Shown here piece after piece: positions 1 to 64,000 of a stretch of DNA of 64,000 nt. This DNA comes from Methylophaga sp. (GTDB taxonomy: Bacteria; Pseudomonadota; Gammaproteobacteria; Nitrosococcales; Methylophagaceae). The notes below the pieces were generated by a model. The model made no database searches. It was not told the origin of the DNA and was given only the letters and a program-made list of their open reading frames with translations. The position numbers and the translations under genes were made by a program. Location: positions 1 to 64,000 of the forward strand of contig DRHW01000003.1 of NCBI GenBank assembly GCA_011053005.1, read 5' to 3'. The number at the start of each line of letters is the position of its first letter. Within the stretch, counting starts at the first letter, position 1.

Positions 1-402
1 AACTGCAAGTTCTGGATCAACTGCAACCTCTAGTTCTGCTTGAACTTCTGGCTCAACTGCAAGTTCTGGTTCAACTGCAACTTCTGGTTCAACTGCAACT
101 TCTGGTTCGACTGCAACTTCTGGTTTAGCTTCAACTTCTGGTTCGACTGCAACTTCTGGATCAACTGCAACCTCTAGTTCTGCTTGAACTTCTGGCTCAG
201 CTTCAACCTCTGGTTCAACTGCAACTTCTGGTTCTGCTTCAATCTCTGGTTCAGCTTCAATCTCTGGTTCTGCTTCAATCTCTGGTTCAGCTTCAATCTC
301 TGGTTCAGCTTCAATCTCTGGTTCTGCTTCAATCTCTGGTTCTGCTTCAATCTCTGGTTCTGCTTCAATCTCTGGTTCTGCTTTAAACTTTGGTTCAGAG
401 GT
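1..402 (-). repeat. Coding tandem repeat, 18-bp unit encoding EPEVEA-type hexads (distal array)
   Basis: On the minus strand the unit reads as Glu-Pro-Glu-Val/Ile-Glu/Ala-Ala with a period of 18 bases and small changes between copies. Several consecutive units around 235-380 are almost identical (EPEIEA), which suggests recent expansion by slippage or unequal recombination. The array reaches the window edge, so its full length is unknown. Confidence 0.9.
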
Positions 403-2334
403 TAATTGTGCTTTAGCTGCTATTTCAAGTTTCTGGCGATTTTCAATCTCGGCTTGGAGTGATCTTGCTCTAACTTTATCTCTTAATATCTCTAGTTGAG
501 TTTTAGAGTTAGGTTCAACTTCTGGCTCAGCTTCAAACTCTGGTTCAGCTTCAAACTCTGGTTCAGCTTCAAACTCTGGCTCAGCTCCAACTTCTGGCTC
601 AACTGCAAGTTCTGGAGCAGCTTCAACCTCTGGTTCAACTGCAACTTCTGGTTCAGCTTTAAACTCTGGTTCAGCTGCAAGTTCTGGAGCAGCTTCAATC
701 TCTAGTTCAGCTTCAACTTCTGGCTCAGATTCAACTTCTGGCTCAGATTCAACTTCTTGTTCAGCTGCAACTTCTGGTTCTGCTGCAACTTCTGGTTCAG
801 CTTCAACCTCTGATTCAGCTTCAACTTCTGGAGCAGCTTCAACCTCTGGTTCAGATTCAACTTCTGGTTCAGATTCAACTTCTGGTTCTGCTACAACCTC
901 TGGTTCAGATTCAACTTCTGGTTCTGCTACAACCTCTGGTTCAACTGCAATTTCTGGTTCAACTGCAATTTCTGGATCAGCTTCAACTACTGGTTCAGCT
1001 TCAACTACTGGTTCAGCTTCAACTTCTGGTTCAGATTCAACTTCTGGTTCAGCTTCAACGATTGCTTTGCCATAAATATCTGGCGTGACATTACTCCAGT
1101 CACCCTTAATATATTGACTCATTTTGTTATGAACAGAGGCTTGTTCAGGTTCAAACGTTTCAATTAAATCTTCGTCATTCTCTGCATTCGAAAACTCAGA
1201 TTCAGGTTGAACATCCGCTTTACCGTACACATCAGGGACAACATTGCTCCAGTCGCCTTTAAGATAATCATTCATTTTTTTCTGAACGGTCGGCTGCTCA
1301 GCTTGCTTATCTAGTTCTGATGCAAGATCCTGTTCTAGTCCAGTTGTAACTTCTGGCTCTGCTGTAACTTGTTGTTCTGGTTCGATCTCAATGTCTAGTT
1401 CAGTTGAAGCGTCTGCAACTAAATCTAATGCCTCGCTGATATTGCTAGCTGAATCAGCGGTATCAGCCACTAACTCAGCATCAAGCTTTTTTAGACTGTT
1501 CTCCTCAACATCTTCTTCGTCTATTGAGCTCAAATCTATACCGTCAATATCTTCATCGGCTTGCAGCTCATCATCCATCGAAGCGAGTAGCGCATCCACA
1601 TCGTCTACCGACATCTGCTCTTCAGGTGATTGTTCATCATCCAAGATTTCTGGCATTGCTTCGTCATCAAACACGGTATTGACTAGCTCTTCTTCCACCT
1701 GAATTTCTATTTCAACGGCATCAATTTGCTCTGAAGGCTCTGTTTGATTTTGCTCAATTGGCAGCTCAATATCATCTGGGAGTTCATTCTGACTATTTTC
1801 TGTAGCATCAATTTGATTGGGTATTTCAAACCTTGGCACGTCCACTGCATATTCGCCATTAACCTGTCTTGATAAAATGATTAAAGACTCTAAGTGCTGT
1901 GATGTTTGCTCTATTTGTTCTGTGAGTGTCAACGTACTTTCATCAATATCTGGCAGCGATGATGTCACAACAGGAGGTAATAAATTTAAGCTCGCATCAA
2001 TCGCTTTTTCTAATTGTTCAGGAATCGACATCAGTGCTTTACCATCTTGCTCAACAAAAATGGTTAATAACGCTTTGTATATTTCCTGTTCGCGATCTTG
2101 AAAAGCTAATGCCTGTTCTGATAAAGCATCGCCAGATAAGCTGTATTTTTCCGACAAGATTCTAGCGAGCTCTTCAACGCGCTGCTCTTTAGACCGTTTT
2201 AATTTTTTGACTATTTGGCTGGCTAATTCATGTGTTGATTTGTCTTTTTTAATATTTCTAAAAATAAGCCAAATACTCAAAATAGCAAATACAGCGGCTA
2301 ACTCATACGCCAGCATTTCTAAAATGATATTCAT
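1..2334 (-). CDS. Membrane-anchored acidic Glu/Pro-repeat protein, C-terminus beyond the left edge
   Basis: I do not recognise a named family. The frame stays open from the ATG at 2334 to base 1 (778 codons, no stop), so the gene is partial. It begins directly after the stop of the VWA gene, with a GGGGAG Shine-Dalgarno inside that gene. Residues about 8-25 form one membrane segment, followed by a Lys/Arg-rich stretch; by the positive-inside rule the long remainder should be cytoplasmic. Then come a helical charged region, a very acidic linker rich in Asp/Glu, two copies of a 21-residue motif with the core KGDWSNV, and long runs of the hexad EPEVEA broken once by a basic coiled-coil-like insert (about 400-510). 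It may be a scaffold paired with the VWA protein; this is inference. Confidence 0.8.
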   Translation of the reverse strand, partial: MNIILEMLAYELAAVFAILSIWLIFRNIKKDKSTHELASQIVKKLKRSKEQRVEELARILSEKYSLSGDALSEQALAFQDREQEIYKALLTIFVEQDGKALMSIPEQLEKAIDASLNLLPPVVTSSLPDIDESTLTLTEQIEQTSQHLESLIILSRQVNGEYAVDVPRFEIPNQIDATENSQNELPDDIELPIEQNQTEPSEQIDAVEIEIQVEEELVNTVFDDEAMPEILDDEQSPEEQMSVDDVDALLASMDDELQADEDIDGIDLSSIDEEDVEENSLKKLDAELVADTADSASNISEALDLVADASTELDIEIEPEQQVTAEPEVTTGLEQDLASELDKQAEQPTVQKKMNDYLKGDWSNVVPDVYGKADVQPESEFSNAENDEDLIETFEPEQASVHNKMSQYIKGDWSNVTPDIYGKAIVEAEPEVESEPEVEAEPVVEAEPVVEADPEIAVEPEIAVEPEVVAEPEVESEPEVVAEPEVESEPEVESEPEVEAAPEVEAESEVEAEPEVAAEPEVAAEQEVESEPEVESEPEVEAELEIEAAPELAAEPEFKAEPEVAVEPEVEAAPELAVEPEVGAEPEFEAEPEFEAEPEFEAEPEVEPNSKTQLEILRDKVRARSLQAEIENRQKLEIAAKAQLTSEPKFKAEPEIEAEPEIEAEPEIEAEPEIEAEPEIEAEPEIEAEPEIEAEPEIEAEPEVAVEPEVEAEPEVQAELEVAVDPEVAVEPEVEAKPEVAVEPEVAVEPEVAVEPELAVEPEVQAELEVAVDPELAV
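511..1063 (-). repeat. Coding tandem repeat, EPEVEA/EPVVEA hexads (proximal array)
   Basis: A second block of the same 18-bp coding repeat lies between the KGDWSNV motifs and the basic insert at about 400-510. The units are more diverged than in the distal array (EPEVES, EPVVEA, EPEIAV, EPEVVA). All stay in one frame with no stop on the minus strand, which fits selection for a protein product. Confidence 0.88.
1064..1281 (-). repeat. Two copies of a 21-residue KGDWSNV motif
   Basis: Positions 1218-1281 and 1064-1127 on the minus strand encode two similar peptides with the pattern M-x-x-Y-[LI]-KGDWSNV-x-PD-[VI]-YGKA, separated by about 30 acidic residues. The Trp, Tyr and Gly positions are kept while the DNA has drifted. 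This suggests a small binding motif rather than simple low-complexity sequence. No known domain name is assigned. Confidence 0.75.
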
Positions 2335-4299
2335 TTATAACTGCTCCCCAGGATTAGTGCGATTTGCACTTTTACGCCGCCAGATGAAAATCCCTAAGCC
2401 GATCATCAATAAAATAAGACCATTGCCTATCGCTAATTGAATAGCCGGACTTAGCCCTGTCGTTGTTGATTCAGTTTCATCTGAGGCCTCTTGTATACTT
2501 GGTGTTAGATCGCCCGCTTCTGGTAATAAATTATCAACATCACCAGCCATTTCATCATCTACCGGTTCAGGTAAAGGTTTTGGAGCATCATCGACAGTCG
2601 TCGCAGCCTGCTCATCCATTATGTCAGGTGTATTTTCTGATATTGTTTCAGGCATAGCTTTATCTTCCACAGACGCACTAGCCTCATCTGGCGTTGCATC
2701 ATCGGTTTTGTCTGGAGTCACTTGGTTTGAAGCTTCATCAGGAACACTGGGATTATTACTGTCATTTAACTCTATGACAGGTGGTTGAAGAAATAATGGA
2801 CGGCCTTTCAATGTTTGACTACGGATCTGTAGCGCAACCAAATATTTTTCACCTGCTTGCAAATCAGCTAAGGTCAACTGCCATTCATTGTCAGCAACTT
2901 TCATCACGTCATACGACCATTCGCTACCATCTTCAGCGGTCAATAATGCGGCAATATTTAACTTATCGGTTTTAATCAAAGCGGTATCAGGTATCAAACT
3001 TATGCGATGAGTCCGACTCGGTTTATCTTTAAGTTGTTCGACATTGATCTCAAATGGTGTTTCGATAACATTGACACTTTGTCGACGCTGACGTTCGAAG
3101 GTTGCGCTAGTCATAGTAACGACAACATCATTACGACCTGCTTTAAAATTTTCGCCAACATGCGTGCGATATAAACCTTTCTTTTGATCGGCATTCAAAC
3201 TACGTTCAATCGGTTTAGCGGTATCAGACTCTTCTTTAAGTTCAGCATCAACTAATTTCAGGAAGTCTTGACGCACGATCATCTTCTTTTTATCAGCCAA
3301 ACTTACATCAAAATCAAAGCTTTCACCCATTAAAATATTATTAGGTAAATCACTCGTTTTTAACGTTAAATCGGTCACGACCATCACGCGATTATCAGGA
3401 TCTAAATCTGCAATCATTTTCCACTGACCCGCCATCGGTTTAGCAATCGTAATCAAATCATAATTACCTTCACTGTGCCAATGAACCGTTTTTGGAATAT
3501 TTCTCAAATTAATTCGTGATTTATTAGGCAAAATTAATTCAGTCGATTTTGATCCTTTAGCGCGAAAGACTAATAAGGTCATTTCTTTCACACTGTTATC
3601 AATCTTAAACTCATTATCCGTTAAAGGAACGGTATCTCGCGTTGTTGCTTTTTCAAATAAATGAAGGAAAACACGCTGTAATTGATCGGCATTATCAACT
3701 TGTTCATACCAACCATCGGTAGCTAATGAAATTGCCCGTAATAACTCATGATCAGCAGAACTGGATAAAGCAATCGTGTGCACAGCAACGTTATTTTTTT
3801 TGAGGCGAGGTACGACGACATCTAAGATTCGTTGGCGAGATTTTTTATTAATATTGGCATCTTTCGATATATCTACTAAGCCATCAGATAATAAAATAAT
3901 GCTGCGACGGTAATGTGGATCAACACCTTTTTGATTCGCCGTTGCTTTGGTTAACGCTTCTTCAATATTAGTAAACAAACCATAGGAATGAATCTTTTTT
4001 GATTTTAATTCAGCGTCTTTTTTCCATGCATCATTAACATCACGAAATGGCACTAACATATTGACATATTTACCAAATGTCCAAGTGCCCGCTTTGGTAT
4101 CTTTAGGCAATAAATTAACTAATAATCGTAATGCCGGTGCACGTAAGTTATTGGGATCATTTTTTTTCATGCTGCCAGAGACGTCGATCAGTATTCGAAC
4201 ATCACTCACTGGCTCTGCTGTTGCGGCAAAAACTTGTCGCATAGGCATTAGCAAAGCGAAAACTATCAACAGTCCGATCATTTTTGAAGGATGTATCAT
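2335..4299 (-). CDS. Periplasmic von Willebrand factor A domain protein, C-terminal anchor
   Basis: A 654-residue protein starting at ATG 4299. Residues 1-26 are a signal peptide ending near AATA. The VWA domain covers about 32-220 with an intact metal site: D39-x-S41-x-S43, Thr110 and Asp139 in LLSDGLVD. The middle holds beta-rich segments (about 230-510), then an acidic Pro/Glu/Asp linker (about 515-610), a membrane helix (about 620-639) and a short basic tail ending GEQL. So the VWA domain should be periplasmic and tethered at the C-terminus. It is the first gene of a pair with the repeat protein downstream, whose ATG follows its TAA at once. VWA metal sites bind protein partners; the partner here is unknown. 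Confidence 0.85.
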   Translation of the reverse strand: MIHPSKMIGLLIVFALLMPMRQVFAATAEPVSDVRILIDVSGSMKKNDPNNLRAPALRLLVNLLPKDTKAGTWTFGKYVNMLVPFRDVNDAWKKDAELKSKKIHSYGLFTNIEEALTKATANQKGVDPHYRRSIILLSDGLVDISKDANINKKSRQRILDVVVPRLKKNNVAVHTIALSSSADHELLRAISLATDGWYEQVDNADQLQRVFLHLFEKATTRDTVPLTDNEFKIDNSVKEMTLLVFRAKGSKSTELILPNKSRINLRNIPKTVHWHSEGNYDLITIAKPMAGQWKMIADLDPDNRVMVVTDLTLKTSDLPNNILMGESFDFDVSLADKKKMIVRQDFLKLVDAELKEESDTAKPIERSLNADQKKGLYRTHVGENFKAGRNDVVVTMTSATFERQRRQSVNVIETPFEINVEQLKDKPSRTHRISLIPDTALIKTDKLNIAALLTAEDGSEWSYDVMKVADNEWQLTLADLQAGEKYLVALQIRSQTLKGRPLFLQPPVIELNDSNNPSVPDEASNQVTPDKTDDATPDEASASVEDKAMPETISENTPDIMDEQAATTVDDAPKPLPEPVDDEMAGDVDNLLPEAGDLTPSIQEASDETESTTTGLSPAIQLAIGNGLILLMIGLGIFIWRRKSANRTNPGEQL

Positions 4300-4472
4300 A
4301 AAATCATAACCTATTGTTTTTATTAAGTACGTCGGCTAAGTGTCGAAATATAATGACGATTAACCGACGCAGTTCTACAAAGTTATGTTCATTTATGCAG
4401 GTTTTATGCCGTCTTACTCAATTTGATTAGTCGATGACGCCCTGATGCTAGAGATAATTAAGATAAGTTCAA

Positions 4473-5660
4473 TTAAAGTAAATCTAAACCACGCTGCAAA
4501 TCGGCTTGAATATCTTCAACATTTTCTAAGCCGACAGAAATACGCAACAAACCATCGCTAATACCTGATGCAAGCCGTGCTTCAGGTGATATACGGCCAT
4601 GAGTTGTCGTGGCAGGATGTGTAATAGATGTTTTGGTATCACCTAAATTAGCGGTAATTGACAACCATTCTGTCGCATTCACTAATTTCCAAGCGCCCTC
4701 TTTACCCCCTTTAACTTCAAAGGCAATTAGCCCACTAAAAGCAGATTGTTGCTTTTTAGCGAGTTCATGTTGAGGATGACTCGGCAAACCAGCATAAAAA
4801 ACTTTAGTCACTTGCGGTTGCTGTTCTAACCATGTGGCTAAGGCTAATGCTGATGCTGAATGTGCATTCATTCTTAGCTCTAAAGTTTCAAGACCTTTTA
4901 AGAATGTCCACGCATTAAATGGACTCATTGTTGGCCCTGCGGTACGTAAAAAGCCATAGACTTCTTGGCCAACAAGTTTGGCATCACCGACCACAGCACC
5001 GCCAACACAACGGCCTTGACCATCAATATATTTGGTTGCTGAATGAACAACAATATCAGCCCCAAGTGCTAGCGGCTGTTGTAATGCAGGTGTACAGAAA
5101 CAGTTATCAACAATTAATAAGCAATCATTTGCTTTAGCCAATGCTGATAATGCCGCTAAGTCAGCAATTTCATTCATTGGGTTAGAGGGGGTTTCTAAAA
5201 ATAAGGCTTTGGTATTTGGTTTAATTGCCCGCTTCCAATCTTCAATATTCGTTAAGTCGACATAATCTGTTTCAATGCCAAATTTTGACAGGTATTTATC
5301 AAACAAAACCCGCGTGGTGCCAAAAACACTTTGTGATGACACAACATGATCACCTGCGGCAAGCAATGCCATAAAGGTTGATAAAATGGCCGACATACCT
5401 GATGAGGTAGCAACAGCTGATTCGCCGCCTTCTAATGCTGCTAAACGTTGCTCAAACGTGCGTACTGTTGGGTTAGTGAATCGTGAATAAATATTACCAG
5501 GCTCTTCACCTGAAAAACGTGCCGCAGCATGTTCTGCACTGTCAAACACATAACTCGATGTCGGGAAAATAGGTTCAGAGTGCTCACCCTCTGGCGTTCT
5601 AATTTGACCTGCACGAACACCACGAGTAGCAAAGCCTTTATCATCAAATGATTGTGTCAT
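4473..5660 (-). CDS. metZ: O-succinylhomoserine sulfhydrylase
   Basis: A 395-residue PLP enzyme of the Cys/Met metabolism fold. It joins O-succinylhomoserine with sulfide to give homocysteine for methionine synthesis in the cytosol. The PLP lysine is K210 in HSATKYIDGQG, and the GIY/YSRFTNPT substrate loop and the TSSGMSAI phosphate-binding segment are present. The full length and the MetZ-like N-terminus (GFATRGVRAGQ) favour MetZ over cystathionine gamma-synthase or beta-lyase, but these paralogues are close. It is a single gene, with 249 bases upstream before the divergent phosphatase gene. I looked there for a SAM riboswitch and found none. Confidence 0.88.
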   Translation of the reverse strand: MTQSFDDKGFATRGVRAGQIRTPEGEHSEPIFPTSSYVFDSAEHAAARFSGEEPGNIYSRFTNPTVRTFEQRLAALEGGESAVATSSGMSAILSTFMALLAAGDHVVSSQSVFGTTRVLFDKYLSKFGIETDYVDLTNIEDWKRAIKPNTKALFLETPSNPMNEIADLAALSALAKANDCLLIVDNCFCTPALQQPLALGADIVVHSATKYIDGQGRCVGGAVVGDAKLVGQEVYGFLRTAGPTMSPFNAWTFLKGLETLELRMNAHSASALALATWLEQQPQVTKVFYAGLPSHPQHELAKKQQSAFSGLIAFEVKGGKEGAWKLVNATEWLSITANLGDTKTSITHPATTTHGRISPEARLASGISDGLLRISVGLENVEDIQADLQRGLDLL

Positions 5661-5909
5661 AATCTTATTTTCTTAATGCGGGAAAGCCTACAATTTTAAG
5701 GCAGTTTCAGCCTTGATGACAGTGTTTTTTATTTGCCCGAATGAAACGTTATCAATGATGGTCACATATCAACATGACAGATCATCTTACTCTTAAGATC
5801 ATTTGGCTTGAGATGTCATTTCAGATTGTTCTTATTACCGATGCTTAGTTTGCTTGCCAATTCACGTATATAATTATCCTCTATTCTAAATAAGTGACCG
5901 TTTTATCCT

Positions 5910-6518
5910 ATGAGCGAAATAACCATTGATCTAATCCGACACGGTGATGTGGCATCAGGCACAAAATTGTTAGGCATAACAGATGAAGCGCTGAGCAGTT
6001 TGGGTTGGCAACAAATGCATGCTGCTATCAAAGATAGACCACAATCATGGAATAAAATTATTAGCTCACCGCTACAGCGATGTCGTGCTTTTTCAGAGCA
6101 ACTTGCTGAAAAATTATCGTTACCATTAGAAATCAATAAGCATTTTCAAGAAATGGACTTTGGGCGTTGGGATGGCCAATTATTTGCTGATCTTTATAGT
6201 GGAAATGACGCCGAGCAACTCATGCAAATGATGCAAGATCCCAATTCATTGATACCACCTGATGGCGAATCTTATGCTGATTTTGAATTGAGGGTGATCA
6301 CTGCGTGGAATAACTTATTAACATCTCTGCATGAAGATAAAACTCAGCATTGTTTGTTGGTAGCGCATGGCGGCGTTATCAGAACGATTATGAGCCATGT
6401 TTTAGGTTTTCCAAGCACTAATCTATTCCGACTTGAAGTGCCTTATGCTTGTCTTAGTCGCGTTAAACAATATGAAAATTATCCGCCTCGACTGGTTTTT
6501 CATGGTGAACAAAAGTAA
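5910..6518 (+). CDS. cobC: Histidine phosphatase, probable alpha-ribazole-5'-phosphate phosphatase
   Basis: A 202-residue histidine phosphatase (phosphoglycerate mutase-like fold). The catalytic RHG motif is R10-H11-G12, Arg57 follows in SSPLQRCR, Glu81 lies in FQEMDFGRWDG and the second His is H153 in VAHGG. In the cobalamin pathway CobC removes the phosphate from alpha-ribazole phosphate or from adenosylcobalamin phosphate. The specific role is inferred from sequence character and from the B12 genes that follow; a general phosphatase remains possible. It converges with btuB and shares the hairpin at 6521-6552. Confidence 0.8.
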   Translation: MSEITIDLIRHGDVASGTKLLGITDEALSSLGWQQMHAAIKDRPQSWNKIISSPLQRCRAFSEQLAEKLSLPLEINKHFQEMDFGRWDGQLFADLYSGNDAEQLMQMMQDPNSLIPPDGESYADFELRVITAWNNLLTSLHEDKTQHCLLVAHGGVIRTIMSHVLGFPSTNLFRLEVPYACLSRVKQYENYPPRLVFHGEQK

Positions 6519-6520
6519 AA

Positions 6521-6552
6521 ATGGCGCCGAACGGATAACAATCCGGCGCCAT
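6521..6552 (-). terminator. Intrinsic terminator of btuB, probably shared with cobC
   Basis: A perfect 9-bp stem (ATGGCGCCG at 6521-6529 pairing with CGGCGCCAT at 6544-6552) lies between the convergent cobC and btuB stops. Read on the minus strand the stem is followed by a run of five T, so it best serves btuB. On the plus strand the T-tract is poor. Confidence 0.75.
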
Positions 6553-6560
6553 GTCGAGCT

Positions 6561-8402
6561 TTAAGGTTGGTATAAAAGAGTGAACATCACTGTACGATCT
6601 AAGCTGTTGTAATTATTAACTGTTTCATATTCTTTATTAAAGGCATTACTTAGATCTGCTTTTACAGACCAGTCTTTGTTTAAATCATAAGCAACACGTA
6701 AATCTAATAATCCGTATCCACCTAAGCGAGTGGTATTTGTCGCATTATCATAACTATTACCTCTTAGCTTCCAACTGGCACCCGTTGACCAAGCTCCCCA
6801 TTGTCTATCTATATTAACATTGGCTAAACGCTGAGCGCGACGGGCTAAGATATTGCCAGTTCCTTTATCTTCTGGTTTTAAAAATGAAGCATTCATAGCG
6901 ACATTCCAATTTGCTAAAGAAGTTGCGATATCAAATTCAATGCCTTTAATTTGAGCTTCATCAGTATTAGTAGCCTGATTTAAACTAGGCGATACTCTTT
7001 GGTAGGAGATCAAGTTTTTAATCTCATTTTGATATAGATTTACAGACCATGTACCCCATTGAGGTTGGCCGTTTATGCCTGCTCCCAATGATTTTGATTC
7101 TTCAGGTAAGAGTTCTGGGTTTCCGATATAACTTCCTGTTAACGGTAAATATAAGTTATTGAATGTTGGTACTTTAAATGCAGTTCCGGCAGTAAAAGTT
7201 ACCCTTAAATCATCTTGTAACCAATAGCCATATTCAGCATTACCCGTGTTTTTATGACCAAATGCCTCATTATCATCGTGTCTAGCACTAATCAGCCAAC
7301 CATGCTTATTAACATCTGCCTGCCAACTTATGAATGCTGCTTTATTGTCTCGGGAGGTTTCAGAAAATTGCGTAGAGCTTTCTACATCATCAACGTCATA
7401 ATCTAATCCAAAGTTCAATGTATGATTTGTTGTGAATTCATAAGTATTAGTCAAACTAGCCGCACGATGGCGAGTATCAAAGGTACCATCAGCATTACTA
7501 TTTCTAAAGTTGGTAGATTTATCTCTTGACTCACTGAGTAATAATGAAACTAGCCATGAGTCATTAACCTGTAAGGCAGCATTGGTACCAATTATTTGCT
7601 GGATCGAGTCAGCTTTCATAAAATCAAATTTTGAATCATATTCATTAAAACCTTCACTTCTAAGAAGGTTAGCGCCAATTACAAAATTATTAGTTAATTG
7701 ATGATTGATCTTAGCTGAAACACTGTTGTTTCTATATCCATCTTTATCGGGGTCTTGAGTTGGACTATCTTTGACGTTGATTCCATCTGTTGATTGGTGA
7801 TTAAAGCTTAGGTTATAGGTTGTTTTTGCATCACCACCACTAACTCCTACCGCTGCTTGTTTAGAATTATGTGAACCATAGGCTAACTTAGCATAAGGCT
7901 TAATGTCACCTGCTTTGCCTTTTCGAGTGAAAATTTGAATAACGCCACCAATCGCTTCAGAACCATATATTCCAGATCGTGGGCCACGTACAACCTCTAT
8001 ACGCTCAATTTGCTCTACCGGAAAATCCTGTATTGATGGACCACCTGTCGTAGCAGAATGCCATTTAACGCCATCAACTAGCACTAAAACATGACTAGAA
8101 TTACTGCCTCGTATAGAGATACTCGTAGCTTTGCCTATGCCACCATTATTCGTCATATCAATGCCTGTCTGACGAGATAACAACGTTCCTAAATCATTAA
8201 TTTGCAAACGATCAATATCATCTCGCGTGATAACCGTATTGGGTGCTAAAACATTAGCTGAAGGCATGCGGTTAGCAGTAACAGTAATGTTATCTAAGGT
8301 TTGTTCCGCGTGGATTAATGTGGAAAAACTAAGTGCGGCAATAGATGATAATAAAAGACGTGCAGAGGTACGTAAGGCAAAATGCCCGTGTAATTGTTTC
8401 AT
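6561..8402 (-). CDS. btuB: TonB-dependent outer-membrane cobalamin receptor
   Basis: A 613-residue outer-membrane beta-barrel that brings cobalamins into the periplasm using TonB energy. The ATG at 8402 is chosen: TACGGAGAA lies just before it and the protein then begins with a signal peptide (KQLHGHF... to LIHA). A frame extension to 8459 would run into the riboswitch leader. A TonB-box-like DNITVTA segment comes first, then the plug (about residues 35-150, with EQIERIEVVRGPRSGIYGSEAIGG) and the barrel ending in an aromatic strand (MFTLLYQP). The cobalamin riboswitch directly upstream fixes the substrate class. It is transcribed away from the B12 cluster and ends at a clear terminator. Confidence 0.93.
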   Translation of the reverse strand: MKQLHGHFALRTSARLLLSSIAALSFSTLIHAEQTLDNITVTANRMPSANVLAPNTVITRDDIDRLQINDLGTLLSRQTGIDMTNNGGIGKATSISIRGSNSSHVLVLVDGVKWHSATTGGPSIQDFPVEQIERIEVVRGPRSGIYGSEAIGGVIQIFTRKGKAGDIKPYAKLAYGSHNSKQAAVGVSGGDAKTTYNLSFNHQSTDGINVKDSPTQDPDKDGYRNNSVSAKINHQLTNNFVIGANLLRSEGFNEYDSKFDFMKADSIQQIIGTNAALQVNDSWLVSLLLSESRDKSTNFRNSNADGTFDTRHRAASLTNTYEFTTNHTLNFGLDYDVDDVESSTQFSETSRDNKAAFISWQADVNKHGWLISARHDDNEAFGHKNTGNAEYGYWLQDDLRVTFTAGTAFKVPTFNNLYLPLTGSYIGNPELLPEESKSLGAGINGQPQWGTWSVNLYQNEIKNLISYQRVSPSLNQATNTDEAQIKGIEFDIATSLANWNVAMNASFLKPEDKGTGNILARRAQRLANVNIDRQWGAWSTGASWKLRGNSYDNATNTTRLGGYGLLDLRVAYDLNKDWSVKADLSNAFNKEYETVNNYNSLDRTVMFTLLYQP

Positions 8403-8475
8403 TTTTTCTCCGTAGGATACGCTCACCCGCGATCCGGTATTTAGGTAAACATAAGTCACAAAACTTATGAGGATA

Positions 8476-8632
8476 CTTCAGGCCGGTCTCCGGACTCGCG
8501 TTGCGACTTTCGTCAATCAAACCGCCTTCCCACGATGAATTCGCAGTGGCTGATGGTTTAATCTCAACGTTTACCGTTGCGGGGGCAGTGTTGGGTTTGT
8601 TATTGTTCATAACGCACCAACTTCCCGTTTAA
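8476..8632 (-). promoter_or_regulatory. Cobalamin riboswitch of btuB (canonical)
   Basis: On the minus strand the leader shows the conserved blocks in order: GAAGTTGGTGCG, ACTGCCCCCGCAACGGTAA, CAGCCACTG, then TGGGAAGGCGG and finally GAGTCCGGAGACCGGCC. This is the full B12-box aptamer. No T-rich terminator lies between it and the btuB ATG. A possible GGAT...ATCC hairpin close to the Shine-Dalgarno suggests control of translation; that part is inference. Confidence 0.95.
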
Positions 8633-8671
8633 CTTTGACTTTTTAGGTCAATGCACCTTAAGCAGCTGGGC

Positions 8672-8700
8672 ATAGTAGTAATGACGATCGATTTAGTCAA
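8672..8700 (-). promoter_or_regulatory. Sigma-70 promoter for the btuB leader
   Basis: On the minus strand TTGACT (-35, 8700-8695) and TACTAT (-10, 8677-8672) are separated by 17 bases. A start near 8665 would place the whole riboswitch in the transcript. Sequence match only. Confidence 0.6.
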
Positions 8701-8746
8701 CTTAAGATTTATTACGCTAATTCATAAGCCACTGTTTTATTGAGGA

Positions 8747-8776
8747 TTGACAGCAAGTAACATTGCCACCTATTCT
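8747..8776 (+). promoter_or_regulatory. Sigma-70 promoter for the btuM-cob operon leader
   Basis: A perfect TTGACA (-35, 8747-8752) and TATTCT (-10, 8771-8776) with an 18-base spacer. A start near 8783 gives a leader of about 257 bases that contains the second riboswitch. It is back to back with the btuB promoter. Confidence 0.6.
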
Positions 8777-8799
8777 TTGTCGCAACATTTAGGTGTTAG

Positions 8800-8975
8800 C
8801 AGCTTAAATACTGCTAAGTAAACGAGAAACTGGTGAGTCATAAGATAAGTCCAGTACTGCCCCCGCAACGGTAAGTGAATGTTTAATTTTTTTGATTTTT
8901 GACGGCTGTCATCTCGTGTCATGCCGCAAAAAATTCTAAAATTAACGCTCATAAGTCCGGATACCGGCCTAATGC
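8800..8975 (+). promoter_or_regulatory. Cobalamin riboswitch of the btuM-cob operon (divergent form)
   Basis: The blocks AACTGGTGAGTCATAAG, TCCAGTACTGCCCCCGCAACGGTAAG and the 3' closing block TAAGTCCGGATACCGGCCTAA are clear. The middle B12-box pair seen in the btuB copy (GCCACTG with GGGAAGG) is not recognisable. In its place is a short hairpin-like CGGCTGTCATCTCGTGTCATGCCG. I call it a cobalamin riboswitch from the PCCCCCGCAA core, the position and the B12 genes downstream, and treat its class as open. Confidence 0.8.
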
Positions 8976-8981
8976 TTCATG

Positions 8982-9005
8982 GCATAGTTCAATATGCTTT
9001 TTTTT
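8982..9005 (+). terminator. Intrinsic terminator acting as riboswitch expression platform
   Basis: GCATA (8982-8986) and TATGC (8993-8997) form a short stem with a 6-base loop, followed by eight T. It sits between the aptamer and the btuM ribosome-binding site, so ligand binding could end transcription of the whole cluster here. The stem is only 5 bp, so efficiency is uncertain. Confidence 0.55.
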
Positions 9006-9039
9006 ACCCATGTGCGGGTCGGCACACTGGAGATTTTTC

Positions 9040-9621
9040 ATGCCTACTTTATCCAAACGTTATCAGTTCATTATTGGTTTTATTCTTATTGCTATTATGG
9101 CAATCACTCGTGGCCATCATTTTGCCACTCTCAGTCATCTTCCTAGTGCCACTTTAGCGTTATTTTTCCTTGCAGGTTTGTACTTGTCAGGTAAATGGAT
9201 GTTTGTTGTATTGTTAGCAGAAGCTGCATTGTTAGATTATCTATCGATGACATTCGCTGGCGGCAGTACTTTTTGTGCTTCACCCGCTTATGCTTTGTTA
9301 TTACCAGCCTATGGCATGCTTTATTTAGCAGGCCAATGGTACAAACAACGTTATCAGTATACTTGGTCTACTTTACTGCCCTTAACTGCTAGTTTGATCG
9401 TTGCAACTGCGATTAGTAAGGTCTTTTCCAGTGGTGGTTTCTACTTGTTTTCAGGTCGTTATACAGATCAAACATGGGTTGAATTTGGTGAGCGTTTTAT
9501 CAAATATTACCCATCATCATTATCGAGCCTTGCTTTTTATATTGCGATTGCGATGATTTGTCATGTACTAGTTGTTTCTCTTGCAAACACATCAACAAAA
9601 CAAAGCGGTCAACACTCTTGA
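9040..9621 (+). CDS. btuM: BtuM-type solitary ECF S-component for cobalamin uptake
   Basis: A 193-residue inner-membrane protein with about six hydrophobic segments. The start at 9040 has GGAG 8 bases upstream. Features I associate with BtuM are the N-terminal TRGHHFA, the SATLALFFLAGLYL segment and a cysteine at residue 79 in FCASPAYALLLPAY. Structural work on Thiobacillus denitrificans BtuM places a cobalt-binding Cys at almost the same position (Cys80). Known BtuM proteins import cobalamin without a dedicated ECF energising module. It is the first gene behind the riboswitch and would complete uptake after BtuB. Its stop overlaps the TTG proposed for cobB. Confidence 0.82.
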   Translation: MPTLSKRYQFIIGFILIAIMAITRGHHFATLSHLPSATLALFFLAGLYLSGKWMFVVLLAEAALLDYLSMTFAGGSTFCASPAYALLLPAYGMLYLAGQWYKQRYQYTWSTLLPLTASLIVATAISKVFSSGGFYLFSGRYTDQTWVEFGERFIKYYPSSLSSLAFYIAIAMICHVLVVSLANTSTKQSGQHS

Positions 9622-10910
9622 ATCAAACGCATCAGTGTGCAGCATTTGTTATTGCTGCACCGGCGTCTGGTCAAGGTAAAACAACGGTTACAGCAACATT
9701 AGCGAGATATTATCGCAAGCAAGGCAAACGGGTTCGTGTTTTTAAAGTAGGACCCGATTTCCTTGATCCGATGATTTTGCAGCATGCTTCAGGCAACCCC
9801 GTTTATCAACTTGACTTATGGATGGTCGGTGAACACCAATCTCGCCAATTATTAGCTGATGCAGCAGCAAATGCTGATTTGATTTTAATTGAAGGTGTGA
9901 TGGGTTTATTTGATGGCACCCCATCTACAGCTGATCTTTCTGCCACACTCAATATTCCGGTTATTGCAGTTATTGATGGTTCTGCCATGGCACAAACATT
10001 TGGTGCGCTCGCTTATGGTTTAGCTCATTATCGTGATGATGTAGTCGTTGCAGGTGTTGTTGCAAACCGAACCGCAAGTCAACGCCATCAAGCGATGTTG
10101 ACAGACTCATTATCTGATTCACTACCATGGTTTGCTGTCTTACCTCGTAATGCTGACGCGGCTTTGCCTAGTCGCCATTTAGGCTTAGTGCAGGCAGAAG
10201 AAATTGCCGATCTTGAGCAGCGTTTAACGTTGCTCGCAGATCACTTAGTTTTAAATCCTGATGCAATATTACCAGTCAGTGATTTCATAGCTGAGGAAAA
10301 AATAGCACTTCCTCGCTCACTTGATAAAGTAAAAATCGCCATCGCTAAAGATGCGGCTTTTTCATTTATTTATCAGGCGAATCTTGATCTATTACAAGCG
10401 ATGGGCGCTGAACTCACTTTCTTTTCGCCACTTAATGATCAAACCTTGCCCGAAGCGGATTGCGTGTATTTACCTGGCGGTTACCCAGAATTATATTTAA
10501 ATAGCTTATCTAAAAACACGTCAATGATGAATGCAATTAAACAACATTATGATGCAAACAAGCCTATCTTGGCTGAATGTGGCGGCATGCTTTATTTGAC
10601 CGAATCCATTACCGATAAACAAGGCGAACAGGCGAATATGCTTGGGCTCATCGCTGGTAAAACGGTTATGCAATCACGCTTTTCTGCTTTAGCCTTACAA
10701 GAAGTGTCGCTGAATAATCATTTGATTCGTGGTCATACTTATCATCATTCTATTTTAGAAACGATAACAGATCCGGTGGCGCTCGCAACCAATCCTAATG
10801 GCAATCATACTCATGAAGCGGTGTACCAACAAAACAGATTGACCGCCTCGTATATCCATTTTTATTTCCCTTCTAATCCCAGCCTTATCGCTGAATTATT
10901 GTCACCTTAA
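9618..10910 (+). CDS. cobB: Cobyrinate a,c-diamide synthase
   Basis: A 430-residue glutamine-dependent amidotransferase that amidates the a and c side chains of the corrin ring using ATP. The P-loop region APASGQGKTT lies near residue 14-23 and the class I glutaminase nucleophile is Cys321 in AECGGM. There is no ATG near the conserved N-terminus. The TTG at 9618 overlaps the btuM stop (TTGA) and gives the length usual for the family; the frame could also begin at a TTG at 9558, which would overlap btuM by more. CobB of the aerobic and CbiA of the anaerobic route are not separable here. Second gene of the B12 operon. Confidence 0.9.
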   Translation: MNQTHQCAAFVIAAPASGQGKTTVTATLARYYRKQGKRVRVFKVGPDFLDPMILQHASGNPVYQLDLWMVGEHQSRQLLADAAANADLILIEGVMGLFDGTPSTADLSATLNIPVIAVIDGSAMAQTFGALAYGLAHYRDDVVVAGVVANRTASQRHQAMLTDSLSDSLPWFAVLPRNADAALPSRHLGLVQAEEIADLEQRLTLLADHLVLNPDAILPVSDFIAEEKIALPRSLDKVKIAIAKDAAFSFIYQANLDLLQAMGAELTFFSPLNDQTLPEADCVYLPGGYPELYLNSLSKNTSMMNAIKQHYDANKPILAECGGMLYLTESITDKQGEQANMLGLIAGKTVMQSRFSALALQEVSLNNHLIRGHTYHHSILETITDPVALATNPNGNHTHEAVYQQNRLTASYIHFYFPSNPSLIAELLSP

Positions 10911-10918
10911 TAATTAAC

Positions 10919-11566
10919 ATGAGTAAATTTGCCTTTAATGATGCTGATCGTAATGCGATATATCGCGTCATTAAAGAGCGCCGAGATATGCGTCATTTTA
11001 ATTCTGATCCCGTTGATCCTGCTGTTTTAAAAAGACTTTTAATGGCAGCACATCAAGCGCCTAGCGTTGGCCTGATGCAACCTTGGCGAATGATTCGGAT
11101 TACAGACCTGACCTTAAGACAATCAATAAAAGAACTGGTCAATGATGAAAAAGATATCACTGCGGAGGCCTTAGGTGATCGTCAACAAGAATTTATGCAG
11201 TTAAAAGTCGACGGCATCGATCGTTGTGCTGAAATCATTGTGATGAGTTTAATGGATCAACGCGAGCAACATATTTTTGGTCGTCGCACGATGCCTGAAA
11301 TGGATTTAGCATCTGTTGCTTGTGCAATACAAAACATGTGGTTAGCGGCACGTGCCGAGGGGCTTGGCATGGGTTGGGTGTCATTATTTAACCCTGATCA
11401 TTTGGCGACACTGCTCAACATGCCAGAAGGTGCTAAACCGGTGGCTATTTTATGTTTAGGCCATGTTGATGAGTTTTATTCAGCGCCGATGTTAGAGCAA
11501 GAAAATTGGCGGCAAGGTGATGCGCTGAGCGATGTATTATTTGAAAATACATGGGGCAATAAATAG
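10919..11566 (+). CDS. bluB: 5,6-dimethylbenzimidazole synthase
   Basis: A 215-residue flavin enzyme of the nitroreductase fold. It breaks down FMNH2 with oxygen to make the lower ligand of B12. The N-terminal pattern IYRVIKERRDMRHFNSDPVD followed by AAHQAPSVGLMQPWRMI matches BluB better than ordinary nitroreductases, and it sits between cobB and cbiB. Its presence says the organism makes dimethylbenzimidazole in air. The gap to cobB is 8 bases and the next gene begins 2 bases after the stop, so co-translation is likely. Confidence 0.9.
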   Translation: MSKFAFNDADRNAIYRVIKERRDMRHFNSDPVDPAVLKRLLMAAHQAPSVGLMQPWRMIRITDLTLRQSIKELVNDEKDITAEALGDRQQEFMQLKVDGIDRCAEIIVMSLMDQREQHIFGRRTMPEMDLASVACAIQNMWLAARAEGLGMGWVSLFNPDHLATLLNMPEGAKPVAILCLGHVDEFYSAPMLEQENWRQGDALSDVLFENTWGNK

Positions 11567-11568
11567 CG

Positions 11569-12486
11569 ATGTTGACCACAACATTGATCATTATTTCAGC
11601 GATTGTGCTTGATTGGTTACTTGGCGAACCTAAACGCTATCATCCACTTGTCGGTTTTGGTTTATTAGCCAATCGTGTTGAATCTTTTTTATATCCCAAT
11701 GAGCTAGCTTCTAAGCGTAAAAAACTGTTGTTGGGCATGTTGGCAGTATGTGTGTTGTTGATTCCTATCTCATTATTGGGTGCATTTATTGCCAGTTTTG
11801 ACAGCATCGCAACTATGTTCAGTATTGTGGTTTTAACTTTATGTATTGGCCATAAAAGTTTGCATGATCATGCTCGGCCAATAGCGAACGCCCTATTGAA
11901 CGATGATAAAACTCAAGCTCGTTATCTTGCTAGTCGTATTGTGAGCCGTGATCCAGCAACGTTGAATATTCCACGAGCAACCATTGAATCGGTGTTAGAA
12001 AATGGCGCTGATAGTGTCTTTTCTGCCCTATTTTGGTTTTTAGTCGGTGGAGCGCCCGCCGTTATTTGTTATCGTTTAGCCAATACTTTGGATGCCATGT
12101 GGGGATATCGTTCACCACGTTATCTTTATTTTGGTCGCTTTGCCGCACGACTCGATGATGTATTAAATTACATTCCCGCACGATTGACCGCATTAAGTTA
12201 CGCCATCGTGGGCAACAGTAAAACAGCGTTTCAATCTTGGAAAAATCAAGCACCGCAATGGGATAGTCCGAATGCAGGTCCAGTCATGGCAACGGGCGCT
12301 GGTGCGTTACAAATTACATTAGGTGGCCCTGCACAATATGATGGGAAATGGCATCAACGCATTACTTTAGGTTGTGGTGATGAACCTAAAGCAAATGATA
12401 TCGAACGTGCCTTACAGCTAGTTCGACGAAGTGTGATGTTGTGGATTGCCGTATTAATCATGATCACAGGTTTAAGTTATGCTTGA
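11569..12486 (+). CDS. cbiB: Adenosylcobinamide-phosphate synthase
   Basis: A 305-residue integral membrane protein of the CbiB/CobD(Pseudomonas) family. It attaches aminopropanol phosphate to adenosylcobyric acid. The family signature LDWLLGEPKRYHPLVGFG is at the N-terminus, with ISRDPATLN-like VSRDPATLN and ESVLENGADSVFSALFW further on. Several membrane helices (N-terminal, about 60-105, about 155-175 and C-terminal) are visible. It overlaps the next gene by 8 bases. Confidence 0.93.
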   Translation: MLTTTLIIISAIVLDWLLGEPKRYHPLVGFGLLANRVESFLYPNELASKRKKLLLGMLAVCVLLIPISLLGAFIASFDSIATMFSIVVLTLCIGHKSLHDHARPIANALLNDDKTQARYLASRIVSRDPATLNIPRATIESVLENGADSVFSALFWFLVGGAPAVICYRLANTLDAMWGYRSPRYLYFGRFAARLDDVLNYIPARLTALSYAIVGNSKTAFQSWKNQAPQWDSPNAGPVMATGAGALQITLGGPAQYDGKWHQRITLGCGDEPKANDIERALQLVRRSVMLWIAVLIMITGLSYA

Positions 12487-13465
12487 ACACGGCGGTAATC
12501 TCGCGGCTGCAAGTCAGCAATATAATATTCCGCTAAGCGATTGGCTCGACCTTTCTACAGGTATCAATCCTAATGGCTGGCCTGTTCCAGAACATTTACC
12601 CAATACAATCTGGTCGCACCTTCCTATTGAATATGATGATTTAATAGCTGCTGCCCAAGCCTATTATCAGTGTGATGACTTATTAGCGGTCGCAGGTTCA
12701 CAAGCGGCTATTCAAGCTCTGCCGCGCATGCGACAACAGTGCCGTGTCGGTTTATTAACCCCTGCTTATGCCGAACATGCTCATGCATGGCAACAAGCAG
12801 GTCACAGTGTTGTTGAGTTGGCTTCATCGGCAATTAACGATGCGTTGCCCGATCTTGATGTATTGGTGATTATTAATCCTAATAATCCAACGGCAGAATT
12901 GTTTTCACCTTCGCAATTATTAGCATGGCATCAGGAATTAGCTCAACGTGGAGGCTGGTTAATTGTTGATGAAGCATTTATGGATGCAACACCAGAATTT
13001 AGTCTGCTTAATAAGTGTCCAGTTGAAGGCTTAATTCTCTTACGTTCTATAGGCAAATTTTTTGGCTTACCGGGTTTACGAGTTGGTTTTGTATTCGCAA
13101 CGCCCACATTACTTAATGCACTCGCCGAATTATTAGGTCCGTGGCCGATTGCCCAAGCATCACGTTATATTACAACGCTTGCTTTATCTGATACTGATTG
13201 GCAACAACAACAGCGCCAAACATTGCCCCTATCCAGCAAACGTTTAAGCGATATATTAACACGCTATAATCTATTACCCACCGCAGGATGTAATTTATTT
13301 CAGTGGGTTTGTTCTTCTCAGGCTGAAACGTGGCATCAACAATTGGCACAGCAAGGTATTTTTACTCGCTTATTTAAACAACCAGCCAGTCTGCGTTTTG
13401 GTTTGCCCAAAACAGAACTTGACTGGCAACGACTCACCCAAGCATTAGAGAAACTTTGCTCATGA
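12479..13465 (+). CDS. cobD: L-threonine-O-3-phosphate decarboxylase
   Basis: A 328-residue class I/II aminotransferase-fold enzyme. In B12 synthesis it decarboxylates threonine phosphate to give aminopropanol phosphate for CbiB. The PLP lysine is K193 in [22 protein letters not shown] (about 133-138) and the VDEAF motif are in place, and HGG at the N-terminus is typical (EHGGNL). It is called CobD in Salmonella and CobC in Pseudomonas; it should not be confused with the phosphatase at 5910. It overlaps cbiB by 8 bases and cobQ by 4, so it sits in a translationally coupled run. Confidence 0.9.
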
Positions 13466-14928
13466 CCGCACATACTTTAATGATTCAAGGAACGACATCT
13501 GATGCGGGTAAAAGTACCGTTGTTACGGCGATCTGTCGTTGGTTGCAACGACAAGGTGTTGCAGTGGTGCCTTTCAAATCTCAAAATATGGCTTTAAATA
13601 GTGCGGTGACTGTTGATGGTGGGGAGATTGGTCGCGCACAAGCTGTACAAGCTCAAGCGTGTAAATTACAGCCGCATACCGATATGAATCCCGTCTTGTT
13701 AAAACCGAATAGCGATACAGGCGCGCAAGTGATTATTCATGGTCATGCTATTAGTAATATGGAAGCGCAGGATTATCATCATTACAAACAAACGGCAATG
13801 GCGGCTGTATTAAGTTCGCATCAACGATTAATTGCCCAATATCAAACTGTTATTGTCGAAGGTGCTGGTTCGCCTGCTGAAATCAATTTACGCGATCGTG
13901 ACATTGCCAATATGGGGTTTGCTGAAGCAGTAGATTGTCCGGTTATTATCGTCGCCGATATTGATCGTGGCGGCGTGTTTGCACATTTAGTCGGCACATT
14001 AAGTCTATTAAACCAATCAGAACAAGACCGTGTTCAAGGTTTTATTATTAATCGTTTTCGCGGTGATATTGCCTTATTACAATCGGGGCTTGATTGGCTA
14101 GAAGAATATACCGGCAAACCGGTATTAGGCGTATTGCCTTATTTAAAAGATTTACATCTTGAAGCTGAAGATGCCATTAACACCCAACAATTAGCCGGCG
14201 ATGCCACATTCAAAGTGATAATACCTGTTTATCCACGAATCAGTAATCACACTGATTTTGATCCGCTACGCCTGCATCCACAAGTTGATCTGCAATTTAT
14301 TCCGCCTAAACACGCTATTCCTCCCGCCGATTTAATTATCTTGCCAGGTTCCAAAAGTGTCAGAGCGGATCTTGCATGGTTACGTGAAACGGGTTGGGAA
14401 GAAGCGATTCAAAAACATCTACGTTATGGCGGCAAAGTCATCGGCATTTGTGGTGGTTTTCAAATGTTAGGACAATTGATCAATGATCCAGAAGGTATTG
14501 AAGGTGCCGCGGGGCAATCTACTGGTTTAGGTTTATTAGACATAACAACCACTTTACAAACTGCTAAACAATTGCGTAATGTCAGCGGAACATTAACTTT
14601 AGAGAATGCGGTTGTTAGCGGTTATGAAATTCATGCTGGCATCACTGAAGGCGCAGCTTTATCAAAACCAGTATGCCAATTAGCATCAGGCAGTGACGGG
14701 GCGATAAGTGATGATAATCAAATACTTGGCACGTATGTTCACGGCTTATTTGAAGAGACTTCTGCTTGTAATGCTTTATTAAAATGGGCAGGTTTACAAG
14801 ATGTTAATACTCCTGATTATCACGCAACTCGCGAAGCGGATATTGAGCGTTTAGCGGATATGATTGAAGAGCACATGGATACAACTGCTTTGCGGGACTT
14901 ATTACATTTATCGGCAATATCAGCATGA
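13462..14928 (+). CDS. cobQ: Cobyric acid synthase
   Basis: A 488-residue glutamine amidotransferase that amidates the b, d, e and g side chains of adenosylcobyrinate diamide. The N-terminal [14 protein letters not shown]-loop, the [21 protein letters not shown] segment and the glutaminase Cys in [10 protein letters not shown] are all intact. ATG 13462 overlaps the previous stop (ATGA); a TTG two codons earlier is less likely. The gene ends in a 4-base overlap with cobU. This step is needed for de novo synthesis, not for cobinamide salvage, which implies that the cell can make or obtain cobyrinates. Confidence 0.95.
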
Positions 14929-15452
14929 CAATCAGCTTAATTTTAGGTGGTGTAAAATCTGGTAAAAGTGCTTTGGCTGAACGTGTGGCAAGCGCAACTA
15001 AATTAAACGTAAGCTATATCGCGACGGCAACGGCAGATGATTTAGGCATGCAACAACGCATCAAACATCATCAACAAGATCGCCCAGCTAATTGGCATAC
15101 TATTGAAGAACCGATTCACCTTGCCGAACAATTGCAAAAACATTGCACTAAAAATGAGTGTGTTTTGGTTGATTGCTTAACCTTATGGCTAACCAATTTA
15201 TTGATGACTGATAATGAGGTGTTATTAAAAACGGAAATTGCCGCCCTACTCGCTGCTTTACCCTGCATCAAAGGCGAGCTGATATTCGTCAGTAATGAAA
15301 CAAACATGGGTATTATGCCGCTTGGTGATTTAACTCGCCGCTATTGTGACGAAATTGGTTTATTGCACCAAGCAATTGCCACACTCAGTGATACGGTGGT
15401 GTTGACGGTTGCTGGCTTGCCCCATATTTTAAAAGGAACATTAGATGTCTGA
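14925..15452 (+). CDS. cobU: Adenosylcobinamide kinase / adenosylcobinamide-phosphate guanylyltransferase
   Basis: A 175-residue bifunctional enzyme (CobU, or CobP in Pseudomonas) that phosphorylates adenosylcobinamide and then transfers GMP to form AdoCbi-GDP. The P-loop [12 protein letters not shown] is at residues 8-19, the His-rich KHHQQDRP segment holds the likely guanylylated His, and [12 protein letters not shown] and [10 protein letters not shown] are family motifs. It overlaps cobQ by 4 bases (ATGA) and cobT by 8. Confidence 0.94.
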
Positions 15453-16503
15453 ATTTGACCTATGGCTTGCATCCCCCCCTAAACAACTTGATCAAGCGGC
15501 TCAAGCTGCCGCCGAACAACGTCAACAGCAACTTACTAAACCTGCAGGTTCATTAGGTCAACTTGAAGACATTGCAATTAACTTAGCAGGTATGCAGGGC
15601 TCTGTTCAGCCTAATGTTGAAAAAATTCATATCACTGTATTTGCGGGTGATCATGGCATTGTGGCTGAAGGTATTTCTGCTTTTCCACAAGCAGTTACTG
15701 CTGAAATGGTGCGTAATTTTTCTCGTGGCGGCGCGGCAATAAGCGTATTGGCCAAACAAACACAGGCCGATTTAACAGTATTAAATATGGGCACCGTGAC
15801 CGAAATCGAAATGCTTAGTGGCGTACAAGATCATCGTATTGCTGCGGGTACCCAGAATTTTCTGCAACAAGCGGCGATGACATTAGAACAATGCCAAGGC
15901 GCTTTAATCATTGCTCGCCAACATATTGAACAGCTTAAAGATAATCATATTGATTTGTTTATTGGCGGTGAAATGGGCATCGGCAATACCACTTCGGCAA
16001 CCGCTATTGCCAGCGCTTTACTTGCAATTAATCCTGTTGAAATAACCGGCGCTGGCACTGGTTTGAATCAAACAGAAATTCAACATAAAGCAGATGTTAT
16101 TCAACAAGCATTGAATCATCACCAAAACGAACTTTGTTCACCGTTAGCGATACTTCAATATTTAGGTGGTTTTGAAATTGCCGCTTTAGCTGGCGCCTAT
16201 ATCACCTGTGCCAAAGTCGGCATTCCAGTATTAGTGGATGGTTTTATCGCTAGTGTCGCGGCATTAATGGCTGAACGATTATGCCCTGGCACTAAGGATT
16301 GGTATTTATATAGCCATCAATCTTCCGAATTAGGTCATAAAATAATTCTTGAACATTTAAGTGCCAAACCATTACTCAATATTGGCATGCGTTTAGGTGA
16401 AGCAAGTGGCGCTGCGGCAACCATACCGCTCATTAAACTAAGTTGTGCCTTGCATAATTCGATGGCCACTTTTGCCGAAGCCGCTGTGTCGGAAAAAGCA
16501 TAA
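15445..16503 (+). CDS. cobT: Nicotinate-nucleotide--dimethylbenzimidazole phosphoribosyltransferase
   Basis: A 352-residue enzyme that activates dimethylbenzimidazole to alpha-ribazole phosphate. Clear motifs are KPAGSLGQLEDIAINLAG near the N-terminus, FAGDHGIVAEGISAFP, FIGGEMGIGNTTSA and the C-terminal MRLGEASGAA with the catalytic Glu. It works on the product of bluB, five genes upstream, and supplies cobS directly downstream. The final A of its TAA stop is the first base of the cobS ATG. Confidence 0.95.
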   Translation: MSEFDLWLASPPKQLDQAAQAAAEQRQQQLTKPAGSLGQLEDIAINLAGMQGSVQPNVEKIHITVFAGDHGIVAEGISAFPQAVTAEMVRNFSRGGAAISVLAKQTQADLTVLNMGTVTEIEMLSGVQDHRIAAGTQNFLQQAAMTLEQCQGALIIARQHIEQLKDNHIDLFIGGEMGIGNTTSATAIASALLAINPVEITGAGTGLNQTEIQHKADVIQQALNHHQNELCSPLAILQYLGGFEIAALAGAYITCAKVGIPVLVDGFIASVAALMAERLCPGTKDWYLYSHQSSELGHKIILEHLSAKPLLNIGMRLGEASGAAATIPLIKLSCALHNSMATFAEAAVSEKA

Positions 16504-17231
16504 TGTCATTACAGCCGTTGTTGATTGCCTTACAGTTTTTGACGATTATTCCTGTTCGAGTTTCTATTCCCGTCAATCCACAACACATCGGCCAATCATT
16601 ATTGTTTTATCCGGTAGTTGGTTTAATACTCTCTAGTATCCTGCTCATTGTCGCTTGGTTATTAAATACACAATCCCTTGCTGTCAGCGCCGTTTTAATA
16701 CTTAGCCTTTGGGTTGTTTTATCAGGTGGACTACATTTAGATGGATTAGCTGACAGCGCTGATGCTTGGCTAGGCGGATTGGGCGATAGAGCTAAAACAT
16801 TATTGATCATGAAAGATCCTGCAAGTGGGCCGATTGCCGTTGCTTTATTGATTTTGGTATTACTGATTAAGTTTGTTATGTTGGTTGAATTACTCGGCCA
16901 ACACAACTACTTGGCGATTATATTTGCCATCACTTTAGCCAGAAGTGCATTGCCTTTATTATTTTTAACTACGCCTTATGTTCGCCAAGATGGCATTGGC
17001 GCGTTGCTGGTTGCCAATCAACCTCGTATTGCCACTCAATGGTTGCTGGCAGGCATTGCATTATTGAGCGTTATTTTTTCAGGATTTATATTATTAATCA
17101 GCGCCCTTTTGGTATTTTTAATTTTACGATATTGCATGCAACAACGTTTAAATGGCACGACAGGTGATACTGCAGGTGCCATGGTTGAAATACTTGAAAC
17201 CACCATATTAATTACCGCCGTTATTATTTAG
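16503..17231 (+). CDS. cobS: Adenosylcobinamide-GDP ribazoletransferase (cobalamin synthase)
   Basis: A 242-residue polytopic membrane enzyme that joins AdoCbi-GDP and alpha-ribazole (or its phosphate) in the last assembly step. The signatures FLTIIPV at the N-terminus, SGGLHLDGLADSADAWLGG and MKDPASGPIAV (residues about 102-112), and GDTAGA near the C-terminus are all present. About six membrane helices are visible. It is fused by a one-base overlap to cobT and followed after 8 bases by cobO. Confidence 0.95.
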   Translation: MSLQPLLIALQFLTIIPVRVSIPVNPQHIGQSLLFYPVVGLILSSILLIVAWLLNTQSLAVSAVLILSLWVVLSGGLHLDGLADSADAWLGGLGDRAKTLLIMKDPASGPIAVALLILVLLIKFVMLVELLGQHNYLAIIFAITLARSALPLLFLTTPYVRQDGIGALLVANQPRIATQWLLAGIALLSVIFSGFILLISALLVFLILRYCMQQRLNGTTGDTAGAMVEILETTILITAVII

Positions 17232-17239
17232 GAATAAAC

Positions 17240-17848
17240 ATGACCGATACAGAAAAAAGCCTACGTCACGAAAAACGAATGAAACGTCATAAAGAAGTCG
17301 TTGATGCCAAAACACAAAAAGCTGACCAAGATAAAGGTTTGTTATTAGTCATAACAGGCAATGGCAAAGGCAAAAGTTCATCAGGTTTTGGCATGATCGC
17401 TCGTGCTTTAGGCCATGAAATGAAAACGGGCGTCGTGCAATTTATCAAAGGTGCGTTTAGTACTGGTGAAGAAAGCTTCTTCCGACGTTTTCCGAATGAA
17501 GTTGAATATCATGTAATGGGTGATGGTTTTACTTGGGATACCCAAAACTTAGCTCAAGATATTGCATCGGCTGAAGCAGGCTGGGAAGTATGTAAACGAT
17601 TATTGAGCGATCCTTCCATTGATGTGGTTTTACTGGATGAGCTAAATATCGTATTAAAAATGAAATATTTAAACGCTGAGACAGTATTAGCTGATATTGC
17701 AGCACGACCTGTCATGCAGCATGTCATTATTACCGGACGAGGCGCGCCTGAACTGGTTATTGAAGCGGCTGATACAGTGAGCCGTATTGAAGATGTCAAG
17801 CATGCATTCAGAGCAGGTATTCGTGCTCAAAAAGGCATCGAGTTATAG
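17240..17848 (+). CDS. cobO: Cob(I)yrinic acid a,c-diamide adenosyltransferase
   Basis: A 202-residue CobA/CobO/BtuR-family corrinoid adenosyltransferase. It adds the upper adenosyl ligand to Co(I) corrinoids, both in synthesis and salvage. The P-loop-like TGNGKGKSSSGFG lies at about residues 39-51, and VVLLDELNIVLKMKYL and ITGRGAP are family motifs. A basic N-terminal extension of about 30 residues is usual in this family. It is the last gene of the operon; no strong terminator follows, only the hairpin at 18133. Confidence 0.94.
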   Translation: MTDTEKSLRHEKRMKRHKEVVDAKTQKADQDKGLLLVITGNGKGKSSSGFGMIARALGHEMKTGVVQFIKGAFSTGEESFFRRFPNEVEYHVMGDGFTWDTQNLAQDIASAEAGWEVCKRLLSDPSIDVVLLDELNIVLKMKYLNAETVLADIAARPVMQHVIITGRGAPELVIEAADTVSRIEDVKHAFRAGIRAQKGIEL

Positions 17849-17889
17849 TAATGATGGCACGACAAATGCTGTGTCATAAAACTGTAAAG

Positions 17890-17970
17890 TTACCCACAAT
17901 ATCTGTGGATAAGTCTGTGGTTAACTTGCGGGTAAAACCGTAAGTCCTTCTTGCAGCAGGGTTCTGCACA
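17890..17970. promoter_or_regulatory. Cluster of DnaA-box-like 9-mers between convergent genes
   Basis: Compared with the DnaA box TTATCCACA: TTACCCACA at 17890-17898 (plus, 8/9), TGTGGATAA at 17904-17912 (minus, 9/9), TGTGGTTAA at 17916-17924 (minus, 8/9), TGCGGGTAA at 17927-17935 (minus, 7/9) and TTCTGCACA at 17962-17970 (plus, 8/9). The middle three are 11-12 bases apart, one helical turn, on the same face. The flanking genes both end here, so these are not promoter elements of cobO or clpA. A datA/DARS-like role is inference. Confidence 0.5.
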
Positions 17971-18009
17971 AAATGGTTAATATTTAACCGCAAACACAAT
18001 ACCCATATA

Positions 18010-18051
18010 AATCAATAAGTTACAATCCTGCCATTGTAAATCAACTAGTTA
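18010..18051. promoter_or_regulatory. Two sites matching the IHF consensus
   Basis: AATCAATAAGTTA (18010-18022) and AATCAACTAGTTA (18039-18051) both match WATCARNNNNTTR exactly. They are 29 bases apart and follow the DnaA-box cluster. IHF matches are common in AT-rich DNA, so each alone means little; the pair beside the boxes is what stands out. Confidence 0.4.
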
Positions 18052-18132
18052 CAGTGCTTTTATAATCAAAGGGTTTATGAGTTGAGCTGGAGGGTGAATA
18101 ACTTTTATGACAAATTACTTTTCATTCTGACT

Positions 18133-18164
18133 TTTAGAGTGATAGCAAGCACTATCACTCTAAA
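18133..18164. terminator. Long perfect hairpin between cobO and clpA
   Basis: A 13-bp perfect stem (18133-18145 with 18152-18164) and a 6-base loop, 10 bases after the clpA stop. Neither side has a strong T-tract, so it may act as a two-way terminator or as a transcript-end stabiliser. It also closes the otherwise gene-free stretch 17849-18174. Confidence 0.5.
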
Positions 18165-18174
18165 TTAAGTCGAT

Positions 18175-20421
18175 TTATACCGTGGCAGTTTGAGTAATGA
18201 AATCCAATGCTAATTCATCATCGCGTAACACTACTTTCACATGACCACCGTCGCTTAGTTGACCAAACAATAATTCATCAGCCAATGGACGTTTAATTTT
18301 CTCTTGAACAAGTCTCGCCATAGGTCTTGCACCCATCGTCACATCGTAACCATGATCAGCTAACCACTGGCGCGCATCATTATCAATTTCAAGTGTGACA
18401 TTTTTATCTTGTAATAACATTTCTAACTCAAGTATCGCTTTATCTGCAACACGTAAAATCGCGTCTTTATTAAGCGGTTTGAATTGGATAATGCCATCAA
18501 GACGATTACGAAATTCTGGCGTGAAAGCACGCTTAATCACTTCCATTCCATCACTTTGATGCTCCTGATGAGCGAAGCCCATCGATGCTCTACCCATTTC
18601 TTGAGCCCCGGCGTTAGACGTCATTACAAGCACGATATTTCTAAAATCTGCTTTACGACCATTATTATCAGTCAACGTACCGTGATCCATGACTTGTAAT
18701 AATAAGTTAAACACATCAGGATGCGCTTTTTCTATTTCATCTAATAACAATACGGCATGCGGTTGTTTAGTGACGGCCTCGGTCAATAAACCACCTTGGT
18801 CATAACCGACATAACCTGGCGGCGCTCCAATTAAACGCGAAACAGTATGGCTTTCCATATACTCAGACATATCAAAACGAATCAACTCAATACCCAAACT
18901 GTGGGCGAGTTGACGCGTCACTTCTGTTTTACCTACACCCGTTGGGCCAGCAAAAAGAAAGGCGCCCGTTGGACGCTCTGGATGTCCTAAACCTGAACGT
19001 GCCATCTTAATTGCAGAAGCCAACATACTAATCGCTTCATCTTGACCAAAGATGACGTGTTTTAGGTTTTTATCTAAATTGCGTAAATTATCTTTGTCGG
19101 TGTTATTGACTGTTTTTTCAGGAATACGTGCAATTTTAGCGACAATCTCTTGCACATCAGCTACACCGATCATTTTTTTGCGTTTTGACTTCGGTAAAAT
19201 TCGCTGTGCCGCACCAACTTCATCTAATACATCAATCGCTTTATCAGGCAAAAAGCGGTCATTGATATGACGAGAGGCTAATTCCGCTGCTTGCTCTAAT
19301 GCAGCATTGCTATAACGCACTTCGTGATGTTTTTCTAAACCGGGTTTAAGCCCTTTCAAAATCAGCACTGTTTCAGCCACTGAAGGTTCAGGCACATCAA
19401 TTTTTTGAAAACGTCGAGCCAAAGCACGATCGTGTTCAAATATACCGCGATATTCTTGATAAGTGGTCGAGCCAATACATTTAAGATCACCACTTGCTAA
19501 TAGAGGTTTGAGAAGATTCGCCGCATCCATCGCGCTATTACCGGCAGAACCAGCCCCAATTAAAGTATGAATTTCATCTATAAATAAGACGGCATCAGGT
19601 AAGGCATTTATTTCACGCAATAAAGCTTTTAGACGTTTTTCAAAATCACCGCGATATTTGGTACCAGCCACTAAAGCCCCCATATCAAGTGAATAAATGA
19701 CCGATTTTTCTAATACTTCTGGCACATCGCCCAACACAATCCGTCTGGCTAAACCTTCGGCCAAGGCTGTTTTACCGACCCCTGCTTCACCGACAAATAA
19801 AGGATTATTTTTACGACGACGACATAATATTTGTAATGTTCGCTCAATCTCATGCGCTCTGCCGATCAAAGGATCAATTTTTCCTTGTTCAGCTAAAATA
19901 TTGAGATTGGTCGCATATAAACTAAGCGGACTTTTGCCTTCGTCTGATGTTGCCCCATCTTTATTATCAACTGAACCAAGATTCGCTTCATCATCGGCTT
20001 GCGTATGGCTAATCACATTAACCACATCCAGACGAGTCACATCTTGTTTTAATAATAGAAAAACAGCTTGTGACTGCTGTTCAGAGAAAATAGACACCAA
20101 GATATTAGCACCCGTCACCTCTTTGCCACCCGAAGATTGCACATGCATTACTGCACGTTGCAATACTCGTTGAAAGGCTAACGTAGGCTGTGTTTCACGC
20201 ACAGCCTCTTCTGATAATGTCGGAACATTATCAGCTAAGAAATCCGTTAAATCTTGGCGAAGATTAGCAATATTAACGTTACAAGCTGTTAATACTGCCA
20301 ATGCTTGACCATTTTCCAATAATGCCAGTAACAGATGTTCTACGGTCAAAAACTCATGGGAACGTTTCCGAGCATAGCTAAATGCCTGACTTAAGGTTTG
20401 TTCGAGCTCTTTACTTAGCAT
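18175..20421 (-). CDS. clpA: ATP-dependent Clp protease ATP-binding subunit ClpA
   Basis: A 748-residue Hsp100 unfoldase that feeds substrates to ClpP. It has the two-part Clp N domain (residues about 1-145), a first AAA+ module with GEAGVGKTAL and VLFIDEIHTLIGAG, and a second with GPTGVGKTEV and VLLLDEIEKAHPDV. The ClpP-docking loop is MGF (in ASMGFAHQ), which fits the (hydrophobic)-G-(F/L) rule. ClpS lies 26 bases upstream, as in other gammaproteobacteria. clpP is not in the window. Confidence 0.96.
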   Translation of the reverse strand: MLSKELEQTLSQAFSYARKRSHEFLTVEHLLLALLENGQALAVLTACNVNIANLRQDLTDFLADNVPTLSEEAVRETQPTLAFQRVLQRAVMHVQSSGGKEVTGANILVSIFSEQQSQAVFLLLKQDVTRLDVVNVISHTQADDEANLGSVDNKDGATSDEGKSPLSLYATNLNILAEQGKIDPLIGRAHEIERTLQILCRRRKNNPLFVGEAGVGKTALAEGLARRIVLGDVPEVLEKSVIYSLDMGALVAGTKYRGDFEKRLKALLREINALPDAVLFIDEIHTLIGAGSAGNSAMDAANLLKPLLASGDLKCIGSTTYQEYRGIFEHDRALARRFQKIDVPEPSVAETVLILKGLKPGLEKHHEVRYSNAALEQAAELASRHINDRFLPDKAIDVLDEVGAAQRILPKSKRKKMIGVADVQEIVAKIARIPEKTVNNTDKDNLRNLDKNLKHVIFGQDEAISMLASAIKMARSGLGHPERPTGAFLFAGPTGVGKTEVTRQLAHSLGIELIRFDMSEYMESHTVSRLIGAPPGYVGYDQGGLLTEAVTKQPHAVLLLDEIEKAHPDVFNLLLQVMDHGTLTDNNGRKADFRNIVLVMTSNAGAQEMGRASMGFAHQEHQSDGMEVIKRAFTPEFRNRLDGIIQFKPLNKDAILRVADKAILELEMLLQDKNVTLEIDNDARQWLADHGYDVTMGARPMARLVQEKIKRPLADELLFGQLSDGGHVKVVLRDDELALDFITQTATV

Positions 20422-20447
20422 TATTTAAATTCTCCAATCAGTATTGC

Positions 20448-20774
20448 TTACGCTTCTTCCATCGTACACTGCAAAGGATGACCATGCGACTGAGCATAAC
20501 TATTCGCTTGCTCGACTTTGGCCTCTGCAATTTCAAAAGTGTAAATTCCACAAGGCGCTTGGCCTTCAGTATGCACCAGCATCATGGTACGTGTGGCATT
20601 ATCCGTAGCCATACTGAAGAGACTTTCTAATACTTCGATCACAAAATCCATTGGCGTGTAATCATCATTTAGCATTAGCACCCGATATTTAGGCGGCTGT
20701 TTTAATGCCGGTTTTGCTGGTGCGACAGCTAGCTGACTTTCATCATGCCAATCTTGATCGTGTTCATTACTCAT
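20448..20774 (-). CDS. clpS: ATP-dependent Clp protease adaptor ClpS
   Basis: A 108-residue adaptor that brings N-degron proteins to ClpA and blocks other substrates. The core KYRVLMLNDDYTPMDFVIEVLESLF is typical: the NDDYTPM segment lines the N-degron pocket. The disordered acidic N-terminal tail before residue 25 is usual in the family. It begins 5 bases after the grxD stop and is followed by clpA, so the three genes are probably one transcript. Confidence 0.95.
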   Translation of the reverse strand: MSNEHDQDWHDESQLAVAPAKPALKQPPKYRVLMLNDDYTPMDFVIEVLESLFSMATDNATRTMMLVHTEGQAPCGIYTFEIAEAKVEQANSYAQSHGHPLQCTMEEA

Positions 20775-20779
20775 GATAG

Positions 20780-21100
20780 TTACTTGCTCGCTTGTGCTTG
20801 TTCTATAGCGGTTTTCAAGTCGCCATTTTCATACATTTCCATCACGATATCACAACCACCAACTAGTTCGCCGCTGATATATAGCTGTGGAAAAGTAGGC
20901 CAATTAGCATAGCGATGTAAATTTTCACGTACTTCGGGTTCAGCAAGTACATTGATAAACGCAAACTCAGCACCACATTCTGATAATGCTTGAGAAGTAC
21001 GACTTGAGAACCCACATTGTGGAAATTCAGGCGTGCCTTTCATAAACAAAATAACGCTGTTTGATTCAATCGCTTGTTTTATACGATCCATTATTTCCAT
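20780..21100 (-). CDS. grxD: Monothiol glutaredoxin, Grx4 family
   Basis: A 106-residue CGFS glutaredoxin that carries a [2Fe-2S] cluster with glutathione and passes it to target proteins. The active-site Cys29 lies in FPQCGFS, with the TP-containing KGTPE loop and the WPTFPQLYISGELVGGCD glutathione site. GAGG stands 8 bases before ATG 21100. It heads the grxD-clpS-clpA set. It is the only iron-sulfur assembly gene in the window. Confidence 0.95.
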   Translation of the reverse strand: MEIMDRIKQAIESNSVILFMKGTPEFPQCGFSSRTSQALSECGAEFAFINVLAEPEVRENLHRYANWPTFPQLYISGELVGGCDIVMEMYENGDLKTAIEQAQASK

Positions 21101-21174
21101 CTTGATAACCTCTTTAAAGTAAATTTATTTTCGTTTTGCTATATGGGGACGATTATTACAATATCAATATAATA

Positions 21175-22017
21175 TTATGAGAAATCTAATTGTAATAGTC
21201 CTAACACCCCTTCAAGACCACAATAATTAAGTGTTGAAGCGGCCTGACTTTGTACCGTGGGTTTGGCATGATAAGCGATGCTGAGTCCCGCCTCATTCAT
21301 CATCAATAAATCATTTGCGCCATCACCCATTGCCACCACTTGTGACGGAGTAATATTTAATAATCTGCAATGTTCTAGTAAAAAATCCGCTTTGGCTTGA
21401 GCGCCACACACATCACCGATAACCTCACCGGTTAATAAGCCATTATGTTCACCCAAAACATTTGCCATGGTGAAATCTAAATCTAAGCGCTTTTTTAATC
21501 GTTCGGTGAAAAAAGTAAATCCGCCTGATACTAATGCTGTTTTTATACCTTGCTGCTTGAGTCGGTTTAACATGATTTCAGCACCGGGATTTAACCGTAA
21601 CCGTTCTTCATATACGCGATCTAATGCGCTAACTTCCAAGCCTTTTAATAAAGACACACGTTGTCGTAATGAAGTTTCGAAATCAATTTCACCACGCATC
21701 GCTGCTTCAGTGATAGCGGCAACTTGTGGCTTTACGTTAATAAAGTCAGCAATCTCATCAACACATTCAATATTAATTAATGTTGAATCCATATCGGTAA
21801 TTAACAGTTTTGTTGCCATCGGATCAAAATCTTCAGGCAAGACATTAATATCAAAAGGATAATCAACACGTAACGACTGCAACTGTGCTCCGGTGATATT
21901 TTCAGATTTTATCGTGACAAAACCGTTTTTGCTTTGTAATTGTCCTTGAACACTTTTTGCTATTTCATTTGCAGCATCAACGGTCAACGCTGATCCTTGT
22001 AACACCAATTTCATCAT
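21175..22017 (-). CDS. serB: Phosphoserine phosphatase
   Basis: A 280-residue HAD-family enzyme that makes serine from phosphoserine. The nucleophile motif is D75-M-D77-S-T79 in LLITDMDSTLINIECVDEIADF; SGGFTFF and the GDGANDLLM motif follow in order. The N-terminal 70 residues form a small extra domain as in other bacterial SerB proteins. Two adjacent ATG codons at 22017 and 22014 are possible starts. serC lies far away at 60 kb, so the serine pathway is split in this chromosome. Confidence 0.95.
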   Translation of the reverse strand: MMKLVLQGSALTVDAANEIAKSVQGQLQSKNGFVTIKSENITGAQLQSLRVDYPFDINVLPEDFDPMATKLLITDMDSTLINIECVDEIADFINVKPQVAAITEAAMRGEIDFETSLRQRVSLLKGLEVSALDRVYEERLRLNPGAEIMLNRLKQQGIKTALVSGGFTFFTERLKKRLDLDFTMANVLGEHNGLLTGEVIGDVCGAQAKADFLLEHCRLLNITPSQVVAMGDGANDLLMMNEAGLSIAYHAKPTVQSQAASTLNYCGLEGVLGLLQLDFS

Positions 22018-22039
22018 GATTCACCTACTCGCAAATACT

Positions 22040-22080
22040 ATTTCGGCGAGACTAATTAATAAAATCAGCTCGCCGAAAAT
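22040..22080 (-). terminator. Hairpin between ppa and serB
   Basis: TTTCGGCGAG (22041-22050) pairs with CTCGCCGAAA (22069-22078) around an 18-base AT-rich loop. It follows the ppa stop on the minus strand and precedes serB. The T-tract is short, so termination may be partial. Confidence 0.5.
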
Positions 22081-22127
22081 ATTGCTTTTAATCCACTAAA
22101 GCGTGGAATTAAAAGTTAAACCTATAT

Positions 22128-22667
22128 TTAAAACTTCGGTTTAACGGCTGCTTCGTTATAGCTTGTCACACTTGACATGATTTCTGCTTTCGCTTCATCA
22201 ATGCCAACCCAACCATCAAGTTTCACCCATTTATTTTTTTCTAAATCTTTGTAGTGTTCAAAGAAATGAGATATTTGAGATAACAGACGCGCAGGTACAT
22301 CTTCAATATTTTTAATATCGTCATACATAGGATCATGAGGAACAGCAATAATTTTAGCATCTACACCGGACTCATCCGTCATTTTCAACATGCCTACTGG
22401 ACGACATTTCACGACTGAACCACTAATTAACGGGTATGGGCTCATCACTAACACGTCTACCGGATCACCATCATCAGACAAAGTATTTGGTACATAACCA
22501 TAGTTACATGGGTAGAACATCGCTGTATTCATAAAGCGATCAACAAACAAGGCACCCGTTTCCTTATCCACTTCGTATTTAACAGGATCTGAATGAGAAG
22601 GAATTTCGATAATGACATTAATATCATCAGGAAGATTTTTGCCTGAACCAACGCGGTCAAGATTCAT
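22128..22667 (-). CDS. ppa: Inorganic pyrophosphatase (family I)
   Basis: A 179-residue soluble pyrophosphatase that pulls biosynthetic reactions forward by splitting PPi. The signature DGDPVDVLV is intact, as are the [14 protein letters not shown] segment and the acidic metal-binding residues around DAKIIAVP. Length and motifs match the hexameric bacterial enzyme. It appears to be its own transcription unit, with a 382-base gap upstream. Confidence 0.96.
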
Positions 22668-23049
22668 AGTTTAGATGCTCCGATAGCATAGTGAGTAAAT
22701 CGTTTAATTATATAAGAAAGCGTCTATTAAACAAAACTGAATACCGATGACACCGTTATATTGTCTTAAAAACCGATGTCGTAAAGGTAAGCGCTATTAA
22801 TTACTTAAACTACCAGCAAAATAAAGCTCAATATCAACACTGTTTAGAGAACTAAAAGAGTTATGAGGTGATTATATTATTCGAGATGGAATTTAATTGA
22901 ATTCTTAGTAATTGGGTAATTGGCTTTTAAGCCTGCGATTACTAAAATAGTAAAAATGCGTGAATACATCAATTATCAGCATAGGATTTTATCTCGCTAT
23001 GCTTTAATTTTAGTGAATACTGAGGAATTGTTTAATTTAGCTTTTCTAA
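22668..23049. other. Gene-poor gap upstream of ppa
   Basis: 382 bases, AT-rich. It should contain the ppa promoter on the minus strand, but I cannot pick a convincing -35/-10 pair. I see no tRNA, riboswitch, strong hairpin or credible small gene here. Confidence 0.4.
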
Positions 23050-23460
23050 CTAGCCATTGCTTTTGTATATATGACGAGTGAAATCTAAAGGTGCTGCTAT
23101 TTTGGTTTTTTGACGATAAACCATCAACCAGTTTAGTGCATCGTCATAAGAATCAAAATAATGGGTATTTTTATTGTTATTTCGAATGAGTATAGCGTGC
23201 TTCCAAGGATTATAAGTTGCTGTTTCTTCTTCTACGACATAAGCAATATCATCAAAATGTCGGCATGCACGCAAAAATAGCTCATCAAATGCCATATCAC
23301 GACGCTTTGATCGTGTTTCTAAAATCAGCGAGCTAAATCGGGAAACCTGATTATTTTTAATAAACTCTAGTAAATATTGACCATAAATATTACACACTTG
23401 TGGTTCATCAATAATTAGATGATAAATATCATCAGCTACTGCTTTTATCATTGTTGTCAT
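23050..23460 (-). CDS. Hypothetical protein, 136 residues
   Basis: I do not recognise this protein. It has a good start (AAGGAG 7-8 bases before ATG 23460), no signal peptide and no membrane helix. It looks like a mixed alpha/beta fold: a hydrophobic N-terminal strand (IYHLIIDEP), a helix, a strand (SSLILETR), and near the end FDSYDDALNWLM, a layout loosely like the small STAS/SpoIIAA-like proteins. That resemblance is weak and untested. It stands alone between ppa and a pseudouridine synthase gene. Confidence 0.7.
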   Translation of the reverse strand: MTTMIKAVADDIYHLIIDEPQVCNIYGQYLLEFIKNNQVSRFSSLILETRSKRRDMAFDELFLRACRHFDDIAYVVEEETATYNPWKHAILIRNNNKNTHYFDSYDDALNWLMVYRQKTKIAAPLDFTRHIYKSNG

Positions 23461-23601
23461 AACGTTTCTCCTTAACGTTTCAGGATAATCACATATTTAA
23501 TTTGGTATAAACATTGGGAAGTTTAATGCCTAAATATGTCACCTTAATGACTATCGATATTTAATTTTTAATAACTCAAATTAAAGTTAAAAATCACTGT
23601 A

Positions 23602-24438
23602 TTAATTCAATAAATCAAACCTTTTTTGACTACGGCTATAAGGACATTTAAACGCTAAATAATAAGCAGATAATTGTAGGTTTTCTTTATCACCTTCAAT
23701 ACCGTGTAAACGATCACCGACTACGGGGAAACCTAATAAAGCCGCATGCCTTCTAATTTGATGTTTGCGCCCGGTATCGATAGAAACTTCTAACAACGTG
23801 CGATCTTGCTCTGCGTCGTATTTTAAGAAGGTGAAATAACTCACCGCAGAGCGGCCATCAATATCACTATCAACTTTTACCGAATTATCGCGTGTCGCTT
23901 GCTCACTAAATTGACCATGAACCCAAATTTGATAGCGTTTATCTATTTGTCGATCTTGAAATAATTTAGATAATGCAGCGGCAGCATTTTTTTCATGTGC
24001 AACCACAATTAAACCATTCGCTGCGCGATCCAGTCTGTGCACGACGAAACTAACTCGTTGTGGGCTCAAATGCTGTTCTGCCCAGCGCGTAATAGTACAA
24101 TGATCACCCCATTTCGAGCCTTGTGACAGCATGCCATAAGGTTTATTCCACACACTATAACGTCCTTCATCAGCTAATAATATGGGTTCAGATGGCACGC
24201 GTTCTAATACTGATTTGTCATAATATAGATGCAAGGTTTCACCAATAAAAACAGCTTTTTTCGCACGACGTAGTCGTTGCGTTTTTTTACCTTTACTGAC
24301 CCATACCGCGCCTTTTTGCATGACTTGTTTGATCTGTTGTTTTGATAAGCCGGTTTCTGCCGCTAGCAAATCAACCGCAACGGTATTAGGGCTCGTGATT
24401 TCAATGTGTTTTTCGAATCGAGATGGAATATCAGACAT
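23602..24438 (-). CDS. RluA-family pseudouridine synthase
   Basis: A 278-residue RNA pseudouridine synthase. An S4-like N-terminal domain (about 20-75, with LSKQQIKQVMQKGAVWVSKG) precedes the catalytic domain. The catalytic Asp is D137 in VVHRLDRAANGL, and the RKHQIRRHAALLGFPVVGD motif II/III is clear. The exact target (tRNA or 23S rRNA) cannot be told from sequence alone; TruC- or RluC/D-like specificities are possible. The missing long inserts and the S4 domain argue against RluA itself. Confidence 0.85.
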   Translation of the reverse strand: MSDIPSRFEKHIEITSPNTVAVDLLAAETGLSKQQIKQVMQKGAVWVSKGKKTQRLRRAKKAVFIGETLHLYYDKSVLERVPSEPILLADEGRYSVWNKPYGMLSQGSKWGDHCTITRWAEQHLSPQRVSFVVHRLDRAANGLIVVAHEKNAAAALSKLFQDRQIDKRYQIWVHGQFSEQATRDNSVKVDSDIDGRSAVSYFTFLKYDAEQDRTLLEVSIDTGRKHQIRRHAALLGFPVVGDRLHGIEGDKENLQLSAYYLAFKCPYSRSQKRFDLLN

Positions 24439-24497
24439 TTTATGATTGACCGCTTTGGCGTAGAATTTAGAACTAAATATATTTAGAGGGAAGATTT

Positions 24498-24959
24498 ATG
24501 TTTATACCGCATCTACGGCTTATCTGTCTCACTTTTGTCTTATCGTCTCTGTTCGCGACCACTTCGTTTGCTGAAATATATAAATGGATAGATAAGGATG
24601 GGCAAATTAATTATTCCCAACAAGCGCCGCAAGGTGTAACTGCAACAATTATTAAAGCACCACCGCCACCAGCAATTGACCCAAATGCTGCACAACAAAA
24701 AATTGATCAGCTTATTACCCAACAAGAATCTGATGAACAAATGCGTTTAGAACAACAAAACCAACAAAAAGTTGAAGCAAAAAATGAATTAATCCAACAA
24801 CAAAACTGCACTATTGCTCAACAACAATTGGAACAGTATCAAAATAATCCCGGTAGAAGATTAATAGATGCTGATGGAAATGCAACGCGCATAACAGAAG
24901 AAGAACGGCAGAAAAAAATCGAAGAATTACAAAAAAATGTCACTGAATATTGCCAATAA
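24498..24959 (+). CDS. DUF4124 envelope protein
   Basis: A 153-residue secreted protein. Signal peptide residues 1-25 end at TTSFA, followed by the DUF4124 core EIYKWIDKDGQINYSQQAP. A Pro-rich turn and then a Gln/Glu-rich helix, probably coiled coil, fill the rest (about 60-150). Two cysteines near the C-terminus (QQNCTIAQ and the final EYCQ) could pair. Function unknown in the family. A second DUF4124-like segment lies in the transglycosylase at 29104. Confidence 0.85.
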   Translation: MFIPHLRLICLTFVLSSLFATTSFAEIYKWIDKDGQINYSQQAPQGVTATIIKAPPPPAIDPNAAQQKIDQLITQQESDEQMRLEQQNQQKVEAKNELIQQQNCTIAQQQLEQYQNNPGRRLIDADGNATRITEEERQKKIEELQKNVTEYCQ

Positions 24960-24971
24960 AGGAGTCAGATC

Positions 24972-25307
24972 ATGCCTTATCTAAATATTGTAACTAACCA
25001 AACTGTGCCAAATGAAGCCATATTATTAAAAGCAGTCAGTCAAACTGTCGCCAAAGCCGCTGGCAAGCCTGAAAATTATGTCATGGTGTCTATCGAAGCT
25101 AAAGCTAATATAATCATGGGTGGCAGCGATGAACCGGCAGCATTTTTAGATTATCGAGCCTTAGGTTTACCGACAGATCGTACGGCGTTTTCCGATGTCT
25201 TATGCTCATTAATTACCGAACATCTTAGCATTTCAGGGTCACGCATTTATATCAGTATGACCGATGCTGAAAGGCAAAACTGGGGCTGGAATCACAGCAC
25301 CTTCTAA
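24972..25307 (+). CDS. MIF/tautomerase superfamily protein
   Basis: A 111-residue protein of the macrophage-migration-inhibitory-factor type. Pro2, the catalytic base of the superfamily after Met removal, is present (MPYLNIVTN), followed by [24 protein letters not shown] and a C-terminal GWNHSTF. The natural substrate of bacterial members is generally unknown, so no reaction is claimed. A GGAG precedes ATG 24972. It ends 46 bases before proS. Confidence 0.85.
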
Positions 25308-25353
25308 CATATTAACAAACAATAAAAATTATAAAATAGGATTACAGCCCAAC

Positions 25354-27069
25354 ATGCGCGCTTCACAAATACTTATATCTACTCTTAAAGAAACCCCTGC
25401 TGATGCTGAAGTAATCAGCCATCAACTAATGCTACGTGCCGGTCTAATCCGTCGTTTAGCATCGGGTCTATATACTTGGCTACCGATGGGGCTGAAAGTA
25501 TTACGTAAAACCGAAGCGATTATTCGTGAAGAAATGGCTAAAGCTGGTGCACAAGAATTATTAATGCCATCTATCCAACCTGCTGAATTATGGAAAGAAA
25601 GTGCACGCTGGGAAAAATATGGTCCTGAATTGTTAAGAATTACCGATCGCCATAATAACGAGTTTTGTTATGGCCCCACTCATGAAGAAGTCATTACTGA
25701 CTTAGTACGTCAAGAAATTCGTAGCTATAAACAATTACCAATCACTTTTTATCAAATTCAAACAAAATTCCGTGATGAAACGCGTCCTCGTTTTGGTGTG
25801 ATGCGTGCACGTGAATTTTTGATGAAAGATGCTTATTCATTTCATCTTGATCATGAATCTTTACAACAAACATACGATGATATGTTTGCGGCTTACACGC
25901 GTATTTTTGATCGTATTGGTCTAAATTTCCGTCCAGTACAAGCTGATACTGGCAGTATCGGTGGTGAGCAATCTCATGAATTTCATGTATTAGCGAGTTC
26001 TGGTGAAGATGCCATTGTATTTAGTAATGGCAGTGATTATGCCGCGAACATGGAATTAGCTGAAGCCATCGCGCCTGCTGGTCCTCGTGCAAGTGCAACA
26101 GCGGTTATGGCTACAGTTGATACTCCTAAAAAACATACTATCGATGAAGTCTGTGGGTTCTTAAATATTCCACCAGCACAATGTTTAAAAACATTATTGG
26201 TCGAAGGAACCGAAGAAGGCACCGTAGTCGCATTAGTATTACGTGGCGATCACGAACTTAATGATATTAAAGCTGAAAAACATCCCGCCGTTGCAGCCCC
26301 GCTTACTTTTGCAACACCTGAACAAGTATTAAAAGCCTGTGGCGCTAATATTGGTTCTATCGGCCCTATCGGTTTAACCATTCCGGTTATCGTTGATCGC
26401 TCTGCGGCTCATGTTGCTGACTTTGTGTGTGGCGCCAATAAAAATGAAAAACATCTAACGGGTGTGAACTGGGCTCGTGACTTAGCAGAACCTGAAACGG
26501 CTGATTTACGAAATGTTGTTATTGGTGATGCGAGTCCAGATGGTCAAGGCACATTAGATATCGCTCGCGGTATTGAAGTCGGTCATATATTCCAGCTTGG
26601 CGATAACTACAGCAAAAAACTTAATGCTAATGTCTTAGCCGATACAGGCAAATCACAAATCCTAACTATGGGTTGTTATGGTATCGGTGTTTCACGTGTT
26701 GTTGCTGCCGCTATCGAACAAAATCATGATGATCGCGGCATTATTTGGCCACTTTCTATAGCGCCTTTCCAAGTAGTTTTAGTGCCGGTTAATGCGCATA
26801 AATCTATACGTTTACGTGAAGCTGCTGAAGCGTTATACACACAATTAGTGGATGCAGGGGTTGATGTACTGTTTGATGATCGCGGCTTACGACCAGGTGT
26901 TGCCTTTGCTGATATGGAATTGATGGGCATTCCACATCGCTTAGTGTTGGGCGAACGTGGTTTAGATGAAGGATTAATTGAATATAAACGTCGCGCTGAT
27001 GGCGATGCTGCCGAGTTCCCAATTAGTGATGTCATTGCCGAATTGACAGCACGCCTAGCCGCAAAATAA
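25354..27069 (+). CDS. proS: Prolyl-tRNA synthetase
   Basis: A 571-residue class II synthetase of the bacterial type. [20 protein letters not shown] is the standard N-terminus, so ATG 25354 is chosen over a longer frame that would overlap the tautomerase gene. Motif 2 ([26 protein letters not shown]), the editing insert of the YbaK type (about 230-385) and motif 3 ([14 protein letters not shown]) are intact, and the anticodon-binding domain follows. Confidence 0.97.
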
Positions 27070-27090
27070 ATATTAGGAATTTGTCGCAAT

Positions 27091-28620
27091 ATGACCGTTA
27101 TAAAAAAACAAGACTTCATTGATAGTATCAGCGATGCCTTGCAGTTTATTGCCTGCTATCACCCTAAAGATTTTATTCAAGCCATGGCGAAGGCTTATGA
27201 ATTAGAACAATCCGCCGCAGCGAAAGATGCGATTGCTCAAATTTTGGTCAACTCGCGTATGTGCGCCGAAGATAAACGTCCGATTTGCCAAGATACAGGC
27301 ATTGTTAATGTGTTTATAAAAGTTGGCATGGATGTGCAGTGGCAAACAGATCAAAGTCTTGATGATATGGTGAATGAAGGTGTGCGTCGTGCTTATCTAC
27401 ATCCAGATAATGTATTACGCGCATCGATAGTCAGCGACCCACTCGGTGCCCGTACCAACACCAAAGACAATACACCCGCTGTCATTAATACCGAAATCGT
27501 ATTGGGCGATAAAGTTGAAGTTCACATTGCTGCAAAAGGTGGCGGCTCTGAAAATAAAGCCAAATTTGTCATTCTTAATCCTAGCGATAATCTTGTCGAT
27601 TGGGTGTTAGAAACGGTACCTAAAATGGGTGCGGGTTGGTGTCCACCCGGCATTATCAGTATCGGTGTTGGCGGTACTGCTGAAAAAGCGATGTTGATGG
27701 CGAAAGAATCATTGATGGAATCGATCGATATTCAAGATTTAATCGCTCGTGGCCCTGAAACAGTGACGGAAAAACTGCGCGTTGAGTTATATGAAAAGAT
27801 CAATCAACTTGGTATTGGTGCTCAAGGTTTAGGTGGTTTGACAACGGTACTTGATGTCAAAATTAGTGAATATCCAACCCATGCAGCCTCGTTACCTGTG
27901 GCGATGATTCCTAACTGTGCAGCGACACGTCATACTCATTTCACACTCGATGGTAGCGGCGCGGCTCAGTTTGAACCACCAAGTTTATCGGATTGGCCTG
28001 AGATCACTTGGCAAGCGGCAGTCAATACCCGTCATGTTGATTTAAATACTGTGACGCAAGCCGATATTGAACAATGGCAACCGGGCGATACCTTACTATT
28101 ATCTGGTAATTTATTAACTGGTCGTGATGCAGCTCATAAAAAGATTGCTGATTTATTTGCTAATGGTGAGTCGCTACCTGCTGAACTCGACTTTAACGGT
28201 CGCTTTATTTATTACGTCGGTCCTGTTGACCCCGTTAAAAATGAAATTGTCGGGCCTGCTGGCCCGACGACAGCAACACGCATGGATAAGTTTACCGATA
28301 TGATGTTAGAAAAAACCGGCTTACTCGGGATGATAGGCAAAGCTGAGCGTGGTGAAATGGCCATTGATTCCATCAAAAAACATCGTTCCGTTTCATTGAT
28401 TGCGGTAGGCGGTTCAGCTTATTTAGTATCAAAAGCCATCAAAGCTTCACGTATCGTTGCCTTTGAAGATCTTGGGATGGAAGCGGTGCGAGAATTTACC
28501 GTAGAAAATATGCCCGTTACGGTTGCAGTTGATAGCCGGGGTCAATCTGTTCATAATTCAGGACCTAAAGAATGGAAGCAAAAAATTGCCGATATTCCCC
28601 TTCACACTAAGTCTCACTAA
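27091..28620 (+). CDS. fumA: Class I fumarate hydratase (iron-sulfur)
   Basis: A 509-residue fumarase of the oxygen-sensitive [4Fe-4S] class, interconverting fumarate and malate in the TCA cycle. Likely cluster cysteines are in PICQDTG, MIPNCAATRH and AGWCPPG. The C-terminal beta domain (VGPVDPVKNEIVGPAGPTTATRM) is fused, as in FumA/FumB. The class name is firm; whether to write fumA or fumB is a naming choice. Confidence 0.93.
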   Translation: MTVIKKQDFIDSISDALQFIACYHPKDFIQAMAKAYELEQSAAAKDAIAQILVNSRMCAEDKRPICQDTGIVNVFIKVGMDVQWQTDQSLDDMVNEGVRRAYLHPDNVLRASIVSDPLGARTNTKDNTPAVINTEIVLGDKVEVHIAAKGGGSENKAKFVILNPSDNLVDWVLETVPKMGAGWCPPGIISIGVGGTAEKAMLMAKESLMESIDIQDLIARGPETVTEKLRVELYEKINQLGIGAQGLGGLTTVLDVKISEYPTHAASLPVAMIPNCAATRHTHFTLDGSGAAQFEPPSLSDWPEITWQAAVNTRHVDLNTVTQADIEQWQPGDTLLLSGNLLTGRDAAHKKIADLFANGESLPAELDFNGRFIYYVGPVDPVKNEIVGPAGPTTATRMDKFTDMMLEKTGLLGMIGKAERGEMAIDSIKKHRSVSLIAVGGSAYLVSKAIKASRIVAFEDLGMEAVREFTVENMPVTVAVDSRGQSVHNSGPKEWKQKIADIPLHTKSH

Positions 28621-28636
28621 TTTCTAGGAACACACC

Positions 28637-29092
28637 ATGATTTTTGCAATTGCATTACATCTTTTATCTTCAGTTATCTGGGTGGGCGGTATGTTTTTCG
28701 CTTATATGGCTTTACGGCCTGTCGCTAGCAGTCTTCTAGAAACGCCTGTAAGACTCACTTTATGGTCACAGGTTTTACAACGCTTCTTTCCATGGGTTTG
28801 GGCATCGATCATTATTCTTCTAGCCAGCGGTTTATGGATGATTATTAAACATTTTGGCGGCATGGCAGCCGTTGGCGTGCATATTCATATCATGCTGACA
28901 TTGGGCTTGGTGATGATGTTAATGTTCATGCATATTGTTTTCAGCCCATATAAAAAATTACAACGTGCTGTTGATGCTAATCAATGGGAAGCCGGCGGCA
29001 AAGCGCTTAACCAAATCCGTAAACTAATCGCGATCAATTTGAGTCTTGGCTTGATTGTGATTATCGTTGCTTCTGCTGGTCGTTACATTTAA
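28637..29092 (+). CDS. CopD-family-like membrane protein
   Basis: A 151-residue inner-membrane protein with four helices (about 3-22, 50-72, 82-105 and 130-150). The start ALHLLSSVIWVGGMFFAYMALRP with a His and Trp-Gly in the first helix is typical of the small CopD-like family. A conserved His pair lies in VGVHIHIMLT and another in MHIVFSP, so haem or metal binding is possible. Function unknown. It lies 16 bases after the fumarase stop and may be co-transcribed. Confidence 0.75.
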   Translation: MIFAIALHLLSSVIWVGGMFFAYMALRPVASSLLETPVRLTLWSQVLQRFFPWVWASIIILLASGLWMIIKHFGGMAAVGVHIHIMLTLGLVMMLMFMHIVFSPYKKLQRAVDANQWEAGGKALNQIRKLIAINLSLGLIVIIVASAGRYI

Positions 29093-29103
29093 TAGTTGAT
29101 GTC

Positions 29104-29793
29104 ATGTTGCGATTAAAACCCTCTTTAATTGCGATGATTGCTAGCGCAGCACTATTGCCTGCGCTAGTTTGGTCTGCTGATGGTATTCAAAGAATTTATG
29201 CCGATGATGGCTCGGTAGAATTTTCTAATATTCCAAGTAACAAAAGTGGCAAATCGACTTATATCTACAAATCAACCAGCAATTCTGTAGTAACTTTTTC
29301 CGATCAAAAACCATCTCATAATCAATATGAAGTATTACGATTTGATTGTTATGCCTGTAATCCTGCTTCAACCATCAACTGGAATACAGTACAACTCAAC
29401 ACTACTGATTATGCTGATGTAATTAAACTTACGGCTCACAAACATGCTGTCGATCCAGCCTTAGTTCGTGCGTTAATTCATGCTGAATCACACTTTAATC
29501 CTAATGCAAAATCACGCGTTGGTGCACAAGGTTTAATGCAGCTTATGCCTGCGACTGCTACAGAGCTTGGGGTGGAAAATGCTTTTAATGTGCAGCAAAA
29601 CATTCAAGGTGGCACTAAATATCTCGCTCAATTATTAGCAACATTTAATGGTGACATCACTTTAGCAACGGCGGCTTATAATGCTGGCCCTAATGCCGTG
29701 CTCAAATATAAAGGTGTACCACCTTATACCGAAACCAAAGTCTATGTTGAACGCGTTGGCATACTTTACCGCCGTTACCAGCATGCTAGCTAA
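29104..29793 (+). CDS. Lytic transglycosylase with DUF4124-like N-terminus
   Basis: A 229-residue periplasmic murein-cleaving enzyme of the Slt/MltC fold. Signal peptide 1-24, then a short DUF4124-like piece (IQRIYADDGSVEFSNIP) and two nearby cysteines in FDCYACNP. The SLT domain (about 105-225) holds the catalytic Glu in LIHAESHFNPNAKSRVGAQGLMQLMP, and the AYNAGPNAV motif follows. It begins the run of short closely packed genes up to 30532. Confidence 0.9.
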   Translation: MLRLKPSLIAMIASAALLPALVWSADGIQRIYADDGSVEFSNIPSNKSGKSTYIYKSTSNSVVTFSDQKPSHNQYEVLRFDCYACNPASTINWNTVQLNTTDYADVIKLTAHKHAVDPALVRALIHAESHFNPNAKSRVGAQGLMQLMPATATELGVENAFNVQQNIQGGTKYLAQLLATFNGDITLATAAYNAGPNAVLKYKGVPPYTETKVYVERVGILYRRYQHAS

Positions 29794-30065
29794 TGAAACC
29801 ACTTAAAAAACTATTACTTGATAACGAAAAGCTTGTTCATTCTCGTATGCAAAAAGTCGAATCTCATGTGCAACGTCAAATGGATAACTGGATTCAAAAT
29901 ACCGTGTTACTAATAGATTGTGATGTGCCGTTTAAATATAAACGCCAAAAAATGTATCAATCATTAAAAGGTGCGCGAGTAGATCTCATTTATTATCCAG
30001 ATACCGAACAAGTTGCTGGCTTCGATTTTGAAGTGATGAATGTCATTAAAATAAATCGCTCTTAA
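29793..30065 (+). CDS. Conserved hypothetical protein, 90 residues
   Basis: No function recognised. It is a small soluble protein with basic N-terminal helix and a beta-rich end (NTVLLIDCDVPFKYKRQKMYQSL ... AGFDFEVMNVIKI). It overlaps the previous stop by one base (TAATG) and the next gene begins at its own last base, so it is translated as part of a packed operon. Coding is supported by that spacing and by gene-like codon use. Confidence 0.7.
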   Translation: MKPLKKLLLDNEKLVHSRMQKVESHVQRQMDNWIQNTVLLIDCDVPFKYKRQKMYQSLKGARVDLIYYPDTEQVAGFDFEVMNVIKINRS

Positions 30066-30532
30066 TGATAAATGTCTCATTACCCTGCCCTTGTTGCAGC
30101 AATCAAACTTATCAAAAATGTTGCCAAAAGCTTCATAACGGCGATTTAACTGCAGCTAGCGCCGAGCAATTAATGCGGTCTCGATACAGTGCGTTTGTCG
30201 TTGGCGATATTGGCTATCTTATAAAAACCTTACATCCCGATAAGCGGCAAGTTGATGATGAAGTAGTGCTTCGCCAAACAATTGAACAAACACGGTGGTT
30301 AGGCTTAAAAATTATTGCTCATAAATCCGCAGAGAATAATGCTACTGTCGAATTTATTGCTTTTTATCAAGATGATGTAATAGGACAATTACACGAACGT
30401 TCACATTTTATTAAACAAAATGGACAATGGTTTTATGTTGATGGCGAGATGTTGCCCGCGGTTAAATTAAGTCGAAATGATCTGTGCTTTTGTGGCAGTG
30501 GTAAAAAATTAAAGAAGTGTCATAGTGTTTAA
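30065..30532 (+). CDS. ychJ: YchJ-family SEC-C motif protein
   Basis: A 155-residue protein of the UPF0225/YchJ type. A zinc-binding CPCCSNQTYQKCC pattern lies at the N-terminus and a classic SEC-C motif at the C-terminus (RNDLCFCGSGKKLKKCH). The middle is an NTF2-like domain (about 30-130, with EQLMRSRYSAFVVGD). The role is not established. ATG 30065 overlaps the stop of the previous gene. Confidence 0.85.
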   Translation: MINVSLPCPCCSNQTYQKCCQKLHNGDLTAASAEQLMRSRYSAFVVGDIGYLIKTLHPDKRQVDDEVVLRQTIEQTRWLGLKIIAHKSAENNATVEFIAFYQDDVIGQLHERSHFIKQNGQWFYVDGEMLPAVKLSRNDLCFCGSGKKLKKCHSV

Positions 30533-30565
30533 CTCAATTAATAAATCCTTCACAAGCAAGATGCT

Positions 30566-31276
30566 ATGTCTAAATTAATCCTCCTCAATAAACCGTTTGA
30601 TGTGCTGACTCAATTTACTGATGAAGCTGGTCGCCAAACTTTGAAAGACTTTGTCAAAATAACGGGCGTTTATCCCGCTGGTCGCTTAGATCGCGATAGT
30701 GAAGGTTTAGTATTATTAACCGACTCTGGTCCATTGCAACATTACATTAGCGACCCTAAACACAAACTCGAAAAAACTTACTGGGTGCAAGTCGAAAATA
30801 TTCCAGATAATCAAGCATTGGCAACATTACGGCAAGGTGTGATGCTAAAAGATGGCATGACTCTTCCTGCTCAAGCACGATTAATTGATCCGCCAAATGT
30901 ATGGCCGCGAGTACCACCCATTCGTGAACGTCAAGCCATTCCTACTCAATGGCTAGAACTCAAAATAACCGAAGGTAAAAATCGCCAAGTTCGCCGCATG
31001 ACGGCAGCGATTGGCCACCCTACTTTACGTTTAATTCGTTATGCAATTGGTGATTGGACCTTAGATAATCTTAAATCTGGTCAATGGCGTGAAGTCACCG
31101 CACCTATTATTAACCCGACCGTGATAAAATCCTCCGATGATATGGACTCCCAGAACCACCGTCGCCGCCGTGATCAAACAAAACGACCGCTTTCTAGTCG
31201 TCGAAGAGTTGAGCGACGGCAAGATGACCCTAAACCAGCCAGCCGGACATCTCGAATCAGGAGAAAGTCTGATTAA
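30566..31276 (+). CDS. rluE: 23S rRNA pseudouridine synthase RluE, with basic overlapping tail
   Basis: A 236-residue pseudouridine synthase of the RsuA type; RluE modifies U2457 in the E. coli numbering. Catalytic Asp42 is in [12 protein letters not shown], and [23 protein letters not shown] is the second motif. The normal domain ends near residue 190. The last 44 residues are very Arg/Lys-rich and are encoded in a region that overlaps nudJ by 140 bases in another frame; the stop falls inside the Nudix box of nudJ. Order rluE-nudJ-mnmA-hflD is the same as in E. coli, which supports the name. Confidence 0.88.
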
Positions 31277-31577
31277 TGCAGTGATCCGTGAAACACAAGA
31301 AGAAACGGCTTGGCTCTTTAAACCGACCGCATTAACAGGTATTTATCGCTGGCAGCACCCTAAAAGCGGCGATACTTATATGCGTTTTTGTTTCACTGGC
31401 GATGCCGTTGAGCATAATGATCAGCAACAACTTGATCCAGATATTCACCAAGCAATCTGGCTGACTCAACAAGAATTACTCGCGCGCCAAGCCGAATTTC
31501 GCAGCCCATTAGTATTAGATTGTTTTAATGATTATTTAGCGGGTCAGCGCTATCCACTTACTTTATTGAAAAATTAA
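31137..31577 (+). CDS. nudJ: Nudix hydrolase NudJ
   Basis: A 146-residue Nudix hydrolase; the E. coli orthologue acts on thiamine pyrimidine pyrophosphate and related compounds. The start [22 protein letters not shown] aligns with NudJ, and the Nudix box [23 protein letters not shown] keeps G-x5-E-x7-RE-x2-EE. The start lies inside rluE. ATG 31137 is preceded by a weak CCTCCG region, so reading may depend on translation of rluE. mnmA follows after 2 bases. Confidence 0.9.
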
Positions 31578-31579
31578 TT

Positions 31580-32683
31580 ATGTCAGAACAAAACAAAGTC
31601 GTCGTCGGTCTATCTGGCGGAGTTGATTCATCAGTTGCCGCCTTATTGTTACAACAGCAAGGTTACGACGTTGAAGGCATGTTTATGAAAAACTGGGTGG
31701 ATTTTGCGGAAGAAAGCGAATGCACCATTGCCGAAGATCGTGATGATGCGAATTCAGTGGCTGACAGAATCGGTATTCCCTTCCATGAAGCCAACTTTGC
31801 GATGGAATATTGGGATTATGTTTTTAAGAATTTTCTTGATGAATATCGTGCTGGCCGTACACCTAATCCTGATATTTTATGTAATCGCGAAATCAAATTT
31901 AAAGCCTTTTTAGATCATGCTCTAAGCTTGGGCGGATATATGATTGCGACGGGACATTATGCTCGTGTCGAACAACGTGACGATGGTTTTCACCTATTAA
32001 AAGGTCATGATGATAATAAAGATCAAAGCTACTTTTTATATACTTTAGGTCAAGAGCAATTATCACGCACCCTCTTCCCATTAGGTGAATTACCTAAACC
32101 AGAAGTGCGCCGCATTGCAGAACAAGCGGGCTTTATTACTCATGATAAAAAAGATAGCACCGGTATTTGTTTTATTGGCGAACGCCGCTTTAGAGAATTT
32201 TTAAGCCGCTACATTCCTGCTCAACCCGGTGAAATGCGAACACCTGAAGGTGAAGTTATTGGCACACATACTGGTTTGATGTATTACACCTTAGGTCAAC
32301 GCCAAGGTTTAGGTATCGGCGGTCGTAAAGACAGTAATGGCGAACCTTGGTTTGTTGCCGGTAAAGATATGGAAAATAAGATCTTATATGTCGTGCAAGG
32401 TGATCATCCTTGGTTACATAGCCAATCGTTAAAAGCCGAACAATTATCATGGGTTGCTGGACATCCACCGACATTTCCATGTAAGGCAACGGCTAAAACA
32501 CGTTACCGCCAGCCAGATCAATCCTGCGTGATAACTCAAGATGATGATGGAAAAATTCATGTTGAATTTGAACAAACTCAACGTGCTGTCACACCAGGCC
32601 AATCAGTCGTGTTTTATCTTGATGATGATTGTTTGGGAGGCGGTATTATTACCAGTACCGATGCGCCCGGTATTCATCCGTGA
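31580..32683 (+). CDS. mnmA: tRNA-specific 2-thiouridylase
   Basis: A 367-residue enzyme that puts sulfur at position 2 of the wobble uridine in tRNA for Lys, Glu and Gln. The PP-loop [15 protein letters not shown] is at residues 9-23, the catalytic cysteines lie in [12 protein letters not shown] and [12 protein letters not shown], and [11 protein letters not shown] is a family motif. Its TGA overlaps the GTG start of hflD. Confidence 0.97.
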
Positions 32684-33318
32684 ATACTTCACCTTCATCA
32701 CGTGAACAAGATCGCGTTATTGCTCTAGCGGCATTATTACAAGTCGTCACTTTAGTCCAACAAATCGCTGAGACTGGACAAGTCGATCAGGCGGCATTTG
32801 AAACATTATTAACAAGCCTTACTGTAACCGATGCAACATCAACCGAAGCAGTTTATGGCGACTTATCCCAGTTAAAAATGGGCTTCAAACAACTTAATCA
32901 GCAACTATCTAAAAGCAAAGATAAAAAAGCAGTTGTGTTATTACGCTATGTTATCAACCTATTACATTTAGAACGTAAACTGGCTAAACGCGGTGATATG
33001 TTTGATTTAATTAGTCGTGAAATAGATCAAATTCCTCAACAAATTGAGTATTTTGGTTCTATTAACAGCCCACAAGTTATTGCTCGATTTGCTGATATTT
33101 ATCATCGTACTATCAGTGAGTTATTACCGCGCGTACAAGTACACGGTGAGCCAACTTATTTGCAACAAGCAGATAATATCAATCGCATTCGTGCTTTATT
33201 ACTAGCAGGTATTAGGGCGGCCATTTTATGGCAACAAAAAGGCGGACGTCGTTGGCAGTTTATTTTTCAATCCTCCAAAATGCTGACTATTTCAACTACG
33301 CTATTCAATAAGATATAA
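32680..33318 (+). CDS. hflD: High-frequency lysogenization protein HflD
   Basis: A 212-residue helical membrane-associated protein. In E. coli HflD binds the phage lambda CII protein; its housekeeping role is unclear. The GTG at 32680 overlaps the mnmA stop (GTGA) and gives the family length; a longer frame inside mnmA is rejected. Family segments include [36 protein letters not shown] and the C-terminal [22 protein letters not shown]-like end. In E. coli purB follows; here two other genes intervene. Confidence 0.9.
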
Positions 33319-33323
33319 CTCAT

Positions 33324-33353
33324 CTCGCGTTGTGCTACATTAATAATCGCGAG
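33324..33353 (+). terminator. Possible terminator after hflD
   Basis: CTCGCG (33324-33329) pairs with CGCGAG (33348-33353) around an 18-base loop, followed by GCTTTTATT. The stem is short and the loop long, so this is only a weak candidate for the end of the mnmA-hflD unit. Confidence 0.35.
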
Positions 33354-33470
33354 GCTTTTATTACTTCCTATTAATTTGCATAAAATTTATCAATTAACAT
33401 GATCAACTTACAACCATAAAATACAAGATGGCATCGTTTACAGCTATCGCGCACACTATTGGAGCTGTAA

Positions 33471-34829
33471 ATGCACAAAACTAAAAAGTTAAGCCTTACG
33501 ATGAAAGTACTAATTGGCATGACACTCGGTATCATCGTCGGTTTAACAATTAACCTTTTAGCATTAAATACAGCAGGTAGTTTTACCAATATATATATTG
33601 TTGATGGTGCATTTCATGTATTAGGTAAAATGTTCATCAATGCATTAAAAATGCTGGTTGTACCATTGGTTTTCTTCTCACTAATCTGTGGTGTTTGCGG
33701 CATCGGTAACATCAAAACATTAGGCCGCGTCGGCTCAAAATCATTTGCTCTTTATATACTGACAACCGCCATTGCGATTGCACTGGCTATTACATTGGCG
33801 ACCGCCACAGGCATTGGCGAAGGAATGGAGCTACATGCGAGTAGTGAATTTTCGACTAATGTAGCCCCACCATTAACCGATGTTTTGATTAATATCATTC
33901 CGACCAATCCGGTCAAAGCAATGGCGAATGGTGACATGCTGCCATTGATTTTCTATTCTATTCTTACTGGTATTAGTGTGTTGATGGTCGGCAGAAAAGC
34001 CTCATCACTAATTGAAATGGCTGAAATCGCTAACGAAGTGATGATGAAAATGGTCAACATTGTGATGTCGGTTGCGCCTTATGCAGTCTTTGTATTAATC
34101 GCCAAAGCGATTGCTGAATTAGGCTTAGACTTGCTCGGTCAATTAGCGGGTTATGTTTTAGTATTGGTCAGTGCCTTACTGTTGCATTTATTTGTGACGT
34201 TGATGATTACATTAAAACTTTTTTCAGGCCTCAGCCCACGTATTTTTCTTGCAAAAATACGCGATGCTCAAGTGTTTGCTTTTAGTACATCAAGTTCGAA
34301 TGCCACTATCCCTGTAACACTAAAAACCCTGATTGAACGAATGGGTGTTAATAATTCAATTGCATCTTTCACCGTGCCATTTGGTGCCACTATAAATATG
34401 GATGGTACGGCAATAATGCAAGGTGTGGCGACTGTATTTATTGCTAATATATATGGCGTTGATTTAGCCATTACTGACTATATAATCGTTATTTTGATGT
34501 CAGTTTTAGCTTCTATCGGTACGGCTGGTGTGCCTAGTGTTGGATTGGTCATGCTCTCGATGGTGTTCGCTCAAGTTGGTTTGCCTATTGAAGGCATCGG
34601 GTTAGTATTAGGCGTTGATCGCTTAATGGACATGCTCAGAACAGCGGTCAATGTCTCCGGTGATGCCGCTGTTTCAAGCATTGTTGCTAAAAGTGAAAAC
34701 AAATTAGATATCAGTATTTATAATGATCCTGATGCAGGCTTAAGCAGTATCGACCAAACATTGCATATCAATCAAACCGCTGAAATGGAACTAGCCGCTA
34801 CGCTGAAAAAAACACACGAGCAATCATAA
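33471..34829 (+). CDS. Dicarboxylate/amino acid:cation symporter (DAACS family)
   Basis: A 452-residue inner-membrane transporter of the glutamate/C4-dicarboxylate family (GltP/DctA/SstT group). About eight helices and two re-entrant loops are expected. The serine-rich loop AFSTSSSNATIPVTL and the NMDGTAIMQGVATVFIAN motif (substrate and cation site) are clear, as is DRLMDMLRTAVNVSGDA. The Asp/Arg pattern in the last helix region suggests an acidic substrate such as glutamate, aspartate or a dicarboxylate; which one is not decided. GGAG precedes ATG 33471. Confidence 0.88.
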   Translation: MHKTKKLSLTMKVLIGMTLGIIVGLTINLLALNTAGSFTNIYIVDGAFHVLGKMFINALKMLVVPLVFFSLICGVCGIGNIKTLGRVGSKSFALYILTTAIAIALAITLATATGIGEGMELHASSEFSTNVAPPLTDVLINIIPTNPVKAMANGDMLPLIFYSILTGISVLMVGRKASSLIEMAEIANEVMMKMVNIVMSVAPYAVFVLIAKAIAELGLDLLGQLAGYVLVLVSALLLHLFVTLMITLKLFSGLSPRIFLAKIRDAQVFAFSTSSSNATIPVTLKTLIERMGVNNSIASFTVPFGATINMDGTAIMQGVATVFIANIYGVDLAITDYIIVILMSVLASIGTAGVPSVGLVMLSMVFAQVGLPIEGIGLVLGVDRLMDMLRTAVNVSGDAAVSSIVAKSENKLDISIYNDPDAGLSSIDQTLHINQTAEMELAATLKKTHEQS

Positions 34830-34910
34830 GATAAGCTTCTTTAAGTTCGCTAGTTTCAAAAACTTAAATCACAAATGCACACATTATTTTATATTGTTGA
34901 TATGTATAAA

Positions 34911-34942
34911 AAAGGCTGTTCTTATATTTAAGAACAGCCTTA
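34911..34942 (-). terminator. Intrinsic terminator of acnB
   Basis: A perfect 13-bp stem (34912-34924 with 34929-34941) and a 4-base loop. Read on the minus strand it is followed by six T. It lies 34 bases beyond the acnB stop and faces the end of the symporter gene, which it may also serve. Confidence 0.85.
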
Positions 34943-34974
34943 ATGTGTATCGTTGATGTAAAGCTTAAATTTAA

Positions 34975-37512
34975 TTAAGCCTTAGCTTGGCGACGATATT
35001 CATCCATCTCATTAAAATTAAGATAACGATAAATCTCGTCAGACATCGGTTCAATATCAGCTACTTTTTCCAAGTATTCAGCAACGGTTGGTAAACGACC
35101 TAAACTTGCTACGACTGCCGCCAACTCAGCTGATGACAGATAAACATTAGCGCCATTACCCAAACGGTTAGGGAAATTTCGCGTTGAAGTTGAGACAACG
35201 GTTGAGTTATCTGCAACTCGAGCTTGGTTACCCATGCACAATGAACAACCTGGTGTTTCAGTACGCGCACCGACCCGGCCAAAGATACTGTAAAAACCCT
35301 CTTCGGTAAGCTGATGTTGATCCATACGTGTCGGTGGTGCAATCCATAACTTAGTCGGCAAAGCACTTAATTTCTCTAACACTTTACCTGCTGCACGGTA
35401 ATGGCCAATATTAGTCATACATGAACCAATGAACACTTCATCGATCTCTACACCCGCAATTTCTGACAACGGTTTAACATCATCAGGATCATTTGGACAC
35501 GCTAACAATGGCTCTTTAATATCATTTAAATCGATTTCGATAATTTCAGCATATTCGGCATCGGCATCGCGTTCCATTAATTGTGGATCGGCTAGCCATG
35601 CTTCCATCGCTTCAATTCGACGCTGTATGGTACGTGCATCCTGATAACCTTCAGCGATCATCCACTTTAATAATGAAATATTTGAATTTAAGTATTCAAT
35701 AATCGGTTCTTTATTCAAATGAACAGTACAACCATTTGCCGAACGTTCTGCTGATGCATCAGATAACTCAAAGGCTTGTTCAACTTTTAAGTCAGGCAAA
35801 CCTTCAATTTCGAGTACACGTCCGTTAAAGATATTTTTCTTACCTTTTTTCTCAACAGTTAATAAACCTTTTTGAATGGCCACATACGGAATGGCATTAA
35901 CCAAATCACGTAATGTAATGCCAGGCTGCATTTGACCTTTGAAGCGCACTAATACTGATTCAGGCATGTCAACAGGCATAACGCCTAAAGCGGCGCCAAA
36001 AGCAACAAGACCAGAACCTGCAGGGAAACTAATGCCAATTGGAAAACGAGTGTGTGAATCGCCGCCAGTACCAACCGTATCCGGCAATACCATACGGTTT
36101 AACCATGAATGGATAATGCCATCACCTGGACGTAATGACACGCCGGCACGAGTGCTAATGAAATCAGGTAATTCATGTTGTAACTTAATATCGACTGGTT
36201 TTGGATAGGCTGCGGTATGACAAAAAGACTGCATCACTAAATCAGCCGAGAAACCAAGACAAGCCAGTTCTTTTAATTCATCACGCGTCATCGCGCCCGT
36301 TGTATCTTGTGAACCAACTGTCGTCACTCGTGGTTCGCAATATGTGCCTGGACGAACACCCACTACACCACATGCTTTACCGACCATTTTCTGCGCTAAG
36401 GTAAAACCTTTGCCAGTATCGTTCGGCGCGATAGGACGTACAAATATTTCTGATGCTGGCAAGCCTAATGTTTCACGTGCTTTATCGGTTAAGCCACGAC
36501 CAATAATTAAAGGAATACGTCCGCCTGCACGGCTTTCATCTGCTAAGGTTGTTGGTCTTAAAGTAAATGTCGAAACAACATCGCCCGCTTCGTTTAAGAT
36601 TTTACCTTCATACGGCAAAATCGTAATGACATCACCAGTATTCAAGGCTTGAACATCACATTCAATCGGCAATGCACCTGAATCTTCAGCAGTATTGAAG
36701 AAAATAGGTGCAATATTATTACCTAAGATAATGCCTCCTTGGCGTTTGTTAGGCACAAACGGAATATCATGACCCATATGCCATAACACTGAGTTAATGG
36801 CGGACTTACGTGAAGAACCCGTGCCAACCACATCGCCCACATAAGCTAAAGGATGACCTTTTTCTTTCAGGGCAATAATGTCTTCGATAGGCGAATCCAT
36901 TGTATTAACTAACATTGCTTTAGCATGCAACGGAATATCAGGACGACTCCATGCTTCGGTTGCAGGAGATAAGTCATCAGTATTTGTTTCACCCGCCACT
37001 TTAAATACCGTGAGCGTAATACGCTCGGCTAATGCAGGTCGAGAAGTAAACCATTTTGCATCGGCCCAAGCTTGTACAACCCGTTTTGCGTAATCATTGG
37101 TTGCTGACTTTTCGATAACATCATGATAGGCATCATAAATTAATAAGGTGTGCGATAAGGCTTTCTCAGCCGTCGCCGCCGTATCCTCTTTATCTAATAA
37201 ATCTATTAAGGGCTGAATATTGTAGCCGCCCATCATGGTGCCTAATAACTCAGTTGCTTTAACCGGCGTGATATATGCGCATTTTACTTCGCCTTTTGCG
37301 ACATCAGCTAAAAATCCTGCTTTAACGTAGGCTGCCTGATCAACACCTGGCGGCACACGATGAATGAGTAATTCTAGACATTGTTCACTGTTATCAAGCT
37401 TAGGTAATTTGAGTAATTCGACTAATGCTGACACTTGCTCAGCATCTAATGCTAATGGGGGAAGGCCTTCTTGGGCACGCTCTTCAACGTGTTTTTGATA
37501 TTCAATCAGCAC
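34975..37512 (-). CDS. acnB: Aconitate hydratase B
   Basis: An 845-residue bifunctional aconitase/2-methylaconitate-type hydratase of the TCA cycle with a [4Fe-4S] cluster. There is no ATG: of two GTG codons at 37521 and 37512, the second has GGAG at the ideal 8-base distance and matches the usual AcnB N-terminus ([15 protein letters not shown]). The HEAT-like domain covers about 1-160, then the swivel domain, then the catalytic core with [19 protein letters not shown] and the cluster cysteines in [11 protein letters not shown]. It is transcribed against its neighbours and ends at a strong terminator. Confidence 0.95.
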
Positions 37513-37589
37513 GTGGTTCACTCCAGTATTGAAACAGTAAAAATGCTATTTTAACATGCTCTCCGAAGGAAACTGGAGATCTGATATAA

Positions 37590-38999
<1,410 letters not shown>

Positions 39000-39001
39000 C
39001 A

Positions 39002-39508
39002 ATGACCGATTCTCTCGACCTTCAAGATGATACAGCGCTTATCCGTTTTGAAGGTCGGGTTTCAGCTACTCCTTTAGCTTTATCGCTAGCTCAGCGTGCA
39101 AAACGGCAAATTTGCATTATGGGACCGAATATTGATGCCACCTTATTTGATACGCCAGAATTTGTAGAATGTTTAAAAAATCTAGCAATTAGTAGCTCGC
39201 GAGCAGAAATAAAAATCATCGTGAAAAATACTAAAGCTAATGTTCAGCAGGGTCACCGAGTTATTCCTTTGGCACAACACTTAACCAGTTCGATTCATGT
39301 TCGAACACCTGATAGCCAGCATTCGGACATCCAAAATATTTTAATATTAATTGATGATTTTGCTTATTTAAAATGTCCTAGAGCAAGCTATTATGAAGGG
39401 TCGGCCTGTTTTTATGACCGACTTACCGTACAACGTTTACAATCACAATTTGATGATATTTGGGCACATGCTACCGCTGACATGTCGATAAGGCGTTTAC
39501 ATTTATGA
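39002..39508 (+). CDS. Conserved hypothetical protein, DUF7931-like
   Basis: A 168-residue cytosolic protein. It resembles the domain that in other gammaproteobacteria is often fused behind a GNAT acetyltransferase (DUF7931, from memory); the acetyltransferase part is absent here. Residues about 25-60 (LAQRAKRQICIMGPNIDATLFDTPEF) and the later strands suggest an alpha/beta fold like half of a phospholipase D module, but no HKD motif is present. It starts 2 bases after purB and overlaps the next gene by 4, so the three are probably co-transcribed. Confidence 0.65.
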   Translation: MTDSLDLQDDTALIRFEGRVSATPLALSLAQRAKRQICIMGPNIDATLFDTPEFVECLKNLAISSSRAEIKIIVKNTKANVQQGHRVIPLAQHLTSSIHVRTPDSQHSDIQNILILIDDFAYLKCPRASYYEGSACFYDRLTVQRLQSQFDDIWAHATADMSIRRLHL

Positions 39509-40308
39509 AAATTTTGATATTTGCTTTACTTAGCTTAATGAGCTCGCTGGTTGTTGCCGAGAATAAAATTGAAACCATCCAATTAAATCATCGCTTAGCG
39601 GCTGAGGTATTAACAGAAATTCAGCCTTTTGTGCCGGCTGGAGCGACAGCGCGAGCGGCAAATGATTTTATTATTTTGCAAGCAAGTCCTAACGTTATTG
39701 CTGATATAAAAAAGCTAATTAACCAATTAGATACACCCACTCAAAGCTTAATAATAAGTGTCTTAAAATCAGATGAAGCTTTATCTGATAAGCAACGGAC
39801 TCAAATTGGTGCCGATATTGAAATTAATGAACAAGGTGCTGATGCTGCTGTATCAATAAATAAATGGTCGACGAGTAACAGTAGAAATAAAGATCAACAT
39901 TATCAAGCACGTGGCATCGCTGGCCAACCTGTCACCATCACCACCGGTCAATCGTTACCGCAAGAAGAACAATTTTTACTGTTCAATCCGCACGGTGGTA
40001 TCGCAGTCCAATCGACAACCAACTACATCGACATTAATAATGGTTTTCAAGCGATCGCTCGCATACATCCAAACCATCAAGTTAGTATTGAGATCTATCC
40101 TCAATTTTCGTCTTTTTCTAAGCGTAATGGCGTTATAGATCAAAGTCAGATGTCTACTAATATCTCTGGTTCTGTCGGAACATGGCTTGAAATCGGACAA
40201 ATAAGCACTGACAAAAATATCGCACAAACGGGTAGCACTCAATATCAAACTCAGCATTCACAACAACAGTTTATCTACCTAAAAGTAGATGAAGTTATTT
40301 CACACTAA
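39505..40308 (+). CDS. Periplasmic protein with secretin N-domain
   Basis: A 267-residue exported protein. Signal peptide residues 1-18 end at VVA. Residues about 22-85 form a secretin N1/NolW-type domain (IETIQLNHRLAAEVLTEIQPF ... IKKLINQLDTPTQSLIISV). The rest is Gln/Ser-rich beta structure that looks like part of a secretin-like region (SIEIYPQFSSF, TWLEIGQIST), but a complete pore domain is missing, so it is not a full secretin. ATGA overlap with the previous gene. Function unknown. Confidence 0.72.
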   Translation: MKILIFALLSLMSSLVVAENKIETIQLNHRLAAEVLTEIQPFVPAGATARAANDFIILQASPNVIADIKKLINQLDTPTQSLIISVLKSDEALSDKQRTQIGADIEINEQGADAAVSINKWSTSNSRNKDQHYQARGIAGQPVTITTGQSLPQEEQFLLFNPHGGIAVQSTTNYIDINNGFQAIARIHPNHQVSIEIYPQFSSFSKRNGVIDQSQMSTNISGSVGTWLEIGQISTDKNIAQTGSTQYQTQHSQQQFIYLKVDEVISH

Positions 40309-40326
40309 ATCTAACTAAGAGACCCT

Positions 40327-40929
40327 ATGGATATCAAACAAGCGATCGTAGAACGTCGTTCAGTAAAACATTTTGACGCTTCACATGAAATGACAGAAGC
40401 AGAAATTCAGGAATTGATGGAACATGCAATCTTATCGCCTACTGCCTTTAATATTCAGCACTGGCGTTTTGTTCGTGTTAAAGACAAAGCTAAACGTCAA
40501 CAAATTCAAGAAGCTAGTTGGGGACAGGCACAAGTCAGTGAAGCATCATTATTACTGGTCATGTGTGCAGACTTAAATGCGTGGGAAAAACAGCCAGAAC
40601 GTTACTTTAAAGATGCGCCAATAGAAGCACAAACCATCTTGTTACCAGCGATTGAAGGTTACTACACGAATCATCATCAAGCTCAACGTGATGAGTGTCT
40701 GCGTTCAACCAGTATTGCGGCAATGAATATCATGCTAATGGCAAAAGGCATGGGTTACGATAGTTGTCCAATGGATGGATTTGACTTTGATCAAGTAGCT
40801 AAAATTATTAACTTACCTCACGATCATATTGTCACGATGATGATTACTATCGGGAAAAAGAAATTAGATGCTAGACCTCGTTCAGGACAACTGCCATTAA
40901 ACGAGGTTTTTTTCACTGACAGTTTCTAA
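40327..40929 (+). CDS. Nitroreductase family protein
   Basis: A 200-residue FMN-dependent oxidoreductase of the nitroreductase fold. The N-terminal FMN-phosphate site is DIKQAIVERRSVKHFD, with LSPTAFNIQHWRFVRV next and a C-terminal TIGKKKLDARPRSG. The natural substrate is unknown; quinone, nitroaromatic or dihydropteridine activities are found in relatives. It converges with the GGDEF gene, only 5 bases apart. Confidence 0.85.
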   Translation: MDIKQAIVERRSVKHFDASHEMTEAEIQELMEHAILSPTAFNIQHWRFVRVKDKAKRQQIQEASWGQAQVSEASLLLVMCADLNAWEKQPERYFKDAPIEAQTILLPAIEGYYTNHHQAQRDECLRSTSIAAMNIMLMAKGMGYDSCPMDGFDFDQVAKIINLPHDHIVTMMITIGKKKLDARPRSGQLPLNEVFFTDSF

Positions 40930-40934
40930 GCATT

Positions 40935-41972
40935 TCAAAGTACGGGGGGCGGCGCTTCTGAAACAGCATTTCGCCCCTTACGCTTAGACATATATAAAGC
41001 GCGATCAGCTCGCTGTAAAAAGCTTTCAGGTCCTTCAGATGGAAAATATCGTGCAACGCCGAATGACATCGTCATCATATCTAAAGGTTCGCGATTATCT
41101 TTACGTTGAATATGTTTAGATGCAATTTCAGCACGAATATATTCCGCGAGCTTTTTAACATTATCGATACTTGTATTTAACAAAACAATCGCAAACTCTT
41201 CGCCGCCATAACGAGCAACTAGATCTCGCCCTTTCACCGCATTTTTCAAGCAGGTTGCTACAACTTTTAACACTTGGTCACCGACTAAATGACCATGCTT
41301 ATCATTAATTTTTTTGAAATAATCTAGATCACAAAATATCATAGACAACTCTAAACCGCTGCTATCAGAATCACGCGTTGCTTTGTTTAATAATTCATCA
41401 AACGCTTTACGATTCGCAAGGCCAGTCAGCATATCCGTTTTAGCTTCACGCTTTGCAAATTCAAGATCCTTCTTTAAATCCTGAATTTCAGCGCTAGTGC
41501 TATTCAAGCGTTCGGTCAGTAAATCACTATTTGACATCGATAGTCGCATTTCAGCGAGCACTTCTTCGATAATATGATGAACTTCAGTAGCGGATAAATC
41601 TGGATGCAACTGATTAACGATCAACAATAAATTTTCAGTCGTTTTTGTCGATGCGGCACTACCAGATGAAACAAAACTGAGTAATTCACTCAATACACGT
41701 TGTAAATTCTGACGCATTTCTAACAAAGCAATATGATCTTTCTCGCGGTCAAAAAACCGTTCGTATAATTCACGACTTTGCTTATCGGTGAATTGCTCAT
41801 TGGCCTCTAATTTAGCATCAACGGCATCGACAAGGGCGCTATTACTCCCAGAGACATATTCATACCACACTGCATAATTAGCTGGCGTCATCGCTATGCC
41901 ATTTTTTTTCATTAATGGCATAGCGAGTCGCATATATTCAGCGGCTTGTTCTTGGTATTCGTTATAATCCAT
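40935..41972 (-). CDS. GGDEF-domain diguanylate cyclase
   Basis: A 345-residue cytosolic protein. The first about 165 residues are helical with a coiled-coil before the GGDEF domain (starts near DMLTGLANRKAFDELL). The active-site loop is GGEEF in ARYGGEEFAIVLL, so cyclase activity is expected: two GTP to c-di-GMP. The usual inhibitory RxxD is KGRD, i.e. the Arg is replaced by Lys, so product inhibition may be weak. No membrane helix or known sensor domain is visible. Confidence 0.9.
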   Translation of the reverse strand: MDYNEYQEQAAEYMRLAMPLMKKNGIAMTPANYAVWYEYVSGSNSALVDAVDAKLEANEQFTDKQSRELYERFFDREKDHIALLEMRQNLQRVLSELLSFVSSGSAASTKTTENLLLIVNQLHPDLSATEVHHIIEEVLAEMRLSMSNSDLLTERLNSTSAEIQDLKKDLEFAKREAKTDMLTGLANRKAFDELLNKATRDSDSSGLELSMIFCDLDYFKKINDKHGHLVGDQVLKVVATCLKNAVKGRDLVARYGGEEFAIVLLNTSIDNVKKLAEYIRAEIASKHIQRKDNREPLDMMTMSFGVARYFPSEGPESFLQRADRALYMSKRKGRNAVSEAPPPVL

Positions 41973-41996
41973 TTATAACTCCTATCGCCAAATTGC

Positions 41997-43211
41997 CTAT
42001 TTTAATTTCTTTTTACCTGCTATTTTTAATCTTAACGCATTTAACTTGATAAAACCTTCGGCATCTTTTTGGTTATAGGCACCTGCATCATCTTCAAACG
42101 TTGCAATTGATTCGTCAAACAAACTATCTGTTTCTGATGCACGGCCCACTACAATCACATTACCTTTATAAAGTTTGATTCTAACCTTACCATTCACATT
42201 AGTCTGAGATTTATCAATCATTGTTTGTAACATTTCACGCTCTGGTGACCACCAGTAACCGTTATAAATCAAGCTTGCATAACGTGGCATCAATTCATCT
42301 TTAAGATGAGCTACTTCACGATCAACGGTAATTGATTCAATAGCGCGATGAGCGGGAATCATAATCGTCCCTGCTGGCGTTTCATAACAACCACGTGCTT
42401 TCATGCCGACATAACGGTTTTCAACCATATCTAAACGACCGATGCCATTAGCGCCACCCACTTTATTCAAATATTGCATCACTTCCGCGGGTGACATCGT
42501 ATTACCATCAATGGCAACAATATCGCCTTTGGCATAAGTAAGTTCAATGTAGGTCGCTTCATTTGGCGCATTTTCTGGTGACACTGTCCAACGCCACATG
42601 CTTTCTTCTGGTTCAGTCCAAGGATCTTCAAGCATATCACCTTCATATGAAATATGAAGTAAGTTTGCATCCATAGAATACGGTGATTTTTTACCGCGTT
42701 TCATTTCGACAGGAATACCATGCTTTTCAGCATAATCTAATAAGCTTTGACGAGAGTTTAGATCCCATTCACGCCAAGGAGCAATTACTTTAATATCAGG
42801 ACTTAAGGCATAAGCACCCAATTCAAAACGTACTTGATCATTACCTTTACCTGTCGCTCCATGAGAGATAGCTTGTGCACCCGTTTCAGCAGCAATTTCT
42901 ACTAAACGTTTCGCAATAAGTGGACGTGCGATAGAAGTACCTAATAAATATTCACCTTCATAAATCGTGTTAGCACGAAACATCGGGAACACATAATCAC
43001 GAGCAAATTCTTCGCGAAGATCTTCAATATAAATATCTTTAATGCCCATCGCTTTAGCTTTAGCACGAGCTGGTTCAACTTCTTCGCCTTGACCAAGATC
43101 AGCAGTGAAGGTGACTACCTCACATTGATAAACATCTTGTAACCATTTTAAAATAATGGAGGTATCAAGACCGCCAGAATAAGCAAGTACGACTTTTTTA
43201 ATATTCGACAT
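41997..43211 (-). CDS. argG: Argininosuccinate synthase
   Basis: A 404-residue enzyme of arginine synthesis that joins citrulline and aspartate with ATP. The PP-loop [16 protein letters not shown] starts at residue 9; [15 protein letters not shown] and [21 protein letters not shown] are family motifs. It belongs to the type common in bacteria with about 400 residues. No argH lies beside it in this window. Confidence 0.97.
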
Positions 43212-43260
43212 GTATGTTGTTCCTGTAAAAAATGCTGTATTTAAAATAATGTGTATTGTA

Positions 43261-44052
43261 TCAAAAGCCGTAAGTTGCTATTACTTCTTTAACGGCATGT
43301 CGGCCGTTTGCTTTACAACTAATTCGGCGAGGTGCATCTAAATATTTTAATTTAAAACCTAGCTTCTTATACAAATCAACTACGCGGTCTGTAGCTTGAT
43401 TAGATAAAACCACTGGGCCTTTATGTTCAACCAACCATTCCGCCAGACGAACTTGATCCGCCCAATTAAACCCCTTTTGGGCATATTGATGAAACGGAAC
43501 ATCATAGGGCGGATCGGCATAGATAAAGTCATTATCAGCAATATCTAGCTCTGAGAAATCTTTGTTGGTAAATTCCCAAGCCGATAATGCTGACTGATAT
43601 TTAATAAAATCGGTTTGGTAATTTATCTTTTTATAACGCCCAAATGGCACGTTATAGCCACCCGATTTGTTAAAACGACATAGGCCGTTATAGCCTGTTC
43701 TATTAAGATAATAGAATAACTGAGCTAATGTAGCATCAGCCCCTGTCATTTTATTTAAGGCATTAAATTCAGTGCGGCGCAGATAATATGCTTGTTCATC
43801 ATTCTCAAGAGCAATATCTAAGATCAAACCTTTTTGTAGCTGCTGATAGAAATTGACCAAGGCAGAATTAACATCATTCAATAATGCGGTTTGTGGCTGT
43901 AAACCTAATGCTACTGATAAACCACCACAAAAAGGTTCAACTAATCGATGGCTTGGATGTTTAGCCCACAATTTTTCTAACGTTGGAATAAGCCAACGCT
44001 TGCCCCCCGCCCATTTGAGCGGGGGCCGTAACGGCGTTAACTCTTGCTCCAT
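43261..44052 (-). CDS. dam: Dam-type DNA adenine-N6 methyltransferase
   Basis: A 263-residue class D12 (alpha) methyltransferase of the Dam/DpnM type, expected to methylate adenine in GATC. The AdoMet motif [16 protein letters not shown] is at residues 10-25, [11 protein letters not shown] follows, and the catalytic DPPY is in [11 protein letters not shown]. No restriction gene lies nearby, so it is probably a solitary methylase for mismatch repair and replication timing. It sits between lpd and argG rather than in the aroKB-damX-dam order of enterics. Confidence 0.9.
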
Positions 44053-44066
44053 CTACAACGAAGATC

Positions 44067-45848
44067 CTATTTAGAATGTAAGGTTTTGCGTGGTGGCAAT
44101 AAATCTGTAATGCTACCTTCTGCCATTTCAGCGGCAAAACATAAGGTTTCAGATAAAGTTGGATGAGGATGAATCGTCATACCAATATCTTCAGCATCTG
44201 CACCCATCTCAAGTGCTAATACAGCTTCAGCGATTAACTCACCTGCATTAGGGCCAACGATACCAGCACCAATAATTCGACCTGTTTCTTTGTCAAATAA
44301 GGCTTTAGTCAAACCTTCATCGCGCCCTAAGCTCAAGCTACGTCCACTCGCCGCCCACGGGAAAGCGCCTTTCACGTAATCAATATTTTGTGCTTTGGCT
44401 TCAATTTCAGTTAAACCCATCCACGCAACTTCAGGATCAGTATAAGCAACCGATGGAATAGTCATTGGATCAAACGCTGATTTAATGCCGGCAATCACTT
44501 CTGCTGCTACTTTTGCTTCATGAGTCGCTTTATGTGCCAACATCGGTTGACCAACAATATCGCCTATCGCGAAGATATGCGGCACGTTAGTTCTCATTTG
44601 AGCATCAACAGCAATAAAACCATTATCACTTACTGTCACACCAGCAAGTTCAGCATTAATCAACTTACCGTTTGGCGTACGACCAACAGCGACTAAAATC
44701 TTGTCAAAAACCGCAGTTTCAGGCGCATCTTTGCCTTCAAAAGTCACTTTGAGGCCTTTTTCTTGTGGTTCAATTTTAGCTACTTTGGTATTCAGATAAA
44801 TCGCTTGATACTTATCTTGTACCTTTTTCAATAAAGGTTTTACGATATCTTTATCTGCACCTGGAATTAAACCATCTTGCATTTCAACGACAGTAATTTT
44901 TGAGCCTAAGGCATCATAAACTGTGGCCATTTCTAGCCCGATAATTCCGCCGCCAATAACCAATAGATTTTCAGGAACATCGGCAAGATCTAATGCATCA
45001 GTAGAATCCATCATCCTAGCATCATCATTCGGAAATACCGGTACTTTACTGACGCGTGAACCCGCAGCAATAATACAATTATCAAATGAAATTGTTTTCT
45101 CACCTTCTGCGGTCATAACTTGCATTGTGTGGGTTCCCGCAAAACGAGCTTCACCTTGAACGATGGTGACTTTGCGTTGTTTAGCAAGCGCTTTTAAACC
45201 GCCTGTTAATTTATCAACGATGCTCGCTTTCCAACTTTCTATTTTACGGATATCAATGTCTGGCTCTGCAAACTTAACACCGTGGTCAGACATATCTGCA
45301 GCTTCATTAATGATCTGTGCGGTATGTAATAGAGCTTTTGACGGAATGCAGCCAACATTCAAACAAACACCGCCAATTTTGGCATGACGCTCGATCATGA
45401 CGACTTGTTTGCCTAAGTCAGCAGCGCGAAATGCTGCCGTATAGCCACCAGGACCAGAACCTAAAACAAGCACTTCTGCATGGATATCGGCTTTAGTCTT
45501 ATCGGTATTAACTGCAGCTGTAGCAACAGATTCTGCTGGTTCTGGCTGACTTTCAGCAGGCTTTTCTGCAACCGGCGCAGCAGGTTCTTTTTCAGATGTA
45601 GATTCAGCGGCTGCTGTTTCTAACGTTAAGATGACACTGCCCTCTTTAACTTTACCGCCAACTTCAACGTTTACACTAACAACTTTACCGGCATGGCTAC
45701 TAGGAATTTCCATTGCAGCTTTATCAGATTCTAAGGTAATTACATCTTGGTTGGCTGTAATTTCATCGCCTACACTAACTAGAACCTCAATGATTTCTAC
45801 TGCATCAAAATCACCAATATCTGGTACTTTTATCTCAACTAAACTCAT
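44067..45848 (-). CDS. lpdA: Dihydrolipoyl dehydrogenase with N-terminal lipoyl domain
   Basis: A 593-residue E3 enzyme of the pyruvate dehydrogenase complex. Residues 1-78 are a lipoyl domain with lipoyl-Lys43 ([11 protein letters not shown]), then an Ala/Pro/Glu linker, then the FAD oxidoreductase. The FAD site [18 protein letters not shown], redox cysteines in [17 protein letters not shown], the NAD site [10 protein letters not shown] and the C-terminal [10 protein letters not shown] are intact. It overlaps aceF by 4 bases. Confidence 0.96.
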
Positions 45849-47167
45849 AACAAGACCTTTCTGATATCAGATAACATATGATTAAGCGCCGTGGTAAACC
45901 TTGCCCCCATCGCACCATCAACTACTCGATGATCATACGAGACTGATAATGGCAAAATAAGTCTAGGTTCAAATTCTTTACCATTCCAAACAGGCTGCAT
46001 TTTATGGCGGCCTACACCCAATATTGCAACTTCTGGTGCATTAACAATCGGAGTAAAGAAGCTACCACCGATACCACCTAAGCTAGAAATAGAGAATGTT
46101 CCACCTTGTAGATCTTTAGCAGTCAAAGCGCCATCACGCGCTCGCGCACTGATTTCACCTAACTCGCCAGCAATCTCTAAAAAGCCTTTTTTATCAACAT
46201 CTTTGATTACTGGAACCATCAAACCATTTGGCGTATCAACTGCTACACCGATGTTGTAGTATTTTTTGATGATTAAACTTTCTTTATCTTCACTTAATGA
46301 TGAATTTAGTTCAGGATACATTTTCAAACTGGCGACAACGGCTTTCATGATGAAAACGAGCGGTGTCAGATTTACACCTTGTTTAGCCGCCATGTCTTTA
46401 TTGGCTTTTCTAAATTCTTCCAGCTCAGTGATATCTGCATCATCAAACTGGGTAACATGAGGAATATTTAACCAACATGCGTGTAAATGTTTACCTGATA
46501 TTTTTTTAATTCGAGATAATTCTTCGGTTTTTACTTCACCAAATTTCTCAAAATTAATAACGGGAACAGGTGGAATGCCTGAACCTGTAGTTGCAGCCGC
46601 CGCTGGTGCATTCACTTTTTGTTTAACAAAGTTTTGTACATCTTGTTTAGTGATTCGACCTTTTTCACCCGAGCCATTGACCGAACTTAAAGTAACACCC
46701 AATTCACGAGCAAACTGACGAACCGAAGGTGAAGCATGTGCTTGTTTTACACCAGATTTATTATCAGGTGCAAATGGGATGATTTCCACTAATTCAGGTT
46801 CTGTCACTGTTTCAACTGCAGGTGTTGGCGTAGCAACTGGCGCTGGTTTTGGTGCAGATTCAGCAGCAGGTCCTGGTGCTTCTTGTTTAACTTCATCGGC
46901 TGGCTTCGCTTGGCTATCACCACTATCACTTGCCTCAAGCATAGCAATAACAGAACCCAGTTTAACTTTATCACCTACTGAGACTTTAAGTTCTTTAATA
47001 ACACCAGCAAATGATGATGGTATCTCCATTGCGGCCTTATCAGACTCCAAGGTAATAATATCTTGATTTTTAGCTATCGTATCGCCTACAGAAATTAAAA
47101 CTTCAATAATTTCTACTTCATCAAAATCACCGATATCAGGTACTTTTAATTCGATTAAATCTGCCAT
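45845..47167 (-). CDS. aceF: Pyruvate dehydrogenase E2, dihydrolipoyllysine acetyltransferase
   Basis: A 440-residue E2. One lipoyl domain (residues 1-76, Lys44) is nearly the same as that of the lpdA product. A Pro/Ala/Glu linker, the peripheral subunit-binding domain (about 140-178, [23 protein letters not shown]) and the catalytic domain follow, with HRVVDG in [12 protein letters not shown]. Enteric AceF has three lipoyl domains; here one in E2 and one in E3. It sits 3 bases after aceE. Confidence 0.95.
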
Positions 47168-47170
47168 AAA

Positions 47171-49825
47171 TTAAGCCTTTACTGGAGTCAATGCATCTGC
47201 ATTGATGTTGTATTTTTTAATTGCGCTTTCAACTACATCAAAAGCAATTTGGCCATCATCAGCCAAGGTGCTTAAAGTAGCAATCACGACATGATAACGA
47301 TCAACTTCAAAGAAGCGTCTCAATTGTTCACGTGTATCACTGCGACCAAAACCATCGGTGCCAAGTATGGTGTACGGTGCTTTAATCCAAGGACGAATTT
47401 GTTCTGCATACAAACGAATATAGTCGGTTGAAGCAATAACAACACCTGCTTGATCGTCCAAACATTCCGCCACATAACTACGTTTTTTAGTTGCTTGAGG
47501 GTGAAGACGATTATAACGATCGACTTCCATACCATTGCGCGCCAATTCATTAATGCTTGTCGCACTCCATACATTAGCTGATACTTTCCAGTCTGCTTCT
47601 AATAACTCAGCTGCTGCCTCAACTTCACGCAAAATAGTACCGCTACCTAATAACTGGGCTTTCAGTTTATGTTTGCCACCTGTTTTAAGTTGATACAGAC
47701 CTTTGATAATACCTTCTTCAACACCTTCTGGCATATCAGGATGGGTATAGTTTTCATTCATCGCCGTTAAGTAATAGAACACGCTTTCTTGTTCTTCATA
47801 CATGCGACGGAAACCATCATGGATAATCACTGCCATTTCATAGGCATAGGTTGGATCATAACTAATGCATGTCGGAATGGTGCTAGCTAACACTAAGCCA
47901 TGACCATCTTGATGTTGTAAGCCTTCACCATTTAATGACGTACGCCCAGCTGTTGCACCAATCAAGAAACCTTTTGCTTGAATATCACCCGCTAACCATG
48001 CCAAATCACCAACACGTTGGAAACCAAACATAGAATAGTAAACATAGAAAGGCACCATATTCACATTGTAGTTTGAATACGCTGTTGAAGCCGATACCCA
48101 CTCAGCCATTGCGCCAGCTTCATTGATACCTTCTTGTAAGATCTGACCTTTTGTATCTTCGCGATACCACATTACTTTGCCAGAATCTTCAGGTTCATAA
48201 AGTTGACCTGATGAAGAATAAATACCAAATGAACGGAATAAACCTTCCATACCAAACGTACGTGCTTCATCTGGCACGATTGGTACAACATTTTTGCCGA
48301 CTTCTTTATCGCGAATTAACGCAGTTAAAATTCGGACAAATGCCATAGTTGTAGAGATTTCTCTATCGCCTGTCGATTTCAACATCGCACTAAAAATGCT
48401 TAGATCTGGTGTTTTTAATGCCGGTGCGTCGTGATTACGTTTTGGTAAAAAGCCACCTAATTTTTCACGACGTTCCAATAGATATTTCTGCTCGTCACTG
48501 TCAGCATCAAAAGTAAGATATGGAATATTACCAATTTCGCTATCAGAGACTGGAATATTGAAACGGTCACGGAACACTTTCATATGTTCTACGCCCAAAT
48601 TCTTTTGTGAGTGCGTGGTGTTTTGTGCTTCACCCGCCGTACCCATACCATACCCTTTAACTGTCTTCGCTAAAATTACAGTAGGCTGACCTTTGTGATC
48701 AGTTGCTTGTTTATAAGCAGCATAAACTTTACGTGGATCATGACCACCACGACTTAATTGCCAGATATCTTCATCGGTCATATCTGACACCATTTCTAGC
48801 AATTCAGGATATTTACCAAAGAAATGTTCACGGACAAAAGCACCATCTTTAGATTTGTAGTTTTGATATTCACCGTCTACTACTTCTTCCATACGTTTTA
48901 GCAATAAGCCATTTTTATCTTTGGCTAATAATTGATCCCACTCTGAACCCCAGATGACTTTAAGTACATTCCAGCCAGCACCACGGAAAATAGCTTCAAG
49001 TTCTTGAATGATTTTTCCGTTACCACGAACAGGGCCATCAAGACGCTGTAAGTTACAGTTAATAACAAAGGTTAAATTATCTAATTTTTCACGACCCGCT
49101 AAGGTGATAGCGCCTAATGACTCTGGTTCATCCATTTCACCATCGCCTAAGTATGCCCATACATTTCGACCTGCAGTCGCTTTAATATCACGATGATCCA
49201 TGTATTTCATAAAACGGGCTTGGTAAATAGCTAAGATAGGACCTAAACCCATTGAAACAGTTGGGAACTGCCAATAATCAGGCATTAACCAAGGATGGGG
49301 GTAAGAAGACAAACCTTTGCCATCAACTTCAAAACGGAAATTATTAAGCTGTTCTTCTGTTAAACGACCTTCAAGGAATGAACGAGCATAAATACCCGGA
49401 GAAATATGGCCTTGGAAGAACACCATATCAGCGCCATTGCCATAATCATCACCTTTGAAGAAGTGATTAAAACCTACATCGTATAAGGTTGCAGAAGAAG
49501 CAAAACTCGCAATGTGACCACCGACAGCGCCAGGTTTAAGATTAGCTTTAACCACCATCGCCATCGCATTCCAACGGATATACGATCTTATTTTATGTTC
49601 AATATCTTGGTTGCCAGTAATACGTTCTTGTTGATCAACCGGAATAGTATTTACATAAGCAGTATTGGAACTATACGGGAGATTAACGCCCGAGCGGCGA
49701 GCCATATCAATGAGTTTTTCTAAAATGTGATGTGCTTTTTCATCACCTTCAATCTCAATTATAGATTCTAGTGCGTCTAACCATTCTTGAGTTTCTTGTG
49801 GATCGTTATCAACAAAATCAGTCAT
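47171..49825 (-). CDS. aceE: Pyruvate dehydrogenase E1, homodimeric type
   Basis: An 884-residue thiamine-diphosphate enzyme that decarboxylates pyruvate and acetylates E2. The N-terminus TDFVDNDPQETQEWLDALESII matches AceE from ATG 49825 (GAAGG upstream); an in-frame ATG at 49852 is less likely. The ThDP motif GDGEMDEPESLGAI with the following N is intact. First gene of aceE-aceF-lpdA; no PdhR-type regulator gene is in the window. Confidence 0.95.
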   Translation of the reverse strand: MTDFVDNDPQETQEWLDALESIIEIEGDEKAHHILEKLIDMARRSGVNLPYSSNTAYVNTIPVDQQERITGNQDIEHKIRSYIRWNAMAMVVKANLKPGAVGGHIASFASSATLYDVGFNHFFKGDDYGNGADMVFFQGHISPGIYARSFLEGRLTEEQLNNFRFEVDGKGLSSYPHPWLMPDYWQFPTVSMGLGPILAIYQARFMKYMDHRDIKATAGRNVWAYLGDGEMDEPESLGAITLAGREKLDNLTFVINCNLQRLDGPVRGNGKIIQELEAIFRGAGWNVLKVIWGSEWDQLLAKDKNGLLLKRMEEVVDGEYQNYKSKDGAFVREHFFGKYPELLEMVSDMTDEDIWQLSRGGHDPRKVYAAYKQATDHKGQPTVILAKTVKGYGMGTAGEAQNTTHSQKNLGVEHMKVFRDRFNIPVSDSEIGNIPYLTFDADSDEQKYLLERREKLGGFLPKRNHDAPALKTPDLSIFSAMLKSTGDREISTTMAFVRILTALIRDKEVGKNVVPIVPDEARTFGMEGLFRSFGIYSSSGQLYEPEDSGKVMWYREDTKGQILQEGINEAGAMAEWVSASTAYSNYNVNMVPFYVYYSMFGFQRVGDLAWLAGDIQAKGFLIGATAGRTSLNGEGLQHQDGHGLVLASTIPTCISYDPTYAYEMAVIIHDGFRRMYEEQESVFYYLTAMNENYTHPDMPEGVEEGIIKGLYQLKTGGKHKLKAQLLGSGTILREVEAAAELLEADWKVSANVWSATSINELARNGMEVDRYNRLHPQATKKRSYVAECLDDQAGVVIASTDYIRLYAEQIRPWIKAPYTILGTDGFGRSDTREQLRRFFEVDRYHVVIATLSTLADDGQIAFDVVESAIKKYNINADALTPVKA

Positions 49826-49961
49826 AAATACCTTCGCTAGCCTTAACGTCATAAATAGCCACGTATTGTAACAGTTTTTGTTTTATTCCCAACCGGAAAT
49901 GGGACTTTATATAGCCAAAAGCTTAATTTTAAAGCTAATAAAAGTGTATTAAGACGACTAA

Positions 49962-50549
49962 TTATCGCTTTAAAGCGATAGATTTGGCGTAGCCATATAC
50001 GCGAGGTGCCAACAAAATAACAAGTAGCGCTATATATATAAGTGGTTCGGTCTTATCTAATTTCACCAACATATAAAAATGTATTGAACTAGCAATCGCA
50101 ATGACATACGTTAATCGATGCAATTTCTTCCAACGTCGACCACCTAATCGCTTCACCATTGCATTATTAGAAGTTATTGCCAATGGAATTAAAGCGATAA
50201 AGCTAAAGAAACCAATGGTAATAAATGGCCGTTTGATTATATCGTTGATAATTTCACCGACAGCAAAAGACTGATCGAGCCCTAAATAAAGCAACATATG
50301 TAAAACAGCATAAAAAAATACGTAAAGACCTAATAATCGTCTGAATTTAATTAAGTCGTTCCAGCCGGTCATCCAGCGCAAAGGTGTAATTAATAAGGTT
50401 AACCATAAAAATCGCAAGGCCCAAAGGCCCGTTTGTCTGGTAACCGCTTCCACTGGATTAGCACCTAATTGATCGGTAAAAAGGGCAAACGTCAACCAAA
50501 TAGCTGGAATTAAGCAGACTACAAATAATAATTTTTTTATTTTCGGCAC
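49962..50549 (-). CDS. msrQ: MsrQ haem-binding membrane subunit of MsrPQ
   Basis: A 195-residue inner-membrane b-type haem protein (YedZ family) that passes electrons from the quinone pool or a flavin to MsrP. Six hydrophobic segments are visible; the haem histidines fit FFYAVLHMLLYLG and KLHRLTYVIAIASSIHF. It begins 24 bases after msrP, the usual order. Together they repair methionine sulfoxide in periplasmic proteins. Confidence 0.93.
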   Translation of the reverse strand: MPKIKKLLFVVCLIPAIWLTFALFTDQLGANPVEAVTRQTGLWALRFLWLTLLITPLRWMTGWNDLIKFRRLLGLYVFFYAVLHMLLYLGLDQSFAVGEIINDIIKRPFITIGFFSFIALIPLAITSNNAMVKRLGGRRWKKLHRLTYVIAIASSIHFYMLVKLDKTEPLIYIALLVILLAPRVYGYAKSIALKR

Positions 50550-50573
50550 AATGTTTAACTCAAACAGCTGACA

Positions 50574-51533
50574 TTAAAAGTATTTTCGTAAATCCATTCC
50601 GGTATACATCTGAGCGACTTGCTCACCATAACCATTAAACATTTCTGTTTTACGTTTCAGAAACTCGCCAATCCTACGTTCACGGCCTTGACTCCAGCGA
50701 GGATGATCAACGTCAGGATTCACATTAGAATAAAAACCATATTCGTTAGGCCCTGCTTTCATCCATGCTGATCGAGGCATATTTTCTACAAAACGAATGC
50801 GTACTATTGATTTAATACTTTTAAATCCATATTTCCATGGCACGACTAGTCTAATAGGCGCGCCGTTTTGGCCTAATAATTCATTACCATATAACCCAAC
50901 AGAAATCAGCGTTAATGGATTCATCGCCTCATCTATTCGTAAACCTTCAACATAGGGCCAATCTAATACATTTCGATTTAAGCCTGGCATTTGTTCAGGA
51001 TCATTCAAAGTCGTAAATTCAACAAATTTTGCTCGTGAATTAGGCTGTGCTTTTTTGATAAGATCCGCCAAAGGGAAACCAACCCAAGGAATAACCATTG
51101 ACCATCCTTCGACACAACGTAAGCGATAAATACGTTCCTCTAAACTAAACGGTTTAATTAAATCATCATAATCATACTCACCGGGCTTATCACATTCACC
51201 GTCAATGGTTACTCGCCAAGGCTTAGCTTTATCAGGAAATTCAGTGGCCATTAGTGCAGGAGAAGCTTTATCTGTGCCGAATTCATAAAAATTATTATAG
51301 GTTGTCACTGACTCAAAAGTCGTCAGGCTCTCCTCAGTCGAGTAAGCACTTTTAACGAGTTCCTTATAGGTCGGTTCCGGAGTAGAATCACCGCGAGCAA
51401 ATGACAACGGTAACATGCTGGCTGTAGCGGCTATCGCTGCACTATTCAAAAACTGTCTACGATTCAAATACACACCGTATTCCGTTATTTCACTTGCTGG
51501 TAACTCACCTAATCTAGGTTTTTTAATCAACAT
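50574..51533 (-). CDS. msrP: MsrP molybdenum-dependent methionine-sulfoxide reductase
   Basis: A 319-residue periplasmic molybdoprotein (YedY). It carries a Tat signal, NRRQFLN then a hydrophobic stretch ending near SFARG, for folded export. The Mo-binding Cys is in [38 protein letters not shown] is a strong family motif. ATG 51533 has AGGAG 8 bases upstream; a GTG two codons earlier is not preferred. It lies downstream of the DoxX-like gene on the same strand. Confidence 0.96.
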
Positions 51534-51562
51534 CACCACTTCTCCTAATTTTTATGTCTAAA

Positions 51563-52150
51563 CTACTTTGAATTTGAACAATGAGCCATTTTTTTAGCTA
51601 TCCAATAATCTGCACTGACATAATTGCCTGCACCAATAAAAAATAACGTGAGTAACATAATGAAATACGTCGTCGCAAACTCAATACCATTATTTAAAAT
51701 CACAAACCCACCATTTTGAGTCAGCCAATCGTAATTTCCATGTTCTTGTAATATTGAGCGTGCCATATCTAGCTGAGCACTCGGTTCAGCGATGGCTAAC
51801 CAACCATTTCCCCAATGCACCGTCACAGCAGCAACAATCATAGTCGTCATCAATGGAATACTGATCCAACGTACCGCTAAACCAAGTATAAGAAAAATGG
51901 CACCAAAATATTCAGCTCCCCATGCTAAGTAAGCCATGAGCTCAGGAAAGGGTAATCCGAGAGAATGCTCAAACCATTGAATAGTGCCACTCAATGAGCT
52001 TTCACTATCGAATGGATTCCACTTATTATTAGCAGCCATCCAAAATACGGGCGCTAAATATAACCTGACGGTTAATGGCGCTAAAAAATCTAACGCTCTA
52101 GTACTATTCAGCATATTCTGTAGACCAGCACTGAGCTTACAAATTGACAT
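51563..52150 (-). CDS. DoxX-family membrane protein, HvfX-like
   Basis: A 195-residue inner-membrane protein with four helices of the DoxX fold (about 25-45, 70-95, 102-120 and 160-180). ATG 52150 follows an excellent AGAAGGAGATAACA leader; a longer frame to 52207 would run through the terminator hairpin and is rejected. RLYLAPVFWMAANNKW and EYFGAIFLILGLAVRW are DoxX-like. Members beside HvfA-type peptides are named HvfX and linked to copper and RiPP maturation in database naming. Given the KCG-repeat peptide directly upstream I favour that subgroup, but the assignment is inference. Confidence 0.8.
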   Translation of the reverse strand: MSICKLSAGLQNMLNSTRALDFLAPLTVRLYLAPVFWMAANNKWNPFDSESSLSGTIQWFEHSLGLPFPELMAYLAWGAEYFGAIFLILGLAVRWISIPLMTTMIVAAVTVHWGNGWLAIAEPSAQLDMARSILQEHGNYDWLTQNGGFVILNNGIEFATTYFIMLLTLFFIGAGNYVSADYWIAKKMAHCSNSK

Positions 52151-52173
52151 TGTTATCTCCTTCTTAAGAAGAA

Positions 52174-52197
52174 AAAAGGGCTCTAAAGAGCCCTTTT
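52174..52197 (-). terminator. Terminator or attenuator between the KCG peptide gene and doxX
   Basis: A perfect 10-bp stem (52174-52183 with 52188-52197), TAAA loop, then TTTTTTCTTC on the minus strand. It lies between the peptide stop (52225) and the doxX ribosome-binding site. It would give much peptide mRNA and less read-through into doxX-msrP-msrQ. Confidence 0.85.
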
Positions 52198-52224
52198 CAT
52201 CATACATAACTCAAATTTTACGTC

Positions 52225-52596
52225 TTATTTGTCGGCACCGCATTTGCCTTCTTTCATTTTTTCAGCTTTTTCTTTCATTTCGCTGCCGCATTTAGCTTCG
52301 TGTGCCGCTTTTTTATCAGCGCCACATTTTGCTTCATGTGCTGCTTTTTTATCTGCACCACATTTCGCTTCTTTCATTTTTTCAGCTTTTTTATCAGCGC
52401 CACATTTAGCTTCACCACACTTACCTTCCGCATCTTTATTTGTGCTTTCAGCAAGTTGCATATATCCGCTTGATAATTCAGTGTTACCAAATGGATTCAC
52501 ATCAGCACTCACTGTCATAGGAGATAGAGCCAAACCTGCTGTTAATGCTGCGCTAGCTGCTAATGCAATCGTTGTTTTTTTAGTCGTATTGGTCAT
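52225..52596 (-). CDS. Secreted Lys-Cys-Gly repeat peptide, HvfA-like RiPP metallophore precursor
   Basis: A 123-residue secreted peptide. Residues 1-31 are a signal peptide ending TVSA; then NPFGNTELSSGYMQLAE and a Cys-repeat tail with six copies of (E)-[GA]-K-C-G, several inside a 12-residue repeat KKAAHEAKCGAD. All six Cys lie in the same motif and there are no others. This matches the pattern I know for HvfA: leader, NPF...LSSGY...LA segment and EGKCG units whose Cys are turned into oxazolone-thioamide groups that bind copper. AGGAAA precedes the ATG. No maturase gene (MNIO/DUF692) is nearby, so modification is unproven. Confidence 0.8.
   Translation of the reverse strand: MTNTTKKTTIALAASAALTAGLALSPMTVSADVNPFGNTELSSGYMQLAESTNKDAEGKCGEAKCGADKKAEKMKEAKCGADKKAAHEAKCGADKKAAHEAKCGSEMKEKAEKMKEGKCGADK
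52297..52368 (-). repeat. Two 36-bp coding repeats in the KCG peptide gene
   Basis: 52297-52332 and 52333-52368 encode the same 12-residue unit (KKAAHEAKCGAD in rotated form). Partial units lie on both sides. The number of Cys motifs could change between strains by repeat gain or loss. Confidence 0.75.
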
Positions 52597-52671
52597 AGTA
52601 ATTTCCTAATAGTTATTGAATATCACAAAAAGTGAAAGATAAGTGGTCAATAGTGACCCAACTTAACAACA

Positions 52672-52699
52672 TAGACGGCTACCTAAATACATTGTTACA
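52672..52699 (-). promoter_or_regulatory. Candidate ECF-type promoter of the KCG peptide gene
   Basis: On the minus strand TGTAAC (52699-52694), a 16-base spacer and CGTCTA (52677-52672) form a -35/-10 pair of the ECF sigma type (AAC and CGTC cores). It lies about 75 bases before the ATG. Control by the ECF factor at 53388 is inference; I could not find an equally good copy at its own gene. Confidence 0.4.
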
Positions 52700-52856
52700 A
52701 ACTTCATGAAAATAAATTCAAATAAGCACAATGCCAAGTCCCATGCTATTTTCTCAATAAGGGGTAACATCACGCTATCAAAGCTTTTATATAATGTCAT
52801 TACTCATCATCACGCTGTATTACTAAGAGTTAACCTTTTTTACATTCCAATAAAAA

Positions 52857-52874
52857 AGGGTTCCGAAGAACCCT
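52857..52874 (-). terminator. Intrinsic terminator of the 101-residue peptide gene
   Basis: AGGGTTC (52857-52863) pairs with GAACCCT (52868-52874) around CGAA. On the minus strand six T follow. It isolates the 52974 gene from the KCG peptide gene. The rest of the 377-base gap (52597-52973) holds the candidate promoter at 52672 and nothing else I can name. Confidence 0.8.
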
Positions 52875-52973
52875 CTTATATGAAGCTATTTGACAATAGG
52901 TATCTTATTTTTTAATACCTATATCAGCTTATTCCATTTCATCAATGTTTGTAGCTTTGCTAGCTGTATCCAT

Positions 52974-53279
52974 TCAATCTTCAGTTACTGATTCTTGATG
53001 CTCAGTCGCTGAATCTTCAACTTCACCTGTGACATCATGATCTGGTGACATTTCATCACTTTCAATAACATCATTTTCATCTTCCATCACAGAATCTTGA
53101 TGCTCAGTTGCAGATTTTTCAACCTCAGCCTCTGCAAGCTGTAGATATACAGTGGATGATTCAACCGTTGCAAAAGGATTTGCTTCAGCACTCGCAGTCA
53201 TAGGTGATATAGCCAATCCAGCTGATAATGCTGCACTCGTTAGTAAACTGATCGTCATTTTCTTAGTCGTAATTAGCAT
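52974..53279 (-). CDS. Secreted acidic peptide, Cys-free paralogue of the KCG peptide
   Basis: A 101-residue secreted protein. Its signal and mature N-terminus (TISLLTSAALSAGLAISPMTASA, then NPFATVESSTVYLQLAE) closely follow those of the KCG peptide at 52225, and the two ribosome-binding regions (AGGAAATTA) are alike, so the genes are duplicates. The tail is different: no Cys, many Asp/Glu, several Met, and the unit SATEHQxSVxED twice. After the TGA stop the frame stays open for 14 more codons (MDTASK... to EME) before TAA, so a recent stop mutation is possible. Function unknown; metal binding by acidic or Met residues is conceivable. Confidence 0.72.
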   Translation of the reverse strand: MLITTKKMTISLLTSAALSAGLAISPMTASAEANPFATVESSTVYLQLAEAEVEKSATEHQDSVMEDENDVIESDEMSPDHDVTGEVEDSATEHQESVTED

Positions 53280-53387
53280 AATAATTTCCTCTCATGTTAC
53301 AAAATAGCAATAAGTGAAATACAAGCAGTCAATCATGTTAAAGCTTGTTATTATAGACTACCATCAAATCACACTATTAGTAACCCA

Positions 53388-53993
53388 ATGAAATCAAATG
53401 TAAAAGAGCTAGACGAGCAAACCCTCATCGCCGCTCTTATCGATGGTAATGAACAAGCTTTTGAGTTAATTGTTTCTAATTATCATAATCTTATGCTCGC
53501 CGTTTCTCGCGCAATTGTTGGCGAAGCCTTTGCTGATGAGGTCGTTCAAGATGCATGGATGTCAGCAATTAAAGCCTTGCCAAAATTTGAAGGTCGCTCA
53601 TCGTTGAAAACATGGTTGCTGCATATCGTCAGTAATGGTGCTAAAAGTCGGGTTCGTAGAGAAAACAGAATGGTTTCACTTGATGATGGTTGGCAGTCTG
53701 TATCTTCTGACAAATTTGATAATACCGGTCACCGGTTAGAAGAATTATTACCTTGGGAAGAAGCAACGCCCGAAGCATTATTGGCCAATGAACAACTACA
53801 AGCAGCGATTGAAGCAACATACCAAAAACTCCCCGCTTTGCAACGTGCTGCATTAACAATGTACGACATGGAAGGTCTAAGCATGGAAGACGTTTGTAAC
53901 ATTCTTGACATCTCTGCGTCTAACGCACGGGTTTTACTGCACAGGGCCCGCACATCTTTACATCAGTGCATTGATACATTTCAGGACAAATAA
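53388..53993 (+). CDS. RNA polymerase ECF sigma factor
   Basis: A 201-residue sigma-70 family factor of the extracytoplasmic type, only regions 2 and 4. Region 2 spans about 25-95 (EQAFELIVSNYHNLMLAVSRAIVG ... FADEVVQDAWMSAIKALPKFEGRSSLKTWLLHI), region 4 about 140-195 (LPALQRAALTMYDMEGLSMEDVCNILDISASNARVLLHRAR). The linker is acidic and longer than average. It is divergent from the acidic peptide gene (108 bases between) and followed after 5 bases by the anti-sigma gene. I infer that it drives the peptide/doxX/msrPQ genes. Confidence 0.92.
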   Translation: MKSNVKELDEQTLIAALIDGNEQAFELIVSNYHNLMLAVSRAIVGEAFADEVVQDAWMSAIKALPKFEGRSSLKTWLLHIVSNGAKSRVRRENRMVSLDDGWQSVSSDKFDNTGHRLEELLPWEEATPEALLANEQLQAAIEATYQKLPALQRAALTMYDMEGLSMEDVCNILDISASNARVLLHRARTSLHQCIDTFQDK

Positions 53994-53998
53994 GTAAG

Positions 53999-54238
53999 AT
54001 GATTAAATGTAAAGACGTACCAGAACAAGCCAGTGACTACTTAGATGGCGAGCTAACTTTCCGTAAACGTATTGCGCTGCGTTTTCATCTGCTAATTTGT
54101 CACTCTTGCCGTACTTACGTACAGCAGATCCGCAATACAATAAAAACAGTCAAAGTATTACAACCGAAAGAAAAAAATGCTTTAGATACTTGCCCGTTAA
54201 TCAAAAAATTTCGTGAGCTGACTAAAAAACAGGACTAA
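53999..54238 (+). CDS. Small zinc-finger anti-sigma factor (ZAS/zf-HC2)
   Basis: A 79-residue protein with no membrane segment. The zinc site is H30-x3-C34-x2-C37 in HLLICHSC with Cys4 upstream, the ZAS pattern found in redox- or metal-sensing anti-sigma factors. The YLDGEL motif near the start is typical. As a soluble ZAS protein it would sense the stress in the cytosol by thiol oxidation or metal exchange and free the sigma factor. Its stop overlaps the end of the convergent DUF1244 gene by 4 bases. Confidence 0.85.
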   Translation: MIKCKDVPEQASDYLDGELTFRKRIALRFHLLICHSCRTYVQQIRNTIKTVKVLQPKEKNALDTCPLIKKFRELTKKQD

Positions 54239-54480
54239 ATCTGGTGTTTGTCTTTCCACTCACTATAAGGCATGCCATAAATATGTTCGCGAGCTTGATC
54301 ATAATCCATCGCTAGCTCTTTTTGTTCTGCTGCAGCCAAATACCATTTTGCTAAACAATTACGACAAAAACCCGCAAGCTCCATCAAATCAATATTTTGT
54401 ACATCTGTTCGTTGTTGCAAATGAGCCGTCAACCGACGAAACGCCGCGGCTTCGAGTTCTAATTGGGTTTGTGCATCCAT
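54235..54480 (-). CDS. DUF1244 family protein
   Basis: An 81-residue helical protein of a widely conserved proteobacterial family of unknown function. The hallmark is LAGFCRNCLAKWYLAAAEQ (two Cys, 3 apart) and the C-terminal IYGMPYSEWKDKHQ. It starts one base beyond the ABC gene's stop overlap (ATG at 54480), so it is probably the last gene of that operon. The CxxC could bind a metal. Confidence 0.88.
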   Translation of the reverse strand: MDAQTQLELEAAAFRRLTAHLQQRTDVQNIDLMELAGFCRNCLAKWYLAAAEQKELAMDYDQAREHIYGMPYSEWKDKHQI

Positions 54481-56489
54481 TATTCATCTTCCTCATATAA
54501 AAAACACCGTACTTCATGAGTAACGGATAAATCAGTTCGTGCAGGATAAGCTTGTAAACATTTAGGCATCACCTTAGGACAACGCTGGTGAAAATGACAA
54601 CCCGATGGTGGATTAGCAGGCGATGGTAACTCCCCTTCTAAACGCAATACTTTTTTATCAATATCAAGCTCTGGTACAGCAGCTAATAATGCTTGGGTAT
54701 AGGGATGTTTCGGTGAATTGAGGACTTCATCTCGATAACCCTGCTCTACAATTCGTCCTAAATACATTACCGCAACACGATGTGCCAAATAATTCACTAC
54801 AGAAATATTATGGGTGATAAAAAGATACGACAACCCAAACTCATGTTGAATTTCACGTAATAAATTTAGTATTTGAGCTTGTACTGATACGTCTAATGCA
54901 CTCGTTGGCTCATCACAGATAATAACTTCAGGATCGGCTGCTAAAGCACGAGCAATACAAATGCGTTGACGTTGCCCACCTGAAAACTCATGCGGATAGC
55001 GATATTTAATGTCCGCATGTAAACCCACACGAGTTAATAGCTCATCAACCCTCTTTTCTTTTGCTGATGGGTTTTTAACGTATTTTTTTGCGGTTAAACC
55101 TTCTTCAATGATCTGAGTAATGGTCATTCGCGGATTCATTGACGCAAAGGGATCTTGGAATATTATCTGCAAAGAAGAACGATGCTGTTTTAACTCTCTT
55201 TCTGATAACTGGGTTAAATCATCACCTTGATAATTAACTTCGCCAGATGTCACCGGCACTAATTGTAATATCCCTTTGCCAACAGTCGTTTTGCCACAGC
55301 CTGACTCACCGACTAAAGCCAATGTTTCTGACAATTTGAGTGATAATGTCACATCATCAACCGCTTGTACTTGGCCTACTACTCGCTTCAACAATCCTTT
55401 GCGAATCGGAAAATGTACTCGTAAAGCTTTAATATCTAAGACAACTTTATTCGCTGGCAGTACTTCTGATAAGGGAGATGAATGCAAATCTAGCGGTACT
55501 TTTTTCTGCTCAATTATTCTATCTGGATCAAATAAATGGCATAACACACCCTGCTTATCTTGTTGATGCCATTGAGGTATTTCTGTATGACAAGCAGCAA
55601 AAGCATGATCACAACGTTCGACAAATCGACACCCTGTAAAGGTTTGGGTTAACACAGGCACACTACCTTTAATAACGGTGAGTCGTTGTTCTCGTTTTTG
55701 TTCCGTCGGTAAAGCTTGAAATAATTTATCGGTATAAGGATGTTGATGATGCTTAAAAAATTGCTCACGCGTGGCGGTCTCAACAATTTGACCCGCATAC
55801 ATCACCGCGACATGATCGGCCATTTGGCCAACTACGGCTAAATCATGGGTGATAAGTAAAATCGCCATGCCCCTTTCGCTTTGAATTTGTTTTAATAAAT
55901 CCAGTATTTGTGCCTGAATGGTTACATCTAACGCAGTTGTTGGTTCATCGGCAATTAATAGTTCCGGCTCTCCCGCTAACGCCATCGCAATCATCACCCG
56001 TTGTTTCATACCGCCAGACAATTGATGCGGATAATCATTGATACGTTGTTTGGGATCAGGAATGCCCACAGAATGTAACAAAGCAATAATTCGATCATGG
56101 CAAATCTGGCCTTTTAAGCCAAAGTGCCACTGTAAACATTCACCAATTTGTTCACCTACCGATAACACAGGATTTAATGAACTTTGTGGTTCTTGGAAAA
56201 TCATTGCGACTCGGCGACCACGAATACGCTGCATATCTAATTCAGATAAGCCGAGTAAATCTTCACCTAACAGCTTAATTTCACCAGCAACAATACGACT
56301 AATAGGTTGCGGGTTTAATCGTAGTAGTGACAAAGCAGTCATTGACTTACCACAACCGGATTCACCTAATAAGGCAAAGGTTTCACCTCGCGCAATAGAA
56401 AAATCAACACCATCAACGGCGCGTAATGGCGTTGCAGACTTACCTAACCAGGTTTTTAAACCTTTAACTTCTAATAATCTCTGTCTCAC
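54480..56489 (-). CDS. Oligopeptide-type ABC importer ATPase, two ATP-binding domains fused
   Basis: A 669-residue double ATPase of the DppD-DppF/YejF kind. Domain 1 (about 5-260) has Walker [14 protein letters not shown]-loop [12 protein letters not shown], signature LSGGMKQRV and Walker [13 protein letters not shown]; a Cys-rich OppD-type C-terminal stretch ([14 protein letters not shown]) follows. Domain 2 (about 350-610) repeats these with [20 protein letters not shown] and [12 protein letters not shown], then [14 protein letters not shown] 56489 overlaps the permease stop (GTGA). Substrate not known; peptides, opines or nickel are handled by relatives. Confidence 0.92.
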
Positions 56490-57898
56490 TGCGTAGCCTG
56501 CATTCTAGGATCAAAGGCATCGCGCACCACATCAGCAAATAAATTGGCTGCTAATACTAAAGTAAACATTGAAATAAAAGCCGCTGAAAGCGACCACCAA
56601 ACTACCGGCTCACGTGCCATTTCCATTCTTGCACTATTAATCATATTGCCCCAGCTAATCATCGATGGATCCACGCCGACGCCGACATATGACAAAACCG
56701 CTTCGGCTAATACTAAGCCACTAAAATCTAGCACAATCGTAATCATCACGATATGCATCAAGTTGGGCAATATATGACGATGTAAAATGGTTAAACTGCT
56801 CACGCCTAAAGCTCTTGCTGCCAGCACATATTCTGCTTCTCGCAACTTAAGCGTTTCGCCCCGTAAGATTCGACATAGACCCGTCCAGCTAGTTAGTCCG
56901 AGAATAATGCATAAAAATAACAAACGCATATCTGCTCGTTCAGCAATCGTGACGAAGCTTTCAGGATGATTATTCATATAAACTTGCAGCATTAATACTG
57001 CTGCCGCAATAAGTAGTACGCCAGGAATCGAGTTCAATGTGGTATAGATATATTGAATAACATCATCGATCCAACCTTTGAAATACCCCGCGGCAATGCC
57101 CATAAATAAAGCAAAAGGCAACATAACTAAGGTTGTTAACGTACCGATAACTAAACCGGTACGAACACTTTTCAAGGTTTGATAAAGCACATCTTGTCCG
57201 ACTTTATCGGTACCTAAAATATGATATTGACTGCTTAATTCCGCAAGATTAGAACCAACAAGTAATAGCATTAACAAGGTAACCAATACCGTTCGATATG
57301 GGTAATGGGCTTTACCAAGTAGGACCTGACGTATAGTTTTAAAGCAAGTAGTTTTGTGATGTCTAGCGAGATAAAACATCATCAAAATAGATATGAAACA
57401 CCATCCGAGCAAAACCCACGATGAATTTATAATCACACTATTTGTAATATCAGACCATTTGTCTTGATCATTCTGTAAATGAGCGCCAGCATAAAGTAAT
57501 TTAGGAAAATCATAATGCAGCGTGCCGTCTTGCGATGCTCCCATTTCACGTACAAATAAATCGGTGGCAAACGGTGCAGAGTAGGTTTTTTCAACATTGT
57601 CTCGCAACGGTAAAATAGCCAGATCAAGTAAAGTATTCACTTCTGTCGAATAATGTCTTGTTTCATCTGTTTGTTGTGTTGGTATCGCCGTACGAAAATG
57701 AACTGAATCTAACAATCCAACAGCAACATAACACAGCAAAATCATCAGTGAAATCACACCACGTTTGCGTAATAAAACAGATTTCCATGGCGCGCGTAAA
57801 TGTGGGCGACGACGAATATATAAAACAGCAGAAACCACGACAGCAAGCAGCAGGTAAATTAAAATATCAGTCCATAAAAATACGGGCAGAAATGGCAT
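56486..57898 (-). CDS. ABC importer permease, DppC/YejE-type with long N-terminal extension
   Basis: A 470-residue inner-membrane permease. The C-terminal half (about 200-465) is a standard OppC/DppC module with the EAA-loop EAEYVLAARALGVSSLTILHRHILPN. The N-terminal 190 residues are unusual: a helix at 7-27, a second at about 48-65, a large external loop and a third at about 160-178. Only this permease and the fused ATPase are here; the DppB-type partner and the binding protein are missing from the window, since ispH lies upstream. Confidence 0.88.
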   Translation of the reverse strand: MPFLPVFLWTDILIYLLLAVVVSAVLYIRRRPHLRAPWKSVLLRKRGVISLMILLCYVAVGLLDSVHFRTAIPTQQTDETRHYSTEVNTLLDLAILPLRDNVEKTYSAPFATDLFVREMGASQDGTLHYDFPKLLYAGAHLQNDQDKWSDITNSVIINSSWVLLGWCFISILMMFYLARHHKTTCFKTIRQVLLGKAHYPYRTVLVTLLMLLLVGSNLAELSSQYHILGTDKVGQDVLYQTLKSVRTGLVIGTLTTLVMLPFALFMGIAAGYFKGWIDDVIQYIYTTLNSIPGVLLIAAAVLMLQVYMNNHPESFVTIAERADMRLLFLCIILGLTSWTGLCRILRGETLKLREAEYVLAARALGVSSLTILHRHILPNLMHIVMITIVLDFSGLVLAEAVLSYVGVGVDPSMISWGNMINSARMEMAREPVVWWSLSAAFISMFTLVLAANLFADVVRDAFDPRMQATQ

Positions 57899-57900
57899 CG

Positions 57901-58860
57901 TTAGTGAGAACGTGTAAGCTCAGAAAGATCAACTCTCAACTCTTTTGGCATTGAGAACTCAACCGTTTCGCGTACACCGTTATCTTCATCAGCTTGATCA
58001 ACGCCTAATTCTTTTAACCGTGTAACGACTTCTTGAACTAAGATTTCTGGCGCAGAGGCTCCCGCTGTTAAACCAATGATATTTTTATTAATAAACCATT
58101 CGGGATCGATGTCATGTGCACTATCAATCAAATGAGCAGGTGTATTTAATTTATCAGAAAGTTCACGCAAGCGATTAGAATTAGAACTATTTTTAGAACC
58201 AACAACCAGTACAACATCACATTGCTGGGCTAGATTTTTAACCGCATCTTGTCGATTTTGTGTGGCGTAACAAATATCATCTTTGCGTGGCCCATCAATC
58301 TTCGGAAAGTGTTTCTTCAGTGCATCAATAACCACCGATGCATCGTCAACTGATAAAGTTGTTTGGGTAACAAAAGCAAGTTCATCAGGGTTTTTAACCT
58401 GAAGGTTAGCTACATCTTCCGCCGTTTCAACAAGATACATACCCCCCACATCAGATGTGTATTGGCCCATTGTCCCTTCCACTTCTGGATGACCTGCATG
58501 GCCAATCAAAATACATTCTCGACCTTGCCGTTCAAATTGAGCGACTTCCATATGTACTTTTGTCACTAAAGGACAGGTTGCATCGAAGACTTTTAAACCG
58601 CGTTGCTTGCCTTCTTTTTGCACTTGTTTTGATACACCATGTGCGCTAAAAATTAAGGTCGCATTATCCGGCACATCGCTTAATTCTTCGATAAAAACGG
58701 CACCTTTATCACGTAAACCATCAACGACATATTTATTATGGACCACTTCATGTCGTACATAAATGGGTGCTCCAAATAATTCTAAAGCGCGTTCAACAAT
58801 ATCAATAGCACGATCAACACCAGCACAAAAACCACGAGGATTAGCGAGTATTAATTTCAT
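57901..58860 (-). CDS. ispH: 4-hydroxy-3-methylbut-2-enyl diphosphate reductase
   Basis: A 319-residue iron-sulfur enzyme, the last step of the MEP isoprenoid pathway. The start [18 protein letters not shown] is conserved from ATG 58860 (Cys12 binds the cluster); the other two cluster cysteines are in [12 protein letters not shown] and [12 protein letters not shown] follows. A longer frame into pheA is rejected. The ATG shares its first base with the pheA stop (TAATG), so the two genes are coupled, an order I do not know from enterics. Confidence 0.96.
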
Positions 58861-59948
58861 TATAAAACTGCCTTTGGATAAGAGCCAAGTACGCGGCACA
58901 TTGATGATTCTTGTGCAAGTAAAGTGAGTGCTTCTGCAACCGCTTGATCTTGGCAATGTCCGTCAATATCAATAAAAAACACATATTCCCAAATCCCTTT
59001 ACCTGAAGGACGAGATTCAATGCGTGTCATACTAATGCCACTATCTGCCAACGGCTTTAGTAATATCTGTAAAGCACCGGGCTGATTTTTAGTTGAGACT
59101 AATAAAGCGGTTTTATCAACGCCAGATGGACCCACATCTTGCATACCGATCACTAAAAATCGTGTGGTATTATCGGCTTCATCTTCTATATTGCTAGCTA
59201 AAACAGACAAGTCATAAATTTCAGCGGCCCGATTTGCGGCAATAGCAGCAGCATTAGGTTCATTCGCCACTCTTTTCGCCGCTTCCGAATTACTATTCAC
59301 CGCAACTAATTTACTATTTGGCAGATGTTCAGCAAGCCACTTGCGACATTGGGCAAGCGCTTGCGGATGTGCATAAACTACTTTTATATCAGCAAGCTCC
59401 ATTGACTTACTTAATAAGTAATGATGTATGCGTAACGATACTTCACCGTTGATTTTCAGGGGTGAAGTAATAAAACGATCTAACGTGTGCGACACCATGC
59501 CTTCAGTTGAATTTTCAACAGGTACTAAACCATAACTCGCATTACCAATTTCTACTGAGTGGAAGACATCGGCAATCGTCGACATTGACTGTAGTTCAAC
59601 CGAACCACCAAATTGCTTCAAAGCAGCGGCTTGGGTGAATGAACCTTCTGGCCCTAAATAAGCAACTTGTAATGGTTTTTCAGCCGCTAAACATGCTGAC
59701 ATTATTTCACGAAATAACCGCGCCATTTCTTTCGCATCTAATGGACCTTCATTGCGTTCCATTACTTGTCGCAACACCATTGCCTCGCGTTCAGGTCGAT
59801 AAAAATCGCCTGTCTGTTCGCCATTAGCAATTTTGATTCGTGCGACCTCTTCTGCCATTGCCGCACGTTTATTCAACAAGGCCTGTATTTGCAGATCAGT
59901 CTCGTCAATTTGTTTACGTATAACTTGCAGGGCTTGCTGTTCGCTCAT
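58860..59948 (-). CDS. pheA: Chorismate mutase / prephenate dehydratase
   Basis: A 362-residue bifunctional enzyme of phenylalanine synthesis. The AroQ mutase domain covers about 1-90 ([29 protein letters not shown]), the dehydratase about 95-270 ([12 protein letters not shown] and the later NTTRFLVIG), and an ACT regulatory domain about 280-355 with the Phe-binding ESRPSG. No attenuator leader is expected because it follows serC closely (5 bases). Confidence 0.97.
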
Positions 59949-59953
59949 TATGT

Positions 59954-61033
59954 TTAACCGTATTTTCTTTCGAATTCACTCATAAACGCTATTAAAGCAT
60001 CAACGCCCGCTTCCGGCATTGCATTGTAAATACTGGCACGCATTCCGCCTAATGCCTTGTGACCTTTTAGCGATAATAAACCTGCAGACTTTGCTTCAGT
60101 TAAAAATGTCGTATTTAAGCTTTCATCGACTAACGTAAACGGCACGTTCATCCACGAACGATAACGCACATCAACAGGATTATTAAATAATTTACTATTA
60201 TCAATCGCTTGGTAAAGCTTTTGTTGTTTACGTTTATTCACTTCAGCCATTGCAGATAAACCGCCTTGCTCTTTTAACCAAGCAAACACTAAACCTGCTA
60301 AATACCAACTATACGTTGCTGGCGTATTAAACATCGAGTCATTATCATCATGCACTTTATAATCAAACATCGTCGGTGTCCCAGCGATAGTATCACCAAG
60401 CAAATCACGACGTACAATCACGATACATAAACCCGCAGGACCAATATTTTTCTGCGCACCAGCGTAAATCAAACCGAAACGACTAACATCAATAGATCTC
60501 GATAAGATTGTAGATGAAAAATCTGCGACTAAAGGGATATCGCCAGTATCAGGAACATCATCAAACTCAAGACCATGAATCGTTTCGTTGACAGTGTAAT
60601 GAACATACGCCGCATCATCAGACAACTGCCAAGTACTTTTATCCGCAATGGTCGTAAAGTTATTAGCGGAAGAATCCGTAACAATATTCACATCACAATA
60701 CTTTTTCGCTTCTGCTATCGCTTTTTCAGACCATGCACCGGTATTAAAATAATCCGCCTTGGTTTTGCCGCGTAGCAAATTCATAGGAATCATTGAAAAC
60801 TGACTCGATGCACCACCTTGTAAAAACAACACAGCATAATCATCTGGGATAGTCAGTAATTCACGTAAATCTGCTTCTGCTTTTTGCGCTATCGATGTGT
60901 ATTCAGCGCCGCGGTGACTCATTTCCATCACCGACATGCCTGAATTATGCCAATCTAACATTTCTGCTTGAGCTTGTAGCATCACTTTTGCGGGCAACAT
61001 CGCTGGCCCGGCACTAAAATTATACGGTTTCAA
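59954..61033 (-). CDS. serC: Phosphoserine aminotransferase
   Basis: A 359-residue PLP enzyme in serine (and pyridoxal phosphate) synthesis. The conserved N-terminus KPYNFSAGPAMLP fits the TTG at 61033, 4 bases after the gyrA stop; an ATG at 61084 would lie inside gyrA and add 17 residues unlike SerC, so it is not chosen. PLP lysine in YAGAQKNIGPAG; GGASSQF and the C-terminal GGMRASIYNA are clear. The order gyrA-serC-pheA is common in this class. Confidence 0.93.
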   Translation of the reverse strand: MKPYNFSAGPAMLPAKVMLQAQAEMLDWHNSGMSVMEMSHRGAEYTSIAQKAEADLRELLTIPDDYAVLFLQGGASSQFSMIPMNLLRGKTKADYFNTGAWSEKAIAEAKKYCDVNIVTDSSANNFTTIADKSTWQLSDDAAYVHYTVNETIHGLEFDDVPDTGDIPLVADFSSTILSRSIDVSRFGLIYAGAQKNIGPAGLCIVIVRRDLLGDTIAGTPTMFDYKVHDDNDSMFNTPATYSWYLAGLVFAWLKEQGGLSAMAEVNKRKQQKLYQAIDNSKLFNNPVDVRYRSWMNVPFTLVDESLNTTFLTEAKSAGLLSLKGHKALGGMRASIYNAMPEAGVDALIAFMSEFERKYG

Positions 61034-61037
61034 TAGT

Positions 61038-63632
61038 CTATTCTTCTGTTGTGTCGTCAGTAGCGTCGATATCAGAATCGACATCAGATTCAGAAGGCTC
61101 TTCTTCCTCTAATACACGTTCCAAACCAACTAGTTTTTCTTTCTTCGTTAGGTTAATCAGTTTCACACCTTGGGTATTTCGACCCACAATCGAAACATCT
61201 TTAACAGGCGTACGCACTAACGTACCGCCATTAGTGATCAACATAATTTGATGTTCAGGTTGAACTTGTACTGCACCGACCACATTTCCGTTACGTTCTG
61301 AGGTTTGGATAGAAATAATACCGCTACCGCCACGTCCTTGAACACGGTATTGTTCTAAATCAGTTCGTTTACCAAAACCAAATTCGGTTGCAGTCAATAT
61401 TGCACCCTCTTCAGGATTAGCAATAATCATCGAAATGATATCAACGCCTTCAGGCAAACGCATACCACGAACACCACGAGATACACGCCCCATAGAACGC
61501 ACATCAGTTTCAGGGAAACGTATTACCTTACCGTTTGAACTAAACAACATAATGTCAGACTGACCATCAGTCAAAGCAACGCTAATTAATTGGTCATCAT
61601 CTTTCAAATCAACCGCAATAATACCGTTCGCACGAGGACGAGAGTACGCTTCTAATGGTGTTTTCTTAACGGTACCTGATGCTGTGACCATGAAAATATA
61701 TTGGTCTGCATCAAAATCGCGTACTGCTAAAATCGCATTAATATTTTCGCCTTCTTCTAGCGGTAAAATATTAACGATTGGTTTACCACGAGCAGCACGA
61801 CCACCCTGTGGTAATTCATATACTTTTTTCCAGTACACTTTACCGGTGCTTGAGAAACACAGCAAAGTATCGTGAGTATTGGCAATAAACAGATGTTCGA
61901 TAAAATCTTCATCTTTCATTGCGGTGGCTGATTTACCTTTACCACCACGTCGTTGTGCTTGATAGGTATCTAATTGCTGAGTTTTTGCATAACCAGCATG
62001 TGACAACGTCACCACCATTTCTTCTTCAGAAATTAAATCTTCTAGCGTTAAATCAAGGTGGGCATCTAAAATTTCAGTGCGGCGCTCATCACCAAATTCT
62101 TCTTTGATTTTAACTAATTCTTCACGAATAACGGCCATTAAGTTATCGGGATCACTCAAAATTGCTAATAAAGCCGCGATTTCTTCTAAAACTTCACGGT
62201 ATTCATCCAAGATTTTATCTTGTTCAAGCCCCGTTAAACGGTGTAAACGCATATCAAGAATAGCTTGTGCTTGTACTGGCGACAAATTATAAGCGCCGTT
62301 AACTAAGCCCAGCTCTGCTTCTAAACCTTCTGGACGCGATGCTTCAGCACCTGCAGCGCCAAGCATTTCCAGAATCATATCTGAAGCCCAACCACGTGCT
62401 AATAAACCTTCTTTTGCTTCCGCAGGACTATTCGATGATTTGATTAATTCAATCACTTCATCGATATTCGCTAATGCAGTCGCTAAACCTTCTAATATAT
62501 GAGCGCGATCACGTGCTTTACGTAATTCATACAATGAACGACGTGTAACCACTTCACGACGATGGCGGATAAACGCTTCTAAAATAGGTTTTAAACCTAA
62601 TAAACGTGGTTGGCCATCAACTATTGCCACCATATTGATCCCAAATACCGTTTGCATTTGAGTTTGTTTATAAAGATTGTTTAAAACAACTTCTGGCACT
62701 TCACCACGTTTGAGTACCACCACCATTCGCATGCCATCTTTATCAGATTCATCACGTAAGGCCGTTATACCTTCAATTTTTTTATCTTTAACAAGTTCGG
62801 CGATCTTTTCAAGCAATCGCGCTTTATTGACTTGATAAGGCAATTCGATAGCGACAATACTTTGTTGACCAGTGCTTTCATTCGTTTCAATAACAGTTCG
62901 TGCACGAATATGAACGCGACCGCGGCCTGTGTGATACGCCTCGCTAATACCGCGAGCACCATTAATCATCGCTGAAGTTGGGAAATCTGGACCCGGGATA
63001 TACTCCATTAAACCTGCAACATCTATCTCTGGCCTATCAACCATCGCGATACAAGCATTAAGGATTTCAGTTAAATTATGAGGCGGAATATTAGTCGCCA
63101 TACCAACCGCAATACCTGATGAGCCATTAATTAATAAGGCAGGTACTTTTGTTGGTAATACCGATGGTTCATGTTCGGATTCATCATAGTTGGCGATGAA
63201 ATCAACAGTTTCTTTATCAAGATCCGCCAGCATTTCATGGGTAATTTTAGCCATACGTACTTCGGTATAACGCATCGCCGCTGGCGAATCACCATCGACC
63301 GAACCAAAGTTACCTTGACCATCAACCAACATGTAACGCATTGAGAAAGGCTGTGCCATCCGTACCATAGTGTCATAAACCGCGGTATCACCATGTGGAT
63401 GATATTTACCGATCACGTCACCGACAATACGTGCCGATTTTTTATAAGAGGAATTCCAGTTATTGCCTAACTCTCGCATCGCGTATAAAACACGACGATG
63501 TACAGGTTTTAGACCATCGCGTACATCCGGTAACGCTCGACCAACAATTACGCTCATCGCATAATCAAGGTACGACTGTTTCATTTCATCTTCAATATCG
63601 ATCGATTCAAGCTCAAAAGCAATATCAGTCAT
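61038..63632 (-). CDS. gyrA: DNA gyrase subunit A
   Basis: An 864-residue type II topoisomerase subunit. The active-site Tyr122 is in MRYTEV, and the quinolone-resistance region reads [10 protein letters not shown]: position 83 is Thr (Ser in E. coli, Thr also in many wild-type bacteria) and 87 is Asp, so nothing shows acquired resistance. The GyrA box QRRGGKGKS is at about residue 560 and six beta-propeller blades follow. The tail is very acidic ([13 protein letters not shown]...). No gap to speak of before serC. Confidence 0.97.
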
Positions 63633-63732
63633 CTATCTCATCATCCAAATAAACATCGGGCAGTACTTGCCACTAAAGCCGGTAATCTTACCACTCAGAG
63701 CAATTTCCTGCACCTTTATGGACGAAGCACTA

Positions 63733-64000
63733 CTAGGGGTTAAGTTTTGTAAAATAACCGCTGAAATCATCTTCGAGAGTCCACAGCAATTCTTCGAGTC
63801 CTTGTTGCCAACCTTTTACAACGTTTTCTGCTGTACTTTTCTCAATATCAACATCAACGCGAAGACCAGTTTGAAATAATGGCTTAGTATTATTCGGGTC
63901 AATTGACATCAAGAAAAATTGCATTTCTATCACCGCTTGCGGCGAAAACTGGTCACGTTGTTCGCCATATAGCGCAGTGACAGCCGTATCGAGTACCATA
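63733..64000 (-). CDS. C-terminal part of a possible PqiC-like lipoprotein
   Basis: The last 88 codons of a gene that probably begins beyond the right edge; a Met at 63999 need not be its start. The pattern (a hydrophobic start, VIEMQFFLMSIDP, TGLRVDVDIEKS, then a helix AENVVKGWQQGLEELLWTLEDDF) resembles the end of ABC-transport auxiliary lipoproteins of the PqiC type. With so little sequence this is a suggestion only. It points toward gyrA with 100 bases between. Confidence 0.45.
   Translation of the reverse strand, partial: MVLDTAVTALYGEQRDQFSPQAVIEMQFFLMSIDPNNTKPLFQTGLRVDVDIEKSTAENVVKGWQQGLEELLWTLEDDFSGYFTKLNP

Follow-up and report, generated by a model that had tools for sequence, protein, structure and literature searches.

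Results

A cysteine-repeat precursor gene lies beside hvfX, msrPQ and a divergent sigma factor gene

The DNA analysed in this study (the window) comprises the first 64,000 nucleotides of contig DRHW01000003.1 from Methylophaga sp. (assembly GCA_011053005.1). An open reading frame on its reverse strand (52225-52596), starting with ATG, encodes a peptide whose six cysteines all stand in the context E-[GA]-K-C-G, two of them in EGKCG and four in EAKCG, just as the initial annotation had described. This gene and the features surrounding it are, in order of position:

49962-50549, minus strand: msrQ, encoding the haem-binding membrane partner of MsrP (NF003831, 186.7 bits, cut-off 130)
50574-51539, minus strand: msrP, encoding a periplasmic molybdopterin methionine sulfoxide reductase (NF003767, 463.1 bits, cut-off 207)
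51563-52150, minus strand: hvfX, DoxX family (NF050144, 214.6 bits, cut-off 80)
52225-52596, minus strand: hvfA-like gene for a KCG precursor peptide of 123 amino acids with six cysteines in EGKCG/EAKCG (NF050137)
52674-52699, minus strand: putative ECF promoter driving the hvfA operon, with the sequence TGTAACA-N16-GTC and a TA after it; 34 of 35 family relatives have it in exact form
52974-53279, minus strand: cysteine-less duplicate of hvfA
53388-53993, plus strand: gene for an ECF sigma factor, oriented divergently to the hvfA operon (TIGR02937, 78 bits, cut-off 42.9)
53895-53920, plus strand: putative promoter inside the sigma factor gene, TGTAACA-N16-GTC, directed toward the anti-sigma factor gene, found in 25 of 32 relatives and under synonymous constraint
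53999-54238, plus strand: zinc-finger anti-sigma factor gene (NF052368, 64.1 bits, cut-off 50)

The peptide matches the KCG domain model of the HvfA family (NCBIfam NF050137) with 54.5 bits (cut-off 19.5). It stays below the cut-off of the full-length HvfA equivalog NF050188 (26.6 bits vs 95) and is therefore classed as an HvfA-family KCG precursor rather than a strict HvfA equivalog. Its N-terminus, like those of its listed relatives, resembles a signal peptide as judged by eye. The DNA pattern for E[GA]KCG, GARGSNAARTGYGG, has six matches in the 2.89-Mb genome, all of them within this reading frame, and none when read backwards, so that the six-fold repeat is not a product of chance. A search of the whole genome with NF050137 at E <= 10 found no second KCG gene. 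The best reading of the gene is a RiPP precursor of the HvfA/oxazolin type that is apparently secreted.

The DoxX-like gene previously seen as the nearest linked gene indeed holds this position and encodes a member of the HvfX family (its start was set at the ATG that agrees with the aligned relatives), but MsrP, MsrQ, the ECF sigma/anti-sigma pair and the cysteine-less duplicate had gone unnamed. A good match to the sigma factor gene is found at the same place in 32 of 35 relatives. The anti-sigma factor of the window displays Cys4 followed by His30-x3-Cys34-x2-Cys37; among its relatives, 32 of 33 contain HxxxCxxC, and 31 of 33 have the N-terminal cysteine at an equal distance. The duplicate at 52974-53279 shares the leader region of hvfA, to which only its first 51 residues align, and has no exact TGTAACA-N16-GTC before it; it seems to be the degenerated end of a tandem hvfA duplication. 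In Methylophaga sp. LH_M6 (L173), the matching first hvfA copy keeps two KCG motifs, and the region between the two KCG copies (9000-9506) contains fragments of hvfX and the sigma factor gene as duplication debris.

The maturase pair is encoded at a second locus

The initial annotation regarded the peptide as being without its maturase. The window does lack an MNIO gene, because the only PF05114 (MNIO) match in the genome is located on a different contig (C12). However, this view is incorrect at the level of the genome, because a maturase pair lies elsewhere: the C12 gene reaches 441.5 bits with the HvfB model (cut-off 360), and the gene next to and overlapping it reaches 304.2 bits with the HvfC model (cut-off 142). 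An MNIO and its DUF2063 partner are thus present in the same genome as the KCG gene, although not in the same gene cluster. Of the possibilities raised earlier, a maturase located elsewhere was the right one, with the genome encoding one HvfB/HvfC pair, on C12. The two genes are flanked by icd and eda-edd, and no precursor-like reading frame was seen beside them, so that the pair is not, as had been considered, an MNIO locus with a precursor of its own. Most of the HvfB sequence from C12 can be aligned with 3bww, a structurally solved MNIO, and the two share a VDTHG stretch. For the characterised HvfB, residues N175, D242 and H244 are described as essential, and HvfA carrying its signal peptide as the better substrate (PMC13419390).

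The KCG gene and HvfB co-occur across genomes

The distribution of these genes was determined in 43 genomes of the order, each at least 90% complete. A KCG gene (E <= 0.01) is present in 37 of them, and HvfB scores above its cut-off in the same 37; the six genomes without the one (G002, G037, G039-G042) are also those without the other, and at the thresholds used no genome among the 43 has a KCG gene without HvfB. A second, lower-scoring MNIO occurs in eleven genomes of the order and is absent from that of the window. These data bear on the earlier suggestion that the peptide may act unmodified, as a plain periplasmic sponge that captures copper or oxidants with its free thiols. In its favour, among 2,583 complete genomes carrying Buf_EGKCG genes, 67 were reported to be without MNIO genes (PMC12452194, Table 3), and in a sample of 377 genomes from the class, 5 of the 102 genomes with a KCG gene have no HvfB above the cut-off, two of which hold a lower-scoring MNIO and three none at E <= 1e-60. 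Nevertheless, given the strict pairing in the order, and with searches of this genome revealing no second KCG substrate for its HvfB, we consider free-thiol action very unlikely.

In the class sample, HvfB scores above the cut-off in 123 genomes, 97 of which also contain the KCG gene. The remaining 26 have no KCG match at E <= 0.001, yet one of them, G012, gave a weaker match in the order search. With exceptions on both sides, KCG and HvfB are less strictly paired outside the order.

It had also been proposed that the DoxX protein has a role in the chemistry. Consistent with this idea, HvfX is the direct neighbour of the precursor, and it scores above the cut-off in 35 of the 43 genomes of the order, all of them among the 37 with hvfA and hvfB. 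However, HvfX is the usual fourth member of the hvf genes, and hvfA and hvfB are kept in two genomes without an HvfX match above the cut-off, namely G038 and G015, the latter of which is missing the gene; in G012, hvfX is broken into two pieces, one of them with stops. Moreover, the published modification of HvfA is attributed to HvfBC, with HvfX described as still uncharacterised (PMC13419390). That HvfX replaces the maturase or performs its reaction is hardly credible in light of these observations.

Linkage was assessed in the 73 of the 102 KCG genomes of the class sample that had rows listed. Of these, 70 have a listed HvfB above the cut-off, located within 10 kb of the KCG gene in 60 cases and not so in 10. 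Among the latter, G208 proved to be linked after all through a second KCG reading frame, and in G186 and G197 a gene stands at a contig end. Five other unlinked cases were inspected (G401, G138, G267, G382 and G174): no HvfX-like gene was seen in G267, whereas the remaining four have one that accompanies hvfBC and not hvfA, with two of these genes only 28-29% identical. In G401 (L163), which lies outside the family, the order is hvfX-hvfBC-msrPQ, and the KCG gene is on another contig.

The separation into two loci is conserved throughout the family

The family, which we infer to be Methylophagaceae, is represented by 36 genomes with the genes, and all 36 show the same two-locus layout, with hvfA-hvfX-msrP-msrQ at one site and a separate hvfB-hvfC pair at the other. 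Among the named relatives listed, the closest belong to Methylophaga and to other Methylophagaceae. The KCG gene and hvfB lie on different contigs in 28 of these genomes, which in draft assemblies does not prove distance, and on one contig in the other eight, where they are about 49 kb or more apart. None of the fetched hvfA loci contains hvfB, and none of the fetched hvfB loci contains hvfA. The gene order around hvfA, with gaps in some genomes, is ispH, two ABC genes, DUF1244, the divergent anti-sigma and sigma factor genes, hvfA, hvfX, msrP, msrQ and aceE. At the other site, hvfBC is followed by eda in 33 of 35 relatives and in the genome of the window.

A different arrangement prevails outside the family. 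Among the best 80 of at least 518 named HvfX relatives, some of which overlap with the family genomes, 24 loci are of the family type (with msrP and without hvfB), and 22 of these hold the KCG gene, the sigma factor gene and the promoter-like motif described below, whereas the contigs of the remaining two begin at or inside hvfX. The other 56 loci include 34 with a KCG reading frame, 31 of which also carry hvfB; the order is KCG-hvfB-hvfC-hvfX in 27 of these 31 and in one more with two KCG reading frames, and KCG-hvfX-hvfB-hvfC in three. The usual order outside the family is thus hvfA-hvfB-hvfC-hvfX. In a midpoint-rooted tree of 71 HvfB sequences, the 36 family members fall on one side of a branch with a support of 100/99. 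The simplest history is that hvfBC was probably removed once, in the ancestor of Methylophagaceae, from between hvfA and hvfX in a standard hvfABCX operon and transferred to a second, fixed place.

The two loci share a promoter-like motif

Exact copies of TGTAACA-N16-GTC stand upstream of hvfA in 35 of 36 family genomes, and upstream of the distant hvfB in 34 of 36, in both cases including the genome of the window, although these counts are not independent, given that the genomes are related. The initial counts in the fetched loci were 32 of 36 for hvfA and 32 of 36 for hvfB, each set including a locus from outside the family (L113 and L115, respectively). With wider upstream stretches, taken only at the eight loci that had failed at first, the motif was also detected at L095 and L097 (hvfA) and at L145 (hvfB), and sites with one mismatch exist at L088 (hvfA of G012) and at L139 and L150 (hvfB).

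The exact motif was not found before any of 13 control genes, with 25-36 loci inspected for each; when one mismatch was tolerated, ispH and trmB, out of nine control genes, gave a match, at one locus each. It stands before hvfX at one of 33 loci, presumably L099, whose over-long hvfX reading frame starts inside hvfA. When spacings of 8-25 were tried, 32 hvfB loci matched at 16 and one at 8, and 32 hvfA loci matched at 16, 7 at 12 and 3 at 22. In the fetched loci, 1.96 Mb of strand contain 94 exact motifs, 89 of which lie at hvfA, at hvfB or inside the sigma factor gene. Among the named HvfX loci, the exact motif is present in all 22 of the family type that extend past hvfX and in none of the 56 others. 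The genome of the window alone contains 9 matches, as opposed to 7 for the backwards pattern, which corresponds to background, so that the case for the motif is carried by its conservation. The other matches in this genome, at C3:71037, C5:33871, C26:47439 and C34:72087, fall within genes or abut them, and a well-placed one before the gene for an FAD-dependent protein (C16:43014-44348) was dismissed as a chance occurrence, with the motif found at 0 of 24 other fetched homologues.

The separation of the hvf genes does not need regulation through a shared motif, since G038, a member of another family of the order, has hvfA and hvfB 62 kb apart on one contig without an exact motif, its best sites showing one mismatch at hvfB and four at hvfA.

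The motif recurs inside the sigma factor gene and before a third candidate target

The copy of the motif inside the sigma factor gene (53895-53920) ends 78 bases before the start of the anti-sigma factor gene. In the 33 sigma factor genes compared, the codons that make up its -35 box are strongly fixed (TGT in 33 of 33, AAC in 29 of 32 and ATT in 32 of 33), with a mean codon agreement of 0.54 over 78 conserved codon columns of the same genes. Asparagine is encoded by AAC rather than its synonym in a ratio of 29 to 3 at this position and of 78 to 184 elsewhere in these genes (Fisher p = 2e-11), a value that serves only as a guide because the sequences are related and that pertains to a site chosen because it held the motif. 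Similarly, 30 of 32 sigma factor genes have a G at the end of the codon that contributes the G of GTC. The fixation of synonymous codons argues for selection at the DNA level and points to a feedback promoter that would raise the level of the anti-sigma factor, although amino-acid constraint could account for part of the conservation.

A candidate for a third member of the regulon is a small, secreted-looking protein containing histidine and methionine (C16:170498-170839; L159 1583-1924), whose gene is preceded by TGTAAC-N17-GTC. This motif is found upstream of all ten homologues, the nine others coming from the 37 family genomes searched and all belonging to one genus, with a looser -35 box that reads TGTAACT in seven of the ten.

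An alternative explanation is that the distant maturase does act on the peptide while the sigma factor is not the controller, with the motif belonging to another regulator or representing an ancestral relic devoid of function. Movement of hvfBC together with its upstream DNA would be expected to leave such a copied promoter. Moreover, G007 (L083) and G015 (L091) retain exact motifs before both hvfA and hvfB even though the sigma factor gene is missing at its usual place, and G012 (L088), which has only a piece of it, retains the exact motif before hvfB. However, the boxes and their spacing are conserved across loci while the 16-base spacer varies, and the motif recurs inside the sigma factor gene and, in its looser form, at every homologue of the third small-protein gene. 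In addition, the hvfA site of G012 does contain a mismatch. On balance, we regard this explanation as rather unlikely.

Discussion

With the enzyme encoded elsewhere in the genome and matching promoter-like sites at both loci, the KCG peptide seems to belong to a copper and oxidant defence pathway divided between two sites of the genome, and not to be an orphan. We consider it quite likely, judging from the sequence evidence, that an HvfA-type precursor and the remote maturase HvfB-HvfC work together and that one ECF sigma factor drives both halves. In the proposed pathway, the zinc-type anti-sigma factor would hold the ECF sigma factor encoded divergently beside hvfA until copper or oxidant stress in the periplasm triggers its release. 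The free sigma factor may then read the shared motif and drive the expression of hvfA-hvfX-msrP-msrQ and of the remote hvfB-hvfC. In the cytoplasm, HvfBC would convert the six cysteines of the peptide into copper-binding thiooxazoles, with a predicted mass change of about -24 Da in all (calculated unmodified masses are 12,690.4 Da at full length and 9,700.9 Da for cleavage at an assumed site before DVNPF), and the modified peptide would leave the cell via Sec to hold copper in the periplasm, where MsrPQ would repair oxidised methionines. The putative promoter inside the sigma factor gene may raise the level of the anti-sigma factor and, in this way, close a negative feedback loop. A broader version of this proposal, to which we attach moderate confidence, is that this RiPP pathway has been split throughout the history of the family, with an ECF sigma factor that has an internal anti-sigma promoter as the sole link between its parts, and that it has gained a third, genus-specific small secreted protein.

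A close known counterpart is the HvfABCX/oxazolin (captophorin) system of nontypeable Haemophilus influenzae, which likewise combines the MNIO HvfB, HvfC and HvfX with a KCG-repeat peptide; the repeats follow a secretion signal at the N-terminus, a putative one in the peptide of the window. The hvf genes of H. influenzae are described as one operon (PMC13419390), whereas in the present genome hvfA-hvfX is found on one contig and hvfB-hvfC on another, with msrP-msrQ following hvfX. KCG peptides have been reported to carry thiooxazoles and to bind copper (PMC13097082). In E. coli, MsrPQ is described as copper-induced and as repairing the copper chaperone CusF (PMC9302797), and a few EGKCG clusters are reported to hold molybdopterin and ferric-reductase genes (PMC12452194).

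The predicted control also has precedents. RpoE2 of H. influenzae is reported to control the hvf cluster, msrAB and mtsZ after exposure to hypochlorite (PMC7907618), and meningococcal sigma-E controls an operon with a doxX gene as well as msrA/B, with its activity described as unchanged by the oxidants tested (PMC2893595). As described in these reports, both RpoE2-HrsE and sigma-E-MseR pair an ECF sigma factor with a small anti-sigma factor, which is of the zinc type in Neisseria, and link hvf or doxX genes to methionine sulfoxide repair. The residues Cys4, His30, Cys34 and Cys37 of the anti-sigma factor in the window correspond to the positions described for MseR (PMC2893595), and a CGTCTA-like -10 box is shared with Neisseria. 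By contrast, the -35 box and the spacing found here differ from the -35 sequence GTMAGBWTT and the spacer of 12-13 in Neisseria. The system of Methylophagaceae further departs from these regulons in its two separate target operons and in the candidate promoter inside the sigma factor gene, with its control being predicted. Its repair enzyme is MsrPQ in place of the MsrAB of the RpoE2 and sigma-E regulons. In Azospira, MrpX is a secreted sulfur-rich peptide that is expressed together with MsrPQ under an ECF sigma factor. Unlike the KCG peptide, MrpX is methionine-rich and is not known to need a maturase.

The bufferins (Buf1/Buf2) and the gig operon of Cupriavidus share the combination of an MNIO, a DUF2063 protein, a DoxX protein and a precursor, and sigma factor genes are described in Buf1 clusters and beside gig, as is the case beside hvfA here (PMC12452194, PMC10304878). 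However, the precursor of the window contains repeated KCG motifs and not the cysteine patterns of Buf1 or Buf2, and its anti-sigma factor is of the zinc-finger type.

Precursors have been noted to be potentially unlinked from MNIO genes, and a survey from 2025 left open whether bufferin-type precursors without a nearby MNIO are modified by a distant enzyme or remain unmodified (PMC12452194, section 20). For one whole family, co-occurrence, uniqueness and the shared motif provide a testable answer, namely that the precursor is paired with the distant enzyme. Split pathways of this kind can escape RiPP mining that relies on gene clusters. The predicted regulon would moreover join the synthesis of a copper-binding peptide with the repair of periplasmic methionines, and it provides an example of a promoter within a coding sequence through which a sigma factor may come under negative feedback. 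In the literature searched, which included few subscription journals, we found no description of such a split with shared control; the constant split across the family, the promoter motif common to its two halves and the motif inside the sigma factor gene are new as far as our searches show. Outside the family, one locus (L236) carries KCG-hvfBC-hvfX-msrPQ, with msrPQ following the linked set of hvf genes.
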